This document shows positions 1 to 36,299 of a stretch of DNA of 36,299 bases, piece after piece. The stretch lies in contig PAPS01000011.1 of NCBI GenBank assembly GCA_002708985.1, positions 1 through 36,299 of the forward strand. Direction: 5' to 3'. The stretch's first letter is position 1, and each line of letters starts with the position of its first letter. Below the pieces are notes generated by a model. That model saw only the letters and a program-made list of their open reading frames with translations. It had not been told where the DNA came from and searched no databases. This stretch comes from Saprospirales bacterium (GTDB lineage: Bacteria; Bacteroidota; Bacteroidia; Chitinophagales; UBA8649). The position numbers and the translations under genes are program-made.

Positions 1-411
1 AATGGTTCTAATTCAATTACGCTGCCAAATACCGACGGAACAGCAGGTCAAGTGTTAACTACAGATGGTACAGGAAATGTTTCGTTCCAAAATGCACCTT
101 CATTTTTTAACAACATGCAAGGGGGAACTACATCTGTTGGTTCTTCAGGAGGTGCGGACTTTAAAGAAGTGACGATTACCTTCCCCACTCCATTTTCTAA
201 TACGCCAACCATTGTTGGAACCGTGGTCTATAACAATATAAATTATGGCGATATGTACATTGCAACATTAAAAGGTTATAATAACGCGCAGTGTGTATTT
301 CGTATCGAACGCATCGATAACGCCTATGTAAATGGTGCAGGGTCGAATAATCCATTACAATCCACTTCTTGGGGAGCTGACCTAAAGCTCAACTGGATGG
401 CCTTTGAATAA
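1..411 (+). CDS. C-terminal fragment of repeat-containing surface protein with H-type-lectin-like end (5' end outside window)
   Basis: The reading frame is open from base 1 to the TAA at 409-411, so the true start lies upstream. The first residues (LPNTDGTAGQVLTTDGTGNVSF) are of the kind that recurs in long tail-fibre-like or adhesin-like Bacteroidota proteins. The last ~85 residues have the hydrophobic pattern of an H-type lectin domain: 'ITFPTPFSNTPTIVG' at the beginning and a closing 'WGADLKLNWMAFE'. The family binds sugars such as GalNAc in known cases; sugar binding here is inference. There is no type IX secretion tail after the domain. It converges on the methyltransferase gene 14 bases away. 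A GTG at 52 is internal and unlikely to be the start. No phage genes lie next to it inside the window. Confidence 0.7.
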   Translation, partial: NGSNSITLPNTDGTAGQVLTTDGTGNVSFQNAPSFFNNMQGGTTSVGSSGGADFKEVTITFPTPFSNTPTIVGTVVYNNINYGDMYIATLKGYNNAQCVFRIERIDNAYVNGAGSNNPLQSTSWGADLKLNWMAFE

Positions 412-425
412 AACATAGAGTATTC

Positions 426-947
426 TTAAGCAGACCGCAAGTGCCATAGGGCAATACCAGCAGAAACGCTGACATTCAAACTATGCTTAATTCCGTATTG
501 AGGAATTTCCAGAGCATTGTCACATAATGCAAGTAATTCAGGGCGTATGCCATCCACTTCGTTGCCCACGATGAGTAACGATTGGTCAGGCGCTTTAAAA
601 TCATAGAGATTAATGGACTGATGACATTGTTCGAGGGCAAGAATCTTAAAACCCTCTTGCTTAAGATTATTTAGCGCACCAATGACTTTATCTTGGGTCA
701 GGTAATCCCAAGATACCTCTTGTTCAGCACCAATAGCAGACTTTCGAATCTCCTTATGGGGAGGCTTAGGACAAATACCCGAGAGATAGACTTTTTCAAT
801 GGCCAAAGCATCGGACGTACGAAATATAGCACCAACATTATGCCCACTTCGCACATTATCTAACAACACCCTTATCGAGCGCTCAGCGCGCGGTCTTGCC
901 TTGTGTTCTAAAGCTAATTCTTGAATCGTCTTTTTACTTATGTTCAT
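426..947 (-). CDS. TrmH/SpoU-family RNA 2'-O-methyltransferase
   Basis: This 173-residue protein is predicted to transfer a methyl group from S-adenosylmethionine to a ribose 2'-OH of tRNA or rRNA. All three SpoU motifs are visible: N31 to T44 (NVRSGHNVGAIFRT), VGNEVDGI around 127-134, and EIPQYGIKHSLNVSVSAG at 147-164, which forms the trefoil-knot cofactor site. There is no N-terminal substrate-binding extension, so it is a minimal SPOUT enzyme like TrmL or TrmH. The exact target nucleotide cannot be read from the sequence. It is divergent from mutS across 52 bases, a neighbourhood I recall from other Bacteroidota. No clear -7 element sits next to its ATG. Confidence 0.9.
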   Translation of the reverse strand: MNISKKTIQELALEHKARPRAERSIRVLLDNVRSGHNVGAIFRTSDALAIEKVYLSGICPKPPHKEIRKSAIGAEQEVSWDYLTQDKVIGALNNLKQEGFKILALEQCHQSINLYDFKAPDQSLLIVGNEVDGIRPELLALCDNALEIPQYGIKHSLNVSVSAGIALWHLRSA

Positions 948-964
948 ATAACGCCTTTAAGCTA

Positions 965-995
965 TTGAAAACACGTGATGTGAAGCGTACATTTA
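965..995 (+). promoter_or_regulatory. mutS promoter, -33 TTG and -7 TACATTTA, 4 bases before ATG
   Basis: TTG at 965-967, a 20-base spacer, and TACATTTA at 988-995 fit the Bacteroidota sigma-A promoter (TTG / TAnnTTTG). Only 4 bases (tact) separate the -7 element from the ATG at 1000, so the transcript should start at or next to the A of the start codon. Confidence 0.6.
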
Positions 996-999
996 TACT

Positions 1000-3591
1000 A
1001 TGGCCAAAGAAAAGAAAGTTACGCCATTAATGAAGCAATATGGGCAGATTAAAGCTCAATATGCTGATGCCATTCTCCTTTTTAGGGTGGGTGACTTCTA
1101 TGAGACCTTTGGCGAAGACGCCAAACGAGCAGCTAAAGTGCTGGGTATTGTTGAGACAAAAAGAAACAATGGGTCAGCAAGTGAAACGGCCTTAGCGGGA
1201 TTTCCGCACCATGCCTTGAAGACCTACTTACCCAAGCTAGTTAAAGCAGGTTGTCGTGTTGCTATATGCGAACAACTTGAAGAACCTTCCAAAGCTAGGA
1301 AGATTGTACGTCGTGGCGTGACCGAGATGATTACTCCTGGGATTACACTAGGGGAGGATCTTCTTGAATCGCAAGAAAACAACTATCTCGCTGCCATTCA
1401 TCTTGATAAACAAAATGCCTCCTTAGCTTTCGTAGATATTAGCACGGGCGAGTTTTATGTGACTTCGGGGGATTTAGGCTATATCCAAAGTCTTTTAGAT
1501 AGCACATCTCCTGCAGAAGTCCTGGTATCCAAAGACCAGCACACTCTTTTTGAAACCACTTTTGGCCAGCATCTATATGTTTATCCGTTGAATAACTGGT
1601 TGTTTGATGCATCTAGTGGAGAAAGAAAACTACTCGATCATTTTGGTACCAAAAATCTCAAAGCCTATTCGCTTGAAGGGGAAGACGACTTAATCATGGT
1701 ATGCGGTGTTATCATCGACTATCTACATCAAAGTAAGCATCCTAATCTTGGCCAATGTCAGTCCATTCAACGTCTGTATGCTGATTCACGTATGCATTTA
1801 GATGACTTTACGATGCGCAACCTTGAAATTCTGTATTCGCCCCACGTCGATGGAAAAAGTCTTTTTGAGGTAATCAACCATTGTGTTAGTCCGATGGGAG
1901 CCAGAAAACTCCGAAGCTTCTTTACGTTTCCGCTCATAGACAAGGCGCAAATTGACCAGCGTCTTGAACAGGTCACTGTATTCGTTGAAGACGAGCCACT
2001 AAGAGAACAGATAACCACTTTGCTTGCAAGCCTTAATGATATCGAGCGTTTAGGCAGTAGAATACCCTCTAATCGAGTCACGCCAAGGGATATGCTTAAA
2101 CTTGCTTCGGCAAGTACCACCCTGCAAGAAATCAAAGATTGCCTAAGCCAATCCAAACATGCCGTATTTAAGGACTGCATTACGCGGATTGATCCATGTA
2201 CAGCCTTAGCGGAAGAAATCAATAAGACCATTGACCCTGAAGTTCCTGTGAATTGGCAAAAGGGTCCAGTTATTCAACAAGGGATTAATCCAGCACTCGA
2301 TGAATGGAAAGAAATCGCACAAAACAGCAAGGCCAAACTTGAAGAAATCCGCCAACGGGAGACCGATGCCACGGGAATAACTTCTCTAAAAATTGGGTTT
2401 AACAACGTATTTGGATACTATATCGAAGTACGAAATACCCATAAAGATTTAGTACCGGAAGATTGGATTCGAAGACAAACCTTAACGGGTAGCGAGCGAT
2501 ATATCACCGAAGAGCTTAAAGTTTTTGAAGAAAAAATTCTCAAAGCAAGCTATGAAATTGAGCAGCTTGAGTCCCAACTGTTCCGTCAACTAGTAGATAC
2601 AGCTCAAGTCTATGTTAAAGCTTGGTTAAGCACAACGGCAATGATTGCCGAATTAGACGTTTTTAGAAGTTTTGGACAATTGGCGAGTGACAAAAACTAT
2701 TGTAAGCCTACTGTACATAATGGAGATAGTATTCAAATTCAAGAAGGACGTCACCCTGTTATTGAATCCTGTCTTCCCCATAATGAAACCTATGTACCTA
2801 ACTCGGTGCTTCTTGACCGAAATAGTTGTCAGATTATGATGATTACAGGTCCAAATATGTCGGGTAAATCCGCGGTGCTAAGGCAAACTGCCCTAATTAC
2901 CTATCTTGCTCACATTGGCTGCTATGTTCCTGCAAAAGCGGCAGATATAGCCATTACTAGTCGAATCTTTAGCCGTGTAGGAGCCAGTGATAACCTTGCA
3001 AGAGGCGAATCAACCTTTATGGTAGAAATGACTGAAACTGCCCGCATTATTCATCAAATTGACGATCATAGTCTAATCCTACTCGATGAAATAGGTAGAG
3101 GAACATCGACCTTTGATGGTGTATCCATTGCCTGGGGACTCGCGGAATATTTGCATAAGCATCCAAGTAAGCCAAAGACCTTATTTGCCACCCACTATCA
3201 CGAACTCAATCAATTAGCCGATGAGTTTGAACGCATTCAGAATTATCATATTGAAATTAAGGAGGTAAAGGACAATATCCTCTTTCTAAGAAACTTGATC
3301 CCCGGTGGAAGTGCGCATAGTTTTGGTATTCATGTTGCCCAATTGGCCGGAATACCACAAGATCTAATCACACGGGCTAAGTCAATTTTAGCTCAGCTTG
3401 AAGGACAACGTGCCACAGAAGATCCGGTAGTCATTCAGCAGCCAAACGCCATGCAGCTGACAATGTTTAGTCCAGAACATCCAGGACTCAAAAAAATCAG
3501 TGAAGCGATCGACCAACTTGATGTTGACTCGCTAACCCCACTAGATGCCTTGGTTCTTATACAGCAATGGAAAAATGATCTTAATAAGTAA
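1000..3591 (+). CDS. mutS: DNA mismatch repair protein MutS
   Basis: This 863-residue protein has the full MutS layout and about the usual length (E. coli ~853). The N-terminal mismatch-binding domain carries the Phe-x-Glu wedge as F33-Y34-E35 in GDFYETFGEDA. The middle holds connector, core and clamp regions. The C-terminal ATPase has Walker A TGPNMSGKS near residue 620, the signature DNLARGESTF, Walker B LILLDEIGRGTSTFDG and the FATHYHEL histidine. It recognises mispairs and recruits MutL, which is not in the window. The ATG at 1000 is chosen because the protein begins normally there and a promoter -7 element ends 4 bases upstream. No Shine-Dalgarno sequence is present. Its stop lies 12 bases from that of the convergent HAD gene. 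Confidence 0.98.
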   Translation: MAKEKKVTPLMKQYGQIKAQYADAILLFRVGDFYETFGEDAKRAAKVLGIVETKRNNGSASETALAGFPHHALKTYLPKLVKAGCRVAICEQLEEPSKARKIVRRGVTEMITPGITLGEDLLESQENNYLAAIHLDKQNASLAFVDISTGEFYVTSGDLGYIQSLLDSTSPAEVLVSKDQHTLFETTFGQHLYVYPLNNWLFDASSGERKLLDHFGTKNLKAYSLEGEDDLIMVCGVIIDYLHQSKHPNLGQCQSIQRLYADSRMHLDDFTMRNLEILYSPHVDGKSLFEVINHCVSPMGARKLRSFFTFPLIDKAQIDQRLEQVTVFVEDEPLREQITTLLASLNDIERLGSRIPSNRVTPRDMLKLASASTTLQEIKDCLSQSKHAVFKDCITRIDPCTALAEEINKTIDPEVPVNWQKGPVIQQGINPALDEWKEIAQNSKAKLEEIRQRETDATGITSLKIGFNNVFGYYIEVRNTHKDLVPEDWIRRQTLTGSERYITEELKVFEEKILKASYEIEQLESQLFRQLVDTAQVYVKAWLSTTAMIAELDVFRSFGQLASDKNYCKPTVHNGDSIQIQEGRHPVIESCLPHNETYVPNSVLLDRNSCQIMMITGPNMSGKSAVLRQTALITYLAHIGCYVPAKAADIAITSRIFSRVGASDNLARGESTFMVEMTETARIIHQIDDHSLILLDEIGRGTSTFDGVSIAWGLAEYLHKHPSKPKTLFATHYHELNQLADEFERIQNYHIEIKEVKDNILFLRNLIPGGSAHSFGIHVAQLAGIPQDLITRAKSILAQLEGQRATEDPVVIQQPNAMQLTMFSPEHPGLKKISEAIDQLDVDSLTPLDALVLIQQWKNDLNK

Positions 3592-3606
3592 GCCTAGCAT
3601 TACTTA
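3585..3606. terminator. Possible weak bidirectional terminator between mutS and the HAD gene
   Basis: TAAGTAA at 3585-3591 pairs perfectly with TTACTTA at 3600-3606 across an 8-base loop. The arms contain both stop codons of the convergent genes. The stem is AT-rich with no following T-run on either strand, so termination activity is uncertain and the repeat could be chance. Confidence 0.25.
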
Positions 3607-4263
3607 CTGTTCGAGGTTCTCTACGAGTTCCATTAGCCCCTCTAAGCTTGGAATTACTCCATCTGCCAAGCCCCATTCCGGACGATCCATCTCATCCTTT
3701 GCTGGAACGACAATACAGGCCATACGAGCTGCTTTAGCTGCGATCATACCATTCACAGAATCTTCGAGAACAAGACACTGAAGTGGATCCACGCGGAGGT
3801 AGTCCGCCGCGGCCAAAAAGACTCCAGGATGGGGTTTACCATGAGATTCAAATTCTGCCGAATAGATTACGCGTATGTATTTTTTTAATCCAAGAACCTC
3901 GACAGCTGTCTGAATAAGCGCTAAATGAGATGATGAGGCTACTGCCATTGGAATTTGTTCATCTTGCAGATAGGCACACACTTCATCCACTCCGGGCATT
4001 TTATTAGCTAAACCTTCCTTTATAATCGCTTCTTGCATTTTTGACAGCACTTCCGCTTGGATTTCATCGCGCTCGACTTCCACATTAAAATACTGAGCCC
4101 AATACATGATTACCTCATCAATTCGAAGTCCGACCGATTGCATCAAGTCCTCTTCTGTTACTGGCATTCCATGTCGACTAAAGACATCAATCTCCACGCG
4201 CTTCCATATCGGTTCTGAGTTAATGAGTAAGCCGTCCAAATCGAATATTACTGCTTTTATCAT
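3604..4263 (-). CDS. HAD-superfamily sugar-phosphate phosphatase (HxpB/beta-phosphoglucomutase-like)
   Basis: This 219-residue protein has all four HAD motifs: D8-x-D10-G (nucleophile and acid/base), Ser110/111 in VASSSH, Lys143 in GKPHPGVF, and E167-D168 in LVLEDSVNG. A helical C1 cap fits residues ~16-85. Length and motif spacing match hexitol or 2-deoxyglucose-6-phosphate phosphatases (HxpB/YniC) and beta-phosphoglucomutases; motif sequences alone do not separate these. It is cytosolic, with no signal peptide. It lies 20 bases downstream of the BCCT gene on the same strand but also has a -7-like GACATTTG (4269-4276) ending 5 bases before its ATG, so it may be transcribed both ways. Confidence 0.85.
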   Translation of the reverse strand: MIKAVIFDLDGLLINSEPIWKRVEIDVFSRHGMPVTEEDLMQSVGLRIDEVIMYWAQYFNVEVERDEIQAEVLSKMQEAIIKEGLANKMPGVDEVCAYLQDEQIPMAVASSSHLALIQTAVEVLGLKKYIRVIYSAEFESHGKPHPGVFLAAADYLRVDPLQCLVLEDSVNGMIAAKAARMACIVVPAKDEMDRPEWGLADGVIPSLEGLMELVENLEQ

Positions 4264-4268
4264 GCGTA

Positions 4269-4276
4269 CAAATGTC
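4269..4276 (-). promoter_or_regulatory. -7-like element GACATTTG before the HAD gene
   Basis: Read on the minus strand, GACATTTG matches TAnnTTTG at all fixed positions except the first T and ends 5 bases before the ATG at 4263. No well-spaced TTG was found (nearest is 24 bases upstream). It lies in the 20-base gap after the BCCT stop codon. Confidence 0.35.
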
Positions 4277-4283
4277 TTACTTT

Positions 4284-5849
4284 TTAGTTGACTTGTTCAT
4301 CAAATTTTGCCGCATTCGGATTGAACAAGAGTTTGATTAAACCGCCTACAACCAGCAAACAGATAAACAAGGCGGGTATACCACCAATGTTAGACATAAT
4401 GCGTATTCCATCAATGCTTGAGAATACAAGAAGTGTTAAGGCCACCGTTCCCACCAAAACACCCCATACGACTTTGAGCCATAGCTTGGGCTCAGGACTT
4501 TCAGGAGAAATACCATTCGAGCAAAGTCCACTCATAGCCGATGTATTGGAATCCGCTGCCGTGACATAGGATAGAAAAGCGGTAAGCAACAAGATAATTC
4601 CCGTGATAGTAGCCAACGGCAACCCGTCAAATATGCTAAACAAAGCATCACCAGGATTGCCAGATGCTTCAATCATGGAAAAGATATCACCATTCATCGC
4701 TTGATCTAACTGAATAGAGGTCGATGAAAGGACCGATAACCAAAGTATTACCGTAATTGATGGAAGGACAAGATTTATAAGAATTACCTGTCGCACCGTA
4801 TAGCCTAAACAAAGTCTACCTAGAAATAACGCCGTGATAGGTGTCCACGCTAACCAATTAGCCCAATACATCATCGTCCATTCATGCGCCCAGGTATCGT
4901 TGTACTTCAGAGAGTAGAGGCTTACGTCATCTAAGTGGATTGCAAAGTCCTGCAGTCCGCCTACCATCATGTCAAAAGTCTTTTGGAGAGGAACATTGCA
5001 TAGTAAAAACAACCACAGCGCAAAAAATAAGATAATGTTAAAGGCCGCTAGAAGCCGTATACCTTTTAATAAGCCCGTTATGGCAGAAAGAACGAAGGCT
5101 GCAACAATCCCCAAGGTGATAAACAACTTGAGCTCCCATGTCCCTCCGAGGGTAAACATGTATTTAAGGCCAGCCTCAAGGCCAAGTATACCCGAACCTA
5201 GGGATGCTGCCATCCCAGCCACTAAGCAAAAAAGACAGAGCGCGTCAATCGACTTGCTCCAACGTTTTGTGGCGTTAAAACCAAACAATGGATAAAAAAG
5301 GCTTCCTAAGCGAAACGGTTGTTTTCGATTGTAATACATCAAGGCAAACATTACCGCGGCGACCGTGTATATGGCGTAAGGAAGAAAGCTCCAATGCAAA
5401 AACATTGTACCAAGACTAAAATCGACGGCTGCAGGGCTGTTGGGTTGAATATTAAGTGCCTTTGCTGGGCTATGCAGATGATAGAGTGGCTCAGCAGAAC
5501 CCCACATAAGAATACCTACAGCAAGTGTGGTCGTAAGGGTAATGGTATACCAACGCCACTTACTCAATAAAGGCTTAGCCGAACTTCCACCAATTCGTAC
5601 ACGCCCTAGCGGCGACCAATACACCACGATACAAATCAATAGAAAGAGAAGTACAGCAAGGGAATACACCGGGCCGAGTACGTTCAACACCTTGGTATTT
5701 AACCAAGTTGCCTGCTCCACCATTGACTCCACATCAATGAGGCTGTAAAAGACACCCCAGATACAAACGAAAAATGGAGGCCAAAATACCCATGGCCTTA
5801 AACTGCGTTTACTGCTTGGTATAGATTTTGCATTTTTGGAAAACACCAT
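4284..5849 (-). CDS. BCCT-family betaine/carnitine/choline-type transporter
   Basis: This ~521-residue membrane protein has about 12 hydrophobic segments. It carries BCCT hallmarks: MWGSAEPLYH near residue 116 and the aromatic segment EWTMMYWANWLAWTP in the middle, which lines the quaternary-amine site in family members. The family imports betaine, carnitine or choline with Na+ or H+; the substrate here is not readable. The C-terminal tail is short, unlike osmosensing BetP. ATG at 5849 is followed at once by GTG (codon 2). A perfect -7 element, TACCTTTG, ends one base before the ATG but exactly 4 bases before the GTG at 5846. Since other genes here start 4 bases after this element, GTG 5846 is a strong alternative start. 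Confidence 0.92.
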   Translation of the reverse strand: MVFSKNAKSIPSSKRSLRPWVFWPPFFVCIWGVFYSLIDVESMVEQATWLNTKVLNVLGPVYSLAVLLFLLICIVVYWSPLGRVRIGGSSAKPLLSKWRWYTITLTTTLAVGILMWGSAEPLYHLHSPAKALNIQPNSPAAVDFSLGTMFLHWSFLPYAIYTVAAVMFALMYYNRKQPFRLGSLFYPLFGFNATKRWSKSIDALCLFCLVAGMAASLGSGILGLEAGLKYMFTLGGTWELKLFITLGIVAAFVLSAITGLLKGIRLLAAFNIILFFALWLFLLCNVPLQKTFDMMVGGLQDFAIHLDDVSLYSLKYNDTWAHEWTMMYWANWLAWTPITALFLGRLCLGYTVRQVILINLVLPSITVILWLSVLSSTSIQLDQAMNGDIFSMIEASGNPGDALFSIFDGLPLATITGIILLLTAFLSYVTAADSNTSAMSGLCSNGISPESPEPKLWLKVVWGVLVGTVALTLLVFSSIDGIRIMSNIGGIPALFICLLVVGGLIKLLFNPNAAKFDEQVN

Positions 5850-5850
5850 T

Positions 5851-5879
5851 CAAAGGTATACATTGTCTACTCGCTTCAA
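5851..5879 (-). promoter_or_regulatory. BCCT promoter, TTG-N18-TACCTTTG
   Basis: On the minus strand TTG (5879-5877) is followed by an 18-base spacer and TACCTTTG (5858-5851), a perfect -7 match. The expected transcription start falls at the GTG second codon (5846) of the annotated gene, which would leave the ATG at 5849 untranscribed. Confidence 0.6.
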
Positions 5880-5889
5880 TAATGCTTCT

Positions 5890-6423
5890 ATGCTACGTGG
5901 TTTAACCTATTCATTTTTTGTCTTAGTCATCGTTCTGACAGTCGTTTTATCGTTTTCAAGCTGTTGCCGAAAAAAAGCTTCAGTCCAAACACAAAACGAG
6001 GAATTCAGGAATTCTCAGATCCAACAAAAGGATTCATCAGAGCATTCATCAAAAGATATCCAAATCAACAGGTGGGATAATCTCTATGCCATAGAAGTAA
6101 TCAATGGCAAGGCTTTAGACAAAGAAGAATATACCGAAGGACGACCAAGACTCGAACTTCAGATTCAACAGGGTCGACTCGTAGGCTTTACCGGTTGCAA
6201 TTCATTTCAAGCCCAGGCAAGACTTACCCAAAATGAGGATGAGGTCGTACATATTGAGATTGGCCCCATTATGTCAACTAAAAAGGGATGCATTGGAGCT
6301 ATTGACGAACAGTACTTTTTTCAAGCGCTAGAATCCTCTTCTTCGCTCTTACTTTCGAACAATCGAATCTTTTTAATCAATGAGGAAGGAGTTATCGCAC
6401 TCCAAGGTTTGATTGTCGATTAG
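5890..6423 (+). CDS. Lipoprotein with META (HslJ-like) domain
   Basis: From ATG 5890 this is a 177-residue protein. Residues 1-24 form a signal peptide ending SFSS before Cys25/Cys26, so it should be lipidated and exported. A Ser/Gln/Lys-rich linker follows. The C-terminal ~100 residues fit the META/HslJ domain: TGCNSF at 101-106, a GPIMSTKKGC strand with a second conserved Cys at 134, and a closing IFLINEEGVIALQGL strand. The family is linked to outer-envelope stress and some drug tolerance, with no known enzymatic activity. The frame extends back to TTG 5836, but that extension overlaps the divergent BCCT gene and would bury the signal peptide. It is divergent from BCCT and its TAG overlaps the UbiA-like gene's stop. 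Confidence 0.75.
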   Translation: MLRGLTYSFFVLVIVLTVVLSFSSCCRKKASVQTQNEEFRNSQIQQKDSSEHSSKDIQINRWDNLYAIEVINGKALDKEEYTEGRPRLELQIQQGRLVGFTGCNSFQAQARLTQNEDEVVHIEIGPIMSTKKGCIGAIDEQYFFQALESSSSLLLSNNRIFLINEEGVIALQGLIVD

Positions 6424-7214
6424 TAAGGCAGAGCCCACTCAATCATTAACCAGGCAATCATCATCCCATCAAGCAAGAAATAGTAATAGAACTCTGGAGT
6501 ACTCTCATGGCATCTTAAAACGAAAACTGTGCATAAGCACGATATGATTACGCCACTAACAATACCAAGATAGATGCTTAGTAGGCCCACTGCCACAAAA
6601 CAGCTTATCGATAGCCTTATTGTATTCCGAATACCCAAACGATGGACGACCGTTTTCATCGTAGGATGCGCCATTCGATCAAAGTTCTGGTCATGAATTT
6701 CAAAAGGTAGGGTTAATCCTATAATAAAAAGAGCCATCACAGCCGATAGTAAAACATCATCCAAAGACCAAGCAAGCATAAAGGGAGCCATAAGAACGAT
6801 AGACCATACAACACCCACAATAATTGTTTTAAGCCAGCCCACTGCACGAAGAAACTGTATGTAAATGCAGACTAAACCAACAGCTATAAACAACACCATT
6901 AGAATAGACAACGGAAGTCTTATTGCCCCGATTACCGCAACACCAAGACCAAGAATCATAAGGGTTTGACTAAACCATTCATGCCTGACCTGCCAGGCTA
7001 CCATTGGATGGGTAGATGCTTCCTCGTCATTGCGCACCCTGTATCGCAGGGCATTATACACAAAACAAGTACCGCCAAAAACAACAAAAGATGCTGTCCA
7101 ACCCGGTGTAAGACCAAGACATTCTCTTATCAGAACATGTAAAGCCAAGGCATTGCATGCAATCCAAATATTTGACTGCCAAAGACTTCTAACCCAGGCC
7201 TTGGCGAAGTCCAT
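6420..7214 (-). CDS. UbiA-like integral membrane protein with degenerate Asp-rich motifs
   Basis: This 264-residue protein has about eight hydrophobic helices. Helix order and two loops resemble the UbiA prenyltransferase superfamily. In place of the first NDxxDxxxD motif it has YNALRYRVRNDEE, keeping Asn54 but losing the usual aspartates. The second-motif position reads EIHDQNFDRMAHPTMKTVVHRLG, with D175 and D179 kept and a UbiA-like ending. UbiA enzymes use both motifs to bind Mg-diphosphate, so normal prenyl transfer is doubtful here. It starts 3 bases after the M42 peptidase stop, so the two are probably co-transcribed. It converges on the META lipoprotein with a 4-base overlap (TTAG). 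Family call is from pattern only. Confidence 0.5.
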   Translation of the reverse strand: MDFAKAWVRSLWQSNIWIACNALALHVLIRECLGLTPGWTASFVVFGGTCFVYNALRYRVRNDEEASTHPMVAWQVRHEWFSQTLMILGLGVAVIGAIRLPLSILMVLFIAVGLVCIYIQFLRAVGWLKTIIVGVVWSIVLMAPFMLAWSLDDVLLSAVMALFIIGLTLPFEIHDQNFDRMAHPTMKTVVHRLGIRNTIRLSISCFVAVGLLSIYLGIVSGVIISCLCTVFVLRCHESTPEFYYYFLLDGMMIAWLMIEWALPY

Positions 7215-7217
7215 ATA

Positions 7218-8306
7218 TTAATTTAGATACTTAAAGTTAAAGTCAGGAGACATTTTCTTTAGGCATTCAGCAAGCAAGGTCACCGCATTATCTAAGTCCT
7301 CAAGAGAAAGCGTTTCCACTGTCGTATGCATATATCGAAGAGGAATCGTGATTAAGGCAGAAGGTACTCCTGAGTTGGAATATGCAAAAGCATCAGTATC
7401 CGTTCCAGTACCTCGAGTCGCCACATCACGCTGGTAAGGAATTTTTTTCTTTTCAGCAGTATCTAGCACAAGATCAAGCATATGATTGTGGACTGCCGGA
7501 GCATAAGTAACAATGGGGCCTTTGCCCATTTTAAAGTCTCCTTCTCGAAACTTATTAATCATAGGTGTATTCGTATCGTGCCCTACGTCAGTAATAAAAG
7601 CACAATCTGGCTTAATTCTATGTGCAATCATCTGTGCGCCACGGAGACCAATCTCTTCTTGCACGCTATTTACAACGTATAGCCCAAAAGGTAACTTTAC
7701 GCCCTCCTCCTTAAGTCGTTTAGCAACGAGGGCAATCAATACACCCCCTACCCGATTATCCATAGCACGGCCAGTTACTACTTTTTCGCTGAGTTGTAAA
7801 AACTCATCTTGGTAGGTAGCAATACATCCAATATGAATGCCTAGTTTTTCGACTTCCTCTCGATTACTGCAGCCCGCATCGATAAATACATTTTCTGCTT
7901 TCGGATATTCTTGCTTAGCTCCTGCTCCGCGTGTGTGAATTGCCGGCCAACCAAATACAGCGGGCACTAAGCCTTTCTTTGTATGCAGTACAACACGCAT
8001 CGACGGAGCGATAATCGGATCCATTCCACCATTGCGTTTAACATAGATAAATCCATTATCAGTGATGTGATGGACTACCCAAGAAATCTCATCCGCATGA
8101 GCCTCTATCACTACTTTGAACTTCTCCTCTGGGTTGACAATACCGACTACCGTCCCATAATCATCGACTTCGTAGGTGTCGATATAATCTTTGACAAAAT
8201 CTAACCACACTTTTTGGCCTTCCGTTTCGTACCCTGTTGGTGAATAGGTATTAATATACTTTTCGAAAAAAGCAAGCTCTTTTTTACCGATGTTCTTATA
8301 CTTCAT
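7218..8306 (-). CDS. M42-family metallo-aminopeptidase
   Basis: This 362-residue cytosolic protein matches M42 (FrvX/TET-like) aminopeptidases in length and motifs. The expected di-metal ligands are present: H70 in EAHADE, D183 in RAMDNR, E218 in VQEEIG, D240 in ITDVGHD and H327 in RYMHTTVE, with E217 as the likely general base. Family members form large tetrahedral complexes that trim peptides, often from Glu/Asp or with broad preference; specificity cannot be read here. Older annotations call such proteins endoglucanase M, which is misleading. It lies 85 bases downstream of the metallophosphoesterase gene and 3 bases ahead of the UbiA-like gene. It has its own well-formed promoter with an embedded palindrome. 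Confidence 0.93.
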   Translation of the reverse strand: MKYKNIGKKELAFFEKYINTYSPTGYETEGQKVWLDFVKDYIDTYEVDDYGTVVGIVNPEEKFKVVIEAHADEISWVVHHITDNGFIYVKRNGGMDPIIAPSMRVVLHTKKGLVPAVFGWPAIHTRGAGAKQEYPKAENVFIDAGCSNREEVEKLGIHIGCIATYQDEFLQLSEKVVTGRAMDNRVGGVLIALVAKRLKEEGVKLPFGLYVVNSVQEEIGLRGAQMIAHRIKPDCAFITDVGHDTNTPMINKFREGDFKMGKGPIVTYAPAVHNHMLDLVLDTAEKKKIPYQRDVATRGTGTDTDAFAYSNSGVPSALITIPLRYMHTTVETLSLEDLDNAVTLLAECLKKMSPDFNFKYLN

Positions 8307-8331
8307 AGTGATTGATTCAATTAAATCCTTG

Positions 8332-8362
8332 TAAATGTAGAATAGTCTCGAGACTACGCCAA
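8332..8362 (-). promoter_or_regulatory. M42 peptidase promoter, TTG-N20-TACATTTA
   Basis: On the minus strand TTG (8362-8360), a 20-base spacer and TACATTTA (8339-8332) match the Bacteroidota promoter with the same spacing as mutS. Unlike mutS, 25 bases separate the element from the ATG at 8306, giving a leader of about 20 bases without a Shine-Dalgarno sequence. Confidence 0.6.
8343..8356. promoter_or_regulatory. Perfect 14-base palindrome in promoter spacer (candidate operator)
   Basis: TAGTCTCGAGACTA is identical to its reverse complement. It lies wholly in the 20-base spacer (8340-8359) between -33 and -7 of the M42 promoter, and the two centres coincide at 8349.5. A dimeric regulator bound here would block RNA polymerase. 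A short terminator for the upstream phosphoesterase is a weaker alternative, since the foldable stem would be about 5 bp with no T-run. Confidence 0.45.
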
Positions 8363-8391
8363 ACCAAATTTAAAAGGCTAATACTTGCTTA

Positions 8392-9618
8392 CTAAACCTT
8401 TTTCCGTAGGATAAGTTGCGTGACTTCAGGTAAAATACCCACACGTCCAGGATATCCTAAAAATCCAAAGCCCCGATTTACATAGAGAAATTGGTCCTTC
8501 ACTTTATAGAGACCAGCCCATTTGGGATAGAAATATTGAGACGGGCTCCAACGTAACCAACGGTTTTCTACTCCAAACTGAGCGCCATGAGTATGGCCCG
8601 ATAACGTTAGCTCAATATCCTTGTGATTTAAAACTTCAGCATCAAAATGACTCGGATCATGGCTGAGTAATATTTTCATCATGTCCTCTTGCAAAGACTC
8701 CTTGGCTTTCTTGATGTCGCCGCGATCAGTGTCATTGGGTTGATCTTCAAATCGACCTATATTTCCCCAATAATGAACACCTAAAAGTGCAAACTGAGCT
8801 TCCGAGGCTTCAATTATCGCGTGCTCATTGAGCAAGAGACGCCACCCAAGTTGCTGATGCGCACGGTAGAGTTTTTCTAGGTTTTCTTGCTTTGCCTTTT
8901 TACTTTCCCAAGGTCGGTAGTCCCCATAATCATGATTTCCAAGAATAGAATACACGCCGTGCTTTGCCCGAAGCTTGCTAAATATGGGAATGTATTCTTC
9001 TACCTCATCTGCTGTATCATTGACTAAATCTCCCGTAAACACAATAAGATCAGCATCTATGGCATTGATTTCATCCACCGCTTCGACCAAGGGCTTTTTC
9101 TTTGTAAAACTCCCCGTATGCAAATCAGAAATATGGATAATGCGAAAGCCATCAAGCTTTTTCGGCCATGAACGAAGAGAGATTTCTGCCTTTCTATATT
9201 GATAGCGATAGGCATTGGAAAGACCGCCCATCATGGTAAGCACTGGAATACCTCCAATGCCCGTGGCCGTTATTGCAAGAAATCGTCTTCGACCTTCAGA
9301 GGGCTGAACATTTCTGCCATGCCTGATGAGATGCCAAATTCTAGCCAGAAGCAATACCATCCCCACCAAACTGTAAAAGATCAAGCTAAGAAACCATATC
9401 CCTCGAATCCAGTTATTGATAATATCTGAAATAATAGTATCAGTAAACAGAATAACAGGAATAATCCAAAGTCCTATTAAAACCAGTGGTGCAAACCATA
9501 CCTTTTTGGCTAGATTGGCTCGTCGTGTAGTGCGAACCCATAAATGGCTTGCTCGTCTACTCGCATAGGCAAGGCAAAATGTAAAGAGAAAAAAGGTTAG
9601 AAGAAATGTGGTGGACAA
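8392..9618 (-). CDS. Membrane-anchored calcineurin-like metallophosphoesterase (YaeI-type)
   Basis: This 408-residue protein has three N-terminal hydrophobic helices (about 3-20, 41-60 and 73-93), then a catalytic domain. Metal-binding motifs are complete and in order: DLHTG at 165-169, GDLVN at 196-200, GNHD at 227-230, LLSHDP and GHTHG. Homologues such as YaeI/YkuE act on lipid-linked phosphates; the substrate here is unknown. Between helices and catalytic domain, residues 109-131 read GRRRFLAITATGIGGIPVLTMM, which resembles a twin-arginine signal core. The start is a TTG at 9618; the first helix begins right after it and no better start is visible. It is divergent from the thioredoxin gene. 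Confidence 0.88.
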   Translation of the reverse strand: MSTTFLLTFFLFTFCLAYASRRASHLWVRTTRRANLAKKVWFAPLVLIGLWIIPVILFTDTIISDIINNWIRGIWFLSLIFYSLVGMVLLLARIWHLIRHGRNVQPSEGRRRFLAITATGIGGIPVLTMMGGLSNAYRYQYRKAEISLRSWPKKLDGFRIIHISDLHTGSFTKKKPLVEAVDEINAIDADLIVFTGDLVNDTADEVEEYIPIFSKLRAKHGVYSILGNHDYGDYRPWESKKAKQENLEKLYRAHQQLGWRLLLNEHAIIEASEAQFALLGVHYWGNIGRFEDQPNDTDRGDIKKAKESLQEDMMKILLSHDPSHFDAEVLNHKDIELTLSGHTHGAQFGVENRWLRWSPSQYFYPKWAGLYKVKDQFLYVNRGFGFLGYPGRVGILPEVTQLILRKKV

Positions 9619-9679
9619 TTTTACGCCGTTTAAAGAACTAAACTAGGAGGATTCAAGTTACTTTCGAAACAAATATTTT

Positions 9680-9997
9680 ATGGAAGTTTTACGAATAACA
9701 GATAGCGACTTTACACAAACTATTGAATCCAACAAAAAAGTAGTGATAAAGTTTGATGCCTCATGGTGTGGAACATGCCGTCTGATCAGCCCTAAATTCA
9801 AGAAATTAGCGAGTGACGAACGCTTTAAGGAGGTGGCCTTCTTTGAGCTGAATGCAGAGCAGAATCCTGAAGCAAGAAAGTTTGCTGGGGTGAACAACCT
9901 TCCATTCTTTGCGACCATTGAAGGAGGTAATTTAAAGTCCACCACCTTCACAGGTAAGATTGAGCGCGTTGAAGAGCTGATCGCCGACCTCGCTTAA
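9680..9997 (+). CDS. Thioredoxin-family protein
   Basis: This 105-residue cytosolic protein has one thioredoxin fold with the redox centre WCGTC (C30, C33) and the conserved cis-proline region NNLPFFA. Canonical thioredoxin has WCGPC; Thr in place of Pro usually shifts redox potential towards disulfide exchange, but activity here is inference. There is no signal peptide. It begins a rightward run with the DUF6952-like gene 21 bases downstream, a pairing I recall from other Bacteroidota, where a peroxiredoxin may also be nearby; none is visible here. A -7-like TACTTTCG at 9659-9666 lies 13 bases before the ATG. Confidence 0.92.
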   Translation: MEVLRITDSDFTQTIESNKKVVIKFDASWCGTCRLISPKFKKLASDERFKEVAFFELNAEQNPEARKFAGVNNLPFFATIEGGNLKSTTFTGKIERVEELIADLA

Positions 9998-10018
9998 CAT
10001 TATATCTATTTAGTTCTT

Positions 10019-10261
10019 ATGAAAATTCCAGAAATAAAGCGCTTAGTAACCAACTATACTCTTGATGCTCTTGAAAAGGCTGAGCTTGCCCTTATCCAAG
10101 AAGAAGCAATGCCTTTTGAAGTACATGGTGAAGATGATGGGGAGGTGTTAACCCATATTCTCGCTGCAAAATGGATTCTAGAAGACATGGAAAGCAATGG
10201 AAGAGAACTTAAGGAGTCTCTGAGAGCATACAGCCAAAAAGTTCGTAATTCCATATCATAG
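10019..10261 (+). CDS. DUF6952-like small conserved protein
   Basis: This 80-residue acidic, mostly helical protein (begins MKIPEIKRLVTNYTLDALEK) has no signal peptide, membrane segment or catalytic motif. Its length, start and position right after a small thioredoxin match the DUF6952 family of Bacteroidota, which has no assigned function. I base this on memory of the family's typical sequence, not on a search. Close spacing to the thioredoxin (21 bases) and to the following lipoprotein (7 bases) suggests one transcript. A redox-linked role is only a guess from context. Confidence 0.7.
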   Translation: MKIPEIKRLVTNYTLDALEKAELALIQEEAMPFEVHGEDDGEVLTHILAAKWILEDMESNGRELKESLRAYSQKVRNSIS

Positions 10262-10268
10262 TGTTCAG

Positions 10269-10862
10269 ATGAAAGGTTCTACTTTAATCTATCTCTTCAC
10301 AATACTTACCTGTTCGCTATTTAGTTGTCAGAGAAATCAAGGGGAGCTTAGCAAGAAAATTGCCTTTGAAAGCAATGAATATGAAGAACCTAAGCCGGAT
10401 GAATATTATGATGTATCCAATGATCAGCTTTGTTGGGAAACGCTTTATAAAATCGAGTATTCTTATGATGACGCATCTATACCTCCTCCCTACCATCGAA
10501 GCTATCGCATCGAACTATCACGAGATAGTCTTCTTCGTTTTGCAGTAGAGAGTTATGGCGAAGTTCTGAAGGATACTTCAGCACCTATTGCGTGGAATGC
10601 ATTTTTCCTAGCCTGCGAGGAGATGGATTCCTATTTTCTTCAATCAAAAAAATCTTCCTTTCATCATGCAGATTGCACAGGAGGCACGCACCACATACTT
10701 ACGCTTACCTATGGCCCTTTTGACCAGATATTCGAAGAAGTTGAGCTAAGTCATTATCGATGTGGAAATGAGACCTCAGGAGATCTATCGCTTGACATAG
10801 ATACCTATGTAGAATATCTTTTTTCCATCGAATCAAAAGACTTCTTTGCTATCCCTAGGTAA
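10269..10862 (+). CDS. Hypothetical lipoprotein
   Basis: This 197-residue protein starts with a signal peptide and the lipobox LFSC, giving a lipidated Cys20. The mature part is acidic with several Tyr-rich and Cys-containing stretches (including DCTGGTHH and HYRCGNETSG), and it resembles no family I can name. The TGG-x-H motif may suggest binding but no enzyme class is evident. It follows the DUF6952-like gene by 7 bases, so it may be co-transcribed. The last bases of the gene contain a promoter for alaS. Export to the outer or inner membrane is inferred from the lipobox. Confidence 0.7.
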   Translation: MKGSTLIYLFTILTCSLFSCQRNQGELSKKIAFESNEYEEPKPDEYYDVSNDQLCWETLYKIEYSYDDASIPPPYHRSYRIELSRDSLLRFAVESYGEVLKDTSAPIAWNAFFLACEEMDSYFLQSKKSSFHHADCTGGTHHILTLTYGPFDQIFEEVELSHYRCGNETSGDLSLDIDTYVEYLFSIESKDFFAIPR

Positions 10863-10874
10863 CTCGTATTTTTA
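10846..10874 (+). promoter_or_regulatory. alaS promoter, TTG-N18-TATTTTTA
   Basis: TTG at 10846-10848, an 18-base spacer and TATTTTTA at 10867-10874 match the promoter form used elsewhere in the window. The -33 part lies inside the end of the upstream lipoprotein gene (stop at 10860-10862). The ATG of alaS follows 21 bases later, so a leader of about 16 bases is expected. Confidence 0.5.
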
Positions 10875-10895
10875 CATCAGACGACCAAAGGTTTT

Positions 10896-13526
10896 ATGAA
10901 AGGCAATACACCGCAAGAAATACGTCAAGCATTCTTTCAATTTTTTGAAGGCAAAGGACACAAGGTTGTTCCTTCTGTACCTCTTGTGGTAAAGGATGAT
11001 CCCACCTTGATGTTTATCAATGCGGGAATGAATCCATTCAAAGACTACTTCCTTGGATTAAAAAAGGCTGAGAGTACCCGGCTTACAGATAGCCAAAAGT
11101 GTCTTCGTGTATCCGGAAAACACAATGACTTAGAAGAGGTTGGGGTTGATACATACCACCATACCTTGTTTGAGATGTTGGGTAATTGGTCTTTTGGCGA
11201 TTACTTTAAAAAGGAAGCCATTCAGTGGGCTTGGGAATTTTTAACCGAAGTGTGCAAGCTGGATGCGGATCGATTGTACATTACCTATTTCGAAGGAGAT
11301 GCCCAAAATCAGTTAGGGCCGGATGATGAAGCTAAAGACATTTGGACGGCTTATGTCGGAGAGGACAGAATCCTTCCCTTTGACCGAAAGGATAACTTTT
11401 GGGAGATGGGCGATATCGGACCTTGTGGTCCCTGTAGCGAGATTCATATTGATTTACGCTCTAGCGAAGAGAGAGAAGCCGTTGATGGTGCAAGCTTAGT
11501 CAATCAAGATCATCCACAGGTTATTGAAATCTGGAATTTGGTCTTCATGGAGTTTCTTCGCAAAGCAGATGGAAGCCTTGAGAGCCTGCCAGAAAAGCAT
11601 GTTGACACGGGCATGGGATTCGAGCGTCTGATACGTGCTATTGAAGGAAAGTCTTCGAATTACGATACAGCGGTATTCTCCTCGCTACTGAAAAAAATCG
11701 AGGCAATCACTTCTCAATCCTATGGAAAAGAAGAAGGAATTGATATAGCCATGCGTGTTATAGCTGACCACCTTCGGGCGGTTTCTTTTGCGATTGCCGA
11801 TGGCCAAAACCCATCCAATGTCAAAGCAGGATATGTAATACGCCGAATTTTACGCCGAGCTGTTCGATACAGCTATCAAGGATTAAACTATCCGCAACCC
11901 CTGCTCCATCAGCTAGTATCAACCCTCGTTGAGGATATGGGTTTAGCCTATCCCGAGCTTGTTAATCAACAATCGTTTATTGAGCAAGTTATTCTTGAAG
12001 AGGAGAAAAGCTTTCTAAAAACCCTTGAGGAAGGTATTCAACGCCTAACAAAAGCTCTTCAAACACTTGATAATGGAAAAGAAATTGATGGACAGACAGC
12101 CTTCGAATTGTATGATACCTATGGCTTCCCGCTTGATTTAACCCAACTCATTTGCTCAGAAAAAGAAATCACTGTTGACATTGAAGGGTTTAATCAAGCC
12201 CTTGCCGAGCAAAAGTCAAGGTCTCGAGCCGAAGGAAAATCTACCTCTGGAGATTGGCACATCTTACGCGAGGATAAAGTGGAGGAATTTGTAGGCTACG
12301 ACCGAGAATATTGTACTGTTCATATCACAAAATGGCGAGCCATAGAACGAAAAGGTAAAGCGAGTTATCAGTTGGTTTTTTCCGTAACACCATTTTATGC
12401 AGAAGGCGGTGGACAGGTAGGTGATAAGGGCACAATAAGCAATAACAAAGAGCAAATTGCTGTATATAACACCACCAAAGAAAATGATACTATCGTCCAT
12501 TGGGTAAATGCCTTACCTGAAGATTTAAATGCATCCTTTGAGGCGCAAATTGACAGCAAAACACGAAAAGCAACTGAGCGAAATCATTCTGCGACACACT
12601 TATTGCATGAGGCATTAAGAAACATCTTAGGCAATCATGTTGAACAACGTGGATCCCTGGTGGAAGCCAAAGGGCTTCGTTTTGACTTTTCTCATCCAGG
12701 CAAAGTAGACCTAAAGACCTTGCATCAAATTGAGAATCAAGTCAATGCCAAGATTTGGGAAAACCTATCTCTTGAGGAAAATAGAGACGCCCTTATTGAG
12801 GAAGCCAAGGCAAAGGGAGCTATAGCGCTCTTCGGAGAGAAATACGGTGATGTAGTGCGCACCATAAAGTTTGGGTCAAGCATCGAACTCTGTGGAGGAT
12901 GCCATGTTTGCTCAACAGGGGCCATCGGGCAATTTATCATTACGGCAGAATCTTCGGTCGCTTCAGGTATTCGTCGTATCGAAGCAATCACAGGAGAGGC
13001 GGCTCTCGCTATGATGCAACGTCAGCGACAATTACTAAGTGATGGACAAGAATTACTAGGACAAGGAGAAATGCTTCCTGCGATTACCAAACTTATCGAA
13101 GACAATAAAGCCTACACCAAAAAGATTGAATCTTATAGAGTGCTTGAAGGCCAAGCGGTTAAAAAAGATTGGGCTGATAAAGTTCAAAAAGTGGGAAAGG
13201 TTAGTCTTGGATCCTTTACAACCGACCTTGATAGCGGAACTATTAAGGACGTATTGTTTCAATTGAAAAATGAGATTCCTAGCTCTGCTTGGCTCGTCGG
13301 CCAAGAGAGTCAAGGAAAAGTGACCTTATCAATTGCTTTTTCCCACGACCTCATCGATGAATATGGGTTTCATGCCGGTAACCTGGTACGAGAGTTAGCC
13401 AAACATATTCAAGGTGGTGGAGGTGGGCAGCCCTTCTTTGCTACCGCAGGAGGAAAAAATCCTGAAGGGCTTAACCAAGCGCTGCAAGCGGGAATTGATA
13501 CAATCACCACACAATTAACAGCATGA
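10896..13526 (+). CDS. alaS: Alanine-tRNA ligase
   Basis: This 876-residue protein charges tRNA-Ala and has the complete bacterial layout. The class II catalytic core at the N-terminus includes FINAGMNPFKDYFLG, the HNDLEEVG loop, HTLFEMLGNWSFGDYF and GMGFERL. The editing domain has the zinc-type residues HSATHLLHEAL and CGGCHVC, which hydrolyse Ser- and Gly-tRNA-Ala. The C-terminal DHHA1 domain ends in the glycine loop GGGGGQPFFATAGGK. Length equals the family norm (E. coli 876). The stop codon overlaps the gatB start (ATGA at 13523-13526), so the two genes are translationally coupled. The start ATG follows a recognisable promoter. Confidence 0.98.
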   Translation: MKGNTPQEIRQAFFQFFEGKGHKVVPSVPLVVKDDPTLMFINAGMNPFKDYFLGLKKAESTRLTDSQKCLRVSGKHNDLEEVGVDTYHHTLFEMLGNWSFGDYFKKEAIQWAWEFLTEVCKLDADRLYITYFEGDAQNQLGPDDEAKDIWTAYVGEDRILPFDRKDNFWEMGDIGPCGPCSEIHIDLRSSEEREAVDGASLVNQDHPQVIEIWNLVFMEFLRKADGSLESLPEKHVDTGMGFERLIRAIEGKSSNYDTAVFSSLLKKIEAITSQSYGKEEGIDIAMRVIADHLRAVSFAIADGQNPSNVKAGYVIRRILRRAVRYSYQGLNYPQPLLHQLVSTLVEDMGLAYPELVNQQSFIEQVILEEEKSFLKTLEEGIQRLTKALQTLDNGKEIDGQTAFELYDTYGFPLDLTQLICSEKEITVDIEGFNQALAEQKSRSRAEGKSTSGDWHILREDKVEEFVGYDREYCTVHITKWRAIERKGKASYQLVFSVTPFYAEGGGQVGDKGTISNNKEQIAVYNTTKENDTIVHWVNALPEDLNASFEAQIDSKTRKATERNHSATHLLHEALRNILGNHVEQRGSLVEAKGLRFDFSHPGKVDLKTLHQIENQVNAKIWENLSLEENRDALIEEAKAKGAIALFGEKYGDVVRTIKFGSSIELCGGCHVCSTGAIGQFIITAESSVASGIRRIEAITGEAALAMMQRQRQLLSDGQELLGQGEMLPAITKLIEDNKAYTKKIESYRVLEGQAVKKDWADKVQKVGKVSLGSFTTDLDSGTIKDVLFQLKNEIPSSAWLVGQESQGKVTLSIAFSHDLIDEYGFHAGNLVRELAKHIQGGGGGQPFFATAGGKNPEGLNQALQAGIDTITTQLTA

Positions 13527-14977
13527 CATATTGGGAATCAAAAGGCTATGAAGTAGTTATAGGCTTAGAGGTGCATGCACAACTTTCTACAGAGAGCAAA
13601 ATGTACTGCGGTGACCCTGTAGAGTACGGTACCATGCCTAATTCACTGACTTCTCCTATATCACTTGGGCTTCCAGGCACTCTTCCCAAGATTAACCAAG
13701 AAGCCATTAATTATGCGATTAAAATGGGTTTGGCATGCCATACATCGATTGAACGCATCAATGGCTTTGCACGTAAAAACTACTTTTATCCCGACCTTCC
13801 AAAAGGATATCAAGTCACTCAGGATAAAACACCCATTTGCTACAACGGACACCTCGATATCGTGACTGAACAAGGAAGTAGCAAGCGTATTGGCATTCAG
13901 CGTATTCACTTGGAAGAAGATGCTGGGAAATCCATTCATGATATTGACCCATACAACTCACTTGTTGATTTAAATCGAGCAGGAACGGCACTCATAGAGA
14001 TTGTAACCGACCCTGATCTTCGCAGTCCAGAAGAGGCCCAAGCCTATCTCCGTGAGATTCGAAAAATGGTGCGCTATCTAGACATTTGTGATGGTAATAT
14101 GGAAGAAGGAAGTCTTCGTTGTGATGCGAATATATCGGTGCGAAAAATTGGTAGTACCGAATATGGACAACGAGTCGAAGTCAAGAACATGAATTCCATA
14201 CGCCACGTAATGAAAGCTATCGAGTATGAAGCCACGCGCCAAATCGATGAGATTGAAGCGGGAAATGCAATCGCTCAAGAGACGCGCAGTTTCAACGCAA
14301 CCGACCATTCAACCTTTGCCCTCAGAAGTAAAGAAGATAGCATGGATTATCGATACTTTCCAGAACCTGATCTTATTCCAATTCATGTCAGTGATGAGGA
14401 TATTGAGGCGATCAAAAAAGCCATGCCAGAACTCCCTAGAGAGAGCATTCCAAGACTAATGGAAACCTACGGACTTTCTATGTACGATGCTCAGCTTCTT
14501 ACCGAAGACAGAGACTTTGCTCACTTTGCCAATGGTATTTTGGAACAATCACCCGACGCTAAAATCGCCGTAAATCTTCTGATTGGACCGGTTCGCTCCT
14601 GGATGAACGAAATGGGACAATCTATAGCAGCCTATCCATTATCGGCCGCTATTTTGTTAGAGGTTATTGAACTATTAGCCAACAACTTGATTAGCTTTTC
14701 ATCCGCTAGTCAAAAGCTAATCCCTCACTTGCAAAAGCATCCTCAAGAGGCGGCCTCAGAAGCATCAAAAGCCTTAGGTATCATTCAAAATAATGATGAA
14801 AAATATCTCGAAGCCCTTATTGATGGGGTTCTTGCCGAGAATCAGGATAAAGTTAAGGCCTATAAACAAGGAAAAACAGGACTTTTAGGAATGTTTATGG
14901 GGCAAATCATGAAAAAAAGTGGAGGAAAGGCAGATCCCAAGCAAACATCAATTCTACTGCGTGAAAAACTTAGTTAA
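13523..14977 (+). CDS. gatB: Aspartyl/glutamyl-tRNA amidotransferase subunit B
   Basis: This 484-residue protein is the kinase/transamidase subunit of GatCAB, which turns Glu-tRNA-Gln (and Asp-tRNA-Asn) into the correct Gln/Asn-tRNA. It shows the family motifs GLEVHAQLSTESKMYC at the N-terminus, SPISLGLPGTLP, a LEEDAGKS-like segment, YRYFPEPDL, and a helical GatB/YqeY tRNA-binding tail. Length is typical. gatA and gatC are not in the window, so the complex is encoded in pieces. It overlaps alaS by 4 bases and overlaps the start of the following lipoprotein, so all three are probably one transcript. Confidence 0.97.
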   Translation: MTYWESKGYEVVIGLEVHAQLSTESKMYCGDPVEYGTMPNSLTSPISLGLPGTLPKINQEAINYAIKMGLACHTSIERINGFARKNYFYPDLPKGYQVTQDKTPICYNGHLDIVTEQGSSKRIGIQRIHLEEDAGKSIHDIDPYNSLVDLNRAGTALIEIVTDPDLRSPEEAQAYLREIRKMVRYLDICDGNMEEGSLRCDANISVRKIGSTEYGQRVEVKNMNSIRHVMKAIEYEATRQIDEIEAGNAIAQETRSFNATDHSTFALRSKEDSMDYRYFPEPDLIPIHVSDEDIEAIKKAMPELPRESIPRLMETYGLSMYDAQLLTEDRDFAHFANGILEQSPDAKIAVNLLIGPVRSWMNEMGQSIAAYPLSAAILLEVIELLANNLISFSSASQKLIPHLQKHPQEAASEASKALGIIQNNDEKYLEALIDGVLAENQDKVKAYKQGKTGLLGMFMGQIMKKSGGKADPKQTSILLREKLS

Positions 14978-16130
14978 TGCAATCTTAAGCGTCCAAGCCA
15001 TTCTTGTTCTAGCTTTTGGAGCTTGTACAAATGGTAAGCTAAAGGACGAAACCGCCCCAGGAAGCTCTTCGGATTCCACAGCGTTAAGTGAGGATTTCAA
15101 TGGCCACCTGCGCATTAAAGATGCCCACCAATACTATACGTTTCGAGGAGACATTCCTAAGGAGGCTTATATAGAAATTGTAATTGACAAACCTGAACTC
15201 ATCAGCGCAGGTAGTGCCTTTCGCATCCAATACAACCCTCTACCGATCTACGGCGGTCAAAACAATGCATTGATCACCATCGATAGCTTTTCGTTTTCTC
15301 CAGCCACATTAAGCTACCTTCGCCCAATCAATCAATCACCAGCAGGATTTTACCTTATCGAGCATCCTGATTTAGGGCGTTATGAAGCCTTGGTTACTGA
15401 TAGCACTTCAGTTCAGTTTCGCCAAGGAGACAATGGAAGGTTAAAGCTTGACACAAGGGGTCCTACATCAGACTATTATGATGTTATCCTAGCCATACAA
15501 GAAGCTTCTGTTGGGAAAGATTTGGAAGATATCGAGGCTAACCTCCCTTTTATCGCAAAAGCTGCTCGTGATATGCTAAAATCTAAATCTTCCAATGTTT
15601 ACCTTGAATTCTTTATGGCCCTCTTCAATACGATGGATGGCGCAAGTTCAAAAAATATTCAATCCATCATGAGTCGCATGGATAATATCGACTATCAACA
15701 GGCATTATTTGTTAAAAGAAGTGCCCCCTATGACATCGCAATGCCGGATACTGCAGGACGACCGATTTCTATCAGTGATTATTCCGGAAAAGTTGTACTT
15801 ATTGACTTTTGGGCATCCTGGTGTGCACCTTGCCGCCAAGAAAATCCAAACCTTGTGCGATTACATAAAAAGTATAGTAAACAAGGCTTTGACATCCTCA
15901 GTATTTCCCTCGACAACGTCCGATCAAGGTGGGTTCAAGCCATTAATGATGATAATCTATACTGGGAAGGGCATTGTAGTGACCTTAATGGATGGAATAC
16001 GAAAATTGTCAATATGTACAATATACAAGGCATTCCCACATCCTTTTTAATCGGTCGAGATGGCTTGATGATTTGGAATTCAAATGATCCTCAAGTAGGT
16101 CTAGAAGAGGCCATAAAAGAGGCCCTTTAG
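14961..16130 (+). CDS. TlpA-like thioredoxin-fold lipoprotein
   Basis: I choose GTG 14961, 17 bases inside gatB, giving 389 residues. This start yields a clean signal peptide (KNLVNAILSVQAILVLAFGAC) with lipidated Cys22; the frame extends back to ATG 14919 but adds 14 residues that do not fit a signal. The N-terminal half has a beta-rich region laid out like DUF4369 proteins, followed by a helical linker. The C-terminal AhpC/TSA-Redoxin domain carries WCAPC at residues 287-291 after DYSGKVVLIDFWAS, and the cis-proline IQGIPTSFLI. Such proteins reduce disulfides in the periplasm. Its TAG overlaps the stop of the convergent NamZ gene by 4 bases. Confidence 0.85.
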   Translation: MKNLVNAILSVQAILVLAFGACTNGKLKDETAPGSSSDSTALSEDFNGHLRIKDAHQYYTFRGDIPKEAYIEIVIDKPELISAGSAFRIQYNPLPIYGGQNNALITIDSFSFSPATLSYLRPINQSPAGFYLIEHPDLGRYEALVTDSTSVQFRQGDNGRLKLDTRGPTSDYYDVILAIQEASVGKDLEDIEANLPFIAKAARDMLKSKSSNVYLEFFMALFNTMDGASSKNIQSIMSRMDNIDYQQALFVKRSAPYDIAMPDTAGRPISISDYSGKVVLIDFWASWCAPCRQENPNLVRLHKKYSKQGFDILSISLDNVRSRWVQAINDDNLYWEGHCSDLNGWNTKIVNMYNIQGIPTSFLIGRDGLMIWNSNDPQVGLEEAIKEAL

Positions 16131-17260
16131 TAAAGAAGATATTTCACCCTAATCGATTTAAATACATCGAGATCCTCTTGCCACGTAGCTCTAATTTGAT
16201 TGATATTTTTCCCCTGTTTCAGGTAGTTTCTCAGCGCGTCAGATCCATATAAGAGATCGATGAAATTATTCGAAAGAAAGAAATCTCCATCGAGATTGTG
16301 ATAGGCCTTATATAAATGAGATAAATCCAAACCCTTCGGAGGGTCTACGCTTTGAAAGTCATTTCCTCGGCAGGATTGCCCATTGAGTTTTGGTCTACTT
16401 GATCCCGCATTGGGTTTAGGCGTAAAGGAAAAACTTCCATAGCTCAATGCAGGGTGGCCATAGACTTGAAAAGGAAAGTCCGTTCCGCGACCAACACTAA
16501 CCACAGTGCCCTCAAAGAAGCATAGGCTGGGGTACCAGCCTATTGAATGCATATTGGGTAGGTTCGGCGAAGGCTTTACAGGAAATGAATAGAATTTATC
16601 TCTTCGGTAATTCTGTAATGGCACAATTGTTAAATCCAACAATGCTGCATCCTTAATCCAATCTTCCCCTTTAACCATAAGCGCATATTCTCCAATCGTC
16701 ATCCCATAGATGACTGGAACTTCATGAAGGCCGACAAATGAAGAAAAGTTTAAATCAAGCGTGGGGCCATCCACCACATCAGTAAATGGATTAGGGCGGT
16801 CGAATACCATTACAGGAATATCGAGTTCAGCACATGCCTCCATCACATAGGTCATCGTTGATATATAGGTATAAAAGCGAACTCCTACATCTTGAATATC
16901 AAAAACTACAAGTTCGATTCCCGCTAACTGCTCAGCACTTGGTTTTTTGGAAGAGCCATAAAGGGAGTAAACAGGAATCTCATTAAGGGAGGCATCAGCT
17001 ATTTGTTCGCCAGCATCCGCGTCGCCTCGAAATCCATGTTCAGGCGCAAAAATGGCCGCAATATCAATTCCTTCTTCCCAAAGCGCATCAACTAAATGCT
17101 GATCACCCTTACGGGAGGTGTGATTGACTACAAGGGCGACTCGCTTAGATTGTAAATGGGTCATATAAGCAAGCTCATTATCCGCTCCTACAATTACCTG
17201 AGCGATACAATCATTGACCAAAGTAGCCAAACAGAAAAAAGCAAGTAAAAACCGCACCAT
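16127..17260 (-). CDS. namZ: NamZ-like exo-beta-N-acetylmuramidase (DUF1343/GH171)
   Basis: This 377-residue protein has a signal peptide (about 1-20, ending NDCIAQ) and the DUF1343 hallmarks NHTSRKGD, FAPEHGFRGDADAGE, FDIQDVGVRFYTYISTM, FDRPNPF and FPFQVYGHPAL. Characterised family members release MurNAc from the non-reducing end of peptidoglycan fragments in the periplasm. MurNAc would then be phosphorylated and handled by MurQ, encoded 9 kb away. ATG 17260 is followed at once by GTG. On the minus strand TACATTG (17268-17262) ends exactly 4 bases before that GTG (17257), the same pattern as the BCCT gene, so the GTG may be the real start. Confidence 0.88.
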   Translation of the reverse strand: MVRFLLAFFCLATLVNDCIAQVIVGADNELAYMTHLQSKRVALVVNHTSRKGDQHLVDALWEEGIDIAAIFAPEHGFRGDADAGEQIADASLNEIPVYSLYGSSKKPSAEQLAGIELVVFDIQDVGVRFYTYISTMTYVMEACAELDIPVMVFDRPNPFTDVVDGPTLDLNFSSFVGLHEVPVIYGMTIGEYALMVKGEDWIKDAALLDLTIVPLQNYRRDKFYSFPVKPSPNLPNMHSIGWYPSLCFFEGTVVSVGRGTDFPFQVYGHPALSYGSFSFTPKPNAGSSRPKLNGQSCRGNDFQSVDPPKGLDLSHLYKAYHNLDGDFFLSNNFIDLLYGSDALRNYLKQGKNINQIRATWQEDLDVFKSIRVKYLLY

Positions 17261-17266
17261 GCAATG

Positions 17267-17274
17267 TACCTTTA
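17267..17274 (+). promoter_or_regulatory. -7 element TACCTTTA for the permease, overlapping the NamZ -7 element
   Basis: TACCTTTA fits TAnnTTTA and lies 22 bases before the TTG start of the permease gene. On the minus strand TACATTG at 17268-17262 serves NamZ, so the two divergent -7 elements share the bases TA at 17267-17268. Simultaneous use by two polymerases looks impossible. Confidence 0.4.
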
Positions 17275-17296
17275 TACAATAATAGGTTAATTTTTT

Positions 17297-18580
17297 TTGG
17301 GATATTCTAGATTCATAGCGAAACGATTACTTCTTCAAAATAAACGCGGATTTTCTGCTTTTATCGCCCGCCTTGCTATTCTTGCCATTGCCATTAGTAC
17401 CGCAATTATGCTTATTGCGACCTCCCTAGTTAGTGGATTTCAGCAGGAAATTGCTCAGAAAGCTTTTGGATTTTTTGGTCATTTACACGTTACGGAATTG
17501 GCAGCACGAAATCTTACTGAATCCTCTCCATTAAACCAAGACAATGCTATGGTCCAACGTATTGCTAAGGCAGAGGATGTTAAGGCTGTATTCCCAGTTG
17601 TCTACAGCGCAGGAATCCTCAGTCATAAGGAATTTGAAGATGGCATAGCCCTGAGAGGCGTAGACCAAGAAGAGGCTTTACAAACCATCAAAGACTATAT
17701 TATAGAAGGAAATGTCCCTCCGTTAAGTGATAGCGGATGGAAAGAAGGCATTCTGCTCTCTAAAATCAGCTGTGAGCGGCTTAATGCGTCTCTTGGCGAT
17801 ACGCTAAGGTTTCGATTTTCTTCAAGCAATGGCCTTGTTCGGTATCGAGGCTTATCAATCGTCGGTATTTACAATACAGGACTTTATGAGATTGATGAAA
17901 AGTTTGCATTGTGTACAAGCGATTTATCACGATCCTTTCTTGAATGGTCCGATCAACAAGTGAGTGGATATGAAATATTTCTTGACCCACAGGCCATCCT
18001 ACAGCCCAAGTATCTAGCCTATTTAAACACAATATTGGGAAGTGCAGAAGTGGATGAATTGAGCACTGCCTACGCTGCAATTGATGTCCACGTCCCTCCA
18101 AGTTTAACACTCCAAACAATGAAAGACATCAAGCCAGGCATGTTTAACTGGTTGAGCATGATGAATACAAACGAAATTGTTATTCTTTTACTCATGCTTA
18201 TCGTAGCTGCAGTTAACATGATTACCGCGATGCTGTGTCTTATTCTAGACCGTACCAAAATGATTGGTTTATTGAAAGCGCTCGGAAGTACCAAGAGCAT
18301 GACAAGAAGGATTTTTCTGTGGAAGGGCTTGTTTATTGTTGGCTTGGGCATTGTATTAGGTAATGCATTAGGGCTCGGCTTGGCTTATACCCAAATAAAA
18401 TGGGGATGGATAACCCTTCCTGAAAAGGCCTATTATGTTTCAAAGGCTCCCCTATCCATTGACATGGTATGGATTATCATTATTAATTGCTTTTCTATTA
18501 TATGGTCCACCTTAGTCCTCTTCTTACCACTAAGCCTAATCAATAGAATTCAACCTGTTCGTGCCCTTCGTTTTGCCTAG
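17297..18580 (+). CDS. ABC transporter permease, LolC/FtsX-MacB type
   Basis: This 427-residue protein has the four-helix FtsX/MacB topology: one helix near residues 22-45 (FIARLAILAIAISTAIMLIATSLVSGF), a large periplasmic domain of ~220 residues, and three C-terminal helices. The coupling region LDRTKMIGLLKALGSTKSMTRRIFL is typical of LolC/LolE, which extract lipoproteins from the inner membrane. No ATPase gene is adjacent, so its partner is elsewhere. The start is uncertain: TTG 17297 gives GYSRFIAKRLLL, the usual cytoplasmic N-terminus of this family, and no upstream ATG or GTG fits. The TAG stop forms part of the next gene's promoter. Confidence 0.88.
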   Translation: MGYSRFIAKRLLLQNKRGFSAFIARLAILAIAISTAIMLIATSLVSGFQQEIAQKAFGFFGHLHVTELAARNLTESSPLNQDNAMVQRIAKAEDVKAVFPVVYSAGILSHKEFEDGIALRGVDQEEALQTIKDYIIEGNVPPLSDSGWKEGILLSKISCERLNASLGDTLRFRFSSSNGLVRYRGLSIVGIYNTGLYEIDEKFALCTSDLSRSFLEWSDQQVSGYEIFLDPQAILQPKYLAYLNTILGSAEVDELSTAYAAIDVHVPPSLTLQTMKDIKPGMFNWLSMMNTNEIVILLLMLIVAAVNMITAMLCLILDRTKMIGLLKALGSTKSMTRRIFLWKGLFIVGLGIVLGNALGLGLAYTQIKWGWITLPEKAYYVSKAPLSIDMVWIIIINCFSIIWSTLVLFLPLSLINRIQPVRALRFA

Positions 18581-18585
18581 ATTTG
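18578..18585 (+). promoter_or_regulatory. -7 element TAGATTTG overlapping the permease stop codon
   Basis: TAGATTTG is a perfect TAnnTTTG match. Its first three bases are the stop codon of the permease, and it ends 4 bases before the ATG of the Kazal gene at 18590. No well-spaced TTG is seen. A leaderless transcript for the Kazal gene is predicted. Confidence 0.5.
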
Positions 18586-18589
18586 TCCT

Positions 18590-18835
18590 ATGTATCGCCC
18601 TTTACAATTGCTTCTATTGAATGTTGTCATCCTGTGTTGTCTTACGGCAAGCACTTGTGAGCAAGAGGAGGAGTACAGTATACCATGTCCCGAAGCGTTA
18701 AGCCAACCTCAAGCGGACTGCCTATGTACAATGGAATATGACCCAGTATGTGGATGCGATGGGATAACCTACAGCAATGCCTGTATGGCTACTTGTTCTA
18801 ATGTGGCGAATTACTCCAAGGGAGTTTGTCCCTAA
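18590..18835 (+). CDS. Small exported Kazal-domain protein
   Basis: This 81-residue protein has a hydrophobic signal segment (residues 5-20) followed by STC at 21-23, which may be lipidated, although Thr before Cys is not a classical lipobox. Residues 44-80 form a Kazal-type protease-inhibitor domain with C44, C46, C54, C56, C65, C69 and C80 and the core [14 protein letters not shown]. Kazal domains usually inhibit serine proteases. In Bacteroidota such short secreted or lipid-anchored versions are common but mostly untested. It may protect the cell surface from host or rival proteases; this is inference. It sits 9 bases after the permease and converges with the PiT-like gene. Confidence 0.85.
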
Positions 18836-18859
18836 CAGCAAGCCAGTAGGCTAACAAAG

Positions 18860-19984
18860 TTAGTTCTCCTTCTTTTTCTGGAAGAATTCACTGTACACAA
18901 AAAAGGCAACCATTAGAATAAATCCGACAAAGGCGAGCCCCTCTATCCATGGAGACTCCTGGCCTTGCTCTTTGACAACCTTAATCAAAAAGACTACTAA
19001 AACGGAGACAACAAGTCCTGTAAATACCTTTCTTAGGTCTTGAAGAATCATCATGAGCGTATCACGCATGTATTTGCGTTCGTGCCAGATGCGCATAGCA
19101 ATTTCACGCCCCGCCAATAAGCCCATGAAGACCCAAGTCGTTGACATTGGAATTTTATTTAATTCTTTGAAGTAATACAACAAAAAGGAATAGGTTAATG
19201 CTATAAAGGTCGCCGAGCGTATATCTTCTGTATTCACTTTACTGCGGACAACATCTTGCACTCTTCCACCACGTTGCTGGAAGATATAGGCTAAAAGCGC
19301 TAACAATACCGCACAACTCAACGCAAAAAGCGGAAGGGATAAATCATTTCGTCCCTTGCCTAAATAAACATAGATATTGGCAAGATCTTGAATCAACCAT
19401 GTATACCAAAGAAGACCTGTTACAATCCATTGCATAACAATCCAAACCTTGTGTGATGTGGAATTTTCTTCCAACTGATGTTCTCTGAAACGCTTTTCAG
19501 TATAATTACTGATGAGAAGGTAGACCACAATACCTACACCAAAAGCGAGAAGATATCCTCGCAAGGACTTCATAATCATTCCCCCCAACTTTGTATCTGT
19601 ATCCACAATTTGTCCAAGCATATCCTTAAAGTCCGCTGGGATTTTATCCAAAGCAAAGAGGGTAAGAATAATAAATGTAGTGCTTACCGGAATCCCCAAA
19701 CGCGTTAACAGCATAAGCGCCATGGGAGGGACCATAAAGTACCAACTATAGGTATCGGGTAGCGTATACTTTTCCAAACGACCATAAGAAACATCCCCTT
19801 GAAAATATCCCCAAATCAAGGTGAACATCATAATACTAGCAGCAAATGCCCAAAGAGTTTGCCACTTAACGCGCTTTTCATTAGATGTCAAAAACGTACC
19901 GAGGGTTTGTATCACATCATTACCGACTACAGAGTATCCTGCAAGGCAAAAACCAAGAATCATAACCACTAGGGAAAGGTCCAT
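18860..19984 (-). CDS. Divergent PiT-family (inorganic phosphate) transporter-like protein
   Basis: This 374-residue protein has about ten hydrophobic helices and an internal duplication. The first half has GYSVVGNDVIQTLGTFLTS and GIPVSTTFIILTLF; the second has QDLANIYVYLGKG and IPMSTTWVFMGLLAG. These match the paired GANDVANA-like and PVSTTH-like signatures of PiT phosphate transporters, in which each half contributes to the substrate site. Departures include loss of one GANDVAN Asp/Asn pattern in repeat two and a shorter central loop. Phosphate transport is therefore likely but not secure. It lies 67 bases downstream of topA on the same strand, with a -7-like TACTTTTA at 20013-20006 before its ATG. 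Confidence 0.65.
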   Translation of the reverse strand: MDLSLVVMILGFCLAGYSVVGNDVIQTLGTFLTSNEKRVKWQTLWAFAASIMMFTLIWGYFQGDVSYGRLEKYTLPDTYSWYFMVPPMALMLLTRLGIPVSTTFIILTLFALDKIPADFKDMLGQIVDTDTKLGGMIMKSLRGYLLAFGVGIVVYLLISNYTEKRFREHQLEENSTSHKVWIVMQWIVTGLLWYTWLIQDLANIYVYLGKGRNDLSLPLFALSCAVLLALLAYIFQQRGGRVQDVVRSKVNTEDIRSATFIALTYSFLLYYFKELNKIPMSTTWVFMGLLAGREIAMRIWHERKYMRDTLMMILQDLRKVFTGLVVSVLVVFLIKVVKEQGQESPWIEGLAFVGFILMVAFFVYSEFFQKKKEN

Positions 19985-20051
19985 TACGCTTTGTTTGGTG
20001 GGTTCTAAAAGTAATGAATCTGACTGTTAAGGAATCGTTAAGTTTTACGTT

Positions 20052-22385
20052 CTATTTACCCTTTCGGCGTCCGCGTTTTGGCGGTGGAGCATTGGCAATA
20101 ATGTCCTTAATCTCATCCAAGGTGAGCTTGGCTGGATCAGCATCTTTTGGAATCTTAAAATTCTTTTTACCCTGTTTAATATAAGGACCATATCGGCCTT
20201 TGAGAACTTGAATTGCTCCATCCTCAAACACTTGGATAAATCGCTCTTCATCCGCCTTTAGTTTCGCTGTGATAAGCTTTAGCGCATCATCTAGCTGAAT
20301 GGATCGTGCATCAAATCCACTGTCTTTAGGAATAGAAGCAAAGGTTCTGTCCAATTGCACATAAGGACCAAATCGACCGATGTTGGCTTTGACCTCTTTT
20401 CCTTCTTGTGTAATACCCAATACTCGAGGAAGTTCAAACAGCTTTAAAGCCTCTTCTAAGGTGATCGTCTCTAGAAATTGGCCCTCCATCAACTTTGAGT
20501 AACGCGGTTTCTTGGCAGTCTCTTCCTCTGAGGTCTCGCCTATCTGTGCCATAGGACCATATCGACCAATACGCACTTTGACTACTTCACCCGTTTCAGG
20601 ATGCTCTCCTAAGACCCGCTCCCCTGCGGCTCGCTCGGCATTCTCAATCGTATCGACCACCATTTCACGGAAAGGCTGGTAGAATTCATCTAAGACAACA
20701 TCCCAACCCAAATCACCTAAGGCAACCTTATCAAACTGAGCTTCTAAGTCAGCGGTAAAGGAAAAGTCCACAATGGAGGAAAAATTTTGGACCAAGAAGT
20801 CATTGACCACCATGCCAATATCCGTAGGGAAAAGCTTCATCTTCTCAGCGCCTACCGTTTCACTGCGTGTTTCACTGGTAACATTACCCTTTTCCAATCG
20901 ACAATAACGATAGTCACGCGCGACACCCTCTCGAGATGTCTTCTCTGCATAGCTTCGTTTTTGTATAGTGGTTATTGTAGGAGCGTAGGTTGAAGGGCGC
21001 CCTATACCCAGCTCTTCCAAATCTTTTACTAAAGATGGTTCCGTGTAGCGCGGTTTTGGCTTAGTAAAACGCTCAACAGCCTCCATATAACTTAGATCGA
21101 GTGACTGGCCTTCTGATAAAGGAGGTAGCACATCTTTAAGATCATCATCCCCTTCATCATCTTTTGATTCTAAATAGACTTTTAAAAATCCGTCAAATAC
21201 GATCATCTCAGCTTTTGCTTCCAAGGTTAACTCACTTTTACTCAAACCGATCGTCATGGTCGTGCGCTCCAGCTCGGCATCGGCCATCTGAGAAGCGATG
21301 GTGCGCTTGTAGATTAAATCATAAAGTCTCGTTTCATCAAATTCAGCATTGATGCTTGGATTGCTAAAATTTGTAGGGCGAATTGCTTCGTGCGCCTCTT
21401 GTGCGGAGCTGTTTTTGGTAGAGAACTGACGCGGGTTGCTGTACTTATCTCCGTAAGTATTGCAAATCGTAGTTTGTGCATTATTAATCGCCACTTGCGC
21501 CAGACTCTGGGAGTCCGTACGCATATAAGTAATATGTCCCGCCTCGTAGAGACGCTGTGCCACACTCATCGTGCGCGAAACACTAAATCCAAGCTTTCGT
21601 CCAGCCTCCTGCTGTAAGGTTGATGTTGTAAATGGAGGGGAAGGACGCTTTTTGCCTGGCTTTTTAACAATAGAATTTACAAAGTAATCCGATGCCTTAG
21701 CCTCTTCAAGGTATTGCAACGCCTGACTTTGGTCTACCTTTTTCTTGGATGACGTAGCCTGTAAGACCCCTTTACCTTCTGATGTTTCGACAGCAAACTC
21801 CGCTTTTATTTTGAACGAAGAAGTTGGCTCAAACTCCATAATCTCACGCTCGCGTTCTACTAAAAGACGAACCGCTACGGACTGCACACGACCAGCACTC
21901 AACGAGGGACGCACCTTCTTCCAAAGAACGGGCGAAACTTCATATCCCACGATTCTGTCAAGTACTCTTCGGGCCTGTTGGGCATTGACGAGGTCTAAAT
22001 TTATTTTTCGAGGATTATCGATAGCACGCTCAATGGCCGCCTTTGTTACCTCGGTGTAGGAAATACGCTTTGCATGTTTGGGATCAAGGCCTAGGGCCTC
22101 ACAGAGGTGCCAAGAAATGGCCTCTCCCTCACGATCTTCATCCGTGGCTAAATAGATTTCCTCGGCACTTTTTGCAAGTTTACGCAACTCAGCAATCACC
22201 TTCTTCTTATCGTCGCTCACCTCATATTTTGGCGTAAAATGTCTTTTAACATCAATACCTAAATCTTTCTTTGGTAAGTCGCGTACATGTCCATAGGACG
22301 AAGCAATCACATAATCGTTTCCCAAATACTTTTGAATCGTTTTGGCCTTTGACGGTGACTCAACAATGACTAGACGTTTTCCCAT
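20052..22385 (-). CDS. topA: DNA topoisomerase I (type IA)
   Basis: Using ATG 22385 the protein has 777 residues; the frame extends to a GTG at 22394, but ATG gives the family-typical MGKRLVIVESPSKAKT. Toprim motifs are VIVESPSKAKTIQKYL and LATDEDREGEAISWHL. The catalytic tyrosine lies in ITYMRTDSQSL near residue 287. The C-terminus has no Cys4 zinc fingers; instead it has at least three GR-Y/F-GP repeats (GRYGPMAQIG, GRFGPYVQLD, GRYGPYIKQG) and a basic tail ending KRGRRKGK that probably holds DNA. It relaxes negative supercoils. It is divergent from purB. Confidence 0.97.
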   Translation of the reverse strand: MGKRLVIVESPSKAKTIQKYLGNDYVIASSYGHVRDLPKKDLGIDVKRHFTPKYEVSDDKKKVIAELRKLAKSAEEIYLATDEDREGEAISWHLCEALGLDPKHAKRISYTEVTKAAIERAIDNPRKINLDLVNAQQARRVLDRIVGYEVSPVLWKKVRPSLSAGRVQSVAVRLLVEREREIMEFEPTSSFKIKAEFAVETSEGKGVLQATSSKKKVDQSQALQYLEEAKASDYFVNSIVKKPGKKRPSPPFTTSTLQQEAGRKLGFSVSRTMSVAQRLYEAGHITYMRTDSQSLAQVAINNAQTTICNTYGDKYSNPRQFSTKNSSAQEAHEAIRPTNFSNPSINAEFDETRLYDLIYKRTIASQMADAELERTTMTIGLSKSELTLEAKAEMIVFDGFLKVYLESKDDEGDDDLKDVLPPLSEGQSLDLSYMEAVERFTKPKPRYTEPSLVKDLEELGIGRPSTYAPTITTIQKRSYAEKTSREGVARDYRYCRLEKGNVTSETRSETVGAEKMKLFPTDIGMVVNDFLVQNFSSIVDFSFTADLEAQFDKVALGDLGWDVVLDEFYQPFREMVVDTIENAERAAGERVLGEHPETGEVVKVRIGRYGPMAQIGETSEEETAKKPRYSKLMEGQFLETITLEEALKLFELPRVLGITQEGKEVKANIGRFGPYVQLDRTFASIPKDSGFDARSIQLDDALKLITAKLKADEERFIQVFEDGAIQVLKGRYGPYIKQGKKNFKIPKDADPAKLTLDEIKDIIANAPPPKRGRRKGK

Positions 22386-22442
22386 AATTACCACGCAAAA
22401 AAAGCGAATTTTTTAAATTCAAGCTTCACAATTCGAAAGCTT

Positions 22443-22450
22443 TACATTTG
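22443..22450 (+). promoter_or_regulatory. -7 element TACATTTG before purB
   Basis: TACATTTG is a perfect TAnnTTTG match and ends 7 bases before the ATG at 22458, so the transcript leader should be at most a few bases. No TTG is found at the usual distance upstream. Confidence 0.45.
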
Positions 22451-22457
22451 TGATACT

Positions 22458-23822
22458 ATGATTTTACCCATTCACAACCTCACTGCCATCACCCCCCTTG
22501 ACGGTCGCTACGCCCATAAAACAAAGGACCTACAGCATTTTTTCTCTGAGTTCGCCCTGATAAAATATCGCGTCCATGTAGAAGTGGAATATTTAATTTA
22601 TCTCGATATACTCTTTGGTTGGAAAACGGTCGATCACGATAAACTGCGCCAGCGAGTAGCGAATTTTTCTGTAGAAGATGGGGAAGCAATCAAAGAAATT
22701 GAGCGTACGACCAACCATGACGTCAAGGCTGTAGAATATTGGATAAAAGAACTTCTTCGTGCTGAGCAATACGATGCCAAGACGATTGAACACGTCCACT
22801 TTGGCCTTACCTCTCAAGACATTAATAATACCGCCATGCCTCTAATGGTGCGCGATGCCGAGCAAAAAGTTATGCTCCCATGCTTAGAAGCTACCGTAGA
22901 TGAACTTCAGAAGATAGCACAATCTACCAAGGATCAAGCTATGCTTGCGCTTACCCATGGTCAGCCGGCTAGCCCAACTACATTGGGTAAAGAACTCTTG
23001 GTTTTCGTAGATCGACTTTCTCATTGTATTAACCAAATCAAGCAACTCGAGCATTCTGGAAAATTTGGAGGTGCTACAGGAAACTTTAATGCGCATACTG
23101 TGGCCTATCCTTCCATTCATTGGGCAGAAGAAGCTAATGCTTTTTACGGCAGCCTCGGATTACAACGCCAACAGGTAACTACGCAAATTGAGCATTATGA
23201 CGGACTAGCGGCAAGACTTGATGCATGGAAACGCTGCGCAGTTATTCTCGTCGATCTGTGTCGTGATATCTGGTCATATATATCAATGAATGTATTTACC
23301 CAAAAAGTTGTAAAAGGTGAAGTAGGCTCTTCGGCAATGCCACACAAAGTCAATCCGATTGATTTTGAAAATGCGGAAGGAAACCTACTCTTTGCCATAA
23401 GTCATTGTACCTTCTTTGGACAAAAATTACCGATTTCAAGACTGCAACGCGACTTAACAGATTCTACAGTAACGCGCAACTTAGGTCTACCCTTTGGGCA
23501 TATTCTCATCGCTTTGCATTCATTACAAAAGGGGCTTGGCAAGCTTAAAGTCAATGTGGAAGCTATCCATGCTACACTTGAAGAGAACTGGGCTGTATTG
23601 GCTGAGGCCATTCAAACCATTTTACGAAGAGAAGGCATTGAAAACCCCTATGAGATGCTTAAGGCGCTCACAAGAACCGGTCAAGGAATTAATCAGCAAA
23701 CGATTAAAGACTTCATTGAAGAGCTCGAAGTATCTGATTCGATCAAAGAAGAGTTAAGAAAGCTGAGCCCTCAAAACTACCTTGGCGATGCCGCTAGTGC
23801 ATTCGATCGCCTCGAGGACTAA
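22458..23822 (+). CDS. purB: Adenylosuccinate lyase
   Basis: This 454-residue protein removes fumarate from adenylosuccinate and SAICAR in purine synthesis. It starts with NLTAITPLDGRYAHKT, has the THGQPASPTTLGKE histidine region, and carries the fumarase-superfamily signature GSSAMPHKVNP at 290-300 followed by IDFENAEGN, which marks the E. coli-type PurB subgroup. Length matches E. coli (456). A perfect -7 element TACATTTG precedes its ATG by 7 bases. The 3' end overlaps the convergent miaE gene by 29 bases. Cytosolic homotetramer by family knowledge. Confidence 0.97.
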   Translation: MILPIHNLTAITPLDGRYAHKTKDLQHFFSEFALIKYRVHVEVEYLIYLDILFGWKTVDHDKLRQRVANFSVEDGEAIKEIERTTNHDVKAVEYWIKELLRAEQYDAKTIEHVHFGLTSQDINNTAMPLMVRDAEQKVMLPCLEATVDELQKIAQSTKDQAMLALTHGQPASPTTLGKELLVFVDRLSHCINQIKQLEHSGKFGGATGNFNAHTVAYPSIHWAEEANAFYGSLGLQRQQVTTQIEHYDGLAARLDAWKRCAVILVDLCRDIWSYISMNVFTQKVVKGEVGSSAMPHKVNPIDFENAEGNLLFAISHCTFFGQKLPISRLQRDLTDSTVTRNLGLPFGHILIALHSLQKGLGKLKVNVEAIHATLEENWAVLAEAIQTILRREGIENPYEMLKALTRTGQGINQQTIKDFIEELEVSDSIKEELRKLSPQNYLGDAASAFDRLED

Positions 23823-24378
23823 GGCGCTTTAAAACCTCACCTTCGTGAACAAGCCAAGCTTGCCATCGATCCATGACATATTCACGACTTTCTACAGTCA
23901 ATGCTAAGTCCAAAAAGAGTCGGAAATGCCCAGTTTCTGAAATCATAAGTGCTTTATAAAAACCACGCAAGGCCTCATCCGATATATCTTTTGACAAAAG
24001 ACGAAACCGCTCAGCACTGCGAGCCTCAATCAACCCTGCCATTAAAAGCTTTTCTACAAGGCGGGCATCCCGGCTCCCTCCCTTCGGAAGAAAGGCTATT
24101 AAGGCCTTTACGTACTCATCCTTTCGTTGAGGGCCAAGTGGAATGTTGCGTTTTTCAAGCTCATTTAAGACCATTCTGAAGTGCCCCCACTCTTCGGTTA
24201 CAATAGGTGCTAAGGCTTTTACCACTTGTTCATAGTCAGGAAACTGCTGTATAATGGAAATACATGAAGATGCTGCCTTTTGTTCACAATAAGCATGATC
24301 GGTCAGGATAGCTCCAATATCCATTGCTGCAAGATCAACCCAACGAGGATCGGTAGATAGTTTTAAACCTGCAATCAT
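23794..24378 (-). CDS. miaE: tRNA-(ms2io6A37)-hydroxylase
   Basis: From ATG 24378 this gives 194 residues beginning IAGLKLSTDPRWVDLA, as in the family. A TTG five codons further up is possible, but a -7-like element (24390-24383) overlaps it and ends 4 bases before the ATG. MiaE is a ferritin-like di-iron protein that hydroxylates the isopentenyl group of A37 in tRNAs. Iron ligands fit EQKAAS, EEWGH and ISETGH, with a further Glu in GLIEARSAERF. The protein needs MiaA and MiaB products as substrate; these are not in the window. It overlaps purB tail-to-tail by 29 bases. Confidence 0.92.
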   Translation of the reverse strand: MIAGLKLSTDPRWVDLAAMDIGAILTDHAYCEQKAASSCISIIQQFPDYEQVVKALAPIVTEEWGHFRMVLNELEKRNIPLGPQRKDEYVKALIAFLPKGGSRDARLVEKLLMAGLIEARSAERFRLLSKDISDEALRGFYKALMISETGHFRLFLDLALTVESREYVMDRWQAWLVHEGEVLKRLSPRGDRMH

Positions 24379-24382
24379 AGCA

Positions 24383-24390
24383 CAAAGGTG
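24383..24390 (-). promoter_or_regulatory. -7-like element CACCTTTG before miaE
   Basis: Read on the minus strand, CACCTTTG matches TAnnTTTG except for the first base and ends 4 bases (tgct) before the ATG at 24378. It supports that ATG over the TTG at 24393. Confidence 0.4.
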
Positions 24391-24486
24391 CAATTCTTTG
24401 TATAAAACTCCATGTTAACTCAATTTTAATCAACATATGACAATAAGCTTGCAACGGAAAGCTATACAGGGATGTTTATCTATTTG

Positions 24487-24494
24487 TACTTTTA
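24487..24494 (+). promoter_or_regulatory. -7 element TACTTTTA 4 bases before lipA
   Basis: TACTTTTA fits TAnnTTTA and is followed by aacc and the ATG at 24499. No TTG at standard spacing is visible. A leaderless transcript is predicted. The rest of the 120-base gap between miaE and lipA shows no other clear feature. Confidence 0.45.
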
Positions 24495-24498
24495 AACC

Positions 24499-25416
24499 AT
24501 GGCCAACGTGATTTCTACTAAAATCCCTGCTACATCATTGACTGCGTCGTCAAATACGGCAACCCTGCAGCGTCCTGAAAGAAAGCCTGATTGGTTAAAA
24601 GTTCGCCTACCCTCTGGGCAGCAATCCAGTGAGGTTTTCAAAAACATAAAGGAACACGGACTTCACACCATATGTCAAAGTGGAAATTGTCCCAACCAAG
24701 CGGAATGCTGGGGAGAAGGAACAGCTACCTTGATGATTCTAGGCAACGTATGTACTCGATCTTGCCGATTTTGTAATGTAGTAACCGGAAAGCCCCAAGA
24801 TGTAGATATCTTGGAACCAAGACGTGTAGCGGAGTCGGTCAAGCAAATGGGACTTAAGCATGTGGTCATTACTTCAGTAGATCGCGATGACCTTGTCGAC
24901 GGGGGATCCAGTGTCTGGATGGCCACAGTCAAGATGATTCGCCGACTGAATCCAGGGATTACCATGGAAACTTTGATTCCAGACTTCCAAGGAAAAAGGG
25001 ATCAACTTGATAAGATCGTACGAGCTAATCCAGAAGTAGTGAGCCATAACCTTGAGACCGTTGAGCGGTTAAGTCGTGAGGTACGCGTTCAAGCGCGCTA
25101 TGACCGAAGCCTAGAGGTATTGGATTATCTTAAACAATCCGGCATTCGGCGAACGAAAAGCGGTGTAATGCTTGGGCTCGGAGAAACAGAAGCGGAAATC
25201 TTGGAAACCATGAATGATTTACGTGCCGTGGATTGCGATGTCTTAACCTTAGGACAATACCTACAACCCACAAAAAAGCATCTCCCGGTAGCTGACTTCA
25301 TTACACCTGATACTTTCGACCGATACAAAAGAATCGGTCTAGACAAAGGATTCAAGTTTGTAGAGAGTGGGCCGCTTGTGCGCTCCTCCTACCACGCTGA
25401 ACGACACGTAGTATAA
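24499..25416 (+). CDS. lipA: Lipoyl synthase
   Basis: This 305-residue radical-SAM enzyme inserts two sulfurs into octanoyl groups on lipoyl domains. Both Fe-S clusters are visible: the auxiliary one with C59, C64 and C70 ([12 protein letters not shown]), and the radical-SAM one with C85, C89 and C92 (CTRSCRFC). The auxiliary cluster's serine ligand is in RSSYHAE at the C-terminus. Length is typical. It stands alone, without lipB. It is divergent from miaE and converges on the HMG-CoA lyase gene with a 15-base gap. Confidence 0.98.
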
Positions 25417-25426
25417 GACATTACTG

Positions 25427-25445
25427 CTATTTTAACCAAAAATAG
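25427..25445. terminator. Possible weak bidirectional terminator between lipA and the HMG-CoA lyase gene
   Basis: CTATTTT (25427-25433) and AAAATAG (25439-25445) are perfect inverted copies with a 5-base loop, placed over the stop of the minus-strand gene. The stem has one G-C pair, so it is weak, but A/T runs lie within the arms on both strands. Confidence 0.3.
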
Positions 25446-26304
25446 ACTTCGCACTCCGCATAGCAGATGCGAATTTTTCAATACTAAACGCTTTAGATAG
25501 CACCCGTGTTCCAAAATAATTTATAAACTGTTCGGTTGGCATGTTGCCAATCAATTGGTCTTTAGCCATTGGACAGCCACCATAGCCAAGAATAGCACAG
25601 TCAAAACGACGAACGCCAAGATCATAGGCCATATCCAACTTGAGCCTCCAGTTATAAGGCGCAGTATGCAAGTGTGCACCCACCTTGTATTGATTGAATT
25701 CTTTCATGACTGGAGTATAGAGTACTTCTATTGCACGTTCGTCGGCGAGGCCCACGGTATCTGATGGCATAAAATGTCGTACACCTACTTGGGCAAGCTT
25801 TTCCATCCAATGCATCACCATATCGACGTCATAGGCTTCATCATAGGGGTTACCAAAAGCCATGGAGAGATAAATAATAAGTTGCTTACCGTGCTTTTCC
25901 GTTTCCTCCGCAATAGATCGGACGACATCTAAGGAATCCTCAATAGATGCATTGGCATTGCGTTGCTGAAAGGTCTCAGAAACACTAAACGGAAAGCCTA
26001 CAGAGTCAACCATTGGCATGGCACAAGCTTCTCGAGCTCCGCGCAAATTTGCCACAATAACAATAAACTCTGATTGTTTTTTTGATAAATCCAACCCTTC
26101 CAATACCTCTTGGGTATCGGCCATTTGCGGAATGGCCTTATGCGAAACAAAACTTCCAATATCAATGGCATTAAAGCCTACTTCAAGCAATTTGTTGTAG
26201 TAGGCAATCTTTGTTTTCGTCGATACCAAGCCTTTCATACCCTGTATGGCATCCCTTGGACATTCTGTTAACCAAATTTCTGGTAACCTTTTCTGTTCCG
26301 ACAT
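25432..26304 (-). CDS. Hydroxymethylglutaryl-CoA lyase
   Basis: This 290-residue protein has the HMGL-like TIM-barrel motifs: TECPRDAIQG at 13-22 (metal-binding Asp18), AHLHTA for the metal-binding histidines, and GYGGCPMAKDQLIGNMPTE containing the signature catalytic Cys. HMG-CoA lyase splits HMG-CoA into acetyl-CoA and acetoacetate at the end of leucine breakdown. Other acyl-CoA lyases share the fold, but GGCP and length favour HMGL. No other leucine-pathway gene is in the window. Its ATG at 26304 lies 4 bases after a -7 element shared with the divergent murQ. Confidence 0.88.
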   Translation of the reverse strand: MSEQKRLPEIWLTECPRDAIQGMKGLVSTKTKIAYYNKLLEVGFNAIDIGSFVSHKAIPQMADTQEVLEGLDLSKKQSEFIVIVANLRGAREACAMPMVDSVGFPFSVSETFQQRNANASIEDSLDVVRSIAEETEKHGKQLIIYLSMAFGNPYDEAYDVDMVMHWMEKLAQVGVRHFMPSDTVGLADERAIEVLYTPVMKEFNQYKVGAHLHTAPYNWRLKLDMAYDLGVRRFDCAILGYGGCPMAKDQLIGNMPTEQFINYFGTRVLSKAFSIEKFASAMRSAKSIFG

Positions 26305-26308
26305 GTTA

Positions 26309-26316
26309 TAAATTTA
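26309..26316. promoter_or_regulatory. Palindromic -7 element TAAATTTA shared by HMG-CoA lyase and murQ
   Basis: TAAATTTA reads the same on both strands and fits TAnnTTTA in each direction. It ends 4 bases before the minus-strand ATG at 26304 and 15 bases before the plus-strand ATG at 26332. The whole intergenic gap is only 27 bases, so both genes probably use this one element. Confidence 0.45.
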
Positions 26317-26331
26317 CGATATCTACGAGGT

Positions 26332-27129
26332 ATGAAGGAAAACAATGTCGATACAGGATTAGAAGGACAATCTTTACCGCAATTGCTTGAAGGTATGCAT
26401 GCGACTACACTCGAGGTTTATCAAGCAATTGATGAAGCAATGCCTCAAATCAAAGAAGTTTGTGAATTGGTGTACAAAACGCTTGAAGATGGTGGACGGC
26501 TCTTTTACATTGGTGCTGGAACCTCAGGTCGTCTAGGTATTCTTGATGCCTCTGAGTGTCCTCCCACTTTTGGATCAGATCCAAAACAAGTTGTAGGTCT
26601 TGTAGCAGGAGGAGACCAAGCCATCCGCAATGCGGTAGAATTCGCGGAGGATGACGAGGATCAAGCGTTTAAAGATCTCTTAGCGCAAGGAATTAACAAA
26701 GAAGACGTTATTGTGGGTATAGCGGCTTCAGGCAATACACCCTATGTCGTTGGAGGACTTCGCGATGCCCAACAACAAGGAATAGCTACAGCATGTATTA
26801 CCTGCAATGCTAAGAGCAAGCTACTTGCCTACGCGGACAAGCCCATTGTTGTAGATACTGGTGAAGAATTTATTCATGGAAGTACACGTTTGAAGGCTGG
26901 GAGCGCTCAGAAACTTATTCTTAACATGATTACGACGACGACCTTTATTCGTCTCGGTCACGTACAAGGCCGATTTATGATTGACATGCAACTTGCTAAT
27001 ACCAAGCTTTGGAGGCGAGGTATAGATTTCCTTATGAAGCAGACAAACCTAAGTGCTGGAGAGGCCCGCGACGCATTAGAAAAGCATGGTAGCGTGCGGA
27101 AGGCCCTGCAAAACATACATAATGCATAA
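26332..27129 (+). CDS. murQ: N-acetylmuramic acid 6-phosphate etherase
   Basis: This 265-residue SIS-domain protein converts MurNAc-6-phosphate to GlcNAc-6-phosphate and D-lactate in peptidoglycan recycling. It carries the family motif GAGTSGRLGILDASECPPTFG (residues 61-81, with E75 as a likely catalytic acid) and a second glutamate in AVEFAEDD at 101-108, plus the phosphate-binding IAASGNTPYV. A C-terminal helical segment ends LSAGEARDALEKHGSVRKAL, as expected. It is ~30 residues shorter than E. coli MurQ, lacking part of the N-terminus. It overlaps the next gene by 8 bases (ATGCATAA). It links functionally to NamZ. Confidence 0.95.
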   Translation: MKENNVDTGLEGQSLPQLLEGMHATTLEVYQAIDEAMPQIKEVCELVYKTLEDGGRLFYIGAGTSGRLGILDASECPPTFGSDPKQVVGLVAGGDQAIRNAVEFAEDDEDQAFKDLLAQGINKEDVIVGIAASGNTPYVVGGLRDAQQQGIATACITCNAKSKLLAYADKPIVVDTGEEFIHGSTRLKAGSAQKLILNMITTTTFIRLGHVQGRFMIDMQLANTKLWRRGIDFLMKQTNLSAGEARDALEKHGSVRKALQNIHNA

Positions 27130-27679
27130 CATAGAACCCTTTTACGGTTGGAGGGACCGATATGTTGTTGAAGAAGACGAACGCTCCCCTTTCTTTGGTC
27201 ACCAGCACAACGAATTTGCCTATGATCAAAAGATTTATAATTACTATGTACATCCCCAATGGAATAACTTCGGTTCGAACACCTTGCTCCTAAAATGCCT
27301 TTACACCGACTATGAGCTCGGCTACACCATTATCGAATTTATTGGCGAATGGAATGATTTTCTGCATAACGATATAGAAATGCTGATTCGAAGTATTGTC
27401 AATCCATTGACTTCCCAAGGCGTCTTCCGATTTATTCTTATCGGTGAAAACATCCTAACCTTCCACGGAGAGACCACCGATTATTATGTGGAATGGCAAG
27501 AACTCGCGTCGGATTCAGGAGGATTTGTAACAATTATCAATTTACAGGGACATGTTCGTGAAGAAATGAATGAAATAGGCTTAAACCAATGCCTTCGACT
27601 TGATATTCAAGTATTAGATTGGAGGAAATATCCCCCAGAATTTTTATTGCGCGCTTGCATACAAGAAGCCCTAGAATAA
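27122..27679 (+). CDS. Conserved hypothetical protein coupled to murQ
   Basis: From ATG 27122 this is a 185-residue acidic, aromatic-rich protein (begins MHNIEPFYGWRDRYVVEEDE) without a signal peptide or membrane helix. I chose ATG 27122 over the further-upstream in-frame GTG at 27086, since the latter would overlap murQ by 44 bases; 27122 overlaps the murQ stop by 8 bases, typical of coupled translation. I recall similar unassigned proteins from other Bacteroidota but cannot name a family. The many Trp/Tyr and mixed alpha/beta pattern suggest a small globular protein. Function unknown; a link with cell-wall recycling is only suggested by position. Confidence 0.75.
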   Translation: MHNIEPFYGWRDRYVVEEDERSPFFGHQHNEFAYDQKIYNYYVHPQWNNFGSNTLLLKCLYTDYELGYTIIEFIGEWNDFLHNDIEMLIRSIVNPLTSQGVFRFILIGENILTFHGETTDYYVEWQELASDSGGFVTIINLQGHVREEMNEIGLNQCLRLDIQVLDWRKYPPEFLLRACIQEALE

Positions 27680-27686
27680 ACGTTTT

Positions 27687-27715
27687 TTGTTTAACTACGT
27701 ATAACATTATCTTTA
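27687..27715 (+). promoter_or_regulatory. Sulfotransferase-like gene promoter, TTG-N18-TATCTTTA
   Basis: TTG at 27687-27689, an 18-base spacer and TATCTTTA at 27708-27715 match the consensus; the element ends 4 bases (ctga) before the GTG at 27720. The upstream gene ends at 27679, so the promoter occupies the 40-base gap. Confidence 0.6.
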
Positions 27716-27719
27716 CTGA

Positions 27720-28613
27720 GTGTCGCGATACAATCACATAGCGGAAGGACTACCTGATTTTCTTGTTGTTGGAGCTGAACAAGCCGGAGGGCAATGGATT
27801 AAGAATTTCCTCGGAGAACACCCCGATGTTTATCTACCCTCAAGACATTTAGGGTACTTCGTTTACACGGAACGAGACAATGGATACCATCCCAATCAGA
27901 AGGAGGATGGACTCGTGCGCGATTTAGGAGATTACAAGTTTGTCTACTCACACGCCCAACCCAACCATTTACGCGGAGAATACGCCCCAATATATATGTA
28001 TGATTGGATGTCTGCCATTCGCAATATTAAGCAAGTTTATGGTGCGAATTACCGCATGGTGAAAATCATAATTGCACTGAGAAATCCGGTACATCGTGCT
28101 CTTGCCCACTATCAAGATCAAGTTGAGCAAGGCATTGAAGATTTACCGTTATCTGAAGCACTATATCCCGATACCATTATCACGAGGTTAAACAATTACG
28201 ACTCAGATTTCTTCGACTATCTTGGTTTTAGTTTCTATGCTGATGCCATTACTGCCTATCGGAATACGTTTGAAAACATCCACTTCTTTTGGTATGATGA
28301 AATGATCGAAGATGAAGAACGCGTCTTTCGTTCACTATGCCAATTCCTTCGATTGGACTCAGAAGCAATCCAGCTGCGTAAACGAATTAGTCAAAGTATG
28401 GCAGCGGAAGTTAAACCCAATCCTTTTACCAGTTTCTTTGGTAACCGACCTAAGCCTCTTTTTGATGGGGTTTGGATAAAAGAAAAAAACATTCCTCCGA
28501 TTTCTGAAGAGTTTAGTCATAAGCTTTATGGGACCTTTATCGAAGATGTTGAGCGTGTTAAGCATACGCTATTGAAAAATGTAGATCATTGGAAAGGACC
28601 TTATCTAAGCTAA
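27720..28613 (+). CDS. Sulfotransferase-fold protein with degenerate PAPS-binding motifs
   Basis: This 297-residue cytosolic protein starts at GTG 27720, supported by a promoter -7 element 4 bases upstream. Residues 14-40 (DFLVVGAEQAGGQWIKNFLGEHPDVYLP) align with the 5'-phosphosulfate loop of sulfotransferases, and residues 118-131 (IALRNPVHRALAHY) with the 3'-phosphate motif. Usual key residues differ: the loop normally reads K-x-G-T-T/S, here Q-A-G-G-Q, and the Ser of RAYSHY is Ala129. Arg121 and the overall fold pattern remain. Activity with PAPS is therefore uncertain. It lies one base ahead of fmt, likely in one transcript. Target unknown. Confidence 0.7.
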   Translation: MSRYNHIAEGLPDFLVVGAEQAGGQWIKNFLGEHPDVYLPSRHLGYFVYTERDNGYHPNQKEDGLVRDLGDYKFVYSHAQPNHLRGEYAPIYMYDWMSAIRNIKQVYGANYRMVKIIIALRNPVHRALAHYQDQVEQGIEDLPLSEALYPDTIITRLNNYDSDFFDYLGFSFYADAITAYRNTFENIHFFWYDEMIEDEERVFRSLCQFLRLDSEAIQLRKRISQSMAAEVKPNPFTSFFGNRPKPLFDGVWIKEKNIPPISEEFSHKLYGTFIEDVERVKHTLLKNVDHWKGPYLS

Positions 28614-28614
28614 C

Positions 28615-29553
28615 ATGAATCCAATGCGACGTATTGTTTTTATGGGTAGTCCAGACTTTGCTGTTCCTGCATTGCAAGATTTACACAGTTCACAATATGA
28701 AGTAGTAGGAGTTGTCACAGCGCCGGATAAACCAAGTGGTCGAGGACAAAAAATACAATCAACCGCGGTAAAGCTCGAAGCTGAAAGACTAGGAATCCCT
28801 CTATTGCAGCCTAGAAATCTAAAAGATTTCAACTTTCAAGAAGAGCTGCGCAATCTCAGAGCAGATATTCAGGTAGTCATTGCCTTTCGTATGCTACCAG
28901 AATCCGTGTGGAATATGCCTCCTTATGGATCAATTAATCTTCATGCCTCTCTTCTGCCTGACTTACGCGGTGCAGCTCCCATTCACTGGGCTATAATCAA
29001 TGGGTATAAAAAAACAGGACTCACCACTTTTCAATTGCAGCATGCGATTGACACAGGACCTATTCTAAGGCAAGAAACAGTTGAAATTGAGGAAAATATG
29101 ACCACTGGTGAACTGTACAATGCCATGCGCCATATGGCGGGTAAGATGGTTCTTGATTCACTCACTATGATTGGTAATGGAGCCAAACAAATACCGCAGA
29201 AGTTAACTGGCAGAGAGTTGCCAGCACCTAAGATTCAAAAAGAGGATGCCCGCATCCAATGGAATCAACCCAATGCGGTCATACATAATCACATTCGAGG
29301 AATGCACCCATTCCCCTGTGCATGGACTACGCTAAATGATAAAAGAGTCAAAATTCATTGCGCACGCCTAACCAACACAGGTCATACCAACCTCTCGCCT
29401 GGCGAGGCCATTATCTCCATTGAAAATCTTCTATTTGTAGGATGTAGCAGTGGATGTGTCGAAATTACTGAACTTCAACTCGAGGGGAAAAAGAGAATGA
29501 CCGCAGCAGCCTTTATTCAAGGGCAGGGTGCTAAAATATTTCAATTTGTTTAA
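28615..29553 (+). CDS. fmt: Methionyl-tRNA formyltransferase
   Basis: This 312-residue protein formylates initiator Met-tRNA using 10-formyl-tetrahydrofolate. The start IVFMGSPDFAVPAL is typical. The catalytic triad is intact: N108 and H110 in SINLHASLLPDLRGAAPIHWAI, and D146 in AIDTGPIL. The C-terminal tRNA-binding domain follows (from ~205). ATG 28615 is used; a second ATG at 28624 would give an equally normal start. It lies one base after the sulfotransferase-like stop. def, the usual partner, is not in the window. Confidence 0.97.
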   Translation: MNPMRRIVFMGSPDFAVPALQDLHSSQYEVVGVVTAPDKPSGRGQKIQSTAVKLEAERLGIPLLQPRNLKDFNFQEELRNLRADIQVVIAFRMLPESVWNMPPYGSINLHASLLPDLRGAAPIHWAIINGYKKTGLTTFQLQHAIDTGPILRQETVEIEENMTTGELYNAMRHMAGKMVLDSLTMIGNGAKQIPQKLTGRELPAPKIQKEDARIQWNQPNAVIHNHIRGMHPFPCAWTTLNDKRVKIHCARLTNTGHTNLSPGEAIISIENLLFVGCSSGCVEITELQLEGKKRMTAAAFIQGQGAKIFQFV

Positions 29554-29576
29554 GATCTACCGAACGGTAAATCGAC

Positions 29577-29584
29577 TACCTTTG
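29577..29584 (+). promoter_or_regulatory. -7 element TACCTTTG before the polyamine gene pair
   Basis: TACCTTTG is a perfect match and ends 14 bases before ATG 29599. Upstream, TACCG-AA-CGGTA (29558-29569) is a 12-base inverted repeat where the -33 region would be, a possible regulator site. Confidence 0.5.
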
Positions 29585-29598
29585 CAAAAAGATTTTTG

Positions 29599-30810
29599 AT
29601 GAAAAAAGTAATGATTATTGGCGCGGGGGGTGTTGGGCAAGTAGTTGCTATGAAATGTGCCGAGCAAGTCAATCATTTTTCAGAGATTTTATTAGCCAGC
29701 CGGACAAAGTCTAAATGCGAACAAATTAAGGAGAAAGTTCTCGCAAAATATCCAAATACTGAAATATCAACAGCCTCTCTTAATGCTGACATTGTAGAGG
29801 ACACAATTGCCCTTGTTGAGTCATTCAAACCTTATCTCATTATCAATGTCGCCCTTCCCTATCAGGATTTAGCAATAATGGATGCCTGTCTTGCAACACA
29901 GACCCACTATCTAGATACGGCCAACTATGAACCCAAGGATGTCGCCAAGTTTGAATATAGCTGGCAGTGGGCCTATCACGAGCGATTTAAAGATGCGAAT
30001 ATCATGGCCTTATTGGGTTGTGGCTTCGATCCCGGGCAAACCCAAATCTATACAGCCCATGCCGCCAAGCATCACTTTGATGAGATACACTTTTTAGATA
30101 TTGTTGATTGCAATGGAGGTGACCATGGAAAAGCATTTGCCACTAACTTTAACCCGGAAATCAACATACGTGAAATCACCCAACCAGGACGATATTTTGA
30201 AGAGGGCAATTGGCAAGAGGTTCCTGCAATGTCCATCCATCAACCCATCTTTTATCCCAATATTGGGGAGCGTGAGTCCTACCTATTATATCATGAGGAG
30301 CTTGAAAGCCTTGTAAAACACTTCCCAACACTACGCAGAGCACGTTTTTGGATGACCTTTGGTCAAGAATACCTAACCCACCTCAGAGTACTTGAAAATG
30401 TCGGAATGACTTCAATACAACCCGTTCAACACCTGGGACAGGACATCGTGCCATTAGAATTTCTGAAGACATTACTTCCTGAGCCGTCTTCGCTCGGAGA
30501 AAACTACGAAGGAGAAACGTCTATAGGGTGCTACCTTTCAGGTATTAAGGATGGGCAAGCCAAGCATTATTACATCTGGAATAACTGTAAACATCAAGAT
30601 GCATACCGCGATACTTTGGGTCAAGGCGTAAGCTATACCACGGGATTACCCGCTACCTTAGGAGCAAGCCTTATGGCTGAAGGGACATGGATGCAATTTG
30701 GTGTTTGGAATTGCGAACAACTCAATCCCGATCCCTTTATGGCAGCAGTGGGACAACTCGGTCTTCCATGGCAAGAAGAAGTTCTTGTTCAAACACCTTT
30801 TTTGGGATAA
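29599..30810 (+). CDS. Carboxy(nor)spermidine dehydrogenase (saccharopine dehydrogenase family)
   Basis: From ATG 29599 (a TTG one codon upstream is also possible) this is a 403-residue protein. It has an N-terminal Rossmann motif GAGGVGQV and the CANSDH/saccharopine-dehydrogenase layout, including GCGFDPGQTQIYTAH and a late EGETSIGCYLSGIKDG region. In the family, aspartate semialdehyde is condensed with diaminopropane or putrescine using NADPH to give carboxynorspermidine or carboxyspermidine. In Bacteroidota this route often makes spermidine. The matching decarboxylase follows 12 bases downstream, which makes the assignment secure. Substrate preference is inference. Confidence 0.92.
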   Translation: MKKVMIIGAGGVGQVVAMKCAEQVNHFSEILLASRTKSKCEQIKEKVLAKYPNTEISTASLNADIVEDTIALVESFKPYLIINVALPYQDLAIMDACLATQTHYLDTANYEPKDVAKFEYSWQWAYHERFKDANIMALLGCGFDPGQTQIYTAHAAKHHFDEIHFLDIVDCNGGDHGKAFATNFNPEINIREITQPGRYFEEGNWQEVPAMSIHQPIFYPNIGERESYLLYHEELESLVKHFPTLRRARFWMTFGQEYLTHLRVLENVGMTSIQPVQHLGQDIVPLEFLKTLLPEPSSLGENYEGETSIGCYLSGIKDGQAKHYYIWNNCKHQDAYRDTLGQGVSYTTGLPATLGASLMAEGTWMQFGVWNCEQLNPDPFMAAVGQLGLPWQEEVLVQTPFLG

Positions 30811-30822
30811 TTATTGCTTCTT

Positions 30823-31944
30823 ATGACAGCCCTCCCTAACGATCGTCCATTTTACTTACTCCACGAGGACAAAATTCAAGCTAATCTTGCACGAATACAA
30901 AAGGTAAAAAGCGCTACAAATTGTACTGTATTGATGGCCCTAAAAGCCTTTTCTCACTATCAAGTGTTTCATCTACTTGCCGAAACATTAGATGGTTGCA
31001 CAGCATCTTCCCTACACGAAGCAAGATTAGCGCACGAATACTTTCCGGGACGTCATCACGCCTACAGTCCGGCATATAGTCCTAGAGATTTTCCGGAATG
31101 GACCAATTACTGCCAAACCTTCGTAGCGAACTCATTACAACAAGTAGAATTCCTTCAACATCTACAAATACAAAACAAATTGGAAGTTGGCCTACGAATC
31201 AATCCGCTGCAACCCGAGGCAAACAATCCGTTATATGATCCATCTTCACCTCAGTCACGGCTTGGCGTAATTACAAAACACCTTAAGAATCAATGGCCAA
31301 AAGGCGTAAATGGACTGCATCTGCACAATCTATGTGAGAACGATAGCCACTCTCTTGATCGCACCATAAGGGCCTTAGAACGTGACGCTCAATTTGCCTT
31401 AGAAGCCTGCCAATGGATAAATCTTGGTGGAGGTCACATGATTAGTAAACATGATTATGACGTGGACCACCTCATTCAACTCATTAAATATCTTCAAAAA
31501 AGATATGGCTTAAAGGTCATCCTTGAACCTGGAGCTGCCGTCGTATGGGAAGCAGGAGACCTCCATGCTCATGTCCTTGATATCGTGGCACAAGACGAGG
31601 TAGCCACGGCTCTTCTTGACGTAAGTATTACGGCTCATATGCCGGATTGTATTGAAATGCCCTATACACCTCAGATACGTGAAGGAAGAATCACAAGTGA
31701 GGGATGTAGATACCGTCTCGGCGGTAATTCATGTTTGGCAGGAGACTTTGTAGGTGACTACCATTTTGACCATGGTCTCTTTATCGGAGATGAAGTGGTT
31801 TTCTTAGATATGGCGCATTACACTACCGTTAAAACACACTTTTTTAATGGTGTGCATCATCCGTCGATCTACTTACGGCATACGGATGAATCATACACGT
31901 GCTTAAAAACCTTTGACTATACAGACTATCAGTCAAAACTTTGA
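30823..31944 (+). CDS. nspC: Carboxy(nor)spermidine decarboxylase
   Basis: From ATG 30823 this 373-residue PLP enzyme (an earlier in-frame TTG at 30814 is less likely) has the alanine-racemase-fold layout. The PLP lysine is K41 in LMALKAFS; later motifs are GLHLHNLCEN, NLGGGH, LEPGAAVVW and GGNSCLAGDFVGDYHF. It removes CO2 from carboxynorspermidine or carboxyspermidine to give the triamine. Both length and motifs fit NspC/CASDC rather than ornithine or diaminopimelate decarboxylase. It is the second gene of the polyamine pair. Its 3' end overlaps the convergent hydrolase gene by 16 bases. Confidence 0.95.
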   Translation: MTALPNDRPFYLLHEDKIQANLARIQKVKSATNCTVLMALKAFSHYQVFHLLAETLDGCTASSLHEARLAHEYFPGRHHAYSPAYSPRDFPEWTNYCQTFVANSLQQVEFLQHLQIQNKLEVGLRINPLQPEANNPLYDPSSPQSRLGVITKHLKNQWPKGVNGLHLHNLCENDSHSLDRTIRALERDAQFALEACQWINLGGGHMISKHDYDVDHLIQLIKYLQKRYGLKVILEPGAAVVWEAGDLHAHVLDIVAQDEVATALLDVSITAHMPDCIEMPYTPQIREGRITSEGCRYRLGGNSCLAGDFVGDYHFDHGLFIGDEVVFLDMAHYTTVKTHFFNGVHHPSIYLRHTDESYTCLKTFDYTDYQSKL

Positions 31945-32987
31945 ACCCATTCGAGTTCATCCTGAACTGTAGATTGCTGTCTGTTGTAGAAATCATACAA
32001 CAGATTAAAGACAAAACGAGGGTCTTCTTCATGCGGAACATGTCCTGTAGCGGGCATTTCGACTAGGTAGCCTTCTTGTAAATCCTGCATAAACCGATTG
32101 CGGTGTGCGTAGGGCAATACCGCGTCTTCTTCACCCCATAAAATCATAGTAGGTTGTGTTAGTTGCTGAATACGACTTGTGTCAGCCACTTCTTGACTTA
32201 AAATCATGGTGCGTAGCCATTGCATCCGATCGGGAAGATTCATAAAGGCGTAGCCCGCCTGGACTCGCTGGCTAAACCAATTACGTGGTAGTGCTTCTTT
32301 GTTGTAAAAACTGTAATTAGCAGCATCCGCGCGCTCTTCTCGAGATACGCCTAAGCGAAGATTAAGTATTGCACCTACATACCAAGGTGCCATTCCTTCA
32401 ACGTAGGGCTGAGTAATCGAATCCCAGGCAAAGCCAGCTGGTGCCATCAACATCATCGATTGTACTAGGTCAGGACGTTCGTAGGCTACATTCCAAGACA
32501 ACATCCCTCCTAGTGAATTCGCTAGAATCATGCAAGAGTCGACTCCTGCATCTTCAAGAACTGCAGTGACCGCTCCTGTAAAATGCTTTTGAAAACTAAA
32601 ATCCTTAGGAAGCGTTTTGTAATTGGGTGGATTACTTAAGCCAAATCCCGGTAAATCGATGCCTATTATCCGAAAACTGTCCAAAATCGGAGTATTCTCC
32701 AAGAGGGGTGTAAAATGATAAAAACAACTGTTTAAGCCATGTATTGCCACAACAACTCGCTCTCCGTAGCCCGTGTCTACGTAATGCACTTGTCCGCCTT
32801 GATAGTCAATAAAATATGAATTGGGCGTCGTGTAGCGCTCAAAAACTATTTTTGGATCACTTTGATTTTTAGGCCAAAGAAAATAAAGCAGGCCAAGCAC
32901 AAAGGGAATCGATCCCAATAGAATAACAACCGCACGCTTTAACCTAGAATATCTTGGTTTGGGAGATGCAGTTGATGAGTGTGGCAT
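31929..32987 (-). CDS. Membrane-anchored alpha/beta-fold hydrolase
   Basis: This 352-residue protein has a basic N-terminus and one hydrophobic helix (about 18-41, AVVILLGSIPFVLGLLYFLW), so it is probably anchored with the enzyme facing the periplasm. The alpha/beta hydrolase motifs are the oxyanion AIHGLNS, nucleophile Ser in ANSLGGM, acid in WGEEDAVLP and His in ATGHVPHEEDP. The substrate is not readable; relatives include esterases, lipases and haloalkane dehalogenases, and a Ser nucleophile argues against the last. A near-match -7 element GATATTTT ends 4 bases before the ATG. It overlaps nspC tail-to-tail by 16 bases. Confidence 0.85.
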   Translation of the reverse strand: MPHSSTASPKPRYSRLKRAVVILLGSIPFVLGLLYFLWPKNQSDPKIVFERYTTPNSYFIDYQGGQVHYVDTGYGERVVVAIHGLNSCFYHFTPLLENTPILDSFRIIGIDLPGFGLSNPPNYKTLPKDFSFQKHFTGAVTAVLEDAGVDSCMILANSLGGMLSWNVAYERPDLVQSMMLMAPAGFAWDSITQPYVEGMAPWYVGAILNLRLGVSREERADAANYSFYNKEALPRNWFSQRVQAGYAFMNLPDRMQWLRTMILSQEVADTSRIQQLTQPTMILWGEEDAVLPYAHRNRFMQDLQEGYLVEMPATGHVPHEEDPRFVFNLLYDFYNRQQSTVQDELEWVQSFD

Positions 32988-33018
32988 AGATAAAATATCT
33001 TACAGTAGATAATTTGTA

Positions 33019-33978
33019 CTAAAACCAACGCTTACGACGGAAATAGAGCCAGAAAAACAAAGGAAGTACGAGGGAAATACCCAATAAGGTCCAAAATGGC
33101 CATAAAGACGTTTGCCCTGCCTCTTGCATAGGCAAGGCTATATTCATGCCGTAAAAGCTTGCAATGACCATCGGAAGGGTTAAAACAATGGTTATCACAG
33201 TAAGTCGCTGTACTGTGCGACCTAAGTTGTTTGAAATGATTGAGGCAAAGGCATCCATCATACTATTTACAATATTCGTATATATATCAGCCATCTCGGA
33301 GGCCTGACCATTGTCAATTATGATATCCTCGAGAAAGTCATCTTGCTCTTCATTACCTTGAATCTTTAAGAAATTCGTGCGCCGCATGCGATTCATCATT
33401 AAATCATTGGCACGAAGGTTTGTTACGAAGTAAACAAGGCTTTTTTGGAGGTCTAGGAGGTTTTTGAGATCTCGATTTCGGCTAGACCGATAAATCTCAC
33501 TCTCAAAGGTGTAACGCTTAGTATTTATTTCCTTTAGGTAATACTGGAAATAATGGACATTGCGATCAAGCAACCTCAGGGTAAACCACTGCTGGTCCTC
33601 TACCCTAAGCATTTTGATACGACCATGAAGAAAATCATCAATGACCGGATTCTTGAAGGAAGAAATTGTGATGATAAAATCAGGCGTTGATATGATACCA
33701 ATCGGAATGGTGATGTACAATGCCTCATCTTTTACGAAGGCCTCGTTTCGCACCGGTGTGTTGACCACAACGAGATCAATCTCTTCTTCGGATTCATAGC
33801 GAGAGCGTTCGTCAGTATCAAGACTATCTGTAAGGAAGTCAATAGGTACACTATTTTGAGAAGCAAAGTCCTCTAACTGACTTCGATCAAAAGGAGGATA
33901 GATGTTTACCCAACACCCCTTTTCAACTTGCTCTAAACGCTCAAGCCTTCCGTTTTTCTGTGTTAAAATATCGATCAT
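33019..33978 (-). CDS. CorA-family magnesium/divalent-cation transporter
   Basis: This 319-residue protein has the CorA layout: an N-terminal cytosolic alpha/beta domain, a long helical stalk (about 150-260), then two C-terminal helices. The family signature GMN is G277-M278-N279 in ASFYGMNIALP, and the protein ends in a basic tail FRRKRWF. Family members form pentamers that carry Mg2+ or Co2+. It starts 10 bases after the thioesterase stop on the same strand, and a purine-rich GGAGGAGG immediately precedes its ATG. Co-transcription with the thioesterase is likely, though the functions are unrelated. Confidence 0.93.
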   Translation of the reverse strand: MIDILTQKNGRLERLEQVEKGCWVNIYPPFDRSQLEDFASQNSVPIDFLTDSLDTDERSRYESEEEIDLVVVNTPVRNEAFVKDEALYITIPIGIISTPDFIITISSFKNPVIDDFLHGRIKMLRVEDQQWFTLRLLDRNVHYFQYYLKEINTKRYTFESEIYRSSRNRDLKNLLDLQKSLVYFVTNLRANDLMMNRMRRTNFLKIQGNEEQDDFLEDIIIDNGQASEMADIYTNIVNSMMDAFASIISNNLGRTVQRLTVITIVLTLPMVIASFYGMNIALPMQEAGQTSLWPFWTLLGISLVLPLFFWLYFRRKRWF

Positions 33979-33988
33979 CCTCCTCCAT

Positions 33989-34504
33989 TTATTGATTACT
34001 AAATAAGGTTTTCAAATCAGTGGCCTTGTTAGGATCAAGACGACCTGCAAGAACCAAACGCATTTCGCGACGTTTTAATGCCCCCTCGTAACGGTCTTTT
34101 TCCTCAGCAGTTTCTGGGAGCAACTCAGGAGAAGGCTTAGGTCGTCCGTTACTATCTAGCGCTACAAAGGTATAATATGCAGCGTTACACTTATAACGCG
34201 TCTTGGTAGGAATATTTTCTGCCCAAACCTCAATGTAAGTTTCAATAGAGGTATTAAAGGCTCTTGTAACCTCTGCATTAATGGTGACTACATCACCTAG
34301 TTTGATGGGGTTTTCAAAAGATACTTGATCTACGGAAACCGTAACAACCACCGATTGAGCATGCTTTCCTGCAGCAATTGCAGAAGCAATATCCATCCAA
34401 TGAAGGATTTTCCCACCACGTAGGTTACCCAAAGCATTCGTGTCGTTAGGCAACACAATCTCCGTCATCGTAGTGCGAGAATATGAAGGAGTGTGTACTT
34501 CCAT
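33989..34504 (-). CDS. Acyl-CoA thioesterase, hotdog fold (YciA/BACH-like)
   Basis: This 171-residue protein has the single hotdog-domain signature of YciA-type thioesterases: LPNDTNALGNLRGGKILHWMDIASAIAAGKHA, with the Asn-x-x-Gly and Asp residues of the active site, then VSVDQVSFENPIKLGD and YTFVALDSNGRPKP. A basic, helical C-terminal extension follows. It hydrolyses acyl-CoA to free acid and CoA; chain length is not readable. A -7-like TATTTTTA (34527-34520) lies 15 bases before the ATG. Upstream to 34637 there are 133 bases without a convincing gene or RNA. Confidence 0.92.
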   Translation of the reverse strand: MEVHTPSYSRTTMTEIVLPNDTNALGNLRGGKILHWMDIASAIAAGKHAQSVVVTVSVDQVSFENPIKLGDVVTINAEVTRAFNTSIETYIEVWAENIPTKTRYKCNAAYYTFVALDSNGRPKPSPELLPETAEEKDRYEGALKRREMRLVLAGRLDPNKATDLKTLFSNQ

Positions 34505-34637
34505 GACATTAATTTGACTTAAAAATAGGGACTACAGCGCTTTATAAATAAGAAACATGCGTACATCAATCTGTAAGTGTAGTACTTCGTGGACATTTTC
34601 AACGATTACGTATGGATTGAGACCGAGCTAGTGCGCT

Positions 34638-35762
34638 TTACTCTCCCCCTCCAAGAAATGATAATACAGGCAGCGCTTGATAGCTAAAATCAAAAAGCGC
34701 TTGATTTTCCCAAGGAGAAGCATCGGTTGCTTGAGGGCCTTTCCAAGCAATCAACTCCCCTCCCCAATAACAATATCCAATCCCTCCGTCAACAGTACGA
34801 ACTCGATTCGTCACATCCCTTACGAAATCTGACTGTCCTCCTGGAGATGCCGGATATTCAGGCAAGATTAAATGTTCTTGAAGTCCTACGATATTATTAG
34901 TATAGTCATTCCAATCCAAGGTAAAAGGATAAGCGGTTTCTGCAATCACAACGTCTTTATCGTAAATAGTCGATAGCTGCTGCATGGTAACAGACAGGCT
35001 ATCTAAGTTTTTTCCATGCCAAATAGGATAATACGAGAGTCCTATGATATCATAATCTACCGAATCGACTATATCATAAAACCACTCAGCACCGCTAATA
35101 CCGGCGTAATGAATTATAATTCGACAGCCACTTGAAGTTGTGCGAACAGCCGTACTACCCTGTTCTAGTATTTGCAGAAATCCCTCTTGATTATCCGTGA
35201 TATGTCCGTGAGGGTGTAACAAGCCACTATTAATCTCATTTCCCAATTGAACGTAATCAGGACGAATCGCTCTAACAACCTTTTCTGTGTATTGGTATAC
35301 AGAGTCCGCTAATGCCTCAAACGAAAGATTCTGCCATTGCATTGGCGGGCTTTGTTGACCAGGATCCGCCCAAGTATCCGAATAATGAATACTCAACCAG
35401 ACCTTAAAACCCTGAGCTTTTACTTCATTTGAAAAGGCCAGTACCTCCTGGAATCCTGAATGCCCCTCGCTTGGATTTACCCATAGCCGCAAACGGATCG
35501 TATTAATTCCCTCTTCTTTAAGAATATTCAACAGGGGCTCAACTTCTCCCAAAGCATTGTAATAATTCGCATTGGAAAGCGCTATTTCAGGGTAAGATGA
35601 AATGTCGACAGCTTTTATAATATTTCGCTGTCCTGAATTGGGACCCGGAGCAATAGACTCGCGTTCGTCTTCACAAGAAGAAGCGCATATCATAAATACT
35701 AGGATAAGAACATATATTCTGGACCAAGTCCTTACTAGGCAACGTTTTATGCCGTTTACCAC
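34638..35762 (-). CDS. GH53 arabinogalactan endo-beta-1,4-galactanase lipoprotein
   Basis: This ~374-residue protein is a clear GH53 enzyme. Seen motifs: KAVDISSYPE at the barrel start, TIRLRLWVNPSEG, WLSIHYSDTWADPGQQ, QLGNEINSGLL (acid/base Glu), IGLSYYPIWHG and VIAETAYPF (nucleophile Glu). It cuts beta-1,4-galactan of type I arabinogalactan and pectin side chains. An N-terminal hydrophobic stretch ends ICASSC, so it is a lipoprotein. The frame extends to GTG 35828, but GTG 35762 gives a normal ~30-residue lipoprotein signal; this start is a judgement. It lies just after a small lipoprotein gene on the same strand. No SusC/SusD pair is inside the window. Confidence 0.9.
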   Translation of the reverse strand: MVNGIKRCLVRTWSRIYVLILVFMICASSCEDERESIAPGPNSGQRNIIKAVDISSYPEIALSNANYYNALGEVEPLLNILKEEGINTIRLRLWVNPSEGHSGFQEVLAFSNEVKAQGFKVWLSIHYSDTWADPGQQSPPMQWQNLSFEALADSVYQYTEKVVRAIRPDYVQLGNEINSGLLHPHGHITDNQEGFLQILEQGSTAVRTTSSGCRIIIHYAGISGAEWFYDIVDSVDYDIIGLSYYPIWHGKNLDSLSVTMQQLSTIYDKDVVIAETAYPFTLDWNDYTNNIVGLQEHLILPEYPASPGGQSDFVRDVTNRVRTVDGGIGYCYWGGELIAWKGPQATDASPWENQALFDFSYQALPVLSFLGGGE

Positions 35763-35808
35763 AGGCTTGGTAAAAAGCCCAACTACTCCCCCATTACAAT
35801 ACCGATAA

Positions 35809-36291
35809 TTACTGCTTGAGTAACACACTGAGGAGCTCAGTTACATTAGTGGATGTATTTATACCCGTTACATTAACCCGAGTGCCGTCAACATTTTCAA
35901 ACTGAAATTTAAGTTCACCAAGGAAGCTTTCTGAACTTGAACAGCTATCGGCAAAAATAAATGACACTTCATAGGTAGTAGCATCCAGCAATACATCATT
36001 AACTTCTAGGAAGCATGTGTCTGTTTCACATCTATCGTTAATTGAAGGATTAGGTAAAGCTGAGTCTATGTCATACTCAAGCCACCTAGTTTGTGAAAAC
36101 TCAAGTCTCCCATCTGCTGTATCTAAATCGTTAGGATCATAATAAAACCAATCTCCCTGTAACCAAGAAGGCACGTTGAGCTCACATGGTCCCTGATTGT
36201 TATCGCCTGGCCCATTACTTCCACCATCATCATTTGAACAAGCAAAGACTAATAGAATAAAGCACAAAAAGAGACCTTGAAGAATTTTCAT
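35809..36291 (-). CDS. Hypothetical small lipoprotein
   Basis: This 160-residue protein has a signal peptide ending LLVFAC, so Cys18 is lipidated. A low-complexity Asn/Gly/Asp linker (SNDDGGSNGPGDNNQG) leads to a compact domain with WLQGDWFYYDPNDLD, which resembles the opening of lipocalin-like or calycin-like small lipoproteins, and four cysteines (CELN, RCETDTC, DSCSS). I do not recognise a named family. It lies 46 bases ahead of GH53 from that gene's proposed start, so the two may form one transcript for galactan use. The start ATG is 8 bases from the window edge, so its promoter cannot be seen. Confidence 0.7.
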   Translation of the reverse strand: MKILQGLFLCFILLVFACSNDDGGSNGPGDNNQGPCELNVPSWLQGDWFYYDPNDLDTADGRLEFSQTRWLEYDIDSALPNPSINDRCETDTCFLEVNDVLLDATTYEVSFIFADSCSSSESFLGELKFQFENVDGTRVNVTGINTSTNVTELLSVLLKQ

Positions 36292-36299
36292 ACTGATTG

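Follow-up and report, generated by a model that had tools for sequence, protein, structure and literature searches.

Does a perfect palindrome centred between the two boxes of a bacterial promoter mark the site of a regulator, or does the spacer of a conserved promoter sometimes happen to be palindromic? The locus that raises this question belongs to an uncultured Bacteroidota (Saprospirales bacterium) and lies on contig C11 of its genome (G000), in a 36-kb stretch of DNA that was analyzed as a whole and is referred to here as the window. The initial annotation of this DNA proposed that a 14-bp palindrome upstream of an M42 peptidase gene is the place where a repressor dimer would block polymerase, and that the peptidase gene and the UbiA-like gene behind it are controlled by a regulator. 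Repression by a dimer bound between the promoter boxes is a textbook mechanism. Our search for literature on repressor control of M42 aminopeptidases returned nothing.

Results

The M42/UbiA-like gene pair

The M42 family aminopeptidase gene occupies positions 7218..8306 on the minus strand (Pfam PF05343, E 2.5e-76), with its ATG beginning at 8306. Its protein product is 99% and 98% identical to the orthologues of two congeners, G001 and G002, respectively. The second gene of the pair (6420..7214, minus strand) has an ORF that starts 3 bases behind the M42 ORF and encodes a UbiA-like membrane protein, whose match to PF01040 (E 1.2e-5) falls under the Pfam curated gathering cut-off. By Pfam search, the upstream neighbor is a metallophosphoesterase gene that is on the same strand as the M42 gene and ends at 8392. 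The intergenic gap 5' of the M42 gene is 85 bp and contains the palindrome. The pairing of M42 and UbiA-like genes recurs at many orthologous loci, where identity of the UbiA-like protein is as low as 22-34%. Across many families of the order, the UbiA-like gene was seen directly or closely behind the M42 gene (L005, L006, L008, L009, L011, L012, L014, L015, L017, L018, L022).

Promoter architecture

Read 5' to 3' on the minus strand, the sequence across the site is ...AAATTTGGTTTGGCG-TAGTCTCGAGACTA-TTCTACATTTACAAGG..., and the promoter takes the form TTTG-N20-TACATTTA, which is of the Bacteroidota -33/-7 type. The -33 element, TTTG (8360..8363, minus strand; within ATTTGGTTTGG), and the -7 element, TACATTTA (8332..8339, minus strand), are invariant in all three congeners. 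The 20-nt spacer between them, GCGTAGTCTCGAGACTATTC (8340..8359, minus strand), has no substitutions in G001 and one, at 8349, in G002. Located approximately 33 nt upstream of the M42 ATG, the -7 box is compatible at 7/8 positions with TAnnTTTG, the flavobacterial sigma-A -7 consensus (PMC9723704). When sampled upstream regions were scanned for TTG before TAnnTTYR, a spacing of 20 gave one of two joint highest counts, albeit in small numbers. For -33/-7 promoters in this phylum, a length of about 20 nt falls in the usual range, so that the spacer would not count as over-long.

Orthologues elsewhere often display a TAnnTT[TC][GA] box at approximately the same distance from the ATG as in the M42 promoter; many have a -7-like box roughly 30-40 nt before the ATG, and in members of the same family it is found at -33 to -41. 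The promoter reading of the initial annotation is upheld by these boxes and by the invariance of the -7 and TTTG elements in the genus. On this comparative evidence the promoter of the M42 gene is real, with a predicted start site near 8326.

Other promoter-associated features were noted in the window. A second small inverted repeat, ATTGA-N-TCAAT (8313-8323), sits within the 5' UTR predicted for the M42 mRNA; it differs at the center in G002, and at the center plus one arm base in G001. In two more promoter regions (948-999 and 22395-22457), -7 boxes of a similar kind (TACATTTA, preceded by TTG-N20, and TACATTTG) are located 12-15 nt before the ATG, which implies very short 5' UTRs. The genome sample contains repeated instances of TAnnTTTG boxes approximately 12 nt ahead of a start codon.

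The palindrome and its chance expectation

The candidate operator, TAGTCTCGAGACTA (8343..8356; no strand assigned), is a perfect 14-bp palindrome. Its sequence, its coordinates and its exact centering in the 20-nt spacer were all correct on recheck, with palindrome and spacer sharing one center to the base (8349|8350). Perfect palindromes of at least 14 bp number 2 in the window versus 2.8 expected under a dinucleotide model, and 30 in a 400-kb sample versus 24 expected; because both counts are near expectation, the palindrome alone is ordinary. In sampled upstream regions, 2 were observed versus 1.65 expected at ≥14 bp, and 5 versus 7.2 at ≥12 bp.

These counts favor coincidence, the reading in which the spacer of a conserved promoter happens to be palindromic and is bound by no protein, to which we assign somewhat less than an even chance. 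The position of the palindrome speaks against it, although the strength of this argument depends on how many promoters are considered. For one random 20-nt spacer of the same composition, the probability of containing a palindrome of ≥14 bp is 9e-4, and that of an exactly centered one is 1.4e-4. Over the 15-20 promoter-bearing gaps of the window, the chance of exact centering rises to an estimated 1-2%, and a spacer palindrome at any position is expected on the order of once per genome (both arithmetic estimates). The palindrome is therefore unusual for a single promoter, but about one chance case, centered or not, is to be expected in a genome whose promoters number many hundreds.

Conservation between congeners

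Comparison within the genus relied on G001 and G002, with DNA identity of approximately 87% across the window; a search among GTDB contigs found no congeners beyond these two. Across 8330-8369, G001 shows no difference, and G002 has a single substitution, at 8349 in the central base pair of positions of the palindrome, yielding TAGTCTCAAGACTA. Both six-base arms are unchanged in either genome, and the palindrome is perfect in G001. Beyond the -33 box, away from the spacer, intergenic bases vary freely among the congeners. The flanks of the palindrome are as invariant in the three genomes as its arms, and other promoters are equally conserved. Among 29 other upstream regions (≥50 bp and alignable to G002), 13 contain a 32-bp stretch with 0-1 mismatches to G002, and several promoter regions within the window show 95-96% identity between congeners. 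Conservation of the palindrome block is thus ordinary for this genome. This agrees with coincidence, under which the palindrome would have persisted in three close relatives simply as part of promoter regions that are conserved as a whole, and so does the fact that it is already imperfect in G002. The location of the sole change is less easily accommodated, as it falls on one of the two positions that matter least in a dyad, an outcome with a chance of about 14% for a change landing anywhere in the 14 bp. Given that whole promoters are retained at ~87% identity, conservation of a spacer palindrome between such congeners is no proof of an operator.

Conserved inverted repeats were also counted in 114 aligned intergenic regions, from which those separating convergent genes had been excluded; mirror repeats and plain-complement repeats served as controls. 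For 6-base arms at a gap of ≤2, there were 8 inverted repeats versus 4 and 5 in the controls, only a slight excess, and for 8-base arms at a gap of ≤6 there were 7 versus 2 and 0. This excess over the controls argues that some conserved dyads are functional, as operators or hairpins. For a conserved dyad of the size seen at M42, it would place function and chance at near even odds.

The change in G002 also bears on a reading at the RNA level. As the palindrome is upstream of the predicted start site, it would not be part of the M42 mRNA itself; a hairpin could terminate, attenuate or mark for processing the transcripts that read through from the metallophosphoesterase gene. The minus-strand transcript can fold into a stem of 6 bp closed by a loop of 4 nt, and it is in the loop that G002 differs. 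However, the site has no U-tract, is not among the terminator-like sites, has no Rfam match, and its folding energy equals that of shuffled sequences (z 0.03 and -0.5). In our view an RNA hairpin is very improbable. Three further candidates were rejected. A TTG-started frame of 16 codons through the site was dismissed as a leader peptide on its sequence: most of it would precede the predicted start, and in G002 a Glu codon becomes Lys. An XhoI-type site (CTCGAG), considered as the conserved feature, is lost in G002, and for a phage-like origin of the palindrome element there was a single insignificant match.

Distribution of the dyad outside the genus

Among 86 M42 loci with enough upstream sequence, congeners included, the dyad occurs in no orthologue outside the genus. 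A search of 299 genomes of the order for the exact palindrome found it in the genome of the window and one congener only, and not in the 297 others. Since the gene pair is found at many loci and the dyad is limited to the genus, the pair is old and the dyad recent. The initial annotation regarded a palindrome missing from orthologous promoters of close relatives that keep both boxes as evidence against its regulator. This pattern is seen in part: in orthologues from the same family a -7-like box, TATCTTCG, stands at -33/-35 and the palindrome is missing, but it is not clear that their -33 box corresponds to the one here. Restriction to the genus is a further point in favor of coincidence.

Searches for a regulon and a regulator

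The palindrome is unique in its own genome at ≤2 mismatches, the absence of a second copy again being in line with coincidence. With the center left free and the same threshold, TAGTCTNNAGACTA had 62, 58 and 58 matches in the three genomes versus 91, 55 and 88 for a reversed-pattern control; as matches did not exceed the control, there is no sign of a regulon. A gapped-arm search for further sites likewise yielded nothing beyond the control. The initial annotation suggested looking for the palindrome before other genes in this genome and its relatives; these searches showed no second good copy in the genome and no enrichment over control. Any regulator would be limited to one or a few sites, because the genome holds no other good match.

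Pfam recognized no transcription-factor domain among the proteins of the 36-kb window. In the genome as a whole, counts for three regulator families gave one MerR_1, two TetR_N and no GntR, and the TAGTCT dyad is absent before the own genes of all three MerR_1 and TetR_N regulators (3/3). The MerR_1 protein is relevant to a reading in which an activator of this family occupies the dyad and, by distorting the DNA, acts on a promoter whose spacer is long. Operators of the MerR family overlap the entire -35/-10 spacer of 19-20 bp (PMC7722741), a geometry that the M42 site matches. The single MerR-like protein (~290 aa) is conserved in the congeners; nevertheless, its gene is on contig C33, whereas the palindrome is on C11. 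A contiguous 14-bp dyad is also short for a MerR operator, and the spacer would be of the length that is usual in the phylum. We consider this reading very improbable.

The MerR and TetR genes were rejected as candidates for the regulator of the M42 site; the motif differs at the one TetR gene whose operator is clear. That gene, on contig C15, serves as a positive control in the same genomes. Directly upstream of it is ACCAAACG-NN-CGTTTGGT, whose arms are invariant in the three genomes and whose center differs in each (GT, AC, AG). This is probably how a true operator looks at this evolutionary distance, and the M42 dyad fits the pattern, with one informative change only. The candidate auto-operator of the TetR gene is at L175 (G000:C15, gene near 9744), with counterparts at L173 and L174.

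Discussion

We propose that a Bacteroidota sigma-A type promoter, TTTG-N20-TACATTTA, would drive the M42/UbiA-like pair, and that in this genus a dimeric regulator may have its operator, with two-fold symmetry, in the spacer. Once bound to the dyad, the regulator would keep RNA polymerase off both promoter boxes. Protein binding, repression, the identity of the regulator and co-transcription of both genes are steps that we infer. That the dyad is a local operator limited to this genus has, in our view, nearly an even chance, which is a weighed judgement and not a computed posterior; set directly against coincidence, the choice would be about a coin-flip. The claim of a regulator retains the exact centering, the intact arms, the confinement of the only change to the center, and the 8 conserved dyads versus 4-5 in controls. 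Other observations are neutral or speak against it, most of them being neutral: the ordinary conservation of the promoter and its spacer, the lack of a palindrome excess, the lack of a second site or regulon, the lack of a recognized regulator gene in the window, and the absence of the dyad outside the genus. The more specific proposal, in which a genus-specific, previously undescribed regulator controls only the M42/UbiA-like pair via a TAGTCT-NN-AGACTA operator, is less likely than not and is put forward tentatively.

Should the dyad function as an operator, it would offer a rare point of access to the regulation of an M42 aminopeptidase operon, here in a lineage of Bacteroidota that is uncultured. 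If a genus-specific regulator does act on it, the site would also provide a handle on the physiological link between the widely paired M42 and UbiA-like genes. The more useful lesson is methodological: congeners at ~87% identity keep their promoters whole, so that a spacer palindrome retained among them is not in itself proof of an operator.

In comparison with known systems, the M42 promoter resembles Bacteroidota sigma-A promoters (-33 TTTG/TTG, -7 TAnnTTTG) in its spacing of 20 and in boxes that are invariant in the genus, but differs in a -7 box that ends in A instead of G and in a spacer with a perfect dyad. As in MerR-family spacer operators (such as those of BmrR and CueR), the dyad is centered in a spacer of ~20 nt, although it is shorter and contiguous, the spacer would be of normal length for the phylum, and no MerR gene is linked. 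Unlike operators of the TetR-family type, the candidate M42 site is single and lineage-restricted, with no linked regulator. It shares with the operators of such dimeric repressors a two-fold symmetric dyad that lies between the promoter boxes, with arms that stay constant while the center changes.
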